Shown: piece by piece, positions 1 through 64,000 of the stretch | Layout of the letters: the number at the start of each line of letters is the position of its first letter | How positions within the stretch are numbered: position 1 is the stretch's first letter | Assembly: GCA_001794825.1 (NCBI GenBank) | Contig: MGLK01000016.1 | Location: forward strand, 56,238 to 120,237 | Source of the DNA: Caulobacterales bacterium RIFCSPHIGHO2_01_FULL_70_19 | Lineage (GTDB): Bacteria > Pseudomonadota > Alphaproteobacteria > Caulobacterales > Caulobacteraceae | Direction of reading: 5' to 3' | Length of the DNA: 64,000 nt | Translations under genes and position numbers: made by a program | The notes under the pieces: generated by a model | What the model was told of the DNA's origin: nothing | Databases searched by the model: none | Seen by the model: only the letters and a program-made list of their open reading frames with translations

Positions 1-359
1 ATCTCCGCCTCGACCAGCTTCCTCAGCGCCACCGAGGCGCCGCCGGGCCGGGACGCCAGCCAGTCCCAGTGGCGCGGCAGCAGGGTCACCTCGCGGGCGA
101 CGACGCCCAGCTTCGGCCGCCCCGGCCCGCGCTTCTCCGGCGCCGGCGGGGGAGCGGGTTCCAGGCGGGCCCGCGCCTCCTCCAGGCTCCCGCGCAGGTC
201 GAGATCCACCGCCCGGCCGGCGGCGAGATCGAACACCAGCGGCCCGTCCCCGGCCCGGTCGGCGGTCCGGATCGCCGCCAGCGCCTCCGCCAGCGTTCCC
301 TGCGCGATGCGGCGGTCGCCGGCGAAGGCGACTACGGTCAGGTCGGCGGCGGCGGTCAT
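1..359 (-). CDS. DUF2239 family protein (C-terminus cut by window edge)
   Basis: The ATG at 359 opens a reading frame that runs off the left edge, leaving about 119 residues. The visible protein has a beta/alpha N-terminal part (TVVAFAGDRRIAQGT), a Pro/Ala-rich linker near residues 70-80 and the strongly conserved block GRPKLGVVAREVTLLPRHWDWL followed by GGASVALRKLVEAE, which I recognise as DUF2239. The function of the family is unknown. The block ends in a basic helical segment that could contact nucleic acid, but that is inference. A near-palindrome TTTTACCCGGATAAAA centred 58 bp upstream of the start resembles the palindromes before the GIY-YIG gene at 29847-30182, suggesting shared control. 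Confidence 0.8.
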   Translation of the reverse strand, partial: MTAAADLTVVAFAGDRRIAQGTLAEALAAIRTADRAGDGPLVFDLAAGRAVDLDLRGSLEEARARLEPAPPPAPEKRGPGRPKLGVVAREVTLLPRHWDWLASRPGGASVALRKLVEAE

Positions 360-409
360 GGGGGGTCTCCGGGGCAGGCGCGAGGGTCCGGCGGATCCGG
401 ACACGCATG

Positions 410-425
410 TTTTACCCGGATAAAA
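410..425. promoter_or_regulatory. Near-palindromic operator candidate TTTTACCCGGATAAAA
   Basis: Seven of eight symmetric base pairs match. The site lies between the antiporter stop and the DUF2239 start, centred 58 bp upstream of the latter, where a repressor or activator site would be expected. The core ACCCGG(G/A)T recurs as two perfect palindromes upstream of the GIY-YIG gene. The cognate regulator is not identifiable from this window. Confidence 0.5.
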
Positions 426-456
426 TCTCGCCGGTCAATATCGGCCGGAGGAATCC

Positions 457-1731
457 TCAGGCGATCTCGGGCGGCGGCGGGACGACGCGGCTGTGGCGGC
501 GCACGACGCGCTCGATGGTGCCGCCCTGGGCCAGCACCGAGAACAGAACCACGACGTAGGTGGCGGCCAGCAGCACGTCCTTCATCGGCCCCGGCGGCAG
601 CGACAGGGCCAGGGCGATGGAGATGCCGCCGCGCAGCCCGCCCCAGGTCATGGTCGGGAAGGCCAGGCCGAAGGGCAGCAGGCGCCGCCACGCCAGCAGC
701 GGCAGCCCCACCGACACCGCCCGCGCCGCCAGCACCAGCGGCACGGTCAGCAGACCCAGCCCCAGCAGCCCCAGCCGCTCCGCCAGCACCACCGCCTCCA
801 GCCCGATGAGCAGGAACAGCACCGCGTTCAGCACCTCGTCGAGCAGGGCCCAGAACTTCAGCAGATAGTCGCGGGTGGTGTCGCTCATCGCCTCGGCCAC
901 CCCCTTGTTGCCGATCAGCAGCCCGGCCACGGCCATGGCCACGGGCCCGCTGATGTGCAGGGCCGAGGCCAGCGAATAGCCGCCCATGACCACCGCCAGG
1001 CTGACCAGCACCTCGACCGCATAGTCGTCGATGGCCTTCATGGCGCGGTAGCCGATCCAGCCGGCGACCAGGCCGAGCACCGCCCCGCCCAAGGCCTCCA
1101 CCGCGAACAGCTCAAGCGCGTGCGGCAGCGAGAAGGCGGTTCCGGCCGCGGCCGAGGCGAGCAGGATCGAAAAGATCACCACCCCGACGCCGTCGTTGAA
1201 CAGGCTCTCGCCGGCGATGGTCGCCTGCAGGGTCGGCGGCACCCGGGCCGTCTTCAGCACCCCCATCACCGCCACCGGATCGGTCGGGCTGATCAGCGCC
1301 CCGAACACGAGGCACCAGGCCAGGGGCACGGCCGCGCCGACGAGCCCGGTCAGCAGCCAGAAGCCGCCGCCCACCATCAGGGTCGAGGCGACGACGCCGA
1401 TGGTGCTGAGGATGGCGATCTGCCATCGCCCGCGCCGCAACTGGTCGAGGTCGACGTGCAGCGCCCCGGCGAACAGCAGGAAGGAGAGCATGCCCTCCAT
1501 CAGGGTCTCGTGGAAATCGATGTCGTCGAGGAAGCCGCCGACCAGCCCGGCCAGATCGCTCTGCGGCAGCAGCCGGTCGACGGCGATCACCACCACCGAG
1601 GCCAGCGCCCCCATCATCGTCAGCGCCACGGTCGACGGCAGCTTCAGGAAGCGGTGGTTGACCCAGCCCAGCACGGCCGAGAGGACGATCAGGATGGCCG
1701 CGGCGTCGAGCGGCGAAAGGGCGACGTGCAT
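457..1731 (-). CDS. CPA1-family Na+/H+ antiporter (NhaP-like)
   Basis: A 424-residue polytopic inner-membrane protein exchanging monovalent cations for protons, for pH and salt homeostasis. About 12 hydrophobic segments are visible. The CPA1 ion-binding motifs are intact: SPTDPVAV in the fifth or sixth helix region and GESLFNDGVGVVIF, carrying the acidic Asp/Asn pair of the family, plus the conserved GGLRGGISIALAL helix near the C-terminus. I start at the ATG at 1731, preceded by GGAGAATCTCC, rather than the GTG at 1758, which has no ribosome site. No long cytoplasmic C-terminal tail is present, unlike many NhaP1 proteins. Divergent from the csbD-like gene. Confidence 0.88.
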   Translation of the reverse strand: MHVALSPLDAAAILIVLSAVLGWVNHRFLKLPSTVALTMMGALASVVVIAVDRLLPQSDLAGLVGGFLDDIDFHETLMEGMLSFLLFAGALHVDLDQLRRGRWQIAILSTIGVVASTLMVGGGFWLLTGLVGAAVPLAWCLVFGALISPTDPVAVMGVLKTARVPPTLQATIAGESLFNDGVGVVIFSILLASAAAGTAFSLPHALELFAVEALGGAVLGLVAGWIGYRAMKAIDDYAVEVLVSLAVVMGGYSLASALHISGPVAMAVAGLLIGNKGVAEAMSDTTRDYLLKFWALLDEVLNAVLFLLIGLEAVVLAERLGLLGLGLLTVPLVLAARAVSVGLPLLAWRRLLPFGLAFPTMTWGGLRGGISIALALSLPPGPMKDVLLAATYVVVLFSVLAQGGTIERVVRRHSRVVPPPPEIA

Positions 1732-1837
1732 GGAGATTCTCCGGTCGACGGTCCGCACCTGAATAGCCGCACCGGCCGGCTTCGCCCATCCGGGGGTGCG
1801 CGCCCTGGCGACCGCGCTGCGCCCGATCGCCGCGTCC

Positions 1838-1863
1838 GGAACCCCCGGGCGTCGACCGCGCTT
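1838..1863 (+). promoter_or_regulatory. Possible EcfG (general stress sigma)-type promoter for csbD-like gene
   Basis: GGAAC at 1838-1842 is followed after 17 bp by GCTT, close to the alphaproteobacterial EcfG consensus GGAAC-N16/17-CGTT. The predicted transcript would start about 35 nt before the csbD-like ATG. The -10 half departs from consensus, so this is tentative. CsbD-type genes are commonly general-stress genes, which fits. Confidence 0.35.
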
Positions 1864-1904
1864 CCGGAGGATCGCACCTCACCCCATTCAAGGAAGTGAA
1901 CTCC

Positions 1905-2210
1905 ATGACCGACCAACGCATCGAAGGCGTCGCCAACGAGATGGAGGGCAAGGTCCAGGCCGCCTCCGGCCGCTTCGCCGGCGATACGAAGATGCAGATC
2001 GAGGGCCGCCTGAAGCAGGCCAGGGGTCAGGCCCAGCAGGCCTACGGCCGGGTCATCGACGGACTCGACGGCCTGGTCGAGAAGGCGCCGGAGCAGTATC
2101 GCGCCCGCGCCCGGAGCGGCCTCGACTTCGCCCGTCGCAAGCCGCTGCTGACCACCGGCATCGTCGCCGGCCTGGCCATCCTGCTGGCCGGGGCCGGCCG
2201 CCGCCGCTGA
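1905..2210 (+). CDS. CsbD-like stress protein with C-terminal membrane anchor
   Basis: A 101-residue protein. The N-terminal half (DQRIEGVANEMEGKVQAASGRFAGD, then KMQIEGRLKQARGQAQQAYG) is a CsbD-type amphipathic helical domain. The C-terminal third holds a single hydrophobic helix (TTGIVAGLAILLAGAG) ending in RRR, so it is probably membrane tethered. The start is the ATG at 1905, with AAGGA about 11 bp upstream; the in-frame GTG at 1896 sits on top of that ribosome site. CsbD proteins are induced in general stress but their biochemical role is unknown. A possible EcfG-type promoter lies upstream and a strong terminator hairpin downstream. Confidence 0.85.
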   Translation: MTDQRIEGVANEMEGKVQAASGRFAGDTKMQIEGRLKQARGQAQQAYGRVIDGLDGLVEKAPEQYRARARSGLDFARRKPLLTTGIVAGLAILLAGAGRRR

Positions 2211-2235
2211 CCGCCGGCGCCCCCCGGCGAGAAAA

Positions 2236-2261
2236 GGGCCCCGGAGGCGACTCCGGGGCCC
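2236..2261. terminator. Bidirectional terminator between csbD-like gene and clpA
   Basis: A perfect 11-bp stem GGGCCCCGGAG/CTCCGGGGCCC with a GCGA loop sits between convergent genes. AAAA on the left side reads as a U-run for the clpA transcript; the right side has a short T-run (GTTT) for the csbD-like transcript. Confidence 0.75.
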
Positions 2262-2284
2262 TGATCGTTTCCGCTGCCGGAGCC

Positions 2285-4594
2285 TCAGCCCGCGGCTTCG
2301 TCCGCCGGCTCCTTCACCGGCGCGCCCGAGGGCCCGGTGATGTCGAAGGCGATCTTGCCGTCCTTCAGCTCCACCTTCACATGCCCGCCACGGGTCAGAC
2401 GCCCGAACAGGATGTCGTCGGCCAGCGGCTTCTTGATGTGCTCCTGGATGACCCGCGCCAGCGGACGCGCGCCGTAGAGCTCGTCGAAGCCGTTCTTGGC
2501 CAGCCAGTCGTTGGCCTCGTCGGTCAGTTCGATGGTGATGTTGCGGTCCGCCAGCTGGGCCTCCAGCTGCAGCACGAACTTGGTCACCACCGAACGGATG
2601 GTCTCGGCGTCCAGCGCCTTGAAGGCGACGATCGCGTCCAGACGGTTGCGGAACTCGGGCGCGAACAGCCGCTGGATGGCCTTCTCGTCCTCGCCCTCGA
2701 CCTTGCCGCGGCCGAAGCCGATCGCCGCCCGCGCATTGTCGGCCGCGCCGGCGTTGGTGGTCATGATCAGGATGACGTTGCGGAAGTCGACCTTCTTGCC
2801 GACCGCGTCTGTCAGCTGGCCGTTGTCCATCACCTGCAGCAGGATGTTGTAGACGTCCGGGTGGGCCTTCTCGATCTCGTCCAGCAGCACCACGGCGTGC
2901 GGATGCTGGTCCACGGCGTCGGTCAGCAACCCGCCCTGGTCGTGGCCGACATAGCCCGGAGGCGCGCCGATCAGGCGCGAGACGGTGTGCCGCTCCATGT
3001 ACTCGGACATGTCGAAGCGCAGCATCTCGATCCCGAGGGTGGAGGCCAGCTGCTTGGCCACCTCGGTCTTGCCGACGCCGGTCGGGCCGGAGAACAGGAA
3101 GGCGCCGATCGGCTTCTGCGGGTCGCGCAGGCCGGCGCGGGCCAGCTTCATCGCCGCCGAGACCTGCTCGATGGCCGCCTCCTGGCCGAACACCACCCGG
3201 TTCAGGTCGGCCTGCAGCTCGCGCAGCGCCTCGGTGTCGGACTTGGAGACCGACTTCGGCGGGATGCGGGCCATCCGTGCGATCACGGCCTCGACCTCCT
3301 TCTGGCCGATGACCTTCTTCCGCTTCGACTCCGGCAGCAGCATCTGCGACGCCCCCGCCTCGTCGATGACGTCGATCGCCTTGTCCGGCAGCTTGCGGTC
3401 AGTCATGTAGCGGGCCGACAGCTCCACCGCGGTGCGGATGGCCGCGTCGGTGTAGCGCAGCTTGTGGTGGCCCTCGTAGGAGGTCTTCAGCCCCTTGAGG
3501 ATGCGGATGGTGTCGTCGACGGTCGGCTCGTTGACGTCGATCTTCTGGAAGCGGCGGGCCAGGGCCCGGTCCTTCTCGAAGTGCTGGCGGTACTCCTTGT
3601 AGGTCGTCGAGCCCATGCAGCGCAGGCTGCCCGACGCCAGCGCCGGCTTGAGCAGGTTCGACGCGTCCATGGCCCCGCCCGAGGTGGCCCCGGCGCCGAT
3701 CACCGTGTGAATCTCATCGATGAACAGCACCGCGTCGTCGTGCTGCTCCAGCTCCTTGACCACCTGCTTGAGCCGCTCCTCGAAGTCGCCGCGATAGCGG
3801 GTTCCGGCCAGCAGCGCACCCATGTCCAGGCTGTAGATGGTGGCGTTCTTCAGGACGTCCGGGACCTCGCCCTTGACGATCTTGCGCGCCAGCCCCTCGG
3901 CGATGGCCGTCTTGCCGACGCCCGGGTCGCCGACCAGCAGCGGATTGTTCTTGGTCCGCCGGCACAGGATCTGGATCGAGCGCTCGACCTCGGCCTGGCG
4001 CCCGATCAGCGGGTCGATCCGACCGTCGCGCGCCTTGGCGTTCAGATCGACGCAATAGGCCTCCAGCGCCTCGCCGCCGGTCTTGGTCGCGGCCGCGTCC
4101 TCGGCGTCCTCGGGGCTGCCCCCGGCCTTGGCCGGCCGCGTCTCGCCGGCCCCCGGCTTTTTGGCGATGCCGTGGGCGATGAAGTTGACCGCGTCGTACC
4201 GCGTCATGTCCTGCTCCTGCAGGAAGTAGGCGGCGTGGCTCTCGCGCTCGCTGAAGATCGCCACCAGCACATTGGCGCCGGTGACCTCCTCGCGGCCCGA
4301 GGACTGGACGTGGATCACCGCCCGCTGGATCACCCGCTGGAAACCGGCCGTCGGCTTGGCGTCGTCGCCATCCGAGGTGGCCAGAGCCGCCAGGTCGGTG
4401 TCGACGTAGAGCGTCAGCGCGGTCTTCAGCGCGACGAGGTCGACGTTGCAGGCGGTCATCACATTGGCCGCATCGGGGTCGTCGACGAGGGCCAGCAGCA
4501 GGTGCTCGAGCGTGGCGTACTCGTGCCGGCGCTCGTTGGCGTAGTGCACCGCCCGGTGCAGGGTCTCTTCGAGAGGACGGGAAAACGAGGGCAT
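2285..4594 (-). CDS. clpA: ATP-dependent Clp protease ATP-binding subunit ClpA
   Basis: A 769-residue AAA+ unfoldase of normal ClpA length that feeds substrates to the ClpP peptidase in the cytoplasm. In order: Clp N-domain repeats (residues 1-140), a charged linker, D1 ATPase with Walker A GDPGVGKT and Walker B VLFIDEIH, then D2 with Walker A GPTGVGKT and Walker [14 protein letters not shown], and the small C-terminal D2 domain. The absence of a ClpB-type middle coiled coil separates it from ClpB. It lies 7 nt after clpS, its adaptor, the usual clpSA operon. In Caulobacter ClpAP contributes to regulated proteolysis; RcdA, a ClpXP adaptor, is also in this window. Confidence 0.97.
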
Positions 4595-4601
4595 GATCCT
4601 C

Positions 4602-4934
4602 TCAGTCCTTTTCCATCGTGCATTGCAGGGGGTGCTGGTGGCGACGCGCCGTCTCGACCACCTGGGCGACCTTGGTCTCGGCCACCTCGTAGGTGAAGAC
4701 GCCGCACACGCCGACGCCGTGCTGGTGCACGTGCAGCATGATGCGGGTGGCGTCCTCGCGGCTCTTCTGGAAGAACCGCTCCAGCACGTAGACGACGAAT
4801 TCCATCGGCGTGTAGTCGTCGTTCAGGATCAGCACCCGGTAGAGCGAGGGCCTCTGAAGCTTCGGCTTTGTCTCGGTGATCGTGGCGGCCCCGGGGCCTC
4901 CGGCGGGATCACCGACCTTACGTGACGGCGGCAT
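4602..4934 (-). CDS. clpS: ATP-dependent Clp protease adaptor ClpS
   Basis: A 110-residue adaptor that binds N-degron substrates and hands them to ClpA. The flexible N-terminal ~30 residues are followed by the ClpS core: [22 protein letters not shown] (the NDD and Met that shape the N-end-residue pocket) and [20 protein letters not shown]. The start is the ATG at 4934; the Shine-Dalgarno is weak and in-frame upstream sequence is low-complexity, so the exact start is moderately sure. It is the first gene of the clpS-clpA operon. Confidence 0.93.
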
Positions 4935-5045
4935 TCGTTGTCCGGTTGGGGGAGTGATGGACAGATAGGAAACTGTCGGACGCTTTGCGAGGTCCGTCCA
5001 GTCACACGTTTGAGTGGGCGCCGCGAGGCCCGTCGCACGACGAAA

Positions 5046-5073
5046 AAGGCCCCGGCGTCTCCGCCGGGGCCTT
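5046..5073 (-). terminator. Rho-independent terminator of the phasin gene
   Basis: A perfect 12-bp stem AAGGCCCCGGCG/CGCCGGGGCCTT with a TCTC loop. On the minus strand it is followed by TTTTT (AAAAA at 5043-5047 on the plus strand), as expected for termination of the phasin transcript just before clpS. Confidence 0.8.
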
Positions 5074-5101
5074 CCGTACGCTACGCGGACTTCAGATCGC
5101 C

Positions 5102-5581
5102 TTAGCGGGCGGCCTGGAACTTCTCGACCGAGGCGGTGACGCGCTCGTTGATCGGCTTGAAGCTGTCCTTCACCGAGGCGGTGAAGACGTCGGTCATGCG
5201 GGTGACTTCCGCCAGGTAGGTCTCGGCGGCCGACTTGGCCCACGAGGTCTGCAGCTCGACCAGTTCCTGGACCGAGCGGGCGGCGGCCAGCGACTGGGCG
5301 GCGGCGACGCCGTCTTCCCAGCTCTTCTTGCCGTAGGCGAGGGTCTGGGCCGAGATCGCCTCGGCGCCCTTCTGGGCGGCGGTGGCGGAGGCGACCAGCG
5401 CCTCGAGGTTCTTCTTGCCCTCGGCGTTCAGCTCGGCGAGGCCGGCGACGGACTTGTCGACGCCTTCGCGGAACGCCTGGGCGCCCGCGGCCTGGATCTT
5501 CTCGGCCTGGGCCTGGACCTTTTCGGCGGCGGCCTTGGTGGTGTCGGCGGTCTTCTTCACGGTTTCGGCGCTGTCGGCCAT
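5102..5581 (-). CDS. Phasin family protein
   Basis: A 159-residue, Ala/Lys/Glu-rich, almost wholly helical protein with no Cys or signal peptide. The region around [42 protein letters not shown] matches the Phasin_2 pattern: amphipathic helices that coat polyhydroxyalkanoate granules. The start is the ATG at 5581 with AGGAGA just upstream; the longer in-frame extension to 5707 has promoter-like composition. It is monocistronic, with its own promoter and a strong terminator. No PHA synthase is in this window, so the granule role rests on family membership. Confidence 0.82.
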
Positions 5582-5656
5582 GGAAGTCTCTCCTGAACCT
5601 GTGGCGGCTTGGCCGCTTGTGATCGTTCCGCAGCAGGTTTCCGCTGCGACAAGCGG

Positions 5657-5685
5657 CATATGGTGCATGTGCGAACAAAGGTCAA
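5657..5685 (-). promoter_or_regulatory. Sigma-70-like promoter of the phasin gene
   Basis: On the minus strand TTGACC is followed after exactly 17 bp by CATATG. This is the most AT-rich stretch of the local sequence and ends about 75 bp upstream of the phasin ATG. Placement and spacing are good; the -10 hexamer is imperfect. Confidence 0.45.
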
Positions 5686-5857
5686 GGATTATTGTGCAGC
5701 GCAACATGCCGCTGCGCCTGACGGGCGAAGGGGCTTCACAAATCCGTTGACGCCCTGTTTACCCTCATGAAACCCCGACGTCGCATGGTAGCGTTCCGAT
5801 CAGCGTCGCGCCGGGGGGCCGCCGTCGCGCCACAGTAACGAGGCCTGTGCTTTGCCT

Positions 5858-7225
5858 ATGACTGCACTGATCCGCCGCGGATTCCTGACCCTGATCCTGA
5901 TCGCCTCGCTGGCGCTGGTTCCGAGCACGCCGCCGCTGGTCGCGCAGTCGTCCGACAATCTCCGTTACGCGGCCATCGTCGTCGACGCCGAGAGCGGCGA
6001 GGTGCTGTTCGCCCGCCACGCCGACAGCCGGCGCTACCCGGCCTCGATCACCAAGGTGATGACCCTCTACCTCACCTTCGAGGCGCTCGCCGAAGGCCGG
6101 GTCAAGCCGGACGACGTCATCACCGTGTCGCCCCACGCGGCCAGCCAGCCGCCGTCGAAGCTGGGCCTCGCCGCCGGGCAGACCATCACCCTCGACAACG
6201 CGATGAAGGCGACCGCCGTGCGCAGCGCCAACGACATGGCTGTGGCCATCGCCGAGCACGTCGGCGGCTCCGAGGCCCGCTTCGCCGCCCAGATGACGCT
6301 GAAGGCGCGCGAGCTGGGCATGACCCAGACCCGCTACGTCAACGCCAACGGCCTGCCGGACGCGCGGCAGCTCACCTCTGCCCGCGATCTCGCCATTCTC
6401 GCCCGCGCCGTCATGCGCGACTTCCCGCAGTACTACCGCTACTTCGGCCTGCACGACTGGGTCTACGAGGGCCGCGAGTACCGTAACACCAACGGCCTGC
6501 TCCGCACCGGCCTCGGCTACGACGGCATGAAGACCGGCTACACCAACGCGTCCGGCTACAACCTCGCCGCCTCGGCCGTCCGCGACGGCAAGCGACTGAT
6601 CACCATCGTGCTGGGCGGACGCACGACCGCCAGCCGCAACGCCCACGTGGCCGAGCTGATGAACACCGGCTTCGAGGTCGAGCGGGCCCGCGCCAGCGGC
6701 CAGTTGATCCGCGTCGCCCAGACCTATTTCGAGGAGCGCGGCTTCGGAATCGGCTCCGACAACGGAGGCCCGGTCCAGTACGCTTCGCTCGAGCGCGACG
6801 AGGACGAGGGCTCCGCCCCCGTCACCTACGCCTCCCTGCCCGCCGCGCCGGCGACCCCGGCGCCGGCCGAGACCCGCACCGTCGCCGCCCTGCTGCGCGC
6901 CGACGCTTCGGGTTCCGACGTGACCGCCGCCCTGAACGGCGCGCCCGTCGGCGGCCGCCCCGCCCCGCGCACGCCCCCGCGCGAGACCGACGACGGCTGG
7001 ATGGTCCAGGTCGGCGCCTTCCGTGACGAGGCGGTGGCGCGCGACTGGCTGACCGAGGTCAACCGCCGCTTCCGCAGCCAATTCGCCAACGCCGAGCGGA
7101 CGGTGCAGAACGCCTCGGGCTGGTACCGCTCCCGCTTCACCGGCATGACCGAAGCCGCGGCCCAGGCGGCCTGCGCCACTCTCGCCGAGCGTCGGGTGAC
7201 CTGCATGGTGGTGCGGCCGGAGTAA
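5858..7225 (+). CDS. D-alanyl-D-alanine carboxypeptidase (S11 family) with SPOR domain
   Basis: A 455-residue exported penicillin-binding protein that trims the terminal D-Ala of peptidoglycan stem peptides. A signal peptide spans residues 1-30. The serine-enzyme triad is complete: S63-x-x-K66 (SITK), S123-A-N125 and K225-T-G227. A long Pro/Ala linker leads to a C-terminal SPOR domain (about 380-455, starting WMVQVGAFRDEAVA), which binds denuded glycan at division sites. The SPOR fusion replaces the usual membrane-anchoring C-terminal helix of PBP5. The start is ATG 5858; a TTG two codons earlier is less likely. Confidence 0.93.
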   Translation: MTALIRRGFLTLILIASLALVPSTPPLVAQSSDNLRYAAIVVDAESGEVLFARHADSRRYPASITKVMTLYLTFEALAEGRVKPDDVITVSPHAASQPPSKLGLAAGQTITLDNAMKATAVRSANDMAVAIAEHVGGSEARFAAQMTLKARELGMTQTRYVNANGLPDARQLTSARDLAILARAVMRDFPQYYRYFGLHDWVYEGREYRNTNGLLRTGLGYDGMKTGYTNASGYNLAASAVRDGKRLITIVLGGRTTASRNAHVAELMNTGFEVERARASGQLIRVAQTYFEERGFGIGSDNGGPVQYASLERDEDEGSAPVTYASLPAAPATPAPAETRTVAALLRADASGSDVTAALNGAPVGGRPAPRTPPRETDDGWMVQVGAFRDEAVARDWLTEVNRRFRSQFANAERTVQNASGWYRSRFTGMTEAAAQAACATLAERRVTCMVVRPE

Positions 7226-7239
7226 TCCCGCCGCCCGCC

Positions 7240-7267
7240 TTGCCCGCCGCCGGCTTTTCCCCTATAC
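7240..7267 (+). promoter_or_regulatory. Possible sigma-70 promoter of the rpsF operon
   Basis: TTGCCC, a 16-bp spacer and CTATAC lie about 140 bp upstream of rpsF, after the carboxypeptidase stop. The intergenic gap of 183 bp is otherwise featureless, leaving room for a ribosomal-protein leader. Confidence 0.35.
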
Positions 7268-7408
7268 GCCGCCGCTTTCCAGGGCCTCGGTCCCGGCGCG
7301 GAACGCCAAAGGGTTCGGACGATCGGTCCGGCCGCCGCTTCGGGAACCATCGTGGAACGGACTGAACCCGGTCCGCCCGCGCCGACGCCCACAAGGGAGA
7401 ACTGCCGC

Positions 7409-7792
7409 ATGGCTCTTTACGAGCACACGGTCATGACGCGCCAGGATATCTCGGCGCAGCAGGCCGAAGCGCTGAACGACACCATCAAGGCTCTGATCGA
7501 GGAGAACGGCGGCGCCGTCGCCAAGATCGAGTACTGGGGTCTGCGCAACCTGACCTACCGGGTCAAGAAGAACCGCAAGGCGCACTATTCGCTGCTCGCC
7601 GTCGACGCCCCCCCGGCCGCCATGGCCGAGGTCGAGCGTCAGCTGTCGATCAACGAGGACGTGCTGCGCTGGCTGACGGTCCGCGTCGAGGAACTCGACC
7701 TCGAACTGTCGCCCCTGCTCGCCCGCCGCGAGCGCGAACGTGAACGCGAGCGTGAGCGCGGTCCGCGCGACGACGCCGCCGAAGCCGCCTGA
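7409..7792 (+). CDS. rpsF: 30S ribosomal protein S6
   Basis: 127 residues. [12 protein letters not shown], the [27 protein letters not shown] core and [18 protein letters not shown] are characteristic S6 sequence. The protein binds 16S rRNA with S18 in the small-subunit platform. A low-complexity tail of alternating Arg/Glu (residues 107-120) extends past the core, typical for this order. The start is ATG 7409, with AGGGAGA 10 bp upstream. First gene of the rpsF-rpsR-rplI operon. Confidence 0.97.
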
Positions 7793-7803
7793 GGAACCGG
7801 ATC

Positions 7804-8079
7804 ATGACCGACACCAACGCCCCCGTCCCGGGCGCGCCGGCCGGCTCCGGCCCGGCCCGCCGTCCCTTCTTCCGCCGCCGCAAGGTGTGCCCGTTCTCCG
7901 GCCCGAACGCGCCGAAGATCGACTACAAGGACGTCAAGCTCCTGCAGCGCTACATCTCCGAGCGCGGCAAGATCGTCCCGTCGCGCATCACGGCCGTCTC
8001 CCAGAAGAAGCAGCGCGAACTGGCCAAGGCCATCAAGCGCGCCCGCTATCTGGCCCTCCTGCCCTACGTGGTGAAGTAA
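7804..8079 (+). CDS. rpsR: 30S ribosomal protein S18
   Basis: 91 residues. After an N-terminal extension rich in Pro, Ala and Arg come [37 protein letters not shown] and [20 protein letters not shown], the S18 signature. It pairs with S6 on the ribosome platform, matching its position 11 nt after rpsF. A single Cys remains where zinc-binding S18 forms have more. Confidence 0.97.
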
Positions 8080-8080
8080 G

Positions 8081-8665
8081 ATGAAGGTCGTTCTGCTGGA
8101 ACGCGTCGAGAACCTCGGCGCCATCGGCGACGTCGTCACTGTCAAGGACGGCTTCGCCCGCAACTTCCTTCTGCCGCGCGACAAGGCCCGCCGGGCCACC
8201 TCCGCCAACCTGAAGGCCTTCGAAGTCGAGCGCGCCGCCATCGAGGCGCGCAACGAGAAGAACAAGGCCGAGGCGCAGAAGATCGCCGACAAGATCGACG
8301 GCCAGAGCTACGTCATGATCCGCCAGGCGGGCGAGACGGGCCAGCTGTACGGTTCGGTCGCCGGCCGCGACGTCGCCGAGGCCATCCAGGCCGAAGGCGG
8401 CAAGGTCGAGCGCTCGCAGGTCGTGCTCAACTTCCCGATCAAGACGCTGGGCGTCCACGAGGTGCTGGTCCGCCTGCACGCCGAGGTCTCGGCCACCGTC
8501 AAGATCAACGTCGCCCGTTCGGCCGACGAAGCCGAGCGTCAGGCGCGCGGCGAGGACGTGATCCGCTCGCAGTTCGACGACGAGCGCCTGGCCGCCGAAC
8601 AGGCTGCGCAGGACCTCATCGCCGGCGGCGCCGGGCAGCAGGAGAACCTGGGTCAGGAAGCCTGA
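8081..8665 (+). CDS. rplI: 50S ribosomal protein L9
   Basis: 194 residues, longer than the ~149 of E. coli because of a charged C-terminal extension common in Alphaproteobacteria. [33 protein letters not shown] is the N-terminal rRNA-binding domain; a long connecting helix and the C-terminal domain ([16 protein letters not shown]) follow. It starts 1 nt after rpsR. A clear terminator hairpin closes the operon. Confidence 0.97.
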
Positions 8666-8691
8666 TCCCGGCGACACCGCTGAAGTCCACG

Positions 8692-8722
8692 AAGGGCGCG
8701 TCCGCAAGGGCGCGCCCTTTTT
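8692..8722 (+). terminator. Terminator of the rpsF-rpsR-rplI operon
   Basis: A 9-bp stem AAGGGCGCG/CGCGCCCTT with a 10-nt loop, followed by a five-T run at 8718-8722, 26 bp after the rplI stop. Confidence 0.8.
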
Positions 8723-8795
8723 GTCATCCGGCCGCCTGGACCCAGGCGTTGCCTTGAGCGCGGCCGGGTCTTACCTCGGGCGCCGGAGATCCTGC

Positions 8796-9170
8796 ATGAC
8801 CCGGTCCGTTCCCGCCGCTTCCCTGGCCCTCGCCCTGAGCCTGCTCGCCACCTCGGCGCAGGCCATGACGGTGCGCGAGTTCCTGGCCATCGCCGACCGC
8901 CTGCCGCAGAACGCCTCGGCGGTGCTGCGACCGGAAGGACGGCGCCTCGTCAATGAGGTCAGCGGCGCGGTGAACCGGATCAAGGCGGAGCAGGAGGACG
9001 CCCTTCGCGCCGGCCGCCGTCCGGCGCACTGCATTCCTGCCCGCGGCACGGGGATCACCCCCCGGGGGCTCCTCTCGCGCTTCCGGGCGCTGCCCGCCGA
9101 CCGTCGCGACCAGAGCGTCACCGAGGCGCTGCGCCAGTGGATGGCCGAACGTCACCCGTGCCGCGGCTGA
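8796..9170 (+). CDS. Secreted Rap1a/Tai-like small protein
   Basis: A 124-residue exported protein with a signal peptide of about 24 residues (cleavage after AQA). The mature part is helical: a TVREFLAIADRLP start, a Cys before PARGTGITPRGLLSRFRALPADRRDQSV and a C-terminal HPC. The two Cys could form one disulfide. The Cys / ...LL..F...P..R...V........HPC layout resembles the Rap1a/Tai immunity-protein fold, found in many proteobacterial proteins without a partnered effector. No effector or T6SS gene is nearby, so I do not call it an immunity protein. The start is ATG 8796, with GGAGAT 8 bp upstream. Confidence 0.6.
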   Translation: MTRSVPAASLALALSLLATSAQAMTVREFLAIADRLPQNASAVLRPEGRRLVNEVSGAVNRIKAEQEDALRAGRRPAHCIPARGTGITPRGLLSRFRALPADRRDQSVTEALRQWMAERHPCRG

Positions 9171-9279
9171 GCCAGCGCTGATCCGCCTGCGGAATTCCGG
9201 ACTGCCCACAGCGAGCCCGTGTCTGTCCCCGATCAAGCATGCGTCCGCGCATGTCGTAACGGGCGCGCATGAGTAAGAC

Positions 9280-10779
9280 ATGGACCCGATGAACGCCCTC
9301 GCCCCCCTGCCCTTCCCGTCGTCGTCGGATCCGTCGTCGATCCCGTCGATGCCCCACAACCTCGAGGCCGAGCAGGCCCTGCTCGGCGCGCTGATGTTTG
9401 ACAACGCCGTGTTCGAGCGGCTCAGCGACCGGCTGCGCGGCAGCCATTTCTACGAGCCCTTCCACCAGCGGCTCTACGACGCCATCGAGGACCACATCCG
9501 CCAGGGCATGCTGGCCGAGCCCACCATCCTGATGGAGCGGTTCAAGCAGGATCCGGCCTTTCAGGAGTTCGGCGGCCTGCGCTACCTGGCCGATCTCGTC
9601 GACCGCGCCCCGCCGGCCGCCAACGCGCCCGACTACGCCCGTGTCGTCTACGACCTGGCCCTGCGCCGCGACCTGATCCGCATCGGCGGCGAGATCATTC
9701 GCGAGGCCCCCGCCCCGGAAACCCCGGCCATCGACCAGATCGAGCAGGCCGAGCAGCAGCTCTACACCCTGGCCGAGACCGGCAAGCCCTCCTCCGGCTT
9801 CGTCAGCTTCTCGCACGCCCTGTCGGGCGCCGTGCAGATGGCCGCCGAGGCCTACCAGCGCGACGGCAAGCTGGCGGGTCTCGCGACCCACCTCGACGAC
9901 CTCGACCAGAAGCTGGGCGGCCTGCACCCGTCCGACCTGCTGATCCTCGCGGGCCGGCCATCGATGGGCAAGACGGCCCTGGCCACCAACATCGCCTTCA
10001 ATGTCGCCCGCAACTACCGCTGGGAGCCGACGCCGGAGGGCCGCAAGACCGTGTCGGGCGGCGTGGTCGCCTTCTACTCGCTGGAAATGTCGGCCGAGCA
10101 GCTGGCCATGCGTATCCTCGCCGACGCCTCGGGCGTGTCGTCGGACAAGCTGCGCAAGGGCGAGATCGACGCCGCCGACTTCGGCCGCATCCGCGACGCC
10201 GCCGTCGAGATCGGCGAGAGCCCGCTCTACATCGACGCCACCGGCGGCCTGTCGATCTCCAAGCTGGCCGCCCGCGCCCGCCGCCTGAAGCGGATGGAGC
10301 ACGGCCTCGACCTGATCATCGTCGACTACCTGCAGCTGGTCACCACCGGGGAAGGCAACAGCCAGAAGAACCGGGTGCAGGAGGTGTCGGAGATCACCGG
10401 CGGCCTGAAGGCGCTGGCCAAGGAGCTGTCGGTGCCGATCATCGCCCTGTCGCAGCTGTCGCGCCAGGTCGAACAGCGCGAGGACAAGCGGCCGCAGCTG
10501 TCCGACCTGCGCGAATCCGGCTCGATCGAGCAGGACGCCGACTGCGTGATGTTCGTCTACCGCGAGAGCTACTACCTCGGCCGCGCCGAACCGCGCGAGG
10601 GCACCGAGGAGCACCTCAAGTGGCAGGAAGACATGGACCGCCTGCGCAACCAGGCCGAGGTCGTCATCGGCAAGCAGCGCCACGGCCCGATCGGCATCGT
10701 CAAGCTCAGCTTCGACGCCGACACCACCAAGTTCGGCAACCTCGCCCAGGGCCACCGCTACGACGGCTACGGGGATTGA
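9280..10779 (+). CDS. dnaB: Replicative DNA helicase DnaB
   Basis: A 499-residue hexameric 5'-3' helicase of the replisome. The N-terminal DnaG-binding domain (PHNLEAEQALLGALMFDNAVFERL) is followed by the RecA-like motor with Walker A GRPSMGKTAL, LDLIIVDYLQLV (Walker B), SQLSRQVEQREDKRPQLSDLRESGSIEQDAD (H3/H4) and KQRHGPIG. The first ~24 residues are a Pro/Ser-rich tail with two alternative ATGs (9280, 9289); no strong ribosome site separates them. No intein is present. Confidence 0.97.
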   Translation: MDPMNALAPLPFPSSSDPSSIPSMPHNLEAEQALLGALMFDNAVFERLSDRLRGSHFYEPFHQRLYDAIEDHIRQGMLAEPTILMERFKQDPAFQEFGGLRYLADLVDRAPPAANAPDYARVVYDLALRRDLIRIGGEIIREAPAPETPAIDQIEQAEQQLYTLAETGKPSSGFVSFSHALSGAVQMAAEAYQRDGKLAGLATHLDDLDQKLGGLHPSDLLILAGRPSMGKTALATNIAFNVARNYRWEPTPEGRKTVSGGVVAFYSLEMSAEQLAMRILADASGVSSDKLRKGEIDAADFGRIRDAAVEIGESPLYIDATGGLSISKLAARARRLKRMEHGLDLIIVDYLQLVTTGEGNSQKNRVQEVSEITGGLKALAKELSVPIIALSQLSRQVEQREDKRPQLSDLRESGSIEQDADCVMFVYRESYYLGRAEPREGTEEHLKWQEDMDRLRNQAEVVIGKQRHGPIGIVKLSFDADTTKFGNLAQGHRYDGYGD

Positions 10780-10783
10780 TCGC

Positions 10784-11131
10784 CTACCAGTACCGCGGAT
10801 AGTCGCCGTAGCGGCGCACCCGCTCGTAGCCGTAGCGGCCGTCGCGGTTGTAGCCGCCGAAGCCGTAGCCGCAGGGGTCTTCCTCCGCCGACAGCTGCCG
10901 GCCGATCAGGGCTCCGGCCGCGGCGCCGATGGCGGCGCCGGCCTCGCGGTCGTCGTCTCCTGCGACCGCGGCGCCTATGGCCCCGCCCAGCAGGGCGCCC
11001 GCGGCCATGGCGCGGTTACGGTTCTCGGCGTAGTCGCGCTCGCAGGCCGAGGCGTAGCCGTCGGTGGTGGCGCAGCCCGCCAGCACGGCCGTGGCGGTCG
11101 CCGCTGCTGCGAGAGTCAGGAAACGGGTCAT
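10784..11131 (-). CDS. Glycine-zipper lipoprotein
   Basis: A 115-residue lipoprotein. The signal peptide ends in lipobox LAGC (Cys at about residue 20). A glycine-zipper hairpin (AGALLGGAIGAAVAG and AGAAIGAAAGALIG, separated by DDDREA) of the 17-kDa-antigen/Gly-zipper_2TM type follows, then a Tyr/Gly/Arg-rich tail with repeated YGYxRxRRYGDYPRYW character. Such proteins sit in the outer membrane or periplasm with structural roles. It is convergent with dnaB, 4 nt away. Confidence 0.75.
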   Translation of the reverse strand: MTRFLTLAAAATATAVLAGCATTDGYASACERDYAENRNRAMAAGALLGGAIGAAVAGDDDREAGAAIGAAAGALIGRQLSAEEDPCGYGFGGYNRDGRYGYERVRRYGDYPRYW

Positions 11132-11192
11132 CGGTCTCTCCTCCTCCCCCGGGGTCCGAACACGGTTTGCGAGGGAGGGGTTCCGGCCCGGC

Positions 11193-12008
11193 TCAACCCT
11201 TGACGCTGCCGGCCAGCATGCCGCGGATGTAGTAGCGCTGCAGGGCGAGGAAGAGGATCAGCACCGGCGCCACGGTGATCACCGCCCCGGCCATCATCAT
11301 CTCGATGTCCTGCACGTGTTCGCGCGACAGGGCCGCCAGCGCCACCGGCAGGGTGTAGTTCGACTGGTCGGTGAGAATGATCAGCGGCCAGAGGAAGTCG
11401 TTCCAGCTGCCGAGGAAGACGAACAGGGCCAGCGTCACCACGATCGGCTGCAGGCTGGGCAGGACAATGCGTCGGAAGATCTGCCCCTCCGTAGCGCCGT
11501 CCACCCGCGCCGCCTCCAGCATCTCGTCCGGGATCGACAGGGCGTACTGGCGGACGAGGAACAGGCCGAAGATCGAGGCCAGCCACGGCACCAGCGCTCC
11601 GGCGTATGTGTTCACCAGCCCCATGCCCTTCAGCATCAGGAACAACGGCAGGGTGCCGATCTGGGCGGGCACCACCAGCGCCGCCACCAGCAGCTGGAAC
11701 AGCCGCTCCCGCCCGCGGAAGCGCAGCTTGGCGAAGGCGTAACCGGCCGGGACCGTGAACAGCAGGGCGAGGATCGTCGCCAGGGTCGCGAGCACGACGC
11801 TGTTCCACAGGTACCTTCCCATGCCCTGGCTCACGAACAGCTCCCGATAGTGCTCGAGCGTCCAGGTCGAGGGCAGCAGCGGCGGCGGGAAGTTGGCCGC
11901 CTCGCCCGTGGACATGAAGCTGACTGACACCATCCACGCCAGCGGGAACAGCACGACCAGCGCGATCACGGCGACGGCGAGGTTCAGCAGGAGCGCGCGC
12001 GGCTTCAT
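11193..12008 (-). CDS. Carbohydrate ABC transporter permease (MalG-type)
   Basis: A 271-residue inner-membrane permease with six transmembrane segments and the cytoplasmic EAA loop EAARVDGATEGQIFRRIVLP that docks the ATPase. It forms a heterodimer with the MalF-type permease encoded just upstream, whose stop overlaps its ATG (ATGA at 12005-12008). It is the last gene of the sugar operon. No ATPase gene is adjacent, so it must share one encoded elsewhere. Confidence 0.93.
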   Translation of the reverse strand: MKPRALLLNLAVAVIALVVLFPLAWMVSVSFMSTGEAANFPPPLLPSTWTLEHYRELFVSQGMGRYLWNSVVLATLATILALLFTVPAGYAFAKLRFRGRERLFQLLVAALVVPAQIGTLPLFLMLKGMGLVNTYAGALVPWLASIFGLFLVRQYALSIPDEMLEAARVDGATEGQIFRRIVLPSLQPIVVTLALFVFLGSWNDFLWPLIILTDQSNYTLPVALAALSREHVQDIEMMMAGAVITVAPVLILFLALQRYYIRGMLAGSVKG

Positions 12009-12964
12009 TCGTAGGCCCCCACCCGCTTCGCCACCCACAGCTGCACCAGGGTGACCGCCAGGATGCACAGGAACAGGATGAAGGCCACGGCGCTGGCGGA
12101 GCCGAGGTTCCACCATTTGAAGCCCTCCTCGTACATGAAGTAGAGCACCGTCACCGTGGACTGGGCCGGTCCGCCCTGGGTCATGACGTAGGGCTCGGCG
12201 AACAGCTGGAAGAAGCTGGCCACCGAGATGATCGAGACCAGCAGCACGGTGGGGGCGATGGCCGGCAGGGTGACGTGCCGGAACCGGCTCCACGGCCCGG
12301 CCCCGTCGATCCGCGCCGCCTCGTAAAGGTCGTCGGGAACCGTCTGAAGGACTGCGAGGAAGATCAGCATGTTGTAGCCGAAGATCTTCCACACCACGAA
12401 CATCAGGATGGCCGGGATGGAGGTCGAGGGATCGCCCAGCCAGTCCACCGCCGGCAGGCCGACCGACCTGATCGCCCAGTTGATGACGCCGTAGCGGGTG
12501 TGCAGCAGGTAGTTCCACAGCACCGCGGTGGCGACCAGGGTGGTGACGAAGGGGGCGAAGAAGATCACCCGCCACACCGGCCGCCACTTCACCGTCCGGT
12601 CGTTGAGGATCACCGCCGCCAGCAGCGAGGCCGCGATCGACAGGGGCACGCCGAACAGGGCGAACAGTCCCGTGTTCTTCATCGCCCCCCAGAACAGGGG
12701 ATTGGCGAACAGCCGCTCGTAATTCTGCAGGCCGACGAAGCGGAGGTTGGACAGGTCGGCGAGAGCGTAGATGTCGAAGTCGGTCAGGCTGAGCAGCAGG
12801 GCCGCGGCCACCGGAATGCAGAAGAACAGGCCGATGGCGATGAGCGCCGGCGCGAGGAAGCCCCACGCCGCCTGCTCGCGGGCCCGGAGCCGCGACGGCC
12901 GCCGCGTCGGCCGTGCCGCGGCCTCTCCCTCGACCTTCGCCGCGTTCAGCCGGATGTCGGTCAT
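12005..12964 (-). CDS. Carbohydrate ABC transporter permease (MalF-type)
   Basis: 319 residues: a basic N-terminal tail of about 35 residues, then six to seven transmembrane segments and the EAA loop EAARIDGAGPWSRFRHVTLP. It imports the sugar delivered by the binding lipoprotein encoded immediately upstream; start and stop overlap by ATGA on both sides. The substrate is inferred from the neighbouring glucanase and beta-glucosidase. Confidence 0.93.
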   Translation of the reverse strand: MTDIRLNAAKVEGEAAARPTRRPSRLRAREQAAWGFLAPALIAIGLFFCIPVAAALLLSLTDFDIYALADLSNLRFVGLQNYERLFANPLFWGAMKNTGLFALFGVPLSIAASLLAAVILNDRTVKWRPVWRVIFFAPFVTTLVATAVLWNYLLHTRYGVINWAIRSVGLPAVDWLGDPSTSIPAILMFVVWKIFGYNMLIFLAVLQTVPDDLYEAARIDGAGPWSRFRHVTLPAIAPTVLLVSIISVASFFQLFAEPYVMTQGGPAQSTVTVLYFMYEEGFKWWNLGSASAVAFILFLCILAVTLVQLWVAKRVGAYE

Positions 12965-14232
12965 GCCCGCCCCCGCTCCAGCATCCAGCGACGCTTTTCC
13001 AGCAGCCGGTCGGCGCGGCGGTCGATCTCGGCCCCCGCCTGTTCCGGGGTGAACTCGCCGCGCACCATGCGCTCGGCGACGATCTGCATCTCGGTGACGA
13101 TGCGCTCCCACTCGGGCACCTTGGGCACCGCCTTGGCGCGGGCCAGCTGGCCCTCGAAGGCGGCGATGTAGGGATCGTTCGCCACCGTCGGTGTCTCCCA
13201 GGCGCTGCGCCGGGCCGGCAGGTCGCCGGTGATTTCGTTGAACCGCGCCTGCACCGCCGGCTCGGACAGGTACCGCACCAGCTTCCACGCCGCCTCCTGT
13301 CGGGGCGAGGAGCGGAACACCACCAGCGAAGAGCCGCCCGGGGCCGAGGCGCCGAGCCCGTCCGGACCGGGCACGCCCGAGGTCATCCACTGCGTCGCGG
13401 GGCTGAGACGGTTGCGGAAGTCGCCGATGGTCCAGGGGCCCGAGAAGTAGAAGCTGAACCAGCCGCGCTCGAACTCGGTCCAGACGTTGGAGATCTGCGC
13501 CGCCGAAGCCACCGGGGCCAGGCCCTCGGCGAACAGGCTCCTGTAGAAGGCCAGCGCCGCCACGAACGATGGGCTGGAGAAGTTGCCGCGGGTCCCCTCC
13601 TCCCGCAGCAAGGGCGCGTCGCCCTGCAGGCCGAAGGTCAGCAGCTGCTCGAACTCGTTGAGCGGCAGCAGAACCGCATAGCGATCCGGCCCGACGACCC
13701 GCTTCACCGCGTGCATCGCCTGCTTCCACCCCGCCCAGGTCGGGGGCACGGCGTCGTATCCGGCCTCGGCGAGCAGGTCGGTGCGGTAGAAGATCAGCCG
13801 GGTGTCGACGTACCACGGCGTCGCCACCGCTCGACCGTCGATCCGGTTGGTCTCCAGCACCGCCGGAAACTGGTCGGTCAGCAGGTCCGAGGCGAAGGCC
13901 GGCAGCGGGCTGATCGCGCCGATCGCCTCCATCTCCGACACCCAGGTGTTGCCGACCTGGCTGACGTCCGGCAGGGAGTCGCCGGCGTAGGCCGTGAGCA
14001 GCTTCTGGTGCGCCGCCGTCCACGGCAGGGCCTGGACGTCCACCTTGATCCCGGGATTCCGCCGCTCGAACTCCGGCAGAATCTGCGGGACGTGGGTCGC
14101 CTCGTTGCCCATGGCCCAGAAGCGCAGCCGCACCGCCCCGCCCTCCCCCGCCCCGCAGCCGGCCAGCCCCGACGCGGCGGCCCCGGCCATCAGGCCGAGC
14201 GTCGCGCGCCGGTCCGGCCGGAACGGGATCAT
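12961..14232 (-). CDS. Extracellular sugar-binding lipoprotein (ABC family 1)
   Basis: A 423-residue substrate-binding protein. The N-terminus has twin arginines (RRATLG) and a lipobox LAGC at about residue 26, so it may use the Tat route before lipidation. The mature domain shows family-1 sugar-binding features: VRLRFWAMGNEATHVPQILPEFERRNPGIKVDVQALPW near the start, DVSQVGNTWVSEM, WYVDTRLIFYRTDLL and a C-terminal helical lobe. It captures oligosaccharide in the periplasm for the two downstream permeases. Its ATG overlaps the stop of the glucanase (ATGA). Confidence 0.92.
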   Translation of the reverse strand: MIPFRPDRRATLGLMAGAAASGLAGCGAGEGGAVRLRFWAMGNEATHVPQILPEFERRNPGIKVDVQALPWTAAHQKLLTAYAGDSLPDVSQVGNTWVSEMEAIGAISPLPAFASDLLTDQFPAVLETNRIDGRAVATPWYVDTRLIFYRTDLLAEAGYDAVPPTWAGWKQAMHAVKRVVGPDRYAVLLPLNEFEQLLTFGLQGDAPLLREEGTRGNFSSPSFVAALAFYRSLFAEGLAPVASAAQISNVWTEFERGWFSFYFSGPWTIGDFRNRLSPATQWMTSGVPGPDGLGASAPGGSSLVVFRSSPRQEAAWKLVRYLSEPAVQARFNEITGDLPARRSAWETPTVANDPYIAAFEGQLARAKAVPKVPEWERIVTEMQIVAERMVRGEFTPEQAGAEIDRRADRLLEKRRWMLERGRA

Positions 14233-15662
14233 GCGCGATCCAGCCAGCCGCCGGAGAAACCGGCGACCCTGAGTCCGCGGGTGATGTTCGGCTCGCCGCG
14301 CATCCGGCGCCACACGGCGTCGGAGCGATGGTTCTCGATCTGGATGACGATCGGGCCCTGGTCGATGCCCAGGTAGTCGCCGTCGACCCAGCCCACGCCG
14401 GGCACGATGCGGCCGTGCCGCAGCTCGCGGTCGGTCGCGGTCAGGGTGGGGTTGAACGAGTCGAGGAAGCCGTACTCGGTGTAGATGGCCGGGCCGTAGC
14501 GCCCCTTCATGGCGTGGAAGCAGGCGGTGACCTCGGCCGGGGCGAAGGGCATGGAGCCCAGCGCCGCCGTCGGCGCCAGGGTGCCGTCGTCGCGCTCGCC
14601 GGGGCCGCGCGCCGAATAGCTGAAGAACTGCCGTTCGCGCCCGTCGATCACCTGCCGGAAGTCCCCCGGCCCGTCGCAGGCCGTCAGGCCCCAGACGTCC
14701 GCCGAATAGCCGGCCCAGCCCATCGGGTTGCGGATCGCGTAGTTCCGCTGCGCCGCCACGGCGCGGACGCTGTTCTGGAAGTAGTCGAAGCCCGGGATCT
14801 CGGCCTGCTTCGACCGCATGAATTCGTCGTGGATGCCGCGGAAGTCCACGAACATGTGGCTGTACTGGTGGCCGAACAGCGGCGCGAAATGCAGGTGCGC
14901 CGGGCCGTACTCGTCGGTCCAGCTGCGGTCGTAGACGCTGCACCATTCGTCCCACACCGCCTTCGGCAGCGGATGGGTGGGGCTGCCCATGGCCAGCAGC
15001 AGCACCAGCATGCCCTCGTTGTAGACGTTCCAGTCGGCCTCGATGAAGCCGCTCTCGGGCCGCCAGCCCATGGTGATGCGGTTGGAGCGGACCTCGGTCC
15101 AGTCCCACTCCACCCGCTCGTAGATCGCCTGGGCCAGCCGGCGGATCTCGGCCTCGTCGGCATGGTCGCCGTCGAACCAGCGCGCCGCGAACAGCATGCC
15201 GCCAAGCAGCAGGGTGGTGTCGACCGTCGACAGCTCGGTGTCGCGGTAGCGGCGGCCGGTCTCCATGTCGAGGAAGTGGTAGAAGAAGCCCTTGTGGCCG
15301 GCGACGCCCGTCGCCTGCGGCCCCTGCGGCGCACCGTGGAAGAAGCGCAGGGTGATCAGGGTCCGCTCGCGGGCTTCCTCGCGCGTCATCCAGCCCCGCT
15401 CCACCCCGATGGGCCAGCAGGTCAGGGCGAAGCCGACGGCGGCGATCGAGGCGAACGACTGTCGCGGCCAGCGGTCGGGGGTCAGGCCGTTGGACCGGTT
15501 TGTCGTGTGCACGAACCAGTCGAAGGTCCGGCGTTGCAGATCGTCAATCTGGGGGTCGATCTCCGCGGACGGGAGGCCGCCGGCACGGGGCGTGGCGCAG
15601 CCCGCGGCGGCCAGCGCGGCGGCCGCCACCGAGGACCCCATCAGGAAACGTCGACGATCCAT
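14229..15662 (-). CDS. Glucoamylase-fold glucanase, GH144-like (candidate endo-beta-1,2-glucanase)
   Basis: A 477-residue exported protein with a Tat-like lipoprotein leader (MDRRRFLMG ... AAGC). The body is the (alpha/alpha)6 Glycoamylase domain: DLQRRTFDWFVHTTN, RWPRQSFASIAAVGFAL, GFFYHFLDMETGRR, ELSTVDTTLLLGGML, YNEGMLVLLLAMGSPTHPLP, WGLTACDGPGDF and WVDGDYLGIDQGPIVIQIENH. This family includes the bacterial endo-beta-1,2-glucanases of GH144. The specificity here is inferred from family plus the GH1 and importer context. The start is ATG 15662, with GGAAGG upstream. First gene of the glucanase-SBP-permease operon, all junctions being ATGA overlaps. Confidence 0.82.
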   Translation of the reverse strand: MDRRRFLMGSSVAAAALAAAGCATPRAGGLPSAEIDPQIDDLQRRTFDWFVHTTNRSNGLTPDRWPRQSFASIAAVGFALTCWPIGVERGWMTREEARERTLITLRFFHGAPQGPQATGVAGHKGFFYHFLDMETGRRYRDTELSTVDTTLLLGGMLFAARWFDGDHADEAEIRRLAQAIYERVEWDWTEVRSNRITMGWRPESGFIEADWNVYNEGMLVLLLAMGSPTHPLPKAVWDEWCSVYDRSWTDEYGPAHLHFAPLFGHQYSHMFVDFRGIHDEFMRSKQAEIPGFDYFQNSVRAVAAQRNYAIRNPMGWAGYSADVWGLTACDGPGDFRQVIDGRERQFFSYSARGPGERDDGTLAPTAALGSMPFAPAEVTACFHAMKGRYGPAIYTEYGFLDSFNPTLTATDRELRHGRIVPGVGWVDGDYLGIDQGPIVIQIENHRSDAVWRRMRGEPNITRGLRVAGFSGGWLDRA

Positions 15663-15696
15663 GGCTGCCACCTTCCTACTCCAAACGCGTACCGAC

Positions 15697-15735
15697 AAAA
15701 AAAGCGGCCGCCCGCGCCGGAGCGTGGGCGGCCGT
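15697..15735 (-). terminator. Terminator downstream of the TonB receptor gene
   Basis: A 13-bp GC-rich stem (arms 15705-15717 and 15722-15734, one G-T pair) with a CGGA loop. On the minus strand a run of seven T follows (15697-15703). It separates the receptor transcript from the glucanase operon, perhaps allowing differential expression by partial readthrough. Confidence 0.75.
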
Positions 15736-15751
15736 CAGGCTCAGGAGACGA

Positions 15752-18700
15752 TCACCAAGCGTAGCGCATGCCCACCTGGAAGGTCCGGGTCGGGAACAGC
15801 ACCGCGCTGGGCTGCCCGAAGTTGGGGTTCGGGCTGGAGGCGGAGCCCGTCCCGCCGTCGAAGCCCGTGTAGTTCCGGAAGTTGAACACGTTGATGGCGT
15901 CCACGAAGAGCTCGAGCTCCGAACCGTTGCCGATCTCGAAGTTCTTGGTCAGGCGCAGGTCCAGGTTCCGGTAGGCGAAGGCGTTCGGAACGATGAAGCT
16001 GTGTTGCTCGGGACGGCCGCCGTAGGGGCGGTACACGAAGTTGGGTCCGGTTCCATCGAACACATCGAAGGGCGTCCCGGATCCGAGCGTCAGGATGCCC
16101 GACAGGCGGAAGTCCAGCGGAAGATCCACGATGCCGTTGGCGACGATCCGGTGGCGTTCGTCGTTCTGGCTGGACCGCCACGGCGAGGTTTCGACGTCGA
16201 AGCAGTCGAAGCAGAAATTGTCGTTGCCGCCGTTCTGGCGCGACTCCGACAGGGTGTAGGCGATGTTCAGCCCCCAGCCCGAAGCCTCGGTGTAGGGCTT
16301 GTCCGCCTTCAGATAGAGGGCGGTGAACTCGCGTTCCTTGTTGTGATCGGAGACCAGGTAGCCGCGATACGGGTTCGTACCGTCGGGTCCACACCAGCCG
16401 CCATTGTCGCCGAAGCCGTTGCCCTGGGCCGGACGGGTCGGCTCGTTGCAGCGGTTCAGATACAGCCAGGTGAACTCGTTCTCGGTCTTGCCGTAGGCCA
16501 GCGTCAACTCGGTCTGCCAGTCGCCGAAGCGCTGACGGACGCCGAGGTTGAACTGGTCAGTGCGCGGCGGCTCGAAGTCGTTCTGGAGCAGGAAGGCCTC
16601 GCCGCGCGCCGGGATATTGGCCAGCAGGGCGTCCAGCCCGCCCGTCGTCATGTAGGACGGGTCCCACAGGAACGGATCGCCCGAGCTGCCGTCCGCCACG
16701 CCCGGCGCTCCGCCGGTCGTCGAGAAGAAGACGTTCTGCGAGAAGTCGAAGGGCTTGGCGATCTCGTCGAACGAGAAGTTGAACATCACCCGGTCGTAGT
16801 ACCGCCCGGCGCCGCCGAAGATCACTGTCGAGCGATCCCCGAAGACGTCGTACGAGAAGCCGATCCGCGGCTGGAACGCCCCGGCGAACGGATCGCGATT
16901 GTCGCCGGTGGCGATGTAGTCGTCGATGTTGAACCAGCTCGGCGCATAACCCGCCGCCTTGCCGCCGTTGGTGGAGGCGATCCACTGGTTCAGGCCGTCG
17001 ATCACCGACTGCGGCGTGACGTAGTCGTTGTTGTTGGCGTTGTCCTCGTAGTCCCAGCGGATGCCGAGGTTCACCTCCAGCTGATCCGTGATCTGCCAGT
17101 CATCCTGAATGTACAGGCCGATGACGTTGTTGGTCAGGTCGACGGTCGGGAACTCGTTGCCCAGCTCGACACGATACGGAACGTCGGCGTCGCCGCTCGC
17201 TACGCCATCGAGATCATAGAAGAACTGAGGGTTACGGCCGAACTCCTTGATCACCTGATAGTTTTGGCGCGAGTACTTGGCCCCCATCTTGATCGTGTGG
17301 AAACCGTTGAACTCGATCTCGTTCAGCGTCAGGTCGTTGCGGAAGGTGAGCGCCTCGTCCGTGATGTCCTGGCGGGTGTTGGCGCCGCCCAGGTTCAGTA
17401 TGGAGACGCCGCCGAACGGATCGTAGCCGTTCTCGAAGATCCGGTAGCTCGCACCGGGCATGTCGAAGTTTGCGGCCGTCGGGTTGTAGTTGTAGTTCCG
17501 GTAGTCGACCGCGAACTCGTTCAGGAAGCTGTCGCCCTGCCACTGGTAGCGCAGGTTGGCGCCCTTGGTGGTCTGCTGCAGCCCGGTGGCGCGTTCGAAC
17601 GAGTTGGCTCCGCCCACGCCCGTGACGTCGGCCTCGTCCCGATACGTCAGGCTGAGATCGACCAGGTGGCCGTCCGCCGGCTGCCAGCTCAGCTTGCCGA
17701 AGAACAGGTCTTCCTCGAACGGCGTGCCGAAGGTGCCGATATAGTCGGCGAACATCGTCGTGAAGCGCGGATCCTGACGGCCCAGGTTCACGGTCGCGGC
17801 GCGGCCTTCCTCCTTGCGCTCGTAGGTGCCGAAGAAGTGCAGCTGGTCCTCGATGATCGGCCCGCCGAGAGCGAACCCGTACTGCTGAACCTCGAGGGAG
17901 GGCTGCTCATCGCCGCGTCGCTCGGAGAACACGTCCTGGGTGATGAAGTCCTGGTCGCGATAGGTGCCGAACACCTCGCCGTGGAACTCGTTCGTGCCCG
18001 AACGGGTCACCGCCGTGATGATCGCCGAAGAGGCCTGCTCGTATTCGGCCTTGAAGTTCTGGCTGACGACCCGGAACTCCTGGATGCCGGCCTGCGGGAA
18101 GGGGTTGCCGCGGCTGTCGTCCTGGCCCGCGATGCCGCCGGCGATGACGTTCGACTTCAGGCTGGCGCCGTCGATGAAGGCGTTCACCGACTCGGCGCGC
18201 TGGCCGCCCGCCGTGATCGTGACCTCCGCCTCATTGGTGGAAACCCGCACGCCCGGCGCGAGGGCCGCGAAATTCAGGAAGTTGCGGTTGATCTGCGGCA
18301 GGGTCTGGATCTGCTCGGTCGTGACGTTGGTCGCGATCTCGGGCGTGCGGACCTCGGCCAGCCTCCGGCCGGTGACGACGATTTCGCCCAGCTCGGTGGC
18401 CCCGGAATCGGCGACGACCGCGCCGCCGCCGCCGATCTCGAGGTCCAGTTCGCCCACCTGGCCGACGCCGATCGAGACGACGTCGCTGGTCGACTGACCG
18501 TCGGCGGTCGTCGCGGTGATCTCATAGGTCCCCGGCCGCAGGCCCGACAGCACATAGCCGCCGCTGCTGTTGGCGGTGGTCCGCGTGGTGAAGCCCGTGG
18601 CCACGTCGCGAGCGACGATCTGCGCTCCGGCCTCGGCCGCCGCGCCCTCGGTGACGGCGCCGCGGATCGTCGACGTGGTCACCTGGGCGGAAACACCGCC

Positions 18701-18772
18701 GGCGGCCGCCAGCGAGATCGCCACGGCGAGGGCGGAAGCCGCCCCCAGATAGAGCTTGGACTTGCGGGTCAT
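15752..18772 (-). CDS. TonB-dependent receptor, Oar-like, with carboxypeptidase regulatory-like domain
   Basis: 1006 residues. A signal peptide to about residue 29 (GVSAQ) precedes a CarboxypepD_reg-like beta-sandwich (RGAVTEG ... SSGGYVLSGLRPGTYEITAT) and a plug domain (TELGEIVVTGRRLAEV, FLNFAALAPGVRV, QRAESVNAFIDGAS, NEFHGEVFGTYRDQ). A 22-strand-type outer-membrane barrel follows, ending in the aromatic motif VGMRYAW. It probably imports the oligosaccharide consumed by the neighbouring operon, powered by TonB-ExbBD encoded elsewhere. Its ATG overlaps the stop of the LacI gene (TAATG), so regulator and receptor are translationally coupled. Confidence 0.93.
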   Translation of the reverse strand: MTRKSKLYLGAASALAVAISLAAAGGVSAQVTTSTIRGAVTEGAAAEAGAQIVARDVATGFTTRTTANSSGGYVLSGLRPGTYEITATTADGQSTSDVVSIGVGQVGELDLEIGGGGAVVADSGATELGEIVVTGRRLAEVRTPEIATNVTTEQIQTLPQINRNFLNFAALAPGVRVSTNEAEVTITAGGQRAESVNAFIDGASLKSNVIAGGIAGQDDSRGNPFPQAGIQEFRVVSQNFKAEYEQASSAIITAVTRSGTNEFHGEVFGTYRDQDFITQDVFSERRGDEQPSLEVQQYGFALGGPIIEDQLHFFGTYERKEEGRAATVNLGRQDPRFTTMFADYIGTFGTPFEEDLFFGKLSWQPADGHLVDLSLTYRDEADVTGVGGANSFERATGLQQTTKGANLRYQWQGDSFLNEFAVDYRNYNYNPTAANFDMPGASYRIFENGYDPFGGVSILNLGGANTRQDITDEALTFRNDLTLNEIEFNGFHTIKMGAKYSRQNYQVIKEFGRNPQFFYDLDGVASGDADVPYRVELGNEFPTVDLTNNVIGLYIQDDWQITDQLEVNLGIRWDYEDNANNNDYVTPQSVIDGLNQWIASTNGGKAAGYAPSWFNIDDYIATGDNRDPFAGAFQPRIGFSYDVFGDRSTVIFGGAGRYYDRVMFNFSFDEIAKPFDFSQNVFFSTTGGAPGVADGSSGDPFLWDPSYMTTGGLDALLANIPARGEAFLLQNDFEPPRTDQFNLGVRQRFGDWQTELTLAYGKTENEFTWLYLNRCNEPTRPAQGNGFGDNGGWCGPDGTNPYRGYLVSDHNKEREFTALYLKADKPYTEASGWGLNIAYTLSESRQNGGNDNFCFDCFDVETSPWRSSQNDERHRIVANGIVDLPLDFRLSGILTLGSGTPFDVFDGTGPNFVYRPYGGRPEQHSFIVPNAFAYRNLDLRLTKNFEIGNGSELELFVDAINVFNFRNYTGFDGGTGSASSPNPNFGQPSAVLFPTRTFQVGMRYAW

Positions 18773-19842
18773 TACGGGTTCTCCCCCTCTGAAAGCGGAA
18801 CGGCGGCCGCCGCGCTGGCGCGGCTTGCCCGGGTCGGGTTCTGGGTCGCCGGATTGGTGGAAGGTCGGACGACCAGCTCGGGTCGGACGACCTCGCAGGC
18901 GGCGTCGGCGTCGGCCGCGCCTGCGGATTGGATGAGATTGACCAGCCGTTCGAGGGCGCTGCGGCCCATCTCGGCGATGTTGATCCTGAGCGTGGTCAGG
19001 CCCGGGTGAACCAGCCCCGCGAGCGGCACGTCGTCGAAGCCGACGATGGCCAGGTCCTCGGGCACGCGCACTCCCGCCTCCTGGAGCGCCAGCATGGCTC
19101 CGATCGCCATGTTGTCGTTCGCGGCGAAGACGCCGTCGGGCCGTGGCCTCATGGCGGCCAGTTGCACCCCGGCCTCGTGGCCCGACGCCTTGGTGAAGGC
19201 GCCGTCGACCACCGTCGTCGGCAGGCCCGCGGCGGCCATGGCCTCCAGATAGCCGGCCAGACGGGCCTCGGCCTCCAGGTTCCCCGTCGGTCCGGCGATG
19301 TGGGCGATCCGGCGACGCCCGGTGGCGATCAGATGCTCGACCGCGGCCACCGCCCCGCCGTGGTTGTCGACGACGATCGACGGCCGTCCGGCGTCGGCCC
19401 CGCCGTTCATCAGCAGCACCGGCAGGCGGCCGGCGAGGCTGGCGGCCAGATTGGCCGCGCCGAGGTGCGGCGACAGCACGATCAGTCCGTCGACCCGACC
19501 GCGCATCGATCGGATGGCGGCGGAGGCCTCCTCGGCATCGTCGTGGGACGACGACACGATCAGGTGATAGCCCAGCGACCGGGCGGCCAGATCCATGCCG
19601 CGGATCAGCTCGGAGAAGTACTCCCCGAACAGGTCGGGCAGGATCACCCCGACAGTGTTGGTCTTGCTCGTCGACAGGCTGCGGGCGCCCGAGTGGGGCA
19701 CGTATTGCAGCGCCTCGATCGCCTCCATCACCCTCTTGCGGGTGGCTTCGGTCACGGCGCCGGCTCCGGTCAGGACACGGGAAACCGACGCGACCGAGAC
19801 GTCCGCGCGCCGCGCGACATCGCGAATCGTGGCGGGCTTCAT
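18772..19842 (-). CDS. LacI-family transcriptional regulator
   Basis: 356 residues: an N-terminal helix-turn-helix (ATIRDVARRADVSVASVSRVLTGAGAVTEATRKRV, residues 4-38), hinge helix (YVPHSGARSLST) and a periplasmic-binding-like sensor domain (TVGVILPDLFGEYFSELIRGM ... IVGFDDVPLAGLVHPGLTTLRI). It ends in an unusual Ala/Pro-rich tail of about 40 residues. I start at ATG 19842, where homology begins; in-frame sequence up to 19971 runs through the operator region. It probably represses both itself with the receptor and the divergent GH1 gene until sugar binds. Confidence 0.92.
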   Translation of the reverse strand: MKPATIRDVARRADVSVASVSRVLTGAGAVTEATRKRVMEAIEALQYVPHSGARSLSTSKTNTVGVILPDLFGEYFSELIRGMDLAARSLGYHLIVSSSHDDAEEASAAIRSMRGRVDGLIVLSPHLGAANLAASLAGRLPVLLMNGGADAGRPSIVVDNHGGAVAAVEHLIATGRRRIAHIAGPTGNLEAEARLAGYLEAMAAAGLPTTVVDGAFTKASGHEAGVQLAAMRPRPDGVFAANDNMAIGAMLALQEAGVRVPEDLAIVGFDDVPLAGLVHPGLTTLRINIAEMGRSALERLVNLIQSAGAADADAACEVVRPELVVRPSTNPATQNPTRASRASAAAAVPLSEGENP

Positions 19843-19949
19843 GTCAGCAGGACCGCGCTGCTGGACTGCGTCGAGATGTGTGACAAAGGATCGGCTCCCT
19901 GCCGGCGCCGGTGCCGGCCCGCTTGCCGCGGGTCCGTCCGTAAGCTCCG

Positions 19950-19963
19950 TGTAACCGATTACA
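19950..19963. promoter_or_regulatory. LacI-type operator candidate TGTAACCGATTACA
   Basis: A 14-bp inverted repeat with central CG (TGTAA-CCGA-TTACA), the typical LacI-family half-site layout. It lies in the 256-bp divergent region between the LacI and GH1 genes, about 110 bp from the LacI ATG and 136 bp from the GH1 ATG, so one site could serve both promoters. Confidence 0.65.
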
Positions 19964-19981
19964 TGACACACTGGTCATGTA
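19960..19981. promoter_or_regulatory. Second inverted repeat overlapping the LacI operator
   Basis: TACATGAC and GTCATGTA, perfect 8-bp arms separated by ACACTG, share 4 bp with the LacI-type operator. This could be a second regulator site or a stem in an RNA. The rest of the divergent region to 20098 shows no clear -35/-10 pair; a weaker CCACA...TGTGG repeat lies at 20004-20020. Confidence 0.45.
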
Positions 19982-20098
19982 CCGTGCAAGTGCCCTAGTT
20001 TGGCCACACCGCGGTTGTGGTCAGCCGGACACAGGCGTACCCACAGCCCGCGCTCCCCCGCCGCCGCGTTCTGCCTCCAGTTGTAGAGATTCTTGTCC

Positions 20099-21469
20099 AT
20101 GACCTCAGAAATCACCCGCAGCTATCAGTTTCCTGAGGGTTTTCTGTGGGGCGCCGCGACCGCCGCCTATCAGATCGAGGGTGCGTCGATGGCCGACGGC
20201 GCGGGCGAGTCGATCTGGGACCGCTTCAGCCACACCCCGGGCAACATGAAGGACGGCGACACCGGCGACGTGGCCTGCGACCACTACCACCGGTGGCGCG
20301 AAGACATCGAGCTGATGAAGCGCCTGAACCTGCAGGCCTACCGCTTCTCCGTCAGCTGGAGCCGGGTGATTCCGGAGGGCCGGGGCGCCATCAATGCGAA
20401 GGGCCTCGACTTCTACGACCGCCTCGTCGACGGCCTGCTCGAGGCCGGCATCGAACCGCTGTGCACCCTCTATCACTGGGACCTGCCGGCGGCGCTGGAC
20501 GACCGTGGCGGCTGGCTGAATCCCGACATCGCCGACTGGTTCGCCGACTACGGCCAGGTCATGTTCGAGAAGTTCAAGGGGCGGGTGAAGACCTGGGGCA
20601 CCATCAACGAGCCGTGGGTCATCGTCGACGGCGGCTATCTGCACGGCGCCCTGGCTCCCGGCCACCGCTCGGCCTTCGAGGCGGTGATCGCCGGCCACAA
20701 CGTGCTGCGCGCCCACGGCGCCGCCGTGCGCCGCTTCCGTGAGGTGGGCGAGGGCCAGATCGGCATCGTCCTGAACATCGAGCCGAAGTACCCGGCCAGC
20801 GATCGCCCCGAGGACGAGGCCGCCCGCCGCCGCGCCGAGGCGCAGATGAACCGCTGGTTCCTCGACCCGCTGATGGGGCGCGGCTATCCCGAGGAGCTGA
20901 AGGACGTCTACGGAGAGGCCTGGCGCGAGTTCCCGAAGGAGGACTTCGACCTCATCGCCGAGCCGACCGACTGGATGGGGCTGAACTGGTACACGCGGTC
21001 CGTGCCGGAGAACGCGCCCGGCGCCTGGCCGACCCGCTCGCGCCCGGTGAAGCAGGTCCAGCACGCCCATACCGAGACCGGCTGGGAGGTCTATCCGCCG
21101 GCGTTCACCGACACCCTGGTCTGGCTGTCCGAGCAGACCGGCGGGAAGCTGCCGCTGATGGTCACCGAGAACGGCTCGGCCTGGTACGACCCGCCTCACG
21201 CGATCGACGGGCGCATCCACGACCCGATGCGGGTCCACTATCTGCAGACCCATCTGAAGGCGATGCACGACGCCATCGGCAAGGGCGTCGACCTGCGCGG
21301 CTATATGGCCTGGTCGCTGCTCGACAACCTCGAATGGTCGCTGGGCTACTCCAAGCGCTTCGGCATCGTGCACGTGAACTTCGCCACCCAGGAGCGGACC
21401 ATCAAGGACTCCGGGCTGCTCTACGCGGAGGTCATCAAGTCAAACGGGGCGGTGCTGGATACGCTGTAG
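20099..21469 (+). CDS. GH1 beta-glucosidase
   Basis: 456 residues, a complete cytoplasmic (beta/alpha)8 retaining glycosidase without signal peptide. FPEGFLWGAATAAYQIEGA is the GH1 N-terminal signature; the acid/base is E171 in TINEPW and the nucleophile E357 in VTENGS. It would hydrolyse short beta-glucosides (for example sophorose) brought in by the neighbouring ABC importer. The start is ATG 20099 rather than the TTG at 20093. Divergent from the LacI gene with shared operators. Confidence 0.95.
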   Translation: MTSEITRSYQFPEGFLWGAATAAYQIEGASMADGAGESIWDRFSHTPGNMKDGDTGDVACDHYHRWREDIELMKRLNLQAYRFSVSWSRVIPEGRGAINAKGLDFYDRLVDGLLEAGIEPLCTLYHWDLPAALDDRGGWLNPDIADWFADYGQVMFEKFKGRVKTWGTINEPWVIVDGGYLHGALAPGHRSAFEAVIAGHNVLRAHGAAVRRFREVGEGQIGIVLNIEPKYPASDRPEDEAARRRAEAQMNRWFLDPLMGRGYPEELKDVYGEAWREFPKEDFDLIAEPTDWMGLNWYTRSVPENAPGAWPTRSRPVKQVQHAHTETGWEVYPPAFTDTLVWLSEQTGGKLPLMVTENGSAWYDPPHAIDGRIHDPMRVHYLQTHLKAMHDAIGKGVDLRGYMAWSLLDNLEWSLGYSKRFGIVHVNFATQERTIKDSGLLYAEVIKSNGAVLDTL

Positions 21470-21485
21470 GTCGCGCGCACCGGCC

Positions 21486-23012
21486 TTACCGGATTCGCGC
21501 GTAATAGGCCTCGATCAGGTCCAGCCGCTCCGCAAAGGGCACGGCCTTCACCACCGGCCCCTCGTTGGTGAACTCGAGCAGGCGGTCCGGCTCGGCCCCG
21601 AACTCGGGCCAAGCCTGGCGCATCCCGCCGTTCGGGTCGCCCGTCGACGCGAAGGTGGTCCAGTACCCGGCCATCTGGTCCGCCTGTCGCTGGTCCATCT
21701 CCGCCGTCGGCCACGGCGAGGCGTTCAGGTTGTCGAAGACATACTGCCGCTCCGAGGCGTGCGTCGCGCCCGCGTGCGGCTCCGGCATCGCCGCCGAGAC
21801 CACGTCGAACCGGTACAGATACGTCGGATGGCCGTTCCGCGCATGCAAGCGCGCCAGATGACGCGCCGGCTCGTTGAACACCAGGTCGCTCAACACGAAT
21901 TGGTCGTAGCCGTCCTGCCCGCCGTAGGCCCTGCGAAAGGCCGCCCGCTCCTCGTCCGTCATCGCGTCGTCGATCGCGCCATAGGGGGTCAGGTCCGACG
22001 GCTTCATCCACCAGAATTCGGCGCTGTTGGTCCCGATGATCAGGGGTACGGGCGCTTCGCGACCGCCGGCGAAGACGGCCTCGACGTCCTCGCTTACATA
22101 GGTCCCGTCGCGCACCAGCAGGTCGCCGCCGTAGAAGTTCGGGGCCGGCCGCAGCAAGGCCTCGGCCGGGATGGCGCGCAACCCGTCGGCGGACGTCGCG
22201 CCATGAGCCGCCGCCAACGCCTGCCCCCGCGCCCGCATGGAGGGGCCGCCGTCGCGCCGCGGCGCATCCAGGGGCGTGCCCTCGTCCCTTCCCAGGCCGG
22301 ACTGCACCACCGCCCGGTGGAACAGCCCCCGCGCCTCGGGCGAGATCATCAGCCGCGTCACCAGGGCGCCGCCGGCTGACTCGCCGAAGATGGTCACATT
22401 GCCGGAGTCGCCGCCGAACGCCGGCGCATTGTCCCTGACCCACCGCAGGGCCGCGACGACGTCCATCATCCCGTAGTTGGCCGCGGGTTCACCGGGCGCC
22501 CGCTCCGCCGCCAGCGCCGGATGGTCGAAGAAGCCCAGCCGCCCGAGGCGGTAGTTCAGCGTCACCACCACGACGCCGCGCTTCGCCAGGTTCGTCCCGT
22601 CGTACAGCGCGGCTGTCCCCGAGCCGTTGTTCAGCCCCCCGCCATGGATCCAGACCATCACCGGCAGCGGCCCCTCCCGTCCGACCGGAGTCCAGACGTT
22701 CAGCGTCAGGCAATCCTCGCTCATCGGCAGGGGGCCGACGCCGTTGTCTCCGTTGGCCGGGGGCTGGATGCAGATCGCTCCCGGGCGGGAGGCGTCGCGC
22801 GGCGCAGTCCACCGCTGCGCGGGCTGCGGCGGCCGCCAGCGCAGATCGCCCACGGGCGGTGCGGCGTAGGGCAGGCCCTTGAACGACGCCACCCCGTCGC
22901 TGACCCGCCCGACCACCGGCCCCTCGCCGACGTCCGCCCCGACGGCGTGGATATCGGCGGCGGCGGGCGGCGTGAGGCTCATCAGGACGACGATCAGGCT
23001 GGTCAGAAACAT
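21486..23012 (-). CDS. Type-B carboxylesterase/lipase, secreted
   Basis: A 508-residue alpha/beta hydrolase with a signal peptide (about residues 1-19). Landmarks of the cholinesterase-like family are present: F-KGLPYAAPPVGDLRWRPP, EDCLTLNVW (residues 99-107), oxyanion-hole HGGG (123-126), nucleophile S212 in GESAGG, an acidic residue in GTNSAEF and a catalytic His in GATHASE. It hydrolyses carboxylic esters in the periplasm or outside; the substrate is unknown. It is convergent with the GH1 gene (16-nt gap) but not obviously part of the glucan operon. Confidence 0.88.
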   Translation of the reverse strand: MFLTSLIVVLMSLTPPAAADIHAVGADVGEGPVVGRVSDGVASFKGLPYAAPPVGDLRWRPPQPAQRWTAPRDASRPGAICIQPPANGDNGVGPLPMSEDCLTLNVWTPVGREGPLPVMVWIHGGGLNNGSGTAALYDGTNLAKRGVVVVTLNYRLGRLGFFDHPALAAERAPGEPAANYGMMDVVAALRWVRDNAPAFGGDSGNVTIFGESAGGALVTRLMISPEARGLFHRAVVQSGLGRDEGTPLDAPRRDGGPSMRARGQALAAAHGATSADGLRAIPAEALLRPAPNFYGGDLLVRDGTYVSEDVEAVFAGGREAPVPLIIGTNSAEFWWMKPSDLTPYGAIDDAMTDEERAAFRRAYGGQDGYDQFVLSDLVFNEPARHLARLHARNGHPTYLYRFDVVSAAMPEPHAGATHASERQYVFDNLNASPWPTAEMDQRQADQMAGYWTTFASTGDPNGGMRQAWPEFGAEPDRLLEFTNEGPVVKAVPFAERLDLIEAYYARIR

Positions 23013-23059
23013 GCAGCCACGATAACCACTTCTCCGCCCAAGCCAATTTACGCCGCAGG

Positions 23060-23084
23060 AGAACCGGACGGCGGTTCTCGCGTT
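23060..23084 (+). promoter_or_regulatory. Possible EcfG-type promoter embedded in an inverted repeat
   Basis: AGAAC at 23060-23064, a 16-bp spacer and CGTT at 23081-23084 differ from the EcfG consensus by one base. The spacer overlaps a perfect 8-bp inverted repeat GAGAACCG/CGGTTCTC (23059-23079). The predicted transcript would start about 20 nt before the proposed TTG start of the histidine kinase. Confidence 0.35.
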
Positions 23085-23111
23085 AGCGTAGCTGTAGGGG
23101 CGGGGCCGCAC

Positions 23112-24629
23112 TTGAAAGAACTTGCGAAATCGGGAGCCATCGATGCGGACCTCGCCGCCGCGTTCGACGCCTCTCCAAATCCCTACATGCTGCTCACGCC
23201 CGACCTGCGGTACGCGGGCATGAACCAGGCCTACCTGGCCGCCCTGGAGGTCAGTCGCGAGGATCTGCTCGGGAAGCCGATCTTCGATGTCTTCGACGCC
23301 GGCCCCGGCGACGAGGGCCGCTCGAACGCCCGGCAGCTGCGGGCCTCGTTCGAACGTGTGCTCAAGGACAACCGGCGCGATCATCTGGCCCTGATCCGCT
23401 ATGCCGTGCCCCGGCGCGCTGCGAATGGCGAGCGCGTGCTGGAGGAGCGGTTCTGGTCGGCCACCCACACGCCGATCCACGACGCCGACGGGCGCATCGC
23501 CTACATCCTCCAGCACACCACCGACATCACCGAGCTGGAGCAGCTGCGCCGCCGTGTGGCGGGCGTCGACCGGAAGCGGGCGCTGGACTCCATTCTCAGC
23601 GGCAATGTGCTGCAACGGGCCGAACACGTGCAGCAGGCCAACCGGCAGCTCGAGACCGAGCGCAACCGGTTGCTGGAGATGTTCATGCAGGCGCCCGGCT
23701 TCGTCGCCGTCCTGTCCGGCCCCGACCACGTGTTCCAGATGCACAACGCCGCCTATTCGCAGCTGATCGGCCACCGGCCGATCACCGGCAAGCCGGTTCG
23801 GGAAGCCCTGCCCGAGGTCGAGGGGCAGGGCTTCATCGCCTTCCTCGACTCCGTCTACGCCACGGGCGAGCCGCACGAGGGTCGCGCCAGCCGGGTCGAA
23901 CTGCAGCGCGCGCCCAATGCGCCGCTGGAGACGGTCTGGCTCGACTTCATCTTCCAGCCCATCCGCGACGACAGCGGATCGGTGATCGGCATGTTCGTCC
24001 AGGGCCACGACGTCACCGGCACCGTTCACGCGGCCGAACGTCAGAAACTGATGATCGACGAGCTGAATCATCGGGTGAAGAACACCCTGGCCACTGTGCA
24101 GTCGATCGCCATGCAGACCGCGCGCTCGCACACGGACCCGCGCGGCTTCGCCGAGAGCTTCCAGGCCCGACTGCTGGCCCTCTCGCACACCCACGACCTC
24201 CTCACCCGGAGCCACTGGGAGGGCGCCAGCCTGCGCGCGATCCTCGAACACGAGACCGAGGCGCACGGGCCGCACCGCATCAGCCTGAACGGGCCCCCGG
24301 TGGCGCTGGAGCCCTCCCCGGCCCTCTCCTTCGGCATGATCTTCCATGAGCTGGCCACCAACGCGGCCAAGTACGGCGCCCTCTCGGTGCCCGAAGGGCA
24401 GGTGCTGGTCGACTGGGCGGTCTCGGACCTGAAGAAGCCTATGCTGCACCTGTCCTGGCGAGAGCGCGGCGGCCCCCCGGCGGCCGCGCCGACGCGCAAG
24501 GGCTTCGGCAGCCGGCTCATCGAACGCAACGTTCGCCATGATCTGTCCGGCGCCGTTGAACTCGACTACGCAGTCGCTGGTTTCAGTGCGGAGTTTTCGG
24601 TCCCCCTGGACCGTGGGAGGGTTGCATGA
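23112..24629 (+). CDS. PAS-PAS HWE-family sensor histidine kinase
   Basis: 505 residues, soluble, with no transmembrane segment. Two PAS domains (about 11-140 and 190-310) are joined by a coiled-coil linker (HVQQANRQLETERNRLLEMF). The HWE kinase core carries the phospho-acceptor H320 in DELNHRVKNTLATVQSIAMQTAR and the N box FHELATNAAKYGALS. HWE kinases act in light, redox and general-stress signalling of Alphaproteobacteria; the PAS domains here lack an obvious LOV NCRFL cysteine motif. The start is uncertain: no ATG exists before residue 26, so I chose TTG 23112, which keeps PAS1 whole. The stop overlaps the response regulator ATG. Confidence 0.88.
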   Translation: MKELAKSGAIDADLAAAFDASPNPYMLLTPDLRYAGMNQAYLAALEVSREDLLGKPIFDVFDAGPGDEGRSNARQLRASFERVLKDNRRDHLALIRYAVPRRAANGERVLEERFWSATHTPIHDADGRIAYILQHTTDITELEQLRRRVAGVDRKRALDSILSGNVLQRAEHVQQANRQLETERNRLLEMFMQAPGFVAVLSGPDHVFQMHNAAYSQLIGHRPITGKPVREALPEVEGQGFIAFLDSVYATGEPHEGRASRVELQRAPNAPLETVWLDFIFQPIRDDSGSVIGMFVQGHDVTGTVHAAERQKLMIDELNHRVKNTLATVQSIAMQTARSHTDPRGFAESFQARLLALSHTHDLLTRSHWEGASLRAILEHETEAHGPHRISLNGPPVALEPSPALSFGMIFHELATNAAKYGALSVPEGQVLVDWAVSDLKKPMLHLSWRERGGPPAAAPTRKGFGSRLIERNVRHDLSGAVELDYAVAGFSAEFSVPLDRGRVA

Positions 24630-25003
24630 GCGAGGCGCTGGCCGGTCGGCGAATCCTGGTGGTCGAGGACGAGTCCCTCGTCGCCATGCTGCTGGAAACC
24701 ATCCTTGAAGACATGGGCTGCACGGCAGTGGGCCCGGCGGCTACCGTGGACGACGGCCTGGCGCTGGCGACGGACGGCGAACGGCTGGACGCCGCGCTGC
24801 TGGACGTCAACGTCGCCGGCCGCCAGGTGTTTCCGGTGGCCGAAGCCCTGCACCGCAGCGGCGTGCCCTTCGTCTTTTCCACCGGCTACGGCGAGGGCGG
24901 CCTGCCCGACCAGTGGCGCGGCCACCCGACCATCCAGAAGCCGTTCACGGAGGCGGCCGTGCGCGACGCGCTGATGAAGGCGATGGGCGTCGAGAACGTG
25001 TAG
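24626..25003 (+). CDS. Single-domain response regulator
   Basis: 125 residues, a receiver domain only. Acidic pair E14-D15, phospho-acceptor D60 (LLDVNVAG), switch Thr/Ser region FSTGYGE and K105 (IQKPF) are all present. It overlaps the HWE kinase by ATGA, so it is almost certainly its partner, relaying phosphate onward or acting as a phosphate sink since no output domain exists. The sequence style (EDE.LVAMLLETILEDMGC) matches the FixJ-like single-domain regulators that accompany HWE kinases. Confidence 0.92.
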   Translation: MSEALAGRRILVVEDESLVAMLLETILEDMGCTAVGPAATVDDGLALATDGERLDAALLDVNVAGRQVFPVAEALHRSGVPFVFSTGYGEGGLPDQWRGHPTIQKPFTEAAVRDALMKAMGVENV

Positions 25004-25116
25004 GCGCCAGGCGCCACGCATCGGGCGGGCAGGAAGCCTGCGGCGGCGGCCCCGGGTCCCCTCTTCCGGATCGGAAGAGACCGTGCGTCTGGCCGCAGAC
25101 CGCTGCCGGCTGCCGC

Positions 25117-26706
25117 CTACCGCCGGGGGCCCAGATCCTTCAGGATCGCCTGCGCCGCATTGTGTCCCGGGGCACCGGTGACCCCGCCGCCCGGGTGCGC
25201 GCCGGAACCGCACAGATAGAGCCCCGGCACCGGCATCCGGCAGTCGGCGCAGCCCAGCACCGGCCGCGCGCTGAACAGCTGGTCCAGCGTCAGCCGCCCG
25301 TGGAAGATATCGCCGCCGACCAGGCCGAAGCGCCGCTCCAGATCGCGCGGCCCCAAGGCCAGCCGCCCGAGGACCGAGGCCTTGAAGCCCGGCGCATGGG
25401 CGTCGACCGTCTCGATCATCAGATCCGCCACCGTGTCGCGATGCGCGTCGCCCAGCGTCGGATCGACGTGCTGGCAGAACAGGCTGGCGACATGCTGTCC
25501 GGGCGGCGCCAGGCTGTCGTCCAGGGTCGAGGGGATCAGCATTTCGACGATCGGTTTCGACGACCAGCCGTTCAGGCGCGCCTCGGCATGGGCCCGGTCC
25601 ATATAGGCCAGCGACGGGGCCATGATGATGCCGGCGGTCAGGTGATCCCCCTGCCCCGGCAGGCTGGTGAAATTCGGCAGCTCCGACAGGGCCACATTCA
25701 TCCGGAAGGTGCCCGAGCCCGACTGGTAGTTCCCGATCCGCTCGCGGAAGTCCGCCGGGACCACGGCGTCGTCGACGAACCGCTCGAACAGCAGCCGCGG
25801 ATGCAGGTTCGACACCACCGCCCGCGCCCGCACCACGTCTCCCGCCTCCGTCACCGCCCCGACCGCCCGGCCCTTCTCGGTCAGCACCTCGGCGACCGGC
25901 GCCTCCAGCCGCACCTCGACGCCCTGTTCGGCGCAGGCTCTCGCCATCGCCTGGGTGATCGCGCCCATGCCGCCGAGGGCGTGGCCCCAGACCCCCTTCC
26001 GGCCGTTCACCTCGCCGAACACGTGATGCAGCAGCACATAGGCCGAGCCCGGGGTGTAGGGGCTGGCGTAGTTGCCGACGACGCTGTCGAAGCCGAACAG
26101 CGCCTTGATCGGATCGCTTTCGAACCAGCCGTCCAGCCAGTCGCCGGCCGACTTGGCGAACAGGTCCAGCAGGTCGCGCCGCCCCTGCGTGTCCAGCCCC
26201 GCCGCCTGCCGGCCCAGCCCGCCGGCCTTCAGCAGTTCCGGCAGCATGGCCATCCAGCCGCCCTCGACCACGTTCGGCGGCGCCTTCAGGATCCAGTCGC
26301 GCAGGATCGCCGCCACCACCTCCAGCCGCCGCTCGTACTCGGGCAGCCGCTCCGCGTCCCGGGCCGAGAATTTCGCCACCTCCGCCTGGGTGCGCCCCTC
26401 GCCCGCCAGCAGGTGGCGGCCGTCCTCCAGCGGCAGGAAGTTGGAGACCTTCCGCTCGACCACCGTCAGCCCGTGCCGGGCCAGCTCCATGTCGGCGATG
26501 ACCTTCGGGTTCAGCAGGCTGACGGTGTAGCTGGCGGTCGAGTTGCGGAACCCCGGATGGAATTCCTCCGTCACCGCCGCCCCGCCGACCACATGCCGCC
26601 GCTCCAGCACGGTCACCTTCAGCCCGGCCTTCGCCAGATAGAAGGCGCAGACGAGGCCGTTATGGCCCCCGCCGAGGATGACGACGTCGGTGCTTGTTGT
26701 GGTCAT
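25117..26706 (-). CDS. FAD/NAD(P)-dependent oxidoreductase, phytoene-dehydrogenase/PYROXD2-like
   Basis: A 529-residue cytoplasmic flavoprotein. The N-terminal Rossmann motif VVILGGGHNGLVCAFYLAKAGLKVTVLERR binds FAD; the C-terminal CrtI-like FAD motif is LYLCGSGAHPGGGVTGAPGHNAAQAIL. The middle portion resembles human PYROXD2 and bacterial homologues rather than bona fide carotenoid CrtI desaturases, whose substrate region differs. The substrate is unknown. It is the third gene of an operon after the BchE-like radical SAM and DUF817 genes (25-nt gap). Confidence 0.85.
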   Translation of the reverse strand: MTTTSTDVVILGGGHNGLVCAFYLAKAGLKVTVLERRHVVGGAAVTEEFHPGFRNSTASYTVSLLNPKVIADMELARHGLTVVERKVSNFLPLEDGRHLLAGEGRTQAEVAKFSARDAERLPEYERRLEVVAAILRDWILKAPPNVVEGGWMAMLPELLKAGGLGRQAAGLDTQGRRDLLDLFAKSAGDWLDGWFESDPIKALFGFDSVVGNYASPYTPGSAYVLLHHVFGEVNGRKGVWGHALGGMGAITQAMARACAEQGVEVRLEAPVAEVLTEKGRAVGAVTEAGDVVRARAVVSNLHPRLLFERFVDDAVVPADFRERIGNYQSGSGTFRMNVALSELPNFTSLPGQGDHLTAGIIMAPSLAYMDRAHAEARLNGWSSKPIVEMLIPSTLDDSLAPPGQHVASLFCQHVDPTLGDAHRDTVADLMIETVDAHAPGFKASVLGRLALGPRDLERRFGLVGGDIFHGRLTLDQLFSARPVLGCADCRMPVPGLYLCGSGAHPGGGVTGAPGHNAAQAILKDLGPRR

Positions 26707-26731
26707 GCGGCCTCCCGTGCCCGGCGGTCTA

Positions 26732-27604
26732 TCACGCGCGCGGCGAAGGGGAAGGCTCCTCCTCCGGCCGATGCACCAGCGACACCAGCACCACGCTGAT
26801 CATCATCAGCAGGAACCAGCTGCCCAGCTTGGCGAGCGACACCGGCTCCCAGCCGTCATCCTGGCCCGGATAGATCCAGGCGTTGGCCCAGGTGCCCAGG
26901 TTCTCGGCGAACCAGATGAACAGGGCCACCAGAAGGAACCCCGGCAGGAACGGCATCGAGCGCCGTCGCCGGTCCGGGGTGAAGTAGAACAGGCCGCGCC
27001 CGAACAGCACCGCCGTCAGGGCGAACAGACCCAGGCGGATGTCCGGCAGCCAGTGGTGGGCGAAGAAGTTGACGTAGATGGCCGCCGCCAGCACCCAGGT
27101 CGTCCACAGCGGCGGATAGCGGCGAAAACGAATGTCGAAGATGCGCCAGATGCGGGCGATGTAGCTGCCCACCGCCGCGTACATGAAGCCCGAGAACAGG
27201 GGCACCTCCCCGATCCGCAGCAGCGAGGGCTCGGGATAGATCCACGACCCGGCTGCGGTCTTGAACAGCTCCATGATCGTGCCGACGACGTGGAAGACGA
27301 GGATCACCCTCGCCTCCTCCCAGCTCTCCAGCTTCAGCGCCAGCATGGCCGCCTGGATCGCCACCGCCCCCAGCACCAGAAAGTCGTAGCGCGCCATCGG
27401 CGCCGCCTCGGGCCACCAGAGCTTCGTCGCGATCAGCAGCGCCAGCATCGCCCCGCCAAACAGGCAGGCCCAGCCCTGCTTGGTCCCGAACATCAGGAAC
27501 TCGAACCCGTACCGGCTCCACGCGCGGCGATCGGCCCGGAGCTGCAGCCGGCCGAGCCAGTGACGGCCCCACAGCTCGAGCGGGAGGCGGCGGGGTTCGG
27601 TCAT
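26732..27604 (-). CDS. DUF817 family integral membrane protein
   Basis: A 290-residue polytopic membrane protein with about 8 hydrophobic helices and conserved polar motifs between them: FEFLMFGTKQGWACLFGG, YDFLVLGAVAIQ, HVVGTIMELFKTAAGSWIYPEPS, GEVPLFSGFMYAAVGSYI and FIWFAENLGTWANAWIYP. The paired motifs (GTIMELFKT...SWIYPEP and FAENLGTWANAWIYP) suggest internal two-fold similarity. I recognise DUF817 (YoaT-type) of unknown function. It sits 19 nt after the BchE-like gene and 25 nt before the flavoprotein, so the three are probably co-transcribed. Confidence 0.85.
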   Translation of the reverse strand: MTEPRRLPLELWGRHWLGRLQLRADRRAWSRYGFEFLMFGTKQGWACLFGGAMLALLIATKLWWPEAAPMARYDFLVLGAVAIQAAMLALKLESWEEARVILVFHVVGTIMELFKTAAGSWIYPEPSLLRIGEVPLFSGFMYAAVGSYIARIWRIFDIRFRRYPPLWTTWVLAAAIYVNFFAHHWLPDIRLGLFALTAVLFGRGLFYFTPDRRRRSMPFLPGFLLVALFIWFAENLGTWANAWIYPGQDDGWEPVSLAKLGSWFLLMMISVVLVSLVHRPEEEPSPSPRA

Positions 27605-27623
27605 CTTGCCGGTGCGCGTCGGG

Positions 27624-29168
27624 TCATGCCTGGATCGCAGCTTCCTCCGCGGCCGGCCTGACCACGGACCGACGTCGCGCCACGGTCGAGGCTTCCTCCT
27701 CGTGATCCTGCACGGCGCCGAGGTGATCGGCCACGGTCCGGCCGTCCGACACCCGCTGGTCGCGGAAGAAGAAGCTCAGGATCTCGTGGAACCAGACCCG
27801 CCGGCCCATGCGATAGTACCAGCGCGTGGCGTGGCGGATCTTCGCGTCCCGCCGCCAGATCAGCCGCCTCAGGGCGCGCGGGCGCACCTGGCAGGTAACC
27901 TCCATGAATTTGACCCACAGGAACACCCGCCAGGCCGGCATTCGCTTCATCGCCAGCACCTGATGCTTGTAGTCCCACCGCCGCAGGTCAGGCTGGATGA
28001 CCTCCCGATCCTCCGCCAGCCGGTAATAGGGGGTCCAGCGGTGCGGCGTGACGTAGAGCATCTGCACCTGGTCTGGATCGTAGTCGATCAGCTGCCGCAG
28101 CCCCTGCCAGAAGTCGCGGTCGGTCTGCTCGTCGAACCCCGCCACCCAGGTCGCCATCGACAGGATGCCGTGCCGACGCAACAGGCGGATGGCCTCGCGG
28201 TCGACCGACGGCGCCGCGCCTTTCCGGATCAGCTTCAGGGTCTGTTCGTCCGTGGTTTCCATCCCCATCAGGAAGCGTTCAAAGCCGGCCTGCTTGTAGA
28301 GGTGGAGCTCGTTGCGATCCCGCACGATGTCCCCGGCCCGGGTCGAGCCGACCAGGGTGATGTCCAGATCCCGCGCGATGACGGCGCGAAGGAAGTCCAG
28401 CCACGGCTTGCGTCCGGCGCTCGGATTCTCGTCGGCGAAGTTGAACACCTCCACCCCGTGCTCGCGGTGCAGCCAGGCGATCTCGTCGGCCAGCCGCTCG
28501 GGGTCGCGGTGTCGCCAGCGGGTCCAGAAGCCCCTCTGGCCGCAGTAGTTGCAGAGATGCGGACAGCCCCGCGAAAACTGGATAACCACCGCCCGCTTGC
28601 CGCCCCAGTAGCCGTATCGGGCGGTGTCGATCAGCTCCCAGCCGACGCGATAGTCATCGAGGTTTTGAATGACCAAGGCTGCGGGAGTCGCGACGGCTGC
28701 GCCGTTCCGCCGGAAGGCCAACCCGGGAATCCCGCCGATCTCGCCGCCGCCGCTGAGCGTCGCCGCCAGCCGCCGCGCAGTCTCCTCCCCCTCGCCCCTC
28801 ACGATGAAGTCCACCCAAGGCTCGGCCGCGAGGATCTCTCGCCAGAAGTAGGTCGGGTGCACCCCGCCGTAGACGATCGTGACCGCCGGAAGGCGCGCTC
28901 TCACGCGCCGCGCCACTTCGGCGATGATCGGATGCCCCGAGGACGAACCCGAATGGCCGAACAGGACGGCCTCCGGCGCCCGCCGAACCGCCTCGTCGAC
29001 CAGTCGGTCGAGCGGCATGGGCCCGAGCTCGCCGTCGAGCAGCGACACCTCATGCCCGTCGTCGATCAGCGGTCCGCCCACCGCCAGCAGGCCCAGCGGC
29101 GGCAATTGCTCCTTAGGAATCCGACTGCCGATGGCCGGGTGCGGGACGTTGATCAGCAGGATTCGCAT
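27624..29168 (-). CDS. bchE: B12-binding radical SAM enzyme, BchE-like (Mg-protoporphyrin IX monomethyl ester anaerobic cyclase family)
   Basis: 514 residues. An N-terminal cobalamin-binding-like Rossmann domain (1-135, with PPLGLLAVGGPLIDDGHEV and GHSGSSSGHP) is followed by a radical SAM barrel with the [4Fe-4S] cysteines C202, C206 and C209 in CPHLCNYC. The remainder (ENPSAGRKPWLDFL, MATWVAGFDEQTDRDFWQGLRQLIDYDPDQVQMLYVTPHRWTPYY, WDYKHQVLAMKRMPAWRVFLW) matches what I remember of alphaproteobacterial BchE, which closes ring E of bacteriochlorophyll without oxygen. No other bch, puf or crt gene is present here, so the real substrate may differ. The start is ATG 29168, with GAGGGAAA upstream; first in its operon. 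Confidence 0.72.
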   Translation of the reverse strand: MRILLINVPHPAIGSRIPKEQLPPLGLLAVGGPLIDDGHEVSLLDGELGPMPLDRLVDEAVRRAPEAVLFGHSGSSSGHPIIAEVARRVRARLPAVTIVYGGVHPTYFWREILAAEPWVDFIVRGEGEETARRLAATLSGGGEIGGIPGLAFRRNGAAVATPAALVIQNLDDYRVGWELIDTARYGYWGGKRAVVIQFSRGCPHLCNYCGQRGFWTRWRHRDPERLADEIAWLHREHGVEVFNFADENPSAGRKPWLDFLRAVIARDLDITLVGSTRAGDIVRDRNELHLYKQAGFERFLMGMETTDEQTLKLIRKGAAPSVDREAIRLLRRHGILSMATWVAGFDEQTDRDFWQGLRQLIDYDPDQVQMLYVTPHRWTPYYRLAEDREVIQPDLRRWDYKHQVLAMKRMPAWRVFLWVKFMEVTCQVRPRALRRLIWRRDAKIRHATRWYYRMGRRVWFHEILSFFFRDQRVSDGRTVADHLGAVQDHEEEASTVARRRSVVRPAAEEAAIQA

Positions 29169-29291
29169 GCGGCTTTCCCTCGCCAGCGGACAGGCCCCGG
29201 GGTTCCGGGCTCGCGGCAAGGCATGGACGGCTCAACCGCCGCCGGTCATGAGGAGAAGCTGAGCAATTCCTGCTTCAGGGTGAGGAAGCTC

Positions 29292-29753
29292 CTACCCCCG
29301 CCCGCGGTACGTCGGCACGCCCTGGTCCGGCAGCCACAGGCCCTCCGGGGCCGGGCCCGTCTGCCAGAAGACGTCGATCGGGATGCCGCCGCGCGGGTAC
29401 CAGTAGCCGCCGATGCGCAGCCACTTCGGGTGCAGCAGGTCGACCAGCCGCTTGCCGATGGCCACGGTGCAGTCCTCGTGGAAGGCGCCGTGGTTGCGGA
29501 AACTGGTCAGGAACAGCTTCAGCGACTTGGACTCCACCAGCCACTCGCCCGGCGCATAGTCGATGACGAGGTGGGCGAAGTCGGGCTGGCCCGTCACCGG
29601 GCACAGACTGGTGAACTCCGGCGCCGTGAAGCGGGCCAGATACAGGGTGTCCGCGTGCGGGTTCGGCACCCGTTCCAGCACGGCGGTTTCCGGACTGGTC
29701 GGCGCGGGGGTCATCTGGCCCAGCTGGTGCAGGCCGGAGGTGTCGGTGGTCAT
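29292..29753 (-). CDS. queF: NADPH-dependent 7-cyano-7-deazaguanine reductase QueF (short form)
   Basis: A 153-residue cytoplasmic enzyme that reduces preQ0 to preQ1 in queuosine biosynthesis for tRNA. The tunnelling-fold motifs are intact: catalytic C51 in [14 protein letters not shown] with D58, and the NADPH/substrate motif [22 protein letters not shown]. The length matches the single-domain type-I QueF. It is monocistronic, minus strand; no preQ1 riboswitch-like leader is evident in the 90 bp upstream. The other que genes are elsewhere. Confidence 0.95.
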
Positions 29754-29846
29754 GGAGTGTCAGCCCGAAGCGGCCGGAGGCCGGCGATAAGGATTGCAGC
29801 CATTAGGGCCATGCCCTGTGGTTTTCAAAGGGCGGGGGCCGGCCCG

Positions 29847-30182
29847 CTAGAGCGCGCGGGCTCCCAGTCGCGTGGTCCAGCGCGCCGCCCGCGCCTTCAG
29901 CTCCATGTCGCGGGCCAGCGGCGAGGCGTCTTCCGGCAGCCGATCCAGCTGTTCGAACCGGAAATCCGCTTCCGTGTGCGCGTTCCACGCCGCCTGGAGG
30001 CTGCGGAAGGGCGAGGTGCCCAGCCGCAGCGTGAACCACAACCCGTTCTGCTCTGTGTCGATGTGGCGGCTCTGACCGACCCACGCCTCGCCCGTCGCCG
30101 TGCACAGCACCGCGAACACGCCGGCGACGGTCTTGCGCTCCTTGTAGGCCGCGACGAGGGCCCTTCGCTCCTGGGATGTCAT
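29847..30182 (-). CDS. GIY-YIG-fold family protein
   Basis: 111 residues. VAGVFAVLCTATGEAWVGQSRHIDTEQNGLWFTLRLGTSPFRSLQAAWNAH corresponds to a degenerate GIY (GVF) and YIG (WVG) element of the UvrC/SLX1-like nuclease fold; catalytic Arg/Glu assignments are uncertain. The start is ATG 30182, with AAGGAGG 7-8 bp upstream. Two perfect ACCCGGGT palindromes lie just upstream (30196-30232), the nearer only 14 bp from the ATG, pointing to tight repression. DNA cleavage or repair is a family-based guess. Confidence 0.72.
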   Translation of the reverse strand: MTSQERRALVAAYKERKTVAGVFAVLCTATGEAWVGQSRHIDTEQNGLWFTLRLGTSPFRSLQAAWNAHTEADFRFEQLDRLPEDASPLARDMELKARAARWTTRLGARAL

Positions 30183-30195
30183 CCGGCCCTCCTTT

Positions 30196-30207
30196 TCACC
30201 CGGGTGA
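30196..30207. promoter_or_regulatory. Perfect palindrome TCACCCGGGTGA before the GIY-YIG gene
   Basis: A 12-bp perfect inverted repeat whose near edge is 14 bp from the start codon, next to the ribosome site. It shares the ACCCGGGT core with the site at 30223-30232 and with 410-425. Centres of the two sites here are 26 bp apart, about two and a half helical turns. Confidence 0.55.
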
Positions 30208-30222
30208 TATACACGGCCTTTC

Positions 30223-30232
30223 TACCCGGGTA
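30223..30232. promoter_or_regulatory. Perfect palindrome TACCCGGGTA before the GIY-YIG gene
   Basis: The second member of the pair, followed by AAAT so that the right flank (GGGTAAAT) resembles the 410-425 site. It probably overlaps the promoter of the GIY-YIG gene. The divergent nitronate monooxygenase starts 108 bp away and might also be affected. Confidence 0.55.
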
Positions 30233-30339
30233 AATACAGGCGCCCACCTCTCCTGCCCGAGGCCGGGTTCGCCCGGAGGATTTGCCTTCCGCGCCGTCAG
30301 CCCGCTATCCGTAGCGAAAGACAACGCGGGGCGACCACC

Positions 30340-31266
30340 ATGACGATACCGGCATCCCTCCAGCCCGGCCTGAAGCTGCCGGTGATCGCCGCGCCGATGT
30401 TCCTGGTTTCCGGGCCGGATCTCGTCGTCGAGGCCTGCAACGCCGGCGTGATCGGCACCTTCCCGTCGCTGAACCAGCGCACCACGGAGGGCTACCGGGA
30501 GTGGCTGCGGGACATCAAGGCGCGCCGCAACCCCGACGCCGCGGCCTTCGGCGTCAACCACATCGTCCACCCGACCAACCCGCGGCTGCTGGCCGACATG
30601 CAGGTGACGGTCGAGGAGCAGGTGCCGCTGGTCATCACCTCGCTGGGCGCGGTCCGCGACGTGGTCGAGGCGGTGCATGGCTACGGCGGCGTGGTCTTCC
30701 ACGACATCGCCAATGTGCGACATGCGCGGAAGGCCGCCCAGGCCGGGGTCGACGGCCTGATCCTCGTCGCCAACGGCGCCGGCGGGCACGCCGGGGTGGT
30801 CAACCCCTTCGCCCTGGTCGAGGAGGTGCGCGGCTTCTTCGACGGGACCATCATCCTGTCCGGCTGCCTGTCGACGGGCCGCGACGTCGCCGCCGCCCTG
30901 ATGATGGGCGCCGACTTCGCCTACATGGGCACCCGCTTCATCGCCACGACGGAAAGCCAGGCCCAGCCGCACTACAAGGAGATGATCGTCGAGGCCGGCT
31001 CGATGGACATCACCTACACGCCAGCGGTCTCGGGCATTCCGGCCAACTTCCTGACCCCGTCGCTGGTCGAGAACGGCATCGACCCCAAGTCCCTGCCGGA
31101 ACACAAGCTGGACATGGGCGAGGAGGCCAAGGCGTGGAAGACCGTCTGGTCCGCCGGGCAGGGCGCCGGGGCCGTCCACGACATCCTGCCCGTCCGCGAC
31201 CTGGTGACCCGCCTGCAGGACGAATATTCGCAAGCCTGTGATGAATTCGACAAAAAGCGTCTCTAG
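30340..31266 (+). CDS. Nitronate monooxygenase (2-nitropropane dioxygenase family)
   Basis: A 308-residue FMN-dependent TIM barrel that oxidises alkyl nitronates such as propionate-3-nitronate. Family features are visible: LPVIAAPMFLVSGPDLVVEACNAGVIGTFPSLNQR at the N-terminus, GVNHIVHPTNPR, VFHDIANVRHARKAAQAGVDGLILVANGAGGHAG (FMN phosphate loop) and ADFAYMGTRFIATTES. The length is normal. Followed after 30 bp by a secreted barrel protein, with a hairpin between them. Confidence 0.9.
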   Translation: MTIPASLQPGLKLPVIAAPMFLVSGPDLVVEACNAGVIGTFPSLNQRTTEGYREWLRDIKARRNPDAAAFGVNHIVHPTNPRLLADMQVTVEEQVPLVITSLGAVRDVVEAVHGYGGVVFHDIANVRHARKAAQAGVDGLILVANGAGGHAGVVNPFALVEEVRGFFDGTIILSGCLSTGRDVAAALMMGADFAYMGTRFIATTESQAQPHYKEMIVEAGSMDITYTPAVSGIPANFLTPSLVENGIDPKSLPEHKLDMGEEAKAWKTVWSAGQGAGAVHDILPVRDLVTRLQDEYSQACDEFDKKRL

Positions 31267-31268
31267 AG

Positions 31269-31292
31269 CGGCCTCGTCCACGAACGAGGCCG
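31269..31292 (+). promoter_or_regulatory. Hairpin covering the ribosome site of the TorF-like gene
   Basis: A perfect 9-bp stem CGGCCTCGT/ACGAGGCCG with a six-base loop ends 4 bp before the ATG at 31297. The only Shine-Dalgarno-like GAGG (31286-31289) lies inside the 3' arm. No T-run follows, so it looks more like a translational hairpin than a terminator of the upstream gene. Confidence 0.5.
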
Positions 31293-31296
31293 ATTC

Positions 31297-31986
31297 ATGC
31301 TCCGCACCCTGACGACCGTCGCCGCCGCGACCGCCCTGCTCGCCCTCGCGCCGGCCGCCGCCGCCCAGGATGCGGACAACTGGTCCTTCGCCTTCGGCGC
31401 TGCGACCGACAACCGCTCGAAGGAGGCTTCCAAGACCAACGGCGATCCGTTCGTCTGGGGCGAGGCCGAGTGGGAGAGCGACGACGGACTGTTCTACGCC
31501 GGGCCCTCGTTCGAGACGATCGACAGCTCGGGCTCCGATCTCGAGGTGGCCCTGAGCGGCGGCGTCCGGCCGCAGTTCGCCGGTTTCGACTTCGACCTCA
31601 ACGTCAAGCACAAGTGGCAGGTCGACGCGAACCCGGGGACTGACGACGATTCCTGGGAGTTCACCGCCGATATGAAGCGGTCGATCGGCCCCGCCAGCGG
31701 CCGCCTGCGCGTCCAGCATTCGCCCGACAGCACCGGTTCGAGCCGCGCCTGGACGTGGTACGAAGCGCGCGTCGGCTGGGACTTCACGGACAAGCTCTCG
31801 GGGTCGGCCGCCATCGGCCGTCGCGAGCAGGAGACCAGCGTCGACTACACCGGCTACAACATCGGCGTCAGCTACGCCCTGACCCGCGCCGTCGAGCTGG
31901 ACCTGCGCTGGCACGGCACCGATGTGGAGAATCCGGGGGAGCAGTACGCCGACGCCCTCGTGGCCGGGATCAGCTTCGCCTTCTGA
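31297..31986 (+). CDS. TorF-family putative outer-membrane porin
   Basis: 229 residues with a cleavable signal peptide (about 1-24, APAAAAQ). The mature part alternates polar and hydrophobic residues with repeated aromatic girdles (WSFAFGAATDNRSKE, FVWGEAEWES, WTWYEARVGWDFTDKLSGSAAIGRRE, YTGYNIGVSYALTRAVELDLRWHG) and ends in ISFAF, a C-terminal Phe insertion signal for the BAM complex. This matches the TorF/Gcw_chp porin family. The substrate is unknown. Confidence 0.75.
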   Translation: MLRTLTTVAAATALLALAPAAAAQDADNWSFAFGAATDNRSKEASKTNGDPFVWGEAEWESDDGLFYAGPSFETIDSSGSDLEVALSGGVRPQFAGFDFDLNVKHKWQVDANPGTDDDSWEFTADMKRSIGPASGRLRVQHSPDSTGSSRAWTWYEARVGWDFTDKLSGSAAIGRREQETSVDYTGYNIGVSYALTRAVELDLRWHGTDVENPGEQYADALVAGISFAF

Positions 31987-32022
31987 TCTCGCAATCGGGC
32001 ACGCCCGAGCCTATCTTGGGGT

Positions 32023-32235
32023 ATGTCCAATCTTCGACCCACAACCCTTGAACGCGCCTATGCGCTGGCGCGCGAGGGCCGCTGCCGCACCGTTTCCGAC
32101 ATCAAGCAGGCGCTCTCCTCCGAGGGCTACGACCGCATCCAGGACGCCCTCTACGGCCCCTCGCTGACGGCTGACCTGCGCAAGCTGTGCCAGCAGCACT
32201 ACGTTCCGCCCACGGGCGCACAGCCGGTGGACTGA
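32023..32235 (+). CDS. Small conserved hypothetical protein
   Basis: 70 residues, charged and helical: [52 protein letters not shown]. The layout resembles a small winged-helix or RecX-like helical bundle, but I do not recognise a named family. ATG 32023 follows CTTGGGG. No signal peptide or membrane segment. It lies between the TorF-like gene and the first cold-shock gene, all on the plus strand. Confidence 0.65.
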
Positions 32236-32279
32236 GCGACCGCCTTGCTTCGGCCGCAGGACCCGTGCACAAGGGCTGC

Positions 32280-32399
32280 GTCGATCTCTCTGCGAAACGC
32301 CACCCCTCTGCTTTCGCCCGAGGTCCAGCCGCTCCCATTCAGACCCGACAGGCCGCAAGGGGCTGTTCCCTGCGGCCAACGCCAGAAGGAGGTCTGAAA
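32280..32399 (+). promoter_or_regulatory. Structured 5' leader of the first cold-shock gene
   Basis: About 120 nt directly upstream of the csp ATG align with the leader of the second csp gene (32736-32860). Shared blocks are GTCGATCTC.CTGCGAAACGC, CGAGGTCCA, TTCAGACCCGACAG and the ribosome-site region. A hairpin GGCCGC-A-AGGG-(6)-CCCT-GCGGCC (32351-32377) lies 6 nt before AGAAGGAGG. Its counterpart keeps the pairing with a G-C to A-U swap, which supports a selected RNA structure, likely thermoresponsive by analogy with cspA leaders. Confidence 0.6.
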
Positions 32400-32612
32400 A
32401 TGGCTACCGGCACCGTGAAATGGTTCAACTCCACCAAGGGCTACGGCTTCATCCAGCCGGATGACGGCGGCAAGGACGTCTTCGTCCACATCTCCGCCGT
32501 CGAAGGCGCGGGCCTGCGCGGCCTCGATGAAAACCAGAAGATCTCGTACGAGATCGAGCGCGATCGCCGTTCCGGCAAGGAATCGGCCGGTCAGCTGAAG
32601 GTCGAGGGCTAA
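32400..32612 (+). CDS. Cold-shock protein, CspA family (copy 1)
   Basis: A 70-residue single cold-shock domain: [36 protein letters not shown] with both RNA-binding motifs KGYGFI (RNP1) and VFVHI (RNP2). It binds single-stranded nucleic acid and melts RNA structure. The ATG at 32400 has AGAAGGAGG 8 bp upstream, an unusually strong site. Copy 2 at 32861-33073 is a close paralogue with a related leader, so the unit arose by tandem duplication of gene plus leader. Confidence 0.95.
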
Positions 32613-32650
32613 GGCCGCCTCGCCGGCTGCGGCCGGCGATGGAGAATCTG

Positions 32651-32683
32651 CGGCGGCGGGGCGAAAGCTTCCGCCGCCGTTTT
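32651..32683 (+). terminator. Terminator between the two cold-shock genes
   Basis: A 9-bp stem CGGCGGCGG/CCGCCGCCG with an 11-nt loop followed by TTTT, 38 bp after the copy 1 stop. It makes the two csp genes separate transcription units, each with its own leader. Confidence 0.75.
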
Positions 32684-32735
32684 CACATCTGAGGCGCCCC
32701 TTGCGCATCAGCCCTCGCGCCCCCATCTCCTTCTC

Positions 32736-32860
32736 GTCGATCTCACTGCGAAACGCTGCTGCCCTTTGCATCGCGCACGAGGTCCAAAGCCGATCCCTTC
32801 AGACCCGACAGACCGACCAGGGGATTCTCCCTGCGGTCAACGCTTACGGAGGTCCTGAAA
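32736..32860 (+). promoter_or_regulatory. Structured 5' leader of the second cold-shock gene
   Basis: Homologous to 32280-32399. The hairpin is GACCG (32811-32815)/CGGTC (32834-32838) with an inner AGGG-(GATTCT)-CCCT stem. Relative to leader 1 the second pair changes from G-C to A-U, and the AGGG/CCCT stem is identical while the loop differs. ACGGAGG lies 9 nt downstream of the hairpin. Confidence 0.6.
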
Positions 32861-33073
32861 ATGGCGACCGGCACTGTAAAATGGTACAATTCCACCAAGG
32901 GCTATGGCTTCATCGCCCCTGATGACGGCGGCAAGGACGTCTTCGTCCACGCCTCGGCGGTGGAAACGTCCGACCTGGGCATGCTCAGCGAAAACCAGAA
33001 GATCTCGTACGAAGTCGAACGCGACGCTCGTTCGGGCAAGGAATCGGCGGGCCGCCTGCGCACCGCCGACTGA
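32861..33073 (+). CDS. Cold-shock protein, CspA family (copy 2)
   Basis: A 70-residue cold-shock domain nearly identical to copy 1 in the first 30 residues ([32 protein letters not shown]) and diverged after residue 35 ([31 protein letters not shown]). RNP1 KGYGFI is kept; RNP2 is VFVHA. No terminator follows; an IF-1-like gene starts 4 nt after its stop, so the two are co-expressed from the cold-shock leader. Confidence 0.95.
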   Translation: MATGTVKWYNSTKGYGFIAPDDGGKDVFVHASAVETSDLGMLSENQKISYEVERDARSGKESAGRLRTAD

Positions 33074-33077
33074 TCCG

Positions 33078-33311
33078 ATGTCCGCCCCCGGTACAGTCCC
33101 CCCCGGCGACTCCCGCGCCATCGCCTTCGACGGCGAGATCGTGAGTCTGTTGCCGCTGGGGCTGCGCCGGGTGCGGCTCGACAACGGCCACGTCGTGACG
33201 GTCCTGCCGTCCTTCGGCCGGGCGACCGCCGTGCCCCTGGTGGGCGACCGGGTGGTCGTCGAGATCGCCTTCAATCAGCTGAAGGGCTGGCGCCTCGCGC
33301 GCCGGCCCTGA
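33078..33311 (+). CDS. IF-1-like S1/OB-fold protein in a cold-shock operon
   Basis: 77 residues. FDGEIVSLLPLGLRRVRLDNGHVVTVLPSFGRATAVPLVGDRVVVEIAFNQLKGWRLARR follows the pattern of translation initiation factor IF-1 (G.V...LPN...RV.LDNGH.V.......R....... GDRV.VE....L..GR...R) residue for residue in the strands, but lacks the IF-1 KMRKxxIRI segment. It is therefore a paralogue or S1-like RNA-binding protein rather than obviously the housekeeping infA. Translation is probably coupled to csp copy 2 (4-nt gap). Confidence 0.7.
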   Translation: MSAPGTVPPGDSRAIAFDGEIVSLLPLGLRRVRLDNGHVVTVLPSFGRATAVPLVGDRVVVEIAFNQLKGWRLARRP

Positions 33312-33337
33312 AGCCCGCCACCGTCCCGGAGACGACC

Positions 33338-33601
33338 ATGACCCCCCTCGCCGAAATGGTGCCCGCGATGAGCGACGCCGACCTCAAGGCCCTGCGCGCC
33401 AACGCCGAACGGCTGTCCGGCGACGCCTCGACCGTCAAGGCCGGCGCCGCGTCGGAGATCATTCCGATCATCGACGCCGAGATCTCCCGTCGCGCCGCCC
33501 TCGCCCCCGCCGCCGCCCCCAAGAAGCGCGCGCCGGTGAAGAAGAAGGTCGTGCCGGTCACGGGCCATCAGACCGCCCTGCCGGCGAAGAGCGCCGCCTA
33601 G
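33338..33601 (+). CDS. Small Ala/Lys-rich conserved hypothetical protein
   Basis: 87 residues. A helical N-terminal part (LAEMVPAMSDADLKALRANAERLSGDASTVKAGAASEIIPIIDAEISRR) precedes a basic Pro/Ala/Lys tail (APKKRAPVKKKVVP), histone-like in composition, which may bind nucleic acid. I do not recognise a named family. It follows the IF-1-like gene by 26 nt and is probably the last gene of the cold-shock unit. Its TAG stop shares the tetranucleotide CTAG with the stop of the convergent JmjC gene. Confidence 0.7.
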   Translation: MTPLAEMVPAMSDADLKALRANAERLSGDASTVKAGAASEIIPIIDAEISRRAALAPAAAPKKRAPVKKKVVPVTGHQTALPAKSAA

Positions 33602-34743
33602 GGCGCCCGCGTCAGCGCTCCGGCCGCCTCCGCCGCCTCGATGGCCTCGCGCAGGGCGTCCGGCGGGATGAAGTCGAACTGGGCGATCATGTCTTCCAGC
33701 GCCACCTGCCGCTGGCCCAGGGCCCATTCCAGCGCGATCCGCCCCGGCCCCTCCACCGCCGGCCCCAGCAGGCCGGTCGGTCGGTAGTAGGTCAGCCGGG
33801 TGCGGTTCGGCAGGTCGTAGGCCGGATCTCTCGGGATCAGGCGCTCCTGCGCCATTGCGACCTCGTCCAGAAACGCCGGCTGGGCCGTCAGCCGGGCCAG
33901 CCGCTGCCCCAGATCCTTCAGCTGGTCCCGTAGCCCGGCGCCGCCGTCCTCGCGCGCCGGCCGCAGCCAGGCCCGGAAGGCCGGATCCTGCATCGCCGCC
34001 GACTCGAGCAGCCGGAACAGGATGCGGCCGTACAGGGGCGTGATCCCGAAGGTGACGTGCAACGACGCGCCCTCCGTGGCCAAGGCGTCATGATACCAGC
34101 CCCGCGGCAGGTACAGCACGTCCCCGGGACGCATCCGCAGCTCCTTCTTCAGCGGGCCTCGATGGGCGGCGAACCATTCTCTTGGATCGTTCACGCCCTG
34201 CGGCAGCTCGACGGGCGCATCGGCGCGGTTGGCGTACAGCCGCCAGGTCTTCTCGCCCTCCACCTGCACGGCGAGCACGTGGTGGGGGTCGAAATGGGTG
34301 TTGAACGCCTGCACGCCGCCGAATGAACAGTAGACGTTCGCACAGCACAGGCCTGCGAAGTGCTCGGCGAGGGCGCGGGACGCCGCGGACAGCTCCGGGG
34401 TGAGGGCGTGCACGTCCCCGGCGACCAGGCTGGCTCCGCTGGCGAGCAGCGTCTGCACCCGCGCGGGCGACGGCCGGTAGGCGCTTCCGGACTGGGTTTG
34501 CACCTGCACGCAATAGGTCTCGGGGGGGATCGGCTCGCCGTTGTGAACCAGCTTGAGACTCTGGGCGGTCCAGTTCGAAGCCTGATCGAGCAGCCGGTTG
34601 AACCCCGCCCAGTCCAGCAGCGCCCGCTTCGGCCCGCCCGCCTCGGCGGGGATGTACAGGGGCTGGCGGTCGTTGAACTCGTCGTCGAACTGTCGGCGGC
34701 CGATCGGAGCCAGCAGATCATCCAGCGAAAACATCGGCTTCAC
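33598..34743 (-). CDS. JmjC-domain cupin, ROXA-like 2-oxoglutarate oxygenase
   Basis: 381 residues, close to the ~373 of E. coli RoxA/YcfD, the ribosomal-protein L16 arginine hydroxylase. The Fe(II) triad is visible: H150 and D152 in NTHFDPHHVLAV and H218 in YLPRGWYHDAL. The upstream Asn-rich strand and downstream dimer/winged-helix region also fit. The function here is inferred; L16 or another protein could be the substrate. The GTG start at 34743 overlaps the TGA of the cystathionine lyase gene (GTGA), so I prefer it over ATG 34734. Last gene of the transsulfuration operon. Confidence 0.82.
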   Translation of the reverse strand: MKPMFSLDDLLAPIGRRQFDDEFNDRQPLYIPAEAGGPKRALLDWAGFNRLLDQASNWTAQSLKLVHNGEPIPPETYCVQVQTQSGSAYRPSPARVQTLLASGASLVAGDVHALTPELSAASRALAEHFAGLCCANVYCSFGGVQAFNTHFDPHHVLAVQVEGEKTWRLYANRADAPVELPQGVNDPREWFAAHRGPLKKELRMRPGDVLYLPRGWYHDALATEGASLHVTFGITPLYGRILFRLLESAAMQDPAFRAWLRPAREDGGAGLRDQLKDLGQRLARLTAQPAFLDEVAMAQERLIPRDPAYDLPNRTRLTYYRPTGLLGPAVEGPGRIALEWALGQRQVALEDMIAQFDFIPPDALREAIEAAEAAGALTRAP

Positions 34744-35906
34744 CCGAGCGCCCGGTCGAGGTCGGCGATCAGATCGTCGAGGTCCTCGACCCCCACCGAC
34801 AGACGGATCAGGTTCTCCGTCACCCCGCCGGCCTCGCGCACCTCCTTCGGCACCGAGGCGTGCGTCATGATCGCCGGGTGGTTGACCAGACTCTCCACCC
34901 CGCCCAGCGACTCCGCCAGGGTGAACACCTGCACCCGCTCCAGCACCTGCCTCGTTCGCGACAGGTCGCCGTCGATCAAGGCCGTGACCATGCCGCCGAA
35001 ACGGCCGTTCATCTGCCGCGCCGCCAGTTCATGCTGCGGATGGCTGATCAGGCCCGGGTAGATGACCTTCGCGATCCCCCTGCGGGTCTCCAGCCAGCGC
35101 GCCACCGCAAGCGCGTTCTCGTTGTGCGCCCTCATGCGCAGGCCCAGGGTTTTCAGCCCCCGGTTGGCGAGGAAGGCGTCGAACGGCCCCATCACGCCGC
35201 CGACGGAGTTCTGCAGGAACTTCAGCTCCTTGGCGATCTCCGGGTCGGCCGTGACCAGCGCGCCGCCGATGATGTCGGAGTGGCCGTTCAGGTACTTCGT
35301 CGCCGAGTGCATGACGATATCGGCGCCGAGCGACAGGGGCTGCTGGCTCCACGGCGTGGCGAAGGTGTTGTCGACCACCAGCTTCAGCCCGCGCGCCTTC
35401 GCGATCCGGGACAGCCCCTCGATGTCGGCCAGCTTCATCAGCGGATTGGTCGGCGTCTCGGCCCAGATCATCCGCGTCTTCGGCGTGATCGCCGCCTCCA
35501 CGGCGGCGAGGTCGGACAGGTCGACGTAGGCGAAGTCCAGTCCCATGGAGCGCCGTCTCACCCGCTCGAACAGTCGCCAGCTGCCGCCGTACAGGTCGTC
35601 CCCGGTGACGATGTGCGAACCGGCGTCCAGCAGCTCCAGCGCCGTCGCCGTCGCGGCCATGCCCGAGGCGAAGGCGAAACCCTGCACCCCGCCCTCGAGA
35701 TCGGCGAGACAGGCTTCGAAAGCCTCTCGCGTCGGATTCTTGCCCCGGGCGTACTCGTAGCCCTTGTTCACGCCCGGGCTCTCCTGGGCGTAGGTCGAGG
35801 TGGCGTAGATCGGCGTCATCACCGCCCCGGTGGTGGGGTCCGGCCGCTGACCGGCGTGGATGGCGCGGGTGGAGAAACCCTGGCTGTTCTTCAAGGTGCT
35901 CATCAT
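34740..35906 (-). CDS. Cystathionine gamma-lyase/synthase (Cys/Met metabolism PLP enzyme)
   Basis: 388 residues, a complete fold-type I PLP enzyme. Schiff-base Lys is K204 in HSATKYLNGHSDIIGG; the phosphate cup is FASGMAATATALELL and AETPTNPL carries the ring-stacking region. Sequence alone does not separate synthase (MetB) from lyase (CGL), but the cystathionine beta-synthase in the same operon argues for reverse transsulfuration (homocysteine to cysteine). The start is ATG 35906, overlapping the preceding hydrolase stop by one base (TGATG); the frame upstream is the hydrolase tail. Confidence 0.9.
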   Translation of the reverse strand: MMSTLKNSQGFSTRAIHAGQRPDPTTGAVMTPIYATSTYAQESPGVNKGYEYARGKNPTREAFEACLADLEGGVQGFAFASGMAATATALELLDAGSHIVTGDDLYGGSWRLFERVRRRSMGLDFAYVDLSDLAAVEAAITPKTRMIWAETPTNPLMKLADIEGLSRIAKARGLKLVVDNTFATPWSQQPLSLGADIVMHSATKYLNGHSDIIGGALVTADPEIAKELKFLQNSVGGVMGPFDAFLANRGLKTLGLRMRAHNENALAVARWLETRRGIAKVIYPGLISHPQHELAARQMNGRFGGMVTALIDGDLSRTRQVLERVQVFTLAESLGGVESLVNHPAIMTHASVPKEVREAGGVTENLIRLSVGVEDLDDLIADLDRALG

Positions 35907-36640
35907 CAATCCTCGGGGCGGCCGATGTTGCCGGCGTAGAAGGCGGCGGAACGGGCGAAAACCTCGGCCCACTCCGGCGGCGTGAGAAGGTGCCCGGCCC
36001 CGTCTATCACCTCGACGTCGACCGGGATGTCGTTCTCCCGCAGAAACTCGACCCAGGCGGCGGTGTTGCGCGGCAGCACGTGCGTGTCGTTCCCGGCCCG
36101 GATGATCAGCACCGGTATCCGCCGGCGCGGCCGGCGGGGCGTGTAGACGTCGACGCCCCCGGCCAGGCCGATCGCAGCGGCGGCGCGGCTGTTGCCCAGA
36201 GCCCCGTCGACGGCCACGTAGGATCCCAGCGAATAGCCGAACATCCCCGTCCGCCGCCGGTCGACGCCGCGGGCGATGAACCAGTCGATCGCATGCTCGC
36301 CGACGTCCCGCCAGGCCTCCATCATCCGTTGCGGGCGGACGCCGTCGTCGGGAAAGGCGTCGGTGTAGAGCGGGGTCAGCACCTCATAGCCGTCGCCGGC
36401 GAAGCGCATGGCCAGTTCGTGCCATGGTCCGGCGTTGCGAATCCGGCCGCCGGAGCCGTGCATCATGACGATCGCCGCCCGCCGACCGGGCCCCGCGGGC
36501 CGGTAGTGAATGGCCCGGATCGGCTTGCCGTGGCTGTCGAAGGTCATCCCCTCGTAGGTCGGTTCGGCGGGCTGCTGCGCCCGCGCCGCTCCGGGAAGCG
36601 CCGCCGCGGCGGCGGCGAGCAGCAGGCTACGCCGGTCCAT
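35906..36640 (-). CDS. Secreted dienelactone-hydrolase-like esterase (copy A)
   Basis: A 244-residue alpha/beta hydrolase with a signal peptide (residues 1-22, GAARAQ). The triad is S137 in GYSLGS, D186 in IIRAGNDTHVL and H218 in DGAGHLL; the oxyanion strand is VMMHGSGG. It belongs to the same subfamily as the two genes upstream (shared Y-P-R/G...GRR.. IVMLHG layout and nucleophile elbow). The substrate is unknown. The spacing to copy B is 55 nt. Confidence 0.82.
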   Translation of the reverse strand: MDRRSLLLAAAAAALPGAARAQQPAEPTYEGMTFDSHGKPIRAIHYRPAGPGRRAAIVMMHGSGGRIRNAGPWHELAMRFAGDGYEVLTPLYTDAFPDDGVRPQRMMEAWRDVGEHAIDWFIARGVDRRRTGMFGYSLGSYVAVDGALGNSRAAAAIGLAGGVDVYTPRRPRRRIPVLIIRAGNDTHVLPRNTAAWVEFLRENDIPVDVEVIDGAGHLLTPPEWAEVFARSAAFYAGNIGRPED

Positions 36641-36695
36641 GGGTCTCCTCCCTGTCCGTCTCGAGAAAAAGTCGCGTGCGGGCGAAGACGTCGCA

Positions 36696-37400
36696 CTAGG
36701 TCGGCAGGTCGTACTGATGCCCGTCGAAGTCGAGCGCCTGCACCTCCACCGCGGCGCCCGCGTCCCGCAGGTCCTCCGCGAGGCCGAGGGTCGCCCGCGC
36801 GGGCACGGCTTCGTCTCGCCGGGCGTGCAGCAGCAGGACCGACAGATCGCGTCCGGCGACGCTCTCCTCCACCGATCCGCCGCCGGCCGCCAGGATCGCC
36901 GACCGCGCGCCGCTCCCCGGCGCCGTCGCGGCGTGCGCGGCCACGGCGGCCCCGCGCGAATAGCCCCACAGGGCGATCCGTCCGGGCGCCGCGTCCGAGC
37001 GGCGGGCCAGCTCGGCGACCGCGTCCAGCGCCGCCTGCCGCCACGCCCGCGCGGTCACCGTGCGGCGGCGGGCGTCGGGCCTTGCCGCGTCGAAGTAGGC
37101 CGGCAGGATGACGTGGTAGCCGCGCGAGGCGAGCTGGATGGCGTGGGCGTCGAACAGGATCGCATTCATCTCGAACCCGGTCCCGCCGTGGAGCATCACC
37201 AGCCCGGCGCCATTCGGGACCCCGCGCGGAACATAGTGGTAGGCGCGGATCGTCCGGCCGCGGCTTTCGAATGAGATCGCCTCCCGCGAGGCCCGCACCG
37301 CCACGTCGTCGGCGCAGCCCGGCACGCCCACCTGGACCTGCGCCGGAGCCGGAGGGGTCGCGGCCAGCAGACCGGCCAGCAAGAGCGCCGCCGCCGTCAC
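36696..37400 (-). CDS. Secreted dienelactone-hydrolase-like esterase (copy B)
   Basis: 234 residues, signal peptide of about 20 residues. The triad is S148 in GYSRGA, D196 in LHARRDEAVP and H228 in DFDGHQYDLP. Two Cys are absent except C29 near the mature N-terminus, which also occurs in copy C (C26). It shares RGRTIRAYHYVPRG-PNGAGLVMLHG and AIQLASRGYHVILPAYFDA with copy C, showing tandem duplication. It overlaps copy C by ATGA (37397-37400). Confidence 0.8.
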   Translation of the reverse strand: MTAAALLLAGLLAATPPAPAQVQVGVPGCADDVAVRASREAISFESRGRTIRAYHYVPRGVPNGAGLVMLHGGTGFEMNAILFDAHAIQLASRGYHVILPAYFDAARPDARRRTVTARAWRQAALDAVAELARRSDAAPGRIALWGYSRGAAVAAHAATAPGSGARSAILAAGGGSVEESVAGRDLSVLLLHARRDEAVPARATLGLAEDLRDAGAAVEVQALDFDGHQYDLPT

Positions 37401-38149
37401 CGGCGGGCTCCCACGGTGCGGTCAAGAAACGCCCCGCTGGCTTCGAAGATGGCGCACCAGGTCGGCCCATCGAAGCCGTGTCCGTCCCAGTCGAGTTCGT
37501 GCACCTCGACCGCCGCGCCGCGACGGCTCAGCCCCTCGCCCCACTGGCGGGTCGAGGCGGGCGAGATCACCGGATCCCGTCGCGCGTGGATCAGCAGGAT
37601 CGGGACCTCGCGCCGGGCGCGCCCGGGCTCGCCCACGTCGGTTCCCCCGGCCAGCGACACCGCCGCGGCGAGGTTTCCGCTTTCCATCGTCGCCTCGCCC
37701 GACAGAAATCCGCCGAGCGAATACCCCCAGCTGGCGATGCGGGCCGGGTCGGCCCCGGGCTGCCCGCCCAGGAAGGCCGCGCCGTCGGCCGCCGCCCGTC
37801 GCCAGACCCGCATGTCGCTGCCGCTACGCCGCTCCCGTCCCGGCCGGGCGTCGTAGTAGTTCGGAACCAGCACATGATAGCCGCGCGAGGCCAGCTGGAT
37901 GGCGTGCGGATCGAAGCGGGCTGCGTCGGCTCCGAGGCCGCGGGCGCCGTGCAACAGGACCACTCCCGCGCCGTTCGGGCTTCGCGGCCGGTAGATCAAC
38001 CCGCGGACGGTGCGTCCGCCGCTATCGTACTCGACCTGTTCGCGGGTCGCGGCGTGCGGAACGTCCCCGGGACAGGCCGGCTGCACCTGCGCCCGGGCCC
38101 CGCTTCCAGAAGCGACCAGGAGCGCCAGGGCGAAGAGCGCGGCCTTCAT
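37397..38149 (-). CDS. Secreted dienelactone-hydrolase-like esterase (copy C)
   Basis: 250 residues with a signal peptide (1-20, GARAQ). The nucleophile is S144 in GYSLGG; the acid is in LLIHARRDPVISP and the His in WDGHGFDGP. GRTVRGLIYRPRSPNGAGVVLLHGARG and AIQLASRGYHVLVPNYYDA align closely with copy B. It starts 3 nt after the cystathionine beta-synthase stop, so it lies inside the transsulfuration operon although no sulfur role is evident. Confidence 0.82.
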   Translation of the reverse strand: MKAALFALALLVASGSGARAQVQPACPGDVPHAATREQVEYDSGGRTVRGLIYRPRSPNGAGVVLLHGARGLGADAARFDPHAIQLASRGYHVLVPNYYDARPGRERRSGSDMRVWRRAAADGAAFLGGQPGADPARIASWGYSLGGFLSGEATMESGNLAAAVSLAGGTDVGEPGRARREVPILLIHARRDPVISPASTRQWGEGLSRRGAAVEVHELDWDGHGFDGPTWCAIFEASGAFLDRTVGARR

Positions 38150-38152
38150 GGT

Positions 38153-39556
38153 CTAGCGGTTCAGGCTCAGGTGGTTGATCAGGTCGGTCCGCGTGATCAG
38201 GCCGACGAATTTCTCCCCGTCCAGGACGATCGCCACCCGGTCGCGATCGAACAGCGGGATGAGGGCGTCCAGCGGCTCCCCCACCTGCACCGTGTCCAGC
38301 TCGCGGGTCATGGCCGACCGCACCGGGCGGGCGAAGCGCTCCGCGCGGGTGATCTCGTCCGTGTCCATCACATGGACGATGTCGCTCTCGTCCAGAATGC
38401 CGACCAGCCGCCCCTCCTCAATGACGGGCAGCTGCGACACGTCGGCGCCCTTCATGCGCTTGAAGGCGGTGTCGAGCGTGTCGTCGGGCCCGATCACCAC
38501 CACGTCGCCGTTCTCGTACTTGCGGGTGATCAGATCCGAGAGGTCGCCGTGCAGCTCGCGTTCGGTCAGGCCGTGATCGGCCAGCCAGGCGTCGTTGTAG
38601 ACCTTCGACAGGTACTTGGCCCCGGTGTCGCAGACGAAGGTCACCACCCGCTTCGGCTCCGTCTGCTCGCGGCACCAGCGCAGGGCGGCGGCGATCAGCG
38701 TTCCGGACGACGACCCCGCCAGGACGCCCTCCTTCAGGAGCAGCTCGCGCACGGTGGCGACGGCCTCGGCGTCCGGAATGGAATAGGCCTTGTCGATCAG
38801 GCTCATATCGGCGGTTTCGGGCACGAAGTTCTGGCCGATGCCTTCGACGGTGTAGCTGCCTTCCGGCCCGGGCACGCCCTCGTTGACCAGTCCGGCCAGC
38901 GTCGATCCCACCGGGTCGGCGAGGACGATCTCCGCCTTCGATCCCTTCGACTGCAGGTACCGCGCGATGCCGGTGATGGTGCCGCCCGAGCCGATGCCGG
39001 CCACGAAGGCGTCGATGTCGCCGCCCATCTGCTCCCAGATCTCGGGTCCGGTGCTGCGGAAGTGGGCCTCGGAGTTGGCGTCGTTGGCGAACTGGTTGAC
39101 GTAGAAGCCCCCCGGTATCTGCTGCGCCAGCCGCTCGGCCATGTCGGTGTAGTATTCGGGGTGTCCGTGCGGGACGTCCGAACGTGTCAGACGAACGTCC
39201 GCCCCCATCGCTCTGATGTGTTGAATCTTTTCCTTGGACATCTTGTCCGGGATGACAAGCAGGACCTTGTAGCCCTTGGCCTGTCCAACCAGCGTCAGCG
39301 CCAGCCCGGTGTTGCCGGCCGTGGCCTCGACGATCGTCCCGCCGGGCTTCAGGAAACCTTCGCGCTCGGCCGCCTCGATCATCGACAGGGCGATACGGTC
39401 CTTGATCGACCCGCCGGGGTTCTGCGACTCGAGTTTGAGGAACAGCCGGCAAGGCCCGGTGTCCATCCGCGTCACCTCCACCATGGGCGTCTTGCCGATC
39501 AGGTCAAGCAGCGAGCCGGTCGGGCCGGTCAGGACCGGGGCGGGGGCGAGGGTCAT
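38153..39556 (-). CDS. Cystathionine beta-synthase
   Basis: 467 residues. The N-terminal fold-type II PLP domain has K52 in NPGGSIKDR, the phosphate loop GIGSGGTITG and EATAGNTGLAL. The C-terminal part is a Bateman module with two CBS repeats (about 340-467). It condenses serine and homocysteine to cystathionine, or uses O-acetylserine-type substrates in some bacteria; no haem-binding N-terminal extension is present, unlike animal CBS. The start is ATG 39556 with CGGAGTGA upstream; TTG 39559 is an alternative. First gene of the operon leading through three esterases to the gamma-lyase and JmjC genes. Confidence 0.93.
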   Translation of the reverse strand: MTLAPAPVLTGPTGSLLDLIGKTPMVEVTRMDTGPCRLFLKLESQNPGGSIKDRIALSMIEAAEREGFLKPGGTIVEATAGNTGLALTLVGQAKGYKVLLVIPDKMSKEKIQHIRAMGADVRLTRSDVPHGHPEYYTDMAERLAQQIPGGFYVNQFANDANSEAHFRSTGPEIWEQMGGDIDAFVAGIGSGGTITGIARYLQSKGSKAEIVLADPVGSTLAGLVNEGVPGPEGSYTVEGIGQNFVPETADMSLIDKAYSIPDAEAVATVRELLLKEGVLAGSSSGTLIAAALRWCREQTEPKRVVTFVCDTGAKYLSKVYNDAWLADHGLTERELHGDLSDLITRKYENGDVVVIGPDDTLDTAFKRMKGADVSQLPVIEEGRLVGILDESDIVHVMDTDEITRAERFARPVRSAMTRELDTVQVGEPLDALIPLFDRDRVAIVLDGEKFVGLITRTDLINHLSLNR

Positions 39557-39634
39557 CAATTCACTCCGGCGGTTTGGCCCGGAAGCTAGGCGCGGCTCGG
39601 CGGCGGAACAACCCGACTGGCGCGCAGGGTGCGC

Positions 39635-39657
39635 TCTGGCTATATTTTATGGCCAGA
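39635..39657. promoter_or_regulatory. Operator/promoter of the toxin-antitoxin pair
   Basis: TCTGGC and GCCAGA, perfect 6-bp arms, flank an 11-bp AT-rich core TATATTTTATG that also reads as a -10 element. The site lies 14 bp before the antitoxin ATG, the position expected for autoregulation by a Phd/YefM antitoxin. Confidence 0.6.
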
Positions 39658-39670
39658 ACGGGAGGCCGCC

Positions 39671-39934
39671 ATGGCCGTTTACGGCGTTGCGGAAGCGAAG
39701 AACAAGTTCACCCATCTGCTCGAACGGGTCGAGAAGGGCGAGAGCATCACCATCACCCGGCACGGCAAACCGGTCGCCGAATTGAAGGCGACGTCTCGAC
39801 GAGAGCCGAAGATGACGCCGGAAGAACGCCGGGCGCTATACGACGAGTTCGTCAAGCGCCGCCGCCAGCGCCCCCCTCTGGACATGTCCGCCGTAGAATT
39901 GATCCGCGCCATGCGAGACGGCGATCCCGAGTGA
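39671..39934 (+). CDS. Type II antitoxin, Phd/YefM family
   Basis: 87 residues. The DNA-binding N-terminal half MAVYGVAEAKNKFTHLLERVEKGESITITRHGKPVAELK is a typical Phd/YefM fold; the C-terminal half (MTPEERRALYDEFVKRRRQRPPLDMSAVELIRAMRDGD) is the charged toxin-wrapping tail. The start is ATG 39671, with GGGAGG upstream. Its TGA overlaps the GTG of the toxin (GTGA), the usual coupled arrangement with antitoxin first. Confidence 0.9.
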   Translation: MAVYGVAEAKNKFTHLLERVEKGESITITRHGKPVAELKATSRREPKMTPEERRALYDEFVKRRRQRPPLDMSAVELIRAMRDGDPE

Positions 39935-40371
39935 TCGTCTACCTCGACGCCAGCGTTGTGATCGCCGCGCTCAACGACGAGGCGACGAGCGACCGTGTGG
40001 ATCCGTTCGTCAGAAACTCGCCGACGCCTCCTCTGGCCAGCGATCTCGTCCTGACTGAATGCTCTGCTGCGGTTTCGCGCCTTGTGCGCACGCGCTCCCG
40101 GACGATCGCCGACGCGACGCTGCTTTTTGAGGAACTCGACGCATGGGCGGCGGCGTTCGCCGAGGTTCGCCCGATCACTTCCATCGACGTCGAGCGAGCT
40201 CGCCAATTTGTCCGCTTTCCCGGCCTGGGATTACGGGCGCCCGACGCCATTCACATCGCTGCGGCGGCGCGTCTCGAAGCCACCCTCGTCACACTCGACC
40301 GCGGCATGGCCCGCGCCGCGGCTGCCCTTGGCCTGCCCTGCCTCAACCCCGCCGACGCTTCCGCGTTGTGA
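39931..40371 (+). CDS. PIN-domain toxin, VapC family
   Basis: 146 residues. All four PIN acidic residues are present: D6 (YLDAS), E43 (LTECSAA), D105 (APDAIHIAAA) and D123 (LDRGM), so the nuclease site appears intact. VapC toxins cut tRNA or rRNA to arrest translation. The GTG start at 39931 is supported by the GTGA overlap with the antitoxin. The rnr gene follows after 8 nt and could receive readthrough from the toxin-antitoxin promoter. Confidence 0.9.
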   Translation: MIVYLDASVVIAALNDEATSDRVDPFVRNSPTPPLASDLVLTECSAAVSRLVRTRSRTIADATLLFEELDAWAAAFAEVRPITSIDVERARQFVRFPGLGLRAPDAIHIAAAARLEATLVTLDRGMARAAAALGLPCLNPADASAL

Positions 40372-40379
40372 AAGACTGA

Positions 40380-42689
40380 ATGACCAGATCCCCAAAGCGG
40401 CCGCCCGCCGGCCTCCCCGACCGCGAGACCCTTCTCGCCTTCCTGCGCGACGCCGGATCGGCCGAGAAGGGCGACATCGCCCGCCACTTCGGTCTGAAGG
40501 GCGGCGACCGTCGGGCCCTGCGCGAGATGATCCGCGAACTCGAGGCCGAGGGCCGGCTGGGCAAGCGCGGCCGCAAAGGCTTCTCCGAAGCCGGGGCCCT
40601 GCCGGCGGTCGGCGTCGCCGACGTGGTCGAGCGCGACGTGGACGGCGAAATCTACGTGCGCCTGGTGGAGGCCTCGGAGGATGCGCCGCGCGCCCTGCTG
40701 GTCCCGGATCGGGAGGGTCGGGCCGGTCCCGCCCCGGGCCTGGGCGACCGCCTGCTGTGCAAGTTCCAGCGCGGCGAGGACGGCTGGGAGGCGCGGCTGA
40801 TCAAGCGGCTCGACGCGGGGAGCAACCGGGTGCTCGGCGTGATCCGCAAGTCCAACCGCGAGGTGCGCGTCGAGCCGGTCGACCGCCGCTCGAAGGACGT
40901 TCTCCTGGTGCCCCACGCCCAGGCGGAGGGCCTGAAGGACGGCGACCTGGTGCTGGCCGCCATCGAGAAGGGCGAGCACCGCTACGGCCCGAAGCGCGGC
41001 AAGATCCTTGAGACCATCGGCCGCGAGGACGATCCTCGCGCCGCCTCCCTGATCGCCATCCACGCCCATGGCGTCCCGACCGGATTCTCCGAAGCCGTCG
41101 AGGCCGAGGCGCAGGACCAGGAGCTGCCCTCCCTCAAGGGCCGCGAGGACCTGCGCGACCTGCCGCTGATCACCATCGACCCCGCCGACGCCCGCGACCA
41201 CGACGACGCCGTCCACGCCCATCGCGACGACGACCCGAAGAACGAGGGCGGCTGGGTCGTCTGGGTGGCCATCGCCGACGTCGCCGCCTACGTCCGCGTC
41301 GGCACGGCCCTGGACCGCGAGGCCCGCGCCAAGGGCAATTCCACCTACTTCCCCGACCGCGTCGAACCCATGCTCCCGGAGGTGCTGTCCAACGGTCTGT
41401 GCAGCCTGAAGGAGGGCGAGAACCGCGCCTGCCTCGCGGTGCGCATGGTCTTCGACAAGGATGGCCGCAAGCTGTCGCACCGCTTCGTGCGCGGCCTGAT
41501 GCGCTCGCACGCCAGCCTCAGCTACGAGCAGGCCCAGGGCGCCATCGACGGCCAGCCGGACGACATCACCGGCCCGATCATGGACCGGATCCTCTATCCG
41601 CTGTGGAACGCCTATCACGCCATGCTCAAGGGCCGGCTGAAGCGCAGCCCGCTGCTGATCGAGAGCGCCGAGCGCAAGGTGCTGATGGACCCCGGCGGCG
41701 GCATCGGCGCCATCGAGCCGCGCAAGTCGCTGGAGGCTCACCGGCTCATCGAGGAGATGATGATCCAGGCCAACGTCTGCGCCGCCGAGACGCTGGAGCA
41801 GAAGCGCACCCCGCTGATTTACCGGGTGCACGAGGCGCCGAGCCAGGAGAAGATCTTCAACCTCGCCGACTTCCTGCAGACCATCGGCAAGCCCTGGGCC
41901 AAGGGGGAACCGGCGACCACGAAGCGCTTCAACCGCCTGCTCGACGAGACCCGTGACGGCCCGCACGCCGAGGTGGTCAACGAGGTCGTGCTGCGCACCC
42001 AGATGCAGGCCATCTACAGCCCCGAGAACATCGGCCACTTCGGGCTCAATCTGGACCGCTACGCCCACTTCACCTCGCCGATCCGCCGCTACTCCGATCT
42101 GATCGTCCACCGCGGTCTGATCCGGGCGCTGAACCTCGGCAAGGACGGCCTGACCGACCGCGAGATCGCCGAGCTGGCGACCCTCGCCGAACAGGTCACC
42201 CAGACCGAGCGCCGCTCCATGGCCGCCGAGCGCGACGCGATGGACCGCTACATCGCCGCCTTCCTCGAGGACCGGGTCGGCGCGACCTTCCCGGGCCGCA
42301 TCACCGGCGTGACCCGCTTCGGCCTGTTCGTGCGGCTTGCGGAAACCGGCGCCGACGGCCTCGTGCCCGTCTCGACCCTCGGCGACGAGTATTTCACCCA
42401 CGACGACCGCAGCCACGCCCTGGTCGGCGAGCGCACCGGCCGGCGCTGGACCCTGGGCCGCTCGGTCGAGGTCCGCCTCGTCGAGGCCACCCCCGTCACC
42501 GGCGGCCTGCTGTTCGAGATGCTGTCCGAGCCGGATCCGCGCGATCCGAACGCCCCCGCCCCCCGCCTCGGCCTGCGCGCCCGCGGACCGAAGGGCGGCG
42601 GCTACCCGAAGCGCGGCGGCCCCCGCCCCCGCGACGGCGCCAAGCCCTCAGGCGGACTGAAGGGGGTGCGGAAGGGCAAGCGGCGGTGA
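40380..42689 (+). CDS. rnr: Ribonuclease R
   Basis: 769 residues. The N-terminal winged helix (DRETLLAFLRDAGSAEKGDIARHFGLKGGDRRALREMIREL) is followed by cold-shock domains, the RNB catalytic core with LITIDPADARDHDDAVHA carrying the metal-binding aspartates, RYAHFTSPIRRYSDLIVHR, and an S1 domain (FPGRITGVTRFGLFVRLAETGADGLVPVSTL). A Gly/Lys/Arg-rich tail (GGYPKRGGPRPRDGAKPSGGLKGVRKGKRR) ends the protein. It is a processive 3'-5' exoribonuclease able to degrade structured RNA, relevant in cold and in rRNA quality control. Confidence 0.97.
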   Translation: MTRSPKRPPAGLPDRETLLAFLRDAGSAEKGDIARHFGLKGGDRRALREMIRELEAEGRLGKRGRKGFSEAGALPAVGVADVVERDVDGEIYVRLVEASEDAPRALLVPDREGRAGPAPGLGDRLLCKFQRGEDGWEARLIKRLDAGSNRVLGVIRKSNREVRVEPVDRRSKDVLLVPHAQAEGLKDGDLVLAAIEKGEHRYGPKRGKILETIGREDDPRAASLIAIHAHGVPTGFSEAVEAEAQDQELPSLKGREDLRDLPLITIDPADARDHDDAVHAHRDDDPKNEGGWVVWVAIADVAAYVRVGTALDREARAKGNSTYFPDRVEPMLPEVLSNGLCSLKEGENRACLAVRMVFDKDGRKLSHRFVRGLMRSHASLSYEQAQGAIDGQPDDITGPIMDRILYPLWNAYHAMLKGRLKRSPLLIESAERKVLMDPGGGIGAIEPRKSLEAHRLIEEMMIQANVCAAETLEQKRTPLIYRVHEAPSQEKIFNLADFLQTIGKPWAKGEPATTKRFNRLLDETRDGPHAEVVNEVVLRTQMQAIYSPENIGHFGLNLDRYAHFTSPIRRYSDLIVHRGLIRALNLGKDGLTDREIAELATLAEQVTQTERRSMAAERDAMDRYIAAFLEDRVGATFPGRITGVTRFGLFVRLAETGADGLVPVSTLGDEYFTHDDRSHALVGERTGRRWTLGRSVEVRLVEATPVTGGLLFEMLSEPDPRDPNAPAPRLGLRARGPKGGGYPKRGGPRPRDGAKPSGGLKGVRKGKRR

Positions 42690-43393
42690 ATCAGCCCTTC
42701 GACGCGGCCCAGGATCTCGCCGACGCGCCGCGCACCGGCGGCCGCCAACGACCGAAGGACGCCGCCACCCTGGTCCTGACCCGATCCCGCCGCGGCCGGC
42801 CGGAGGTGCTGATGGGGCGCCGCGCCCCCGGTCACGTCTTCATGGCCTCCAAGTGGGTCTTCCCCGGCGGACGCATCGAGCGCGGCGACTTCAGCGCCGC
42901 CGCGGCCACCGAGCTTCGCGGCGCGGACGCCGCCCGTCTCGCCCGCGAGGTCCCGGCCCGGCGCGCCCGCGCCCTCGCCCTCGCCGCAGTGCGCGAGACC
43001 TTCGAGGAGACTGGGCTGCTGCTCGCCGATCCCGCCCCTGTCGTTTCGGTCGCCGGGGCATGGCGTGCGTTCCGCGCGGAAGGCGCGTTGCCCGACCTCG
43101 CCGCCCTCGCCTACATCGCCCGAGCCGTCACCCCGCCGGGCCGCACCCGGCGCTTCGACGCCCGCTTCTTCATGGCCGACGCCGCCGCCCTGCTGCACCC
43201 CGAGCCCACCGCCGGCTGCGGCGAGTTGGACGAGATCGCCTGGATCGCGCTGGACGAGACCGCCGACCTCGACCTGCCGGCCATCACCCGCTTCGTGCTC
43301 GGCGAGGTGCGCGCGCGTCTGGAGGAGCCGGACCGCCCGCTGCCCTTCGTCCGCATGGTCCGCGGCCGCCACCAGATCGTCCACCAGGACTGA
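42686..43393 (+). CDS. Nudix hydrolase with split Nudix box (NUDT7/NUDT19-like)
   Basis: 235 residues. The Nudix box is interrupted: PGGRIERGDF is separated from AAVRETFEETGLLL by about 38 residues, including ELRGADAARLAREVPARRARALA, as in the CoA-diphosphatase-like NUDT7/NUDT19 group. The catalytic RExxEExG is intact. A late ARFFMADAAA and GELDEIAWIALDE complete the fold. The GTG at 42686 overlaps the rnr stop (GTGA), so rnr and this gene are coupled. The substrate is inferred only from the group. Confidence 0.85.
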   Translation: MNQPFDAAQDLADAPRTGGRQRPKDAATLVLTRSRRGRPEVLMGRRAPGHVFMASKWVFPGGRIERGDFSAAAATELRGADAARLAREVPARRARALALAAVRETFEETGLLLADPAPVVSVAGAWRAFRAEGALPDLAALAYIARAVTPPGRTRRFDARFFMADAAALLHPEPTAGCGELDEIAWIALDETADLDLPAITRFVLGEVRARLEEPDRPLPFVRMVRGRHQIVHQD

Positions 43394-43473
43394 CCATCCC
43401 TGACGCTCCCCCCGGCGCGGTTGTGCCCGGCTCCCGACCGGGCTCTACTGGACCGGCACTGGAGGGACACGGC

Positions 43474-44283
43474 ATGCGCAAAGCGCTCATCGGCCTCGCG
43501 AGCCTGGCGAGCCTCTTCGCCCATGGAACTGTCGCCGCCGCGCAGGAGCCGCCGCCGGACCGGATCGAGGTCGTCTACCATCCGGACTCGATGTTCTGGT
43601 CGATCGAGGACGGCGGGACCGCCCGCTTCCGCACCAGCGAGCGCGAGGACTACACCTTTTCCGTCACCCGGGAGGACTACCGGCGCATCGCCCGGCTGAT
43701 GCGCCCCTACCGCGATGAGGGGCTGCGCTGCGACGATCCCGACTACCGGGGGAGCAACGGTTATCTCGTCTTTCGCGAGGCCGGGATCGAAAACCGCCGA
43801 CCGCACGAGGGCCTCTGCTACACCGACGCCGCCCGCGCCGCCGGGCGGTCCCTGAGCCGCGCCTACTACGCCATGGAGGAGATGGGCGAGGCCCGTCACG
43901 TCCCGCCGCCCCTGCCGGTCCTGCCCGATCCCGACCGCCTCACTTTCACCAGCCTCTACTGGGGCCGGACGGTGCAGGAATGGTCGATCCCCCGCGGGGG
44001 CGAGGGCCGCTGGTCCCAGGCCGACGGCAGGAGCGAGGTCTTCCCCGTCTCCGAGGCGGAGTTCGACCGCCTGCGCGAGCTGTTCCGCCCCTACGAAGGC
44101 GTGCCGTTCGAATGCCAGCGGGTCATCGCCGACGGTCCCTACGGCACGGTCACCTGGTCGCAGGACGGCCACGAAGACCAGCAGCTGCGCTGGGACGCCG
44201 GCTGCGTCACCGGCGACGCCGCCGACGTGTTCCGGCGCTGGGACGACGCCGAGGCGCTGCTGAAGGAGCTGCGCGACCGCTGA
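43474..44283 (+). CDS. Secreted protein with internal duplication, unknown function
   Basis: 269 residues, signal peptide to about 23. Two similar halves are visible: residues 31-118 and 156-246. Each has a WSI..GG..R strand, an F.V....(D/E)..R...L(M/F)RPY helix (LMRPYRDEGLRC at 75-86, LFRPYEGVPFEC at 203-214) and a second Cys about 30 residues later (C115 in EGLC, C244 in DAGC), suggesting one disulfide per repeat. I do not recognise a named family. ATG 43474 follows GGAGGG. It abuts the convergent lipoprotein gene with no gap. Confidence 0.75.
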   Translation: MRKALIGLASLASLFAHGTVAAAQEPPPDRIEVVYHPDSMFWSIEDGGTARFRTSEREDYTFSVTREDYRRIARLMRPYRDEGLRCDDPDYRGSNGYLVFREAGIENRRPHEGLCYTDAARAAGRSLSRAYYAMEEMGEARHVPPPLPVLPDPDRLTFTSLYWGRTVQEWSIPRGGEGRWSQADGRSEVFPVSEAEFDRLRELFRPYEGVPFECQRVIADGPYGTVTWSQDGHEDQQLRWDAGCVTGDAADVFRRWDDAEALLKELRDR

Positions 44284-44853
44284 TTATTCGGCGACCGGCC
44301 GGGTCAGATCGAACTCGACCCGGAAGAACCGCCCCGACGGCCGGCGCAGCTCGTAGGCGAACATCTCGCCCGGATGGACCTCCATGGCCCAGACGTTGGT
44401 GGTCGAGACCTCGGCCCCGCCGGCGCGGAACTGGGCGATCGATTCGGCGTCGACCGGGAACTCCTGCCGCGTCGCCGTGCCCGGTCCGGCGGTGTCGCCG
44501 CCGTACATGTGATAGCCATGCACCTCGCCCTGCGGGTCGCGGTGATCGTGCTTGAGCCGCAGGCCCGCGCCCGTCCGCGTCACCACCCAGCGGCGCGAGC
44601 GATCCTCGCCCACCGCGAACGGAATGCCGACCTCGTCGGGCGCGCAGTCGCGCACGTGCATGACCAGCCGCCGGTCCCGGTAGTCCGCGTCGGCCGCGTC
44701 GGTGGACACCACCCGACCCTCGAAGCGCTGGCCGCACAGGGCCTGCAGCCGGGCCATGAAGGCGTCCGGCGGATGCGCCGGCTCCGGCGAGGTGGCGCAG
44801 GCGGACAGGGCCACGGCCAGAACGGCGGCCGCCACGAACATCGGGGTTTTCAT
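44284..44853 (-). CDS. Lipoprotein of unknown function
   Basis: 189 residues with a lipoprotein signal (lipobox LSAC, Cys at about 19). The mature protein is beta-rich: LCGQRFEGRVVSTDAADADYRDRRLVMHVRDC with a likely disulfide, VGIPFAVGEDRSRRWVVTRTGAGLRLKHDHRDPQGE, YHMYGGDT and a C-terminal FAYELRRPSGRFFRVEFDLTRPV strand pair. The ordered pattern recalls a lipocalin-like or DUF-type periplasmic domain seen in Caulobacter relatives; no function is evident. Divergent from rpmG. Confidence 0.7.
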   Translation of the reverse strand: MKTPMFVAAAVLAVALSACATSPEPAHPPDAFMARLQALCGQRFEGRVVSTDAADADYRDRRLVMHVRDCAPDEVGIPFAVGEDRSRRWVVTRTGAGLRLKHDHRDPQGEVHGYHMYGGDTAGPGTATRQEFPVDAESIAQFRAGGAEVSTTNVWAMEVHPGEMFAYELRRPSGRFFRVEFDLTRPVAE

Positions 44854-44904
44854 GGCGCGACAGTGGACCGCGCGGCGGCTACGCTCAAGGCGGCCATCCG
44901 CCCG

Positions 44905-44932
44905 TTGACTTCGGGCCGCGCCTGAGTATGTT
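44905..44932 (+). promoter_or_regulatory. Sigma-70 promoter of rpmG
   Basis: TTGACT, a 16-bp spacer and TATGTT end 48 bp before the rpmG ATG. This is the closest match to housekeeping consensus in the neighbourhood. Confidence 0.55.
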
Positions 44933-44980
44933 CCGCGCCTCTCATTTCAGCGGCTTTCGCCGTCGCAAAGGTAATTCCCG

Positions 44981-45148
44981 ATGGCCAAACCGGCATCCAT
45001 CAAGATCCGCCTGAACTCCACGGCGGACACCGGCTTCTTCTACGTCACCAAGAAGAACGCCCGCACCATGACCGAGAAGATGGTCGTCCGTAAGTACGAC
45101 CCGGTCGTGAAGAAGCACGTCGACTTCAAGGAAGGCAAGATCAAGTAA
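44981..45148 (+). CDS. rpmG: 50S ribosomal protein L33
   Basis: A complete 55-residue L33: [48 protein letters not shown]. No CxxC zinc pairs are present, so it is the C- (zinc-independent) form. ATG 44981 follows a short leader from a sigma-70-like promoter and the gene ends in a clean terminator, so it is monocistronic. Confidence 0.97.
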
Positions 45149-45176
45149 GCGCTTGATCGCCTGAAGAATTTCGAAG

Positions 45177-45205
45177 CGCCCGGCCAGTGATAGCCGGGCG
45201 TTTTT
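45177..45205 (+). terminator. Terminator of rpmG
   Basis: An 8-bp stem CGCCCGGC/GCCGGGCG with an 8-nt loop followed by TTTTT, 28 bp after the rpmG stop. Confidence 0.85.
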
Positions 45206-45245
45206 CGTTGCGGCGGAGGCGCCGCCGCCCGCCCGATCGCTGTCG

Positions 45246-45539
45246 TCAGGGCCAGACCCGGGCCCCGTCGAGCCTGATCGCGCTCACGCGCCCCCGGCGC
45301 ACGTCGCAGGCGACGGGCGGCCGCCCCTCGGCGGCGGGCCAGTTATAGACGAAGACGGCCTCTTCGGCCTGGTCGCGACGGGTCACGAGGATCAGCTCCG
45401 ACCGCGCCGGATCCAGGGGCCCGAGCGCGAGGCCGAGATTCGCCGCTCTCGTCCGGCATTCGCCGACCGGATCCACGGAGGCGCAGGCCTGGAGCCCCAG
45501 GACGAGGCTCAGGGCCGCCGGCAGTCGTCTCGTCCGCAT
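45246..45539 (-). CDS. Small lipoprotein of unknown function
   Basis: 97 residues. The lipobox is LQAC (Cys near 19). The short mature part has a CRTRAANLGLALGPLDPARSELILVTRRDQAEEAVFVYNW segment, a second Cys (VACDVRRG) that could pair with C28, and a C-terminal VSAIRLDGARVWP. I do not recognise a family. It lies 38 nt downstream of pleD on the same strand and may be its last co-transcribed gene. Confidence 0.6.
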   Translation of the reverse strand: MRTRRLPAALSLVLGLQACASVDPVGECRTRAANLGLALGPLDPARSELILVTRRDQAEEAVFVYNWPAAEGRPPVACDVRRGRVSAIRLDGARVWP

Positions 45540-45577
45540 TGCTCGACCCTACTCGCGCCAGAGGCTGCGGCAAAGAC

Positions 45578-46945
45578 CTACGCCGCCCGCGCGATCACCT
45601 GGTTCCGTCCCCGGCTCTTGGCCTCGTACACGCCCTCGTCAGCCCGCTTCAGCAGGGCTTCCGGCGTGTCGCCGCCGGCGCCGTCGCTCCACGCCACGCC
45701 GATGGAGACCGTGATCGACAGGCTCTCGGCTCCGCCCATGATCGGGAACGGCGTCTCGGCGACGTCCCGGCGGATGCGCTCGGCGACCCGGTGCGCTGCC
45801 TCCAGCGGAGCCCCCGGCATGACCACCACGAACTCCTCGCCGCCGAGCCGGCACGGCAGGTCGATAGCCCGCACATTGGTGGCCAGCCGCACCGCGAACT
45901 CGCGCAGCACCTCGTCGCCGGCGTCGTGGCCGAAGCCGTCGTTGACCGCCTTGAAGTGGTCGATGTCCATGACCAGCACGGACACCTGGTCGCCGCCCTG
46001 GCCGGCGCGGCCCACCAGCGCCTGCAGCTGCCCGGCCATGTAGCGACGGTTGTGCAGTCCCGTCAGGGCGTCGGTGACGGCCATCTCGAGGCTGTAGTCC
46101 AGCTTCTGGCGCAGGAAGTCGGCGTAGCGCTTGCGCCGGATCTGGGTGCGCGCCCGCGCCTCGAGCTCCTCGGTGTCGACGGGCCGGGGCAGGATGTCGT
46201 TGACCCCCAGCTCCAGCGCCTTGACCAGCCGCGGCCGGTCGGCCGGGTCGACCACCCCGAGGATGGGCGTGCGCCGGGTCGCCTCGGTCGAGCGGAGCTG
46301 GGCCACGAAGCGCAGGCCGTCGAACTCCGAACTCGAGACGTTGACGATGATCAGGTCCACCGGTCCGCGGGCGGCGATCAGCGCCGCCGAAGGGTCGGGC
46401 TCGGCCACGGGGCGGTGCTCGGCCGCCAGCTGCCGGGCGATCTTCTCGGCCTGGCGCGCATTGTCGTCGACCACCAGCACGCGGCCGCCCGAGGCGCGAA
46501 GCCGACCGGCCCCGTCGGTGTCGACCCCGAAGCGGCGTCCACTCTCCTCGCGCTCGCGCAGTTCGTCCATCACCGCCTTGAGCCGCACCAGCGACTTCAC
46601 CCGGGCGAACAGGATGACGTCGTCGATAGGCTTGGTGATGAAGTCGTCGGCCCCTGCCTCGAGGCCCTTCATCTTGTCCTCGCGCCCGTCCAGCGCCGTC
46701 ACCAGCACGACCGGGATATGGCGCGTCACCGGGTCGGCCTTGAGCCGCCGGCAGGTCTCGAACCCGTCCATGCCCGGCATCATCACGTCGAGCAGGATCA
46801 GGTCCGGGCGCTCGTCGGCGGCGACCTGCAGCGCCGTCGCCCCGTCCGGAGCGGTCAGCACCTCGTAGTACTCGAGGGTCAGCTTGGCCTCGAGCAGCCG
46901 GACGTTCGGCTCCACGTCGTCGACGACGAGGATCCGCGCCGTCAT
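45578..46945 (-). CDS. pleD: Response regulator/diguanylate cyclase PleD
   Basis: 455 residues in the PleD order: receiver 1 with phospho-acceptor D53 (LLDVMMPG), a degenerate second receiver (about 150-275, with [12 protein letters not shown] but Asn replacing the acceptor region NVSSSE), and a GGDEF domain with active site GGEEF. The inhibitory I-site R-A-I-D lies five residues before it. It makes cyclic di-GMP at the stalked pole when phosphorylated, driving the swarmer-to-stalked transition in Caulobacter. The ATG at 46945 overlaps the divK stop (ATGA). Confidence 0.95.
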
Positions 46946-47316
46946 GCGGCGACCCCGAGGTGCTTTCTCACCGTCTCGAGGAAATGGGCCACCGAGATCG
47001 GCTTCGAGATATAGGCCTCGCAGCCCCCCTGGCGGATGCGCTCCTCGTCCCCCTTCATGGCGAAGGCGGTCACGGCCACGACGGGGATGTGGTTCAGCTC
47101 CTCGTCGTCCTTCAGCCACTTGGTGACCTCCAGCCCGGAGATCTCCGGCAGCTGAATGTCCATCAGGATCAGGTCGGGGCGGTGCTGGCGCGCCAGGGCC
47201 AGCGCCTGCAGCCCCTCGCGGGTCTGCAGCGTCTCATAGCCCTGGGAATCGAGCAGATCATGAAAGAGCTTCATGTTCAGCTCGTTATCCTCGACGATGA
47301 GGACTTTCTTCGACAT
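46942..47316 (-). CDS. divK: Single-domain response regulator DivK
   Basis: 124 residues, almost identical in layout to Caulobacter Div[31 protein letters not shown], phospho-acceptor D53 in [21 protein letters not shown], and [38 protein letters not shown]. DivK switches DivJ/PleC activity and, through DivL-CckA, controls CtrA phosphorylation and cell-cycle progression. I chose ATG 47316 over the GTG at 47322 by alignment with known DivK. It is first in the divK-pleD operon. Confidence 0.96.
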
Positions 47317-47440
47317 CGACACCCGGCCCGTCCGCCCCTCTGTGCGCGACGCGCGGGAGGCTTCCTTATCCGACGCAGTCTGGCGGACGGTCTCTTAAGT
47401 TGGCGTGAAGCCATGGAGGCCGGCGCAGATGGCCGACACC

Positions 47441-47622
47441 GCTGGTTCATCACGAAGAACACGAAGGGGGCACGAAGAGCTCGAAGAGAACGAGACCGTC
47501 CCCTGCGCCCGGGGGCCGCAGGCCCGCAATCAGATCGAAGGCGTCGCCCTTCGGGCGCCGCAGAAGGCGCCGGCCCCTTCGTGTCCCTTGTGAGTCCTTC
47601 GTGTTCTTCGTGATGAACCAGC
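47441..47622. repeat. Foldback repeat element with perfect 27-bp inverted ends
   Basis: The ends 47441-47467 and 47596-47622 are perfect 27-bp inverted repeats, beginning GCTGGTTCATCACGAAGA and ending in the complement. The inside is built of degenerate CACGAAG/CTTCGTG units plus GC-rich GGCGCC stretches, so the whole 182 bp can fold on itself. It fills most of the 389-bp gap between divK and dinB. It resembles short non-autonomous (REP/MITE-like) elements; no coding sequence is inside. Confidence 0.7.
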
Positions 47623-47705
47623 TGCCTCGGCCGCATCGCGGCGGACCGGAACCGGCCACGATTCCGCTCCCCACCCGCCGCCCCATCGGGCACAATCCGC
47701 CCGCG

Positions 47706-48953
47706 ATGAAATCCATCTGCCGCGACTGCCTCCGCCCCGATGACCGGACCGTCGAGCGCTGCCCGGCCTGCGACTCGCGCCGCATAGTCGCGCATGAGGA
47801 ACTGGCCTCCCTGACCATCGCCCACCTCGACTGCGACGCCTTCTACGCCTCGGTCGAGAAGCGCGACCGGCCCGAGTTGCGCGATGTCCCGGTCATCGTC
47901 GGCGGCGGCAGACGCGGGGTCGTCACCACCGCCTGCTACATCGCCCGCCTCTACGGCGTCGGCTCGGCCCAGCCGATGTTCAAGGCGCTAAAAGCCTGTC
48001 CCGACGCCGTCGTCATCAAGCCCGACTTCGCCAAGTACAAGGCGGCCAGCGCCCAGATCTTCGGGGCCGTGCGCGAACTCACCCCGCTGGTCCAGACCCT
48101 GTCGCTGGACGAGGCGTGGATCGACCTCGCCGGCACCGAGCGCCTCAACGGCGGTCCGCCGGCGCTGCAGCTGGTCCGGCTGCAGCAACGCATCGAGCGC
48201 GAAACCGGTCTGACCGTCTCCATCGGGCTTGCACCCAACCGCTTCCTCGCCAAGATCGCCTCCGAGCTCGACAAGCCGCGCGGCTTCTCGGTCATCGGCT
48301 CCGAAGCCCCCGCCCTGCTGGCCCCCAAGTCCGTCCGCGTCCTGCCCGGCGTCGGCCCCGTCTTCGGCCGGAGCCTGCAGAGCGACGGCTACGCCACGGT
48401 CGGCGACCTCGCCGCCGCCGACGTGCGGGACCTCGTCCGCCGCTACGGCGAACATGGTCTGCGGCTGCATGACCTCGCCCACGGCCGCGACGCCCGCACC
48501 GTCGATCCCGGCCACGAGCGCAAGGGGATGAGCGCCGAGACCACCTTCAACGAGGACCTGACCGCCGCCGCGGACCTCGAGGCCGAGCTCTGGCCCCTGT
48601 GCGAGAAGCTGGCGGCCAAGGCGCGCCGCGACGGCGTCGCCAGCCGGGTGATCGTGCTCAAGCTGCGCCGCACCGACTTCCGGATCGTCACCCGCCGCGT
48701 CACCCTGCCCGAGCCGGTCCAGACCGCCCGCGCCCTGTTCGCCGCCGGACGCGACCTGCTCCGGCCGGAGCTCGGCCGCCCCTACCGGCTGATCGGCATC
48801 GGCATGGCCGAGATCGTGGAGGCGGTCGCCTCTCCGACGGCCCTGTTCGAGAGCGCCGAGGCGCGGGCCCTCAAGACGGAGACCGCCATCGACCGTCTGC
48901 GCGAGAAGTTCGGCTCGGCGGCCGTGGTGGCCGGCCGGGCGCTGAAGGGCTGA
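47706..48953 (+). CDS. dinB: DNA polymerase IV-like Y-family polymerase with N-terminal zinc ribbon
   Basis: 415 residues. An N-terminal CRDC...CPAC pair (two CxxC, spaced 11 residues) precedes the Y-family polymerase: LTIAHLDCDAFYASVEKRD with catalytic aspartates, VTTACYIARLYGVGSAQPM, LSLDEAWIDL (second catalytic D-E), the helix-hairpin-helix VLPGVGPVFG and the little-finger domain with GMSAETTFNEDL. It performs translesion synthesis. ATG 47706 includes the zinc ribbon; initiation inside the foldback repeat further upstream is unlikely. No alphaproteobacterial LexA box (GTTC-N7-GTTC) is visible upstream. Confidence 0.92.
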   Translation: MKSICRDCLRPDDRTVERCPACDSRRIVAHEELASLTIAHLDCDAFYASVEKRDRPELRDVPVIVGGGRRGVVTTACYIARLYGVGSAQPMFKALKACPDAVVIKPDFAKYKAASAQIFGAVRELTPLVQTLSLDEAWIDLAGTERLNGGPPALQLVRLQQRIERETGLTVSIGLAPNRFLAKIASELDKPRGFSVIGSEAPALLAPKSVRVLPGVGPVFGRSLQSDGYATVGDLAAADVRDLVRRYGEHGLRLHDLAHGRDARTVDPGHERKGMSAETTFNEDLTAAADLEAELWPLCEKLAAKARRDGVASRVIVLKLRRTDFRIVTRRVTLPEPVQTARALFAAGRDLLRPELGRPYRLIGIGMAEIVEAVASPTALFESAEARALKTETAIDRLREKFGSAAVVAGRALKG

Positions 48954-48959
48954 CGCCGG

Positions 48960-49835
48960 TCAGGCCGCGAACCGCCCGCCCTTGTTCGCGTACGCCTGGG
49001 TGCCGCGGGTGAACACCCGGTCGGTGGGAAGGATGGCGTCGATCGGGATCGGCGCGGCGCCCTGCAGCCGCTCGTAGATCGGGCCGAAGTCCTGAAGGGT
49101 GTCCCGCTTCAGCTGGTCCAGCGACTCGATGACGAAATAGACCTGCTGGAAGTCGTCGATCCGGTAGAGGGTCTTCATGACCCGCTCGAGGTCGAAGCCC
49201 AGGCGGTTCGGCGACGGATCCTCGAGGGCGAAAACGCTCTCCGTCGCCGAAGACACGATCCCGGCCCCGTAGATCCGGAGCCCGCCGGCGTCCTGCATCA
49301 GGCCGAACTCGACCGTGTACCAGTAGAGCCGGGCGAGGTTCGGCAGCATGCCCAGCCTGGCCGCGCGCTGCCCGCCCTTGCCGTAGGCTTCCATGTAGGC
49401 GGCGAAGTCCGGATCGGTCAGCATCGGCACATGGCCGAACACGTCGTGGAAGATGTCCGGCTCCTGCAGGTAGTCCAGCTGGTCCGGCTTGCGGATGAAC
49501 TGGCCCGACGGGAAGCGGCGGTTGGCGAGATGGTCGAAAAAGACCTCGTCCGGCACCAGGCCCGGCACGCAGACCACGGTCCAGCCGGTCAGCGCCTCCA
49601 GCTTGGGGTTCATCAGCGCGAAGTCGGGAATGCCGCCGGTGTTCAGGTCCAGCGCCTCGAGGCCGCGGAAGAAGACGTCGGCGGCCCGCCCCGGCAGGAT
49701 CTTCATCTGCCGCGCATACAGGGTGTCCCACGTCCGGTGCTCGGTCTCGGTGTAGGCCCGCCAGTCCTGGGGAATGGTCCAGTCGGCGGCGGCCCCTTCC
49801 GGCGGGCTCTCGAAGACGTGCTCGAAATCGGACAT
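48960..49835 (-). CDS. phhA: Phenylalanine-4-hydroxylase
   Basis: A 291-residue monomeric bacterial aromatic amino-acid hydroxylase. The iron ligands are in PDIFHDVFGHVPML (two His) and YWYTVEFGL (Glu); the pterin-binding region VCVPGLVPDEVFFDHLANRRFPSGQFIR is conserved. It converts phenylalanine to tyrosine using tetrahydropterin and oxygen. No regulatory ACT domain is present, as usual in bacteria. It is convergent with dinB (6-nt gap) and 71 bp downstream of the start-side of hspQ on the same strand. Confidence 0.96.
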   Translation of the reverse strand: MSDFEHVFESPPEGAAADWTIPQDWRAYTETEHRTWDTLYARQMKILPGRAADVFFRGLEALDLNTGGIPDFALMNPKLEALTGWTVVCVPGLVPDEVFFDHLANRRFPSGQFIRKPDQLDYLQEPDIFHDVFGHVPMLTDPDFAAYMEAYGKGGQRAARLGMLPNLARLYWYTVEFGLMQDAGGLRIYGAGIVSSATESVFALEDPSPNRLGFDLERVMKTLYRIDDFQQVYFVIESLDQLKRDTLQDFGPIYERLQGAAPIPIDAILPTDRVFTRGTQAYANKGGRFAA

Positions 49836-49906
49836 GGGCGCTCCTCGTCAGGCTCTGTCGGCCTTTGCCGCCAGTCTAGGCTCCCGGCGACGACCGCGCC
49901 AGCCGC

Positions 49907-50221
49907 CTAGTGGATGGCGTGGGCCCGGGGCGCGTGCCGGCCGCGGGCGTCGACCGTGAAGAAGCGCCGCTCGTCGACCCGCGACAGGCCCCTGATCTCC
50001 GGATCCGGCTCCAGCGCATCCTCGGGGGCGTAGGCGATGAAGCCGCCGCCCTCGCCCAGCGCCAGCACCTGGTAGAAGGGCTGGTCCGGAGAGATGTCGC
50101 CGGTGTCGCCGGGGGCGCCGGCGAAGGTCGGATCGACGTCCACGACCACGCCGCGGAAGGCGGCGTCGCGGTGGCGGACGACATGGCCGAGGGCGAAGCG
50201 GGCGGAGGTCGGGGTCATCAT
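49907..50221 (-). CDS. hspQ: Heat shock protein HspQ
   Basis: 104 residues with the HspQ/YccV fold: RFALGHVVRHRDAAFRGVVVDVDPTFAG and QPFYQVLALGEGGGFIAYAPEDALEPD. HspQ was first noted for binding hemimethylated DNA and later as a Lon-specificity enhancer. Two adjacent ATGs (50221, 50218) are both plausible. Divergent from the Ppx/GppA gene with 132 bp between; I see no sigma-32-type promoter I would vouch for. Confidence 0.92.
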   Translation of the reverse strand: MMTPTSARFALGHVVRHRDAAFRGVVVDVDPTFAGAPGDTGDISPDQPFYQVLALGEGGGFIAYAPEDALEPDPEIRGLSRVDERRFFTVDARGRHAPRAHAIH

Positions 50222-50353
50222 GGGCCCATTCTGCGCCGCCGAGTCTGAGCGCCGCCCTTTCGGTCCCGTTCATTTTCGCGTCAGCAGCGGTTGGCGCGGG
50301 CGCGGGCGGCGGTCTAGGCTGGTGGAGACGGGCGCCGCTTCGGACCGCCCACC

Positions 50354-51493
50354 ATGAAAGCTCGGCCTATGCCGGAGACCGCCGGCGGCGCGCGCCGCCT
50401 CCGGTCCCAGCCTCGCCGGTCCGACGGCCCGCGCGCCCGGGATGGCGCGCACGCCGGATCAGGGGCGACAGGTCGCGAGGCGCCGCTCTATGGCGCGCTC
50501 GACCTGGGGACCAACAATTGCCGCCTGCTGATCGCCAGGCCGGCCCGCGACGGCTTCCGCGTCGTCGATTCCTTCAGCCGCATCGTCCGGCTGGGCGAAG
50601 GCCTGTCGCGCACCGGGCGACTCGACGAGGCCGCCATGGAACGCGCCTACGAGGCGCTGACGCTGTGCAGCGAACGCCTGGTCCGTCGCGGGGTCGAACC
50701 GGACCGTCTGATGGCCGTGGCCACCCAGGCGTGCCGCCAGGCCGACAACGGCGCCGGCTTCATCGAACGGGTCCGGGCCGGCACCGGCCTGCGTCTGCGG
50801 GTCATCGACCCGATCGAGGAGGCGCGGCTGTCGGTCGAGGGCTGCCTGAACCTGTTCGATCCGGCGGCCGAAGCCGTCCTGGTGGTCGACGTCGGCGGCG
50901 GCTCCACCGAACTCAGCTGGCTGCGCCGCTCGGCGTCCGGCTTCGTTTCCGAGGGCTGGATGTCGGCCCCGATCGGCGTCGTCACCCTCGCCGAGCGCCA
51001 CCCGGAGCCGACCGGCGGCGGCGCAGCGGCCCATGCGGTCTGGTACGAGGCCATGGTCGCCGACATGTCCGCGGCCATCGCCGGCGCTCCGGTCGACGAC
51101 GCCCTGCGGGGGCTGTTCGCGAGCGGGCGGGGGCACCTCGTCGGCACGTCAGGGGCGATCACCAGCCTCGCGGGCATTCACCTTGGCCTGCGCCGTTACC
51201 AGCGCAACCTGGTCGACGGCCTGTGGATGACGCGGGCCGACTGCGAGGCGGCCGCCGAACGGCTCAAGGCCATGGGCCCCGTCGGCCGCGCCGCCGAATC
51301 CTGCATCGGTCCCGATCGCGCCGACCTGGTTCTGGCCGGCGCGGCGATCATGGCGGCCGTGCAGCGCGCCTGGCCCTCGGAGCGGGTCCGGGTGGCCGAC
51401 CGCGGCCTGAGGGAAGGCCTGCTGCTGCGGCGCATGCGCGAGGATCGGAAACCCCGCCGCCGCCGGCGGCGAGGCGGCAGGCGGGAGGACTAG
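50354..51493 (+). CDS. Ppx/GppA phosphatase family protein
   Basis: 379 residues. After a basic, Arg-rich N-terminal tail of about 45 residues comes the actin-like ATPase fold: YGALDLGTNNCRLLIARP (phosphate-1), SFSRIVRLGEGL, VIDPIEEARLSVEG, VLVVDVGGGSTELSW (phosphate-2) and VGTSGAITSLAGIHLGL. It degrades polyphosphate or (p)ppGpp. The C-terminus is another Arg-rich patch (RKPRRRRRRGGRRED). The short single-module form lacks the HD-like C-terminal domain of E. coli Ppx. In relatives I expect rlmE next; here a convergent lipoprotein follows instead. Confidence 0.9.
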   Translation: MKARPMPETAGGARRLRSQPRRSDGPRARDGAHAGSGATGREAPLYGALDLGTNNCRLLIARPARDGFRVVDSFSRIVRLGEGLSRTGRLDEAAMERAYEALTLCSERLVRRGVEPDRLMAVATQACRQADNGAGFIERVRAGTGLRLRVIDPIEEARLSVEGCLNLFDPAAEAVLVVDVGGGSTELSWLRRSASGFVSEGWMSAPIGVVTLAERHPEPTGGGAAAHAVWYEAMVADMSAAIAGAPVDDALRGLFASGRGHLVGTSGAITSLAGIHLGLRRYQRNLVDGLWMTRADCEAAAERLKAMGPVGRAAESCIGPDRADLVLAGAAIMAAVQRAWPSERVRVADRGLREGLLLRRMREDRKPRRRRRRGGRRED

Positions 51494-51750
51494 CGCGGCT
51501 GCTCGTCCGGGCGATTGCGGGCGTAGTCCAGTTCCCGTTCCAGCCGGTCGTTGGCCAGTTCGCCGCGCTCCCGCCTGGTCATCTCGTGGGGGCGCGGCGT
51601 CAGCCCCAGCGCCGACAGCCGTCGCGCCTCGATGCACTCGGCGCTCTGGCGCGGCCCGGCGCAGGGAAGCCCGGCCGTTTGCGGGACCGGGGCGCACGAA
51701 GACGCCGCCAGGGCGATCAAGGAGAGGCAGACGGGAGCAGAGAGCTTCAA
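51490..51750 (-). CDS. Small lipoprotein of unknown function
   Basis: 86 residues with a lipoprotein signal (lipobox AASSC, Cys about 19). The mature part has two more Cys (GLPCAGPRQSAECIEARR) that could pair, then a charged helix (PHEMTRRERGELANDRLERELDYARNRPDEQPR). No family recognised. Its TAG stop shares CTAG with the stop of the convergent Ppx/GppA gene. Confidence 0.65.
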   Translation of the reverse strand: MKLSAPVCLSLIALAASSCAPVPQTAGLPCAGPRQSAECIEARRLSALGLTPRPHEMTRRERGELANDRLERELDYARNRPDEQPR

Positions 51751-51810
51751 GGTGCGTCTTCCAGGTTGGGCAAGGTCAGCTTCGCAAGTTCGCTCCCGAT
51801 CGACAACCCG

Positions 51811-52707
51811 TCAGGCTCCAGGCCTCGCCTGGGTCGGCAAGGTCACGTCGCAAACCGAGAAGTCCGCGCCCTTCGCCGCCCGCGCCTCCTCGACCAGCGC
51901 CCGGAAACGCGCCGAAGCCGGGGACAGCACCTCGACGCCCGGACGCTCCGCCTCCGGCAGGTCGGCGGCGAGGCGCACGCGGGTCATCCGGTCCGGCGTC
52001 GCCGCCGCCATCATGCCGTTGTCGCCGTCGCCGACCTGCAGGGCCCGCACCACGTCGAGGCCGCCCACCGTCATTCCCCAGACGGTGTAGCGCTTGTCGA
52101 GCGCCGGATAGGCCTGGCGCATGATGAAGAACTGGCTGTTGGCGGTGTCCGGGTCCTCGTCCCGCGCCATCCCCGCGACGCCGGGGCAGTAGAGGCCCCA
52201 GCCGTGCACCTTGCCGTCCGCCGTCTGGGCGAAGGCGGAGTCCGGCTGGGTCTGGACGGGCAGCGACTGCAGGAAGCCGACGCGCGCGCCCTGCGGCTCG
52301 GCCACGGCGGCGAAGGGCATCGACGGGTCGCGGCGGAACGTGAACTCGGCCGGCAGGTCGGGGTGGTAGCTCTGCCCCTCGCCGTTGCCCAGCGGATCGC
52401 CCGTCTGGGCCATGAACCAGTCGATGACCCGGTGCCAGGCCAGTCCGTCGTAGAATCCGGCGCGCGCCAGAAGACGAATGCGCTCCACGTGCTGCGGCGC
52501 GACCTCGGGCAGCAGCTCCACCAGGATCCGGCCCTTGGTGGTGTCGATCACCAACAGGTTGGCCGGCGGCACGGCCCGCCAGTCGGTTTCGGCGATGGTC
52601 GTCTCCGACGTCGGCGGCGGCGGCGGCGGCGGCGCGGCCGGGGTCTCCTGGGCCGAAACCGCGCCGGCCGCAAGCAGCGTGGCGGCGATGGCGAACAACG
52701 ATCTCAT
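51811..52707 (-). CDS. Periplasmic peptidyl-prolyl cis-trans isomerase (cyclophilin type, copy 1)
   Basis: 298 residues, signal peptide to about 19, then a Pro-rich stretch. Cyclophilin motifs are intact: [51 protein letters not shown] (catalytic Arg in WHRV) and [32 protein letters not shown]. About 75 residues containing a YCPG Cys separate the two halves, longer than in E. coli PpiA, and a C-terminal Cys (VCDV) could bond to it. It assists folding of exported proteins. It lies 23 nt after copy 2 on the same strand. Confidence 0.9.
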   Translation of the reverse strand: MRSLFAIAATLLAAGAVSAQETPAAPPPPPPPTSETTIAETDWRAVPPANLLVIDTTKGRILVELLPEVAPQHVERIRLLARAGFYDGLAWHRVIDWFMAQTGDPLGNGEGQSYHPDLPAEFTFRRDPSMPFAAVAEPQGARVGFLQSLPVQTQPDSAFAQTADGKVHGWGLYCPGVAGMARDEDPDTANSQFFIMRQAYPALDKRYTVWGMTVGGLDVVRALQVGDGDNGMMAAATPDRMTRVRLAADLPEAERPGVEVLSPASARFRALVEEARAAKGADFSVCDVTLPTQARPGA

Positions 52708-52730
52708 GGTCCCCTCCCCGGACTACCTCG

Positions 52731-53567
52731 TCAGTCTGCGACCTCGACCGCCGGCTGCACGCTGCAGACGTCGAGACGCGAACCCTCTGCGGCCCGGACA
52801 CGCTCCACCTCCGCGAGGAAGGCGGCGCTCGCCGGGGCCTGGACCCGGACCGCCGGGCGCTCGGCCTCCGGCAGGGCGGCGGCGGTGCGGACCCGGGTCA
52901 TGACGTCGGGATCGACAACCCGCCCGTCCTCCGCCTCGGAGCCGCTCTTCAGCGCCCGCACGACCTCCAGCCCGGCCAGCACCCGGCCGAACGGCGCGTA
53001 GGCGCCGTCGAGGTTCGCATTGCGCCCGGTCATGATGAAGAACTGGCTGTTGGCGCTGTCCGGGTCGCCGTTGCGCGCCATCCCCAGCACGCCGGGACAG
53101 AACAACGCCGTCGCCGAGGCCTTGAAGTCCGCGGTCACCATCATCTGGGCGTCCGGCTGGGTGGTCACCGCCATCGAGCCGATGAGGCCCCGCTGCAGAC
53201 CGTTCGCCGTCGGGTCCCCGATCCGAACGAAGGGATCGGCCCGGCCCCTGCGGAAGCCGAACTCACCCTGGATGTCCGGCAGCTCGCTGCCGCCGGCGCC
53301 GGTGCCGAGAGGATCTCCGGTCTGGGCCATGAATTCCGGAATCACCCGGTGGAACGCGAGGCCGTCGTAAAATCCCTGGTCGGCCAGGGTGCGGATGCGC
53401 TCGACGGCCCGCGGCGCGATCCGCGGGTCCAGCTCGGCGACGATCCGGCCCTTCGCCGTGTCGATGACCAGCAGGTTCTCCGGCGCCACCGGACGCCAGT
53501 CCTGGGCCGCCGCCGGCGCTCCCGCCGTCATCGCCGCCGCAGCAGCCGCAATCCACAATGCTCGCAT
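52731..53567 (-). CDS. Periplasmic peptidyl-prolyl cis-trans isomerase (cyclophilin type, copy 2)
   Basis: 278 residues, signal peptide to about 22 (GAPAAAQ). It is a paralogue of copy 1 over its whole length: [78 protein letters not shown] and a C-terminal LDVCSV with the same Cys as copy 1. The Pro-rich linker of copy 1 is missing. ATG 53567 follows AAGGCCTGAAC and begins 2 nt after the coaD stop, so it is translationally coupled to coaD. Confidence 0.9.
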
Positions 53568-53569
53568 GT

Positions 53570-54052
53570 TCAGGCCTTGACCCTGTCCAGCACCGCGGCC
53601 GCGACCGCCGGGCTGACGAAACTCTCGATGTCGCCGCCCAGCCGGGCGATCTCCTTGACCAGCCGCGAGGCGATCGCCTGGTGCCGCGGGTCTGCCATCA
53701 GGAAGACCGTCTCGATGTCGGCATTGAGGCGCTGGTTCATCGCCGTCATCTGGAACTCGTATTCGAAGTCGGCGACCGCGCGCAGGCCGCGCACGATCAC
53801 GGTGGCGTCCAGTTCCTCGGCGAAATGCATCAGCAGGCTGGAGAAGGCGCGCACCTCGACCTGGGAACCGAACCGCCGCACCTCCGCCCGCACCATCTCG
53901 ACCCGCTGGTCGGTGGTGAACAGCGGGCCCTTGTCGTCGTTGCGCGCCACGCCGATGACCAGCCGGTCGACCAGCTTCACGGCCCGGCCGATGATGTCCA
54001 TGTGCCCATTGGTGATGGGATCGAAGGTGCCGGGATAGAGCCCGATGCGCAT
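53570..54052 (-). CDS. coaD: Phosphopantetheine adenylyltransferase
   Basis: 160 residues. It carries the nucleotidyltransferase motif [16 protein letters not shown] (T/HxGH), [38 protein letters not shown] and [18 protein letters not shown], all typical CoaD. It catalyses the penultimate step of coenzyme A synthesis. It sits in a minus-strand run gyrA, aminotransferase, coaD, two cyclophilins; the coaD-gyrA linkage is common in Alphaproteobacteria. Confidence 0.97.
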
Positions 54053-54102
54053 ACAGTTCTCCCCGCCGCTCGGCCGGGTTTAGCAGGCGGTGACCGAGCG
54101 GC

Positions 54103-54903
54103 CTAGATCGGCTGGGGCGGGTTGGAGGCCCAGGCTGTGCGCACACGCTCGATCAGATCGGGCCGGAGCGCGAGTTCATGGCGTCCGACGGCGACGACCG
54201 GGCAGGCCGGCGTGGCGCTGTTGCAGATGAAGGCGGCTTCGAATCTGGGCAGGTCGCGCAGGCCGAGGGGTTCAACCCGGTCGCCCAGTCCTGCCCCGGC
54301 CAGCCCCCGGCGGATCAGCGCCTGTCCGACTCCGGCGAGCATCGGCGCATCCGGCCAGACCACCCGGTCGCCCTCGATGAAGCCGATGTTCCACAGACTG
54401 CCTTCGGAAATCCGCCCCGCCTCGTCCACGAACACGGCGTCGTCGAAGCCCGATCCCTTGGCCAGCCGGCGGGCGTGGATCAGGTCGAACGTGGCGGCGT
54501 GCTTCAGATGCGGCGCCCTGCGACTGTACCGCTGGACATCCAGCCGCAGCGAGTCGGCCAGCGGCGGCGGCGGGGGAAACACCGCCGTCATGACTCTCGG
54601 CGCGCCTGTCCAGTCCGGCGTGCGCGGTCCGATGTCCGGCGAGAACAGGCTGACGCGGAGCCAGCAGTCCGGCCGGTCAGCCGCCGCCGCCCGCATCAGA
54701 CCCCGCAGCCGGTCCTCGCCGACGGCCTCTCCGAACAGTTCGACGGCAGACGCCTCAAGCCGGGCGAGATGGAGATCCAGCCCCCGCACCGCGCCTTCCT
54801 CGACCCGGAAGGAGGTGTAGGCCCCGTAGTTGACGAGGGCGATGTGGGCGAGATCCCCGGCCGTCGCCGGCGCCCCGTCGATGCGGAGGTCGCCGGCGGG
54901 CAC
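54103..54903 (-). CDS. Class IV aminotransferase family protein
   Basis: A 266-residue fold-type IV PLP enzyme related to branched-chain aminotransferases and aminodeoxychorismate lyase. [25 protein letters not shown] is the N-terminal pattern; the PLP Lys is likely in [18 protein letters not shown], followed by [23 protein letters not shown] and a short C-terminal region. The substrate cannot be told from sequence. The GTG start at 54903 lies 2 nt after the gyrA stop; no better start exists, so translation is probably coupled to gyrA. Confidence 0.82.
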
Positions 54904-54905
54904 GG

Positions 54906-57665
<2,760 letters not shown>

Positions 57666-57692
57666 GGAAATCAGGCTTTAAATGGCCGGAAT

Positions 57693-57714
57693 CGGAACGT
57701 GATCCGCTGTTCCG
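57693..57714. promoter_or_regulatory. Inverted repeat upstream of gyrA
   Basis: CGGAAC and GTTCCG, perfect 6-bp arms around a 10-bp spacer, lie 28 bp before the gyrA ATG and 74 bp before sodC on the opposite strand. It could be an operator or a leader hairpin. No good -35/-10 pair is evident in this 122-bp divergent region. Confidence 0.35.
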
Positions 57715-57787
57715 TTTCTAGCATCGGGGGGCCCCCGTGGCAAAGCGAAGCCGCGCGTCTGGCCCCGTCAGACCGGGAGTTCACGCC

Positions 57788-58354
57788 ATGCGCGCCAGCC
57801 GCCAGTCCACCCTCGCCGCCGCCGTCGGCGCGCTCGCCCTCGGAGCCTGCGCCAGCACCTCGGGACCAGCCGGTCCGGGCCGCGCCACGACCGGCGACTT
57901 CGGCGAAGCGACCCTGGTGAACGCCGCCGGCGTGAACATCGGTCGGGCCGTCCTGACCCAGGGACCGACCGGCCTGCTGATCCGGATCGAGGCGGAGGGT
58001 CTGACCCCCGGCTGGCACGGGGTTCACATCCACGCCACCGGTCAGTGCGCCGCCCCCTTCACCTCGGCCGGAGCTCACATCAACCATGCCGCGGCCAGGT
58101 CCCCGCACGGCCTGCTGAACGCGGACGGGCCGGACGACGGCGACCTGCCCAACATTCATGCCGACGCCCAGGGCCGGGTGCGCGCGGAGATCTTCACCAC
58201 CCGCGCCCGGATCGCCTCCGAGGGGCCGGGCCAGTGGCTGTGGGACGCGGACGGCTCCGCCCTCGTCATCCACGCAAACGCCGACGATCACCGCAGCCAG
58301 CCGATCGGCGGCGCCGGGGACCGCGTCGCCTGCGGGGTGATGGCGGCGGGCTGA
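57788..58354 (+). CDS. sodC: Cu/Zn superoxide dismutase, lipoprotein form
   Basis: 188 residues. The lipobox LGAC (Cys about 20) anchors it in the envelope, unusual but known for some bacterial SodC. Metal ligands are in GWHGVHIHATGQC (Cu His pair), HINHAA, HGLLNADGPDDGDLPNIHADAQG (zinc loop) and ALVIHANADDH; the disulfide Cys are in GQCAAPF and VACGV. The catalytic Arg usually found after the last Cys region is replaced in GGAGDRVACG by the Arg before it. It detoxifies superoxide in the periplasm. The start is ATG 57788 with GGGAG upstream. Confidence 0.9.
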   Translation: MRASRQSTLAAAVGALALGACASTSGPAGPGRATTGDFGEATLVNAAGVNIGRAVLTQGPTGLLIRIEAEGLTPGWHGVHIHATGQCAAPFTSAGAHINHAAARSPHGLLNADGPDDGDLPNIHADAQGRVRAEIFTTRARIASEGPGQWLWDADGSALVIHANADDHRSQPIGGAGDRVACGVMAAG

Positions 58355-58361
58355 GGCCGGA

Positions 58362-60212
58362 TCAGTCGTCGCGGAACTGCAGCTTCGCCAGGCGGGCGTA
58401 GAGCCCTCCGGCGGCGAGGAGGGAGGCGTGGGTCCCCTCCTCCGCCACCCGACCGTCCTCCATGACCACGATGCGGTCGGCGCGCAGCACGGTCGCGAGG
58501 CGGTGCGCGATGACCAGGGTGGTGCGCGCCTCCATCGCCTGATCGAGCGCCGCCTGCACCAGCCGCTCGCTCTCGGCGTCCAGCGCGGAGGTGGCTTCGT
58601 CGAGCAGCAGGATGGGCGCGTCGCGCACCAGCGCCCGCGCGATCGCCAGCCGCTGGCGCTGGCCGCCCGAGAGGCTCTTGCCACGCTCGCCCAGGGGCGT
58701 TTCGAAGCCTTCCGGCAGCGCTTCGATGAAGCCCAGCGCCTGGGCCTCGGCGGCGGCGGCGCGCACCTCTTCGTCGCTGGCGGTCTCGCGGCCGAAGCGG
58801 ATGTTCTCGGACGACGAACCCGAGAACAGCGGCGCCTCCTGCGACACCCAGGCGAAGCGGCTGCGCACCTGGGTCGGATCAGCCTCGCGCACATCCACGC
58901 CGTCGACGGCGACGACGCCGGACTGCGGATCGTAGAAGCGCAGCAGCAGCCGGAACACGGTGCTCTTGCCCGCCCCCGACGGGCCGACGAGCGCAACGGT
59001 CTCGCCGGGCCGGACGGTCAGGGAGAAGCCTTTCAGCGCCGGCAGGTCGGGGCGTCCCGGATAGCTGAAGTGCACGCCGGCCATCGACACCTCGCCCACC
59101 GGCGGACTCGGCAGCGGCTTCGGGCGGGCGGGCGCGGCGATGGCCGACTCGCTCCGCATCAGCTCGTCGATGCGCTCCATCGCGCCGGCGGCCTTCTGGA
59201 CGTCGCCCCAGCTCTCTCCCAGCGCTCCGACCGCGCCGGCCGCGAAGACCGACAGCAGGACGAACTGCAGCAGGGCGCCCGGGCTCATCCGCCCGGCGAT
59301 CACGTCCATGGCGCCCAGCCACAGCACCAGCGTCACCCCGCCGAACATCACCACGATGATCATGGCCGTCATCAGGGCCCGGGCGCGCATCCGCACCAGC
59401 GAGGCGGCGAAGGCGGCCTCGACCGCCTCGCCGAACCGCGAGACGGCGCTGGCCACACGGCCGAAGGCCTGAACGGTTTCAATGGCGTCCACGCTCTCGC
59501 CGGCGAAGCCGACCGCCTGGGCGAACCGGTCCTGGGTCGCCACCGTCAGCTTGCGCACCTGCCGGCCGAACAGGAACAGGGGGCCCAGCAGCAGCGGCAC
59601 GATGAGCAGGACGAGTCCGGTCAGCTTCGGGCTGACCACGAACAGCAGGATGGTCCCGCCCACCAGCGTCAGGAAATTCCGCACCGCATAGGAGATCGAG
59701 GTGGTCATCAGCGTCTCGACCAGGGCGATGTCGGTGGTCAGCCGCGACAACACCTCCCCGGTGCGCATGCGGGCGTAGAAGGCGGGGTCGAGGGTCAGCA
59801 CCCGGTCGAACAGGCCCTTGCGCAGGTCGGCCACCACCCGTTCGCCGGTCTTGGTGACGTAGAAATAGCGCACGGCGGTGGCGACGCCGAGGAACAGGGC
59901 CACCGCGCCGAGCAGCAGGAACCACAGGTTCAGCCGCGCGCCTTCATCCGCGAAGCCGTGGTCGATCGCGCCGCGCGCCGCGGCGGTGAGGCCCAGCGAC
60001 GCCGTCGTGGACATCACCAGCCAGAAGCCGGCCAGGACCAGATAGCCCCTGTGCCTCAGCGCGTAGGGCAGCAGGCGGGCCAGGGGCCGGATGTCGCGCC
60101 GCTTCTCGCGGCGGGCGCCGGCGTCGGCCATCTGCTCCGCCAGCAGCGCGCCGGCGCCCGGTCGGCCGCGCAGGTCGGCGGGGTCGGCGGCGGAGGCGGT
60201 GGGATCGGTCAT
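58362..60212 (-). CDS. ABC exporter, fused permease-ATPase
   Basis: 616 residues. Six transmembrane helices (about 55-350) precede a nucleotide-binding domain with Walker [12 protein letters not shown] loop [11 protein letters not shown], signature [15 protein letters not shown], Walker [13 protein letters not shown] and switch His in VIAHRL. This is a half-transporter that works as a dimer, of the MsbA/LapB or multidrug type; the cargo is unknown. ATG 60212 is chosen over in-frame upstream Met codons, which would extend into the rpmE promoter region. It converges on sodC (7-nt gap). Confidence 0.93.
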
Positions 60213-60342
60213 CGGGCGCCTCTTGCCCCGGAAAGCCCCCCGGTGTAAACGCCGCCGCTCATTCCCGCCGCCCCCGGCGGGTTTCTCATTTTTCGCGCAT
60301 GGACGGTCGGCATCGTCACCGCGCAGAGACGGAACGACGACA

Positions 60343-60567
60343 ATGAAGGCGGACATCCACCCGGACTATCACTTCATCACGGTCACGATGACGGATGGCA
60401 CCACGTATCAGACGCGCTCGACCTACCAGAAGGAAGGCGCGACGCTGAACCTCGACATCGATCCGCTGACGCACCCGGCGTGGACCGGCGGCAACCAGCA
60501 GCTGATGGACCGCGGCGGCCGCGTGTCGCGCTTCAACAACAAGTTCGCCGGCTTCATCAAGAAGTAG
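60343..60567 (+). CDS. rpmE: 50S ribosomal protein L31
   Basis: 74 residues: [32 protein letters not shown] then [35 protein letters not shown]. It lacks the CxxC zinc pair, so it is a C- L31 as in other Alphaproteobacteria. It is divergent from the ABC exporter (130 bp) and followed by a strong hairpin terminator. Confidence 0.96.
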
Positions 60568-60619
60568 GACCGCTTCAGGTCTGGCTTTCCCGCCACACCG
60601 CTGCGGCAACACGATCACG

Positions 60620-60650
60620 AAGGCGTCGGTCCCCGGACCGGCGCCTTTCT
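60620..60650 (+). terminator. Terminator of rpmE
   Basis: A long stem, about 12 bp with one G-T pair (arms 60620-60631 and 60636-60647), followed by TTTCTGTTT, 52 bp after the rpmE stop. Confidence 0.75.
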
Positions 60651-60658
60651 GTTTGCCC

Positions 60659-60684
60659 GGAACGCCGATAACATTCGCAGCGTT
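60659..60684 (+). promoter_or_regulatory. EcfG (SigT)-type general-stress promoter of the L,D-transpeptidase gene
   Basis: GGAAC at 60659-60663 and CGTT at 60681-60684 with a 17-bp spacer is an exact match to the alphaproteobacterial EcfG/SigT consensus. A transcript starting about 7 bp later would have a leader of about 54 nt to the ATG at 60745. Confidence 0.65.
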
Positions 60685-60744
60685 GGGTTTTCGGGGCGTG
60701 GGCGTGGTGTCCGTGCGGCGAAAGACGGACGAAGAGCGAGCGTG

Positions 60745-62310
60745 ATGAACCGACGGCAATTGGGTCTGGGCGCGGCGACGGCGGCCCTCGCTTCCGCTGT
60801 GGGCCTGTCCGCGCAGGCGCAGACGCGCGATCCCGCCGCCATCGCCTTCTACGACAGCTTCAACGACCGGCTCGCCCGTCTGCCCGCCACCCTGCAGCCG
60901 GACGTGCGCGCCTTCTACGAAATGAACGGCTGGCGGCCGGTGTGGAACGAGCCGCGGCGTCGCGCCCTCATGGCGGCGGCCGCCCGGGCCGAGCGGCACG
61001 GCCTGTCGCGCGACGACTTCTTCGGCTCGCTGGACCGCAACGGCGGCGACCCGGCGGCGCTGGAGATGGCCACGACGGCCGCCGCCCTGACCTATGCGCG
61101 CGTCCTCGCCGAAGGCCGGGTGCGGCCGGAGACGGTCGAGGACCTGTGGGAGATGCAGAAGAACCGGGTCGACCTGCCGGTCGGCCTGAACGACGCTCTG
61201 GCGGGCGACCGGCTGGTGGACTGGCTCGAGGCTCTCGCGCCCACCGACATCGGCTACTCCAACCTGTCCGCCGGCTATGTGCGCTACCGCCGCCTGATCC
61301 AGCAGAACGGCGGCTGGCCGGCCTTCCGCATCGGGGCCAACATCGAGCCCGGCGACAGCGATCCGCGCGTGCCGGTCCTGATCCAGCGTCTCGTCGCCGA
61401 GGGGGACCTCGACGCCGCCGCCGGCGCCCGGCTGGCGGCCCTGGGGGACGTCTACGGGCCCGAGTTGCAGGCCGGCGTCCGAAGCTTCCAGACCCGCCAC
61501 GGCCTCGCCGCCGACGCCCGCATCGGAACCGGCACCCAGCGCTCCCTGTCCGCCTCCGCGGAGGACCGCGCCCGCCAGATCGCCCTGAACCTCGAGCGCC
61601 GCCGCTGGCTCAAGCGCGATGTGGCGCCCGAGCGGATCGAGGTGAACACCGCCGCGGCGATCATGGTCTACTGGAAGGACGCCCGCCCGGTGCATTCGAG
61701 CCGGGTCATCGTCGGAACGGCGCGAAACCAGACGCCCAGCCTCGAGAAGCAGTTCGCCTCCGTGGTGGCCAACCCGCCCTGGTACGTCCCGGCCTCCATC
61801 GCCCGCAACGAGATCCTGCCGCGCGGCCCCGGCTATCTGGCCAGCCAGAACATGTACATTTCGAACGGCCAGGTCATCCAGCGGGCCGGTCCGAACGCGG
61901 CGCTCGGCTATGTGAAGTTCGAGCTGCGCGACAGCTACGCCATCTTCCTGCACGACACGCCGGGCAAGGCCGCCTTCAACCTGGCGATGCGACAGCGCAG
62001 CCACGGCTGCGTCCGGGTCCAGGACGCCGTCGAGTTCGCCCGCCTGCTGCTGTCGCCGAATCCCGAGCTGCTGGCCCAGTTCGACGAGGCCCAGGCCACG
62101 CGCGAGACCAAGCGCATCCAGACCGGGCGCGAGATCACCGTCCGCCTGCTCTACTGGACCGCCTTCGTGGACGGCCAGGGCCGCGTCGCCTTCCGGGAGG
62201 ACGTCTACAGCCGCGACGAAAAACTGGCCGAGGCGCTGGGCATCGCCGTCAGCCTGCCGAAGCCCGTCGACGACGGCCATGGCCGCGACGCCGACGACGT
62301 CGGGCCGTAA
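60745..62310 (+). CDS. L,D-transpeptidase (YcbB/LdtD-like)
   Basis: 521 residues. A signal peptide (1-26, LSAQAQ; twin Arg NRRQ) is followed by a helical scaffold domain (about 30-190), a peptidoglycan-binding PG_binding_1 repeat (ELQAGVRSFQTRHGLAADARIGTGTQRSL, 240-268) and a YkuD catalytic domain with H403 and the motif SHGCVRV, whose C422 is the nucleophile. It makes 3-3 peptidoglycan cross-links resistant to penicillins. The exact EcfG-type promoter upstream suggests induction in general stress. It converges on rcdA with 3 nt between stops. Confidence 0.93.
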   Translation: MNRRQLGLGAATAALASAVGLSAQAQTRDPAAIAFYDSFNDRLARLPATLQPDVRAFYEMNGWRPVWNEPRRRALMAAAARAERHGLSRDDFFGSLDRNGGDPAALEMATTAAALTYARVLAEGRVRPETVEDLWEMQKNRVDLPVGLNDALAGDRLVDWLEALAPTDIGYSNLSAGYVRYRRLIQQNGGWPAFRIGANIEPGDSDPRVPVLIQRLVAEGDLDAAAGARLAALGDVYGPELQAGVRSFQTRHGLAADARIGTGTQRSLSASAEDRARQIALNLERRRWLKRDVAPERIEVNTAAAIMVYWKDARPVHSSRVIVGTARNQTPSLEKQFASVVANPPWYVPASIARNEILPRGPGYLASQNMYISNGQVIQRAGPNAALGYVKFELRDSYAIFLHDTPGKAAFNLAMRQRSHGCVRVQDAVEFARLLLSPNPELLAQFDEAQATRETKRIQTGREITVRLLYWTAFVDGQGRVAFREDVYSRDEKLAEALGIAVSLPKPVDDGHGRDADDVGP

Positions 62311-62313
62311 GGT

Positions 62314-62847
62314 TCAGCCCCTGAACGCCGCCGCCAGCCGGTCCAGCTGGCTCTGCACGGGATTGACCGCCTCTTCCTCCGGCGCATCCAGATACATGCG
62401 CCGGTCGAGGTGCCGCGCCCGGTCGTACAGCTTCTCGGACCGCACAAGGTACTCGATCAGCGCGATCGGCAGCTCCGGATGGGTGGGCTCGCTCTCGACC
62501 CGGCGGTCCGCCAGTCGGTAGCGCGGTTCGCAAGCGGCGGCGGCGGTCATGTCGCCCTCCCGCACGGCCCGCTGGACCAGCAGCCATGAGGCGATCTGCA
62601 TCAGGCGCGTGGTCAGCTTCATGCTCTCGCCGGCGTAGGCGAGCGCCGCCGCACGCGACAGCAGCTTGGATTCCCGGCGACCGTCTCCGTCGAGATAGGC
62701 GGCGGTCTCCTCGACCAGCTCCATCCCCTCCCGGAAGGTGCGATCGAACAGCTCCGATCGGGCGAAATCCTCCACCACGGCGGCGCGGCTCCGGCCCGAG
62801 GGCTCCAGGACGGGGTCTTGGTTCGACATCAACTCAGCCAGACTCAT
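62314..62847 (-). CDS. rcdA: Protease adaptor RcdA (regulator of CtrA degradation, DUF1465)
   Basis: 177 residues, helical bundle: ARSELFDRTFREGMELVEETAAYLDGDGRRESKLLSRAAALAYAGESMKLTTRLMQIASWLLVQRAVREG is the DUF1465 core. It delivers CtrA and other substrates to ClpXP with CpdR and PopA during the swarmer-to-stalked transition in Caulobacter. The C-terminal acidic tail (RRMYLDAPEEEAVNPVQSQLDRLAAAF) may be the flexible peptide needed in vivo. The start is ATG 62847; ATG 62829 six codons in is an alternative. Confidence 0.93.
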   Translation of the reverse strand: MSLAELMSNQDPVLEPSGRSRAAVVEDFARSELFDRTFREGMELVEETAAYLDGDGRRESKLLSRAAALAYAGESMKLTTRLMQIASWLLVQRAVREGDMTAAAACEPRYRLADRRVESEPTHPELPIALIEYLVRSEKLYDRARHLDRRMYLDAPEEEAVNPVQSQLDRLAAAFRG

Positions 62848-62939
62848 GGATTGCGCACATCCGTATCACGAGCGACAGGATTGCGCGCCGCCCGCATCCC
62901 GGTGCAACGGCCGTGCCAGAGGCGCGACGGGGGAATTCT

Positions 62940-63146
62940 TCAACTGCGGAAGTTGAACAGGGCGTCGGCCGCGTTGCGCTGCGAGGACTTGCCCTCGATG
63001 GCCGCGCGGGAGCGCGCGATCTCGCCCTCCAGCAGCGTGATGCGCTCCTTCAGATCCTCGACCGACCAGGCGTCGAGATCCTCCCGAACCAGGGCGGCCA
63101 GCGATGCGTCTCGCGCCGGCCGCGGCTCCAGATCCTCGAACATCAT
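62940..63146 (-). CDS. DUF1192 family small protein
   Basis: 68 residues: LVREDLDAWSVEDLKERITLLEGEIARSRAAIEGKSSQRNAADALF is the DUF1192 core, a short coiled-coil helix pair with unknown function. Two tandem ATGs (63146, 63143) follow AAGGAGGCG, a strong ribosome site. It lies upstream of rcdA on the same strand (92-bp gap) and divergent from the quinone oxidoreductase; the pairing with rcdA is worth noting because DUF1192 is largely alphaproteobacterial. Confidence 0.85.
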   Translation of the reverse strand: MMFEDLEPRPARDASLAALVREDLDAWSVEDLKERITLLEGEIARSRAAIEGKSSQRNAADALFNFRS

Positions 63147-63227
63147 CGCCTCCTTGCATGGCCAGCGGGGTCGCCGCCGCCTATCTGAACGCCCGGACAC
63201 GGACGAATGCAAGAACGGGGCGAAGGG

Positions 63228-64000
63228 ATGCGGACGATCGGGATTGAAGGCGGCCAGGGGCCTGCGGAGGCGTTGCAGATCGTCCAACGTCCCGACCCCG
63301 AGCCGGGGCCGGGCGAGATTCGCATCCGGGTGCACGCGGCCGGCGTGAACCGCCCTGATCTCCTGCAAAGGGCGGGCCGGTACCCGCCGCCGCCTGGCGC
63401 TTCCGACGTGCTCGGGCTCGAGGTCGCGGGCGAGATCGACAGGGTCGGGCCCGGCGTGGAGCGCTGGCGGATCGGCGATCGCGTCTGCGCGCTGCTCGGC
63501 GGCGGGGGCTATGCCGAGTACGCCGTGGTCGATGCGCGCCACGCCCTGCCGATCCCGGCCGGTCTGGACTTCGTGCAGGCGGCGGCCCTGCCCGAGACCG
63601 TCTGCACCGTGTTCGCCAACGTCTTCGAGGCCGGCGCGCTGCAGCCGGGCGAGACCCTGCTGGTGCACGGCGCGACCAGCGGCATCGGCGTCACCGCGAT
63701 CCAGATGGCGAGGGCGGCGGGGGCCCGCGTCATCGCCACCTCCCGCGGCGCCGCCAAGGCCGCCGCGGCGCGTCGGCTCGGAGCCGACCTCAGCCTCGAC
63801 GCCCTCTCCGACGACATGGCCGCCGCGATCGGCGAGTTCGGCGGGGTGGATGTGGTCCTCGACATGGTCGGGGCCGAATACGCCCGGCTCAACCAGGAGG
63901 CGCTGAAGCCGATGGGCCGCTGGGTGGTGATCGCCACCCTCACGGGCGCCCGGGCCGAGATCGACCTCGCCCGTCTGATGATGAAGCGCCTGGTGCTTAC
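63228..64000 (+). CDS. NAD(P)H-quinone oxidoreductase, zinc-independent MDR family (C-terminus beyond window)
   Basis: 257 residues are visible and the frame is open at the right edge. GPGEIRIRVHAAGVNRPDLLQRAGRYPPPPGASDVLGLEVAGEI is the QOR/PIG3-type N-terminus with the characteristic RYPPPPGAS; TLLVHGATSGIGVTAIQMARAAGARVIAT is the NADPH-binding Rossmann motif (normally AxxGxxG, here GATSGIG). The zinc ligands of alcohol dehydrogenases are absent. The start is uncertain: ATG 63228 gives the normal N-terminus, but ATG 63207 is in frame and GGGG lies too close to the former for an ideal ribosome site. Confidence 0.88.
   Translation, partial: MRTIGIEGGQGPAEALQIVQRPDPEPGPGEIRIRVHAAGVNRPDLLQRAGRYPPPPGASDVLGLEVAGEIDRVGPGVERWRIGDRVCALLGGGGYAEYAVVDARHALPIPAGLDFVQAAALPETVCTVFANVFEAGALQPGETLLVHGATSGIGVTAIQMARAAGARVIATSRGAAKAAAARRLGADLSLDALSDDMAAAIGEFGGVDVVLDMVGAEYARLNQEALKPMGRWVVIATLTGARAEIDLARLMMKRLVL

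Follow-up and report, generated by a model that had tools for sequence, protein, structure and literature searches.

The basic loop of IF-1 is inserted next to helix 44 and contacts 16S rRNA. Proteins of the CspA family are small OB-fold RNA-binding proteins, and not all csp genes are cold-induced. In B. subtilis, CspB/CspC can be replaced by E. coli IF1, a protein that also acts as an RNA chaperone and antiterminator (reviewed in PMC3017892). Csp-like action is not automatic for an IF-1, because overexpression of E. coli IF1 did not suppress a quadruple csp deletion, according to the passage of PMC9947658 that cites this experiment. In C. crescentus, the small genes beside cspB are strongly cold-induced (the cspB region, with CCNA_03888, CCNA_00703, and CCNA_00704; PMC8552747). 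The locus described here resembles that region in having a small basic gene in synteny with csp; in the C. crescentus region the csp is cold-induced, and the synteny extends over several genera of Alphaproteobacteria (PMC8552747).

Here we describe IF1L. Judged from its sequence, it is a derived paralogue of IF-1, and its place behind csp is one instance of a csp-IF1 arrangement that recurs; the open-access papers searched contained no description of it. Nor was a description found there of csp-infA pairs, of IF1 paralogues, or of infA2, our name for a second, C-terminally extended IF-1 of 88-94 aa with a complete basic loop.

The csp locus in the window

We use "the window" for the whole stretch of 64,000 nucleotides that was analyzed; its relevant features are listed in Table 1. 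The original prediction placed a 77-residue protein 4 nt behind csp copy 2, with no terminator in between. Translation of the open reading frame returned a protein of this length, and the TGA of csp2 is followed by TCCG and then by the ATG of IF1L. A terminator scan of the + strand, restricted to loops of 3-8 nt, was empty from csp2 to the end of orf4. The gap between IF1L and orf4 is 26 nt. No Shine-Dalgarno sequence is evident for the window copy of IF1L. Direct reading revealed a GC hairpin and T run after csp1 that resemble a terminator and that the scan did not flag. Because this hairpin separates csp1 from csp2, csp2 probably begins its own unit. A simple promoter/terminator scan returned one promoter-like site, which overlaps the csp2 start. 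We infer that csp2 and IF1L are co-transcribed on one mRNA. Orf4 is probably the third gene of this unit, since in relatives, too, it comes after csp and either IF1L or infA2.

Table 1. Features of the csp-IF1L locus; positions are those of the window.
Feature	Position	Strand	Remarks
70-aa protein 5' of csp1	32023-32235		weak, sub-threshold peptidoglycan-binding match
Leader of csp copy 1	32340-32399
csp copy 1, 70-aa cold-shock domain protein	32400-32612	+	Pfam CSD 83.6 bits
Terminator-like GC hairpin and T run	~32650-32685		direct reading
Leader of csp copy 2	32795-32860
Leader hairpin 5' of csp copy 2, GACC..GGTC enclosing an AGGG/CCCT stem	32811-32838	+	18 leaders aligned
csp copy 2 (csp2), 70-aa cold-shock domain protein, first gene of the unit	32861-33073	+	Pfam CSD 74.8 bits
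IF1L, 77-aa divergent IF-1 paralogue (putative derived infA2)	33078-33311	+	+1 frame relative to csp2
Segment LPSFGRATAVPL in place of the basic GKMRKNRIR loop of IF-1	33204-33239	+	alignment, K/R counts
orf4, 87-aa small basic protein, pI 9.99	33338-33601	+	weak RsiG-like match, 13.1 bits, below cut-off

Both csp copies, and those of relatives too, have a common conserved leader, in which AGCCGATCCC-TTCAGACCCGACAGG and a hairpin precede the Shine-Dalgarno sequence. Among the 18 aligned leaders, 5 of the 11 predicted pairs of the hairpin are changed on both sides; this is suggestive of compensatory pairing, with a covariation energy that is small. An Rfam search matched the cspA thermoregulator at the two csp genes below threshold only, and its remaining matches were at chance level. 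The gene for the 70-aa protein 5' of csp1 is kept beside csp in several Brevundimonas members. Orf4 is conserved near csp across Caulobacteraceae; in some genera its placement is divergent. In L099-L103, genomes of the same family, the search beside csp returned no IF1L, and for this reason CCNA_03888 may correspond to orf4 and not to IF1L; orf4 is possibly the CCNA_03888-type cold-induced gene of C. crescentus. A phage or plasmid origin of IF1L was rejected: there was no phage match, and the sole plasmid match was a canonical long IF-1 from Microvirga.

Relationship of IF1L to IF-1 and infA2

In a single-sequence phmmer search against the PDB, IF-1s ranked top for IF1L (E=2e-4). The TIGR00008 infA model matched at 23 bits (E=6e-5), below its curated cut-off of 61.15 bits, and the Pfam eIF-1a model (PF01176) at 16.4 bits, below its gathering score of 30.2. 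A profile of the 23-member IF1L subfamily alone matched P. aeruginosa IF-1 in the PDB at E=1.5e-9, and 22 of the 23 members matched PF01176, with E-values of up to 1. With these scores, the resemblance is more than chance. IF1L is a real IF-1 relative, but it does not qualify as an IF-1 under the curated thresholds.

Structure models were calculated from two alignments, one that included canonical IF-1 rows and one, as a control, of IF1L sequences only. The best match of the IF1L-only AlphaFold2 model (mean pLDDT 73.6) was 30S-bound E. coli IF-1, with a Z of 10.2 over 68 residues; the model that included the canonical rows also matched IF-1 best (Z 7.8). The fold predicted for IF1L is the OB fold of IF-1, and not an unrelated one. 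IF1L has the OB fold and the small size in common with the CspA family of RNA-binding proteins; however, it had no match to the CSD (PF00313) in the Pfam scan, and its pI is 11.5 (basic), whereas that of csp2 is 5.3 (acidic).

A single gene in the genome scores above the PF01176 threshold. It encodes a canonical IF-1 (MAKEELLEF...GKMRKNRIR...RITYRFK) and lies beside a maf-like gene, which we take to be maf from its sequence and neighborhood. This separate gene rules out IF1L as the genome's only infA and, since the true infA sits elsewhere, makes IF1L a paralogue. The claim that the protein is an IF-1 paralogue is thereby upheld, as it is by the profile homology and the predicted fold.

In other genera of the Caulobacteraceae, infA2 lies directly behind csp (L017, L018, L020-L023, L025, L027-L031), and in L018, L027, L029, and L114 an orf4 homologue follows, so the csp-IF1-orf4 order is the same with a canonical IF-1. 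Across a sample of Alphaproteobacteria, a csp was located shortly upstream on the same strand in 10 of 22 long infA2 loci versus none of 8 short canonical infA loci. A cold-specific, Csp-coupled protein of the initiation-factor or RNA-chaperone type had been put forward as new. The pairing with csp is not peculiar to IF1L, as canonical csp-infA2 pairs recur across Alphaproteobacteria. Many genomes of the Caulobacteraceae contain both the canonical infA and infA2. In some near-complete genomes, among them G011 and G017, only an infA2-type IF-1 was found (G011:C1:2479166-2479357 and G017:C1:1433333-1433524, both on the - strand), suggesting, as far as gene content goes, that infA2 can replace canonical infA.

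In an unrooted IF-1 tree, IF1L forms a single clade, attached to the infA2 side by a long branch (the E. coli IF-1 row of this tree matches the 1ah9 alignment in its core). Because the branches of this tree are very long, gene order is the stronger argument for an infA2 origin: like infA2, IF1L lies directly behind csp, with the orf4 homologue next in several genomes. IF1L is most simply interpreted as a derived infA2. It differs from infA2 in two respects: infA2 has the full basic loop and, beyond the barrel, a basic C-terminal extension of ~17-20 residues, and the alignment shows neither in IF1L.

The alignment and the K/R counts confirm that the KMRK segment is missing from IF1L, as had been claimed. 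The canonical loop follows the pattern G-K/R-M-R/K-K/R-N-R/K-I-R and contains 5 K/R residues in every csp-linked canonical IF-1 aligned, versus 0-3 in the IF1L subfamily, in which the loop region is mostly 2 residues shorter. The predicted strand pattern is likewise present: IF1L resembles IF-1 in size and in the barrel motifs RVxLxNxH and GDxVxVE (RVRLDNGH and GD.V.VE in IF1L). Toward the C-terminus, the YDLxKGRI of IF-1 is replaced by FNQLKGWRL, in which GWRL is invariant across the IF1L-only alignment.

One alternative, the original prediction in its strict form, is that IF1L still binds at the A site of the 30S subunit and tunes initiation, as a weak variant of IF-1 that is specific to cold or stress. 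The predicted fold and strand pattern would fit, as would the basic C-terminal KGWRLARRP and the residues invariant in the alignment of IF1L and infA2 (F17, G28, V32, L34, N36, H38, G56, and R72). However, no member of the IF1L subfamily retains the basic loop, and IF1L falls far short of both the TIGR00008 and the Pfam cut-off; we consider this reading unlikely.

Start codons, distribution, and selection

Judging by its named relatives, the window belongs to Brevundimonas. IF1L matches were found in 41 of 131 Brevundimonas genomes, a patchy distribution. The csp-IF1L pair is kept in 37 distinct Brevundimonas loci; in all 37, the csp2 orthologue is directly 5' of IF1L, and orf4 is usually next. 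In the window, IF1L starts with ATG, and in L003 and L054 with GTG. In 19 of the 37 csp-linked loci, no ATG, GTG, or TTG occurs between the csp stop and the core, which begins with IAFDG (L007, L009-L011, L013, L033, L036, L037, L039, L040, L042, L050, L051, L053, L058, L059, L083, L085, and L098). In 29 of the 37, IF1L is in the csp frame; the intervening csp stop is always TAG, and the linkers span 6, 8, 10, 18, or 23 codons. The core is conserved at the protein level behind the 6- and 8-codon linkers as well, which places the start of translation at or before the ATC codon of the core and not at a normal start. The infC start, AUU, is a regulated non-canonical start. In Streptomyces, sigR has a regulated non-canonical GTC start that is repressed by IF3 (PMC5472188).

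Readthrough of the csp UAG would account for the shared frame. IF1L in many relatives could be made as a Csp-IF1L fusion by such readthrough, with the window lineage since split into two coupled open reading frames; the 29 csp-frame loci contain no further stop before the core, and about half of them lack an ATG, GTG, or TTG there. However, IF1L is out of the csp frame in 8 of the 37 loci, on which grounds universal programmed readthrough was rejected. Five loci are both out of frame and start-less after the csp stop (L053, L058, L083, L085, and L098). In L083 and L085, the frame contains no canonical start at any point upstream, and an ATC overlaps the stop (TAATC); because of this, non-AUG starts must occur in these two loci. 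Linker substitutions by codon position numbered 10/21/23 in the largest group, a coding bias that is weak at best, and we set it aside as proof of readthrough. The fusion seems improbable to us. For the start-less loci as a whole, the sequences imply either non-AUG initiation or readthrough of the csp stop.

In genomes without IF1L, csp2 is followed by a GC hairpin and then by orf4 (L105-L108 and L110). The GC-rich hairpin at the place of IF1L in these loci is terminator-like. In L109 a C-terminal remnant of IF1L is left, and the copies in L014 and L093 are frameshifted. IF1L was thus lost or broken more than once, and its repeated absence or breakage indicates that it is dispensable. A few very divergent IF1L-like genes also stand alone, away from csp (L094:1180-1386, L095:1254-1430, L096:1254-1430, L097:1275-1493, and L015:1501-1689); most of these end in a GWRL-type motif.

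The patchy distribution, the remnant and frameshifts, and the many copies without a normal start codon could also mean that IF1L is an infA2 that no longer functions and is decaying toward loss. In contrast, substitutions in the IF1L core are strongly biased toward third positions, and the dN/dS of the core is 0.12-0.29 where IF1L is intact, including lineages without a normal start. Together these values indicate that the frame is translated and constrained; in the lineages that could be compared, intact IF1L is under purifying selection. With GWRL invariant besides, decay is quite unlikely. The reading that IF1L is an unrelated OB-fold protein of TOBE, S1, or MopII type that resembles IF-1 by convergence (MopII and tungbindin at Z 6.3-6.4 for the model with canonical IF-1 rows; weak TOBE or S1 matches of single members) is highly improbable and already largely refuted by the family-wide PF01176 matches, the subfamily profile match to IF-1, and the gene order that IF1L has in common with canonical infA2.

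Proposed role of IF1L

We propose that IF1L is a derived infA2 that kept the OB-fold barrel, lost the helix-44 loop, left the A-site job to infA, and became an RNA-binding or RNA-chaperone partner of Csp; we consider this reading about evenly balanced between right and wrong. The source would have been a second IF-1 gene, infA2, behind csp in the Brevundimonas lineage. The protein would have kept the barrel together with a nucleic-acid-facing surface (RVRLDNGH, GD.V.VE, and the basic C-terminal tail) and lost the basic loop, which in IF-1 reaches in beside helix 44 of 16S rRNA. With this loop, A-site function has probably gone from IF1L, and the canonical infA would do that job. Made from the same mRNA as Csp, IF1L would be paired with it as a small OB-fold protein that binds or chaperones RNA. 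Translation of the window copy is probably coupled to that of csp2 (stop-N4-ATG). The case for a Csp partner is indirect and builds on the fold, the loss of the ribosome loop, the fixed neighborhood, the published overlap between IF1 and Csp activities, and the cold induction of the CCNA genes, a possible counterpart of this locus; from these we infer the loss of A-site function, the chaperone role, and use in the cold.

More tentatively, and with considerable doubt, the start-less IF1L of part of Brevundimonas may be made from AUC or near-cognate codons, comparable to the AUU of infC, in which case its level would report how faithful initiation is. It may instead arise when the csp UAG is read through, which would yield a Csp-IF1L chaperone with two OB folds. 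Across all of these loci, what was once an initiation factor would have become, within the csp-IF1 module, a partner dedicated to Csp. The start-less loci provide a clean, testable case of bacterial non-AUG initiation or stop readthrough. IF-1 and Csp have a common fold and, in some tests, a common activity. The csp-infA2 pair, together with a lineage in which a loop-less IF-1 is still beside csp, amounts to a natural experiment on the ribosomal versus the chaperone role of IF-1.
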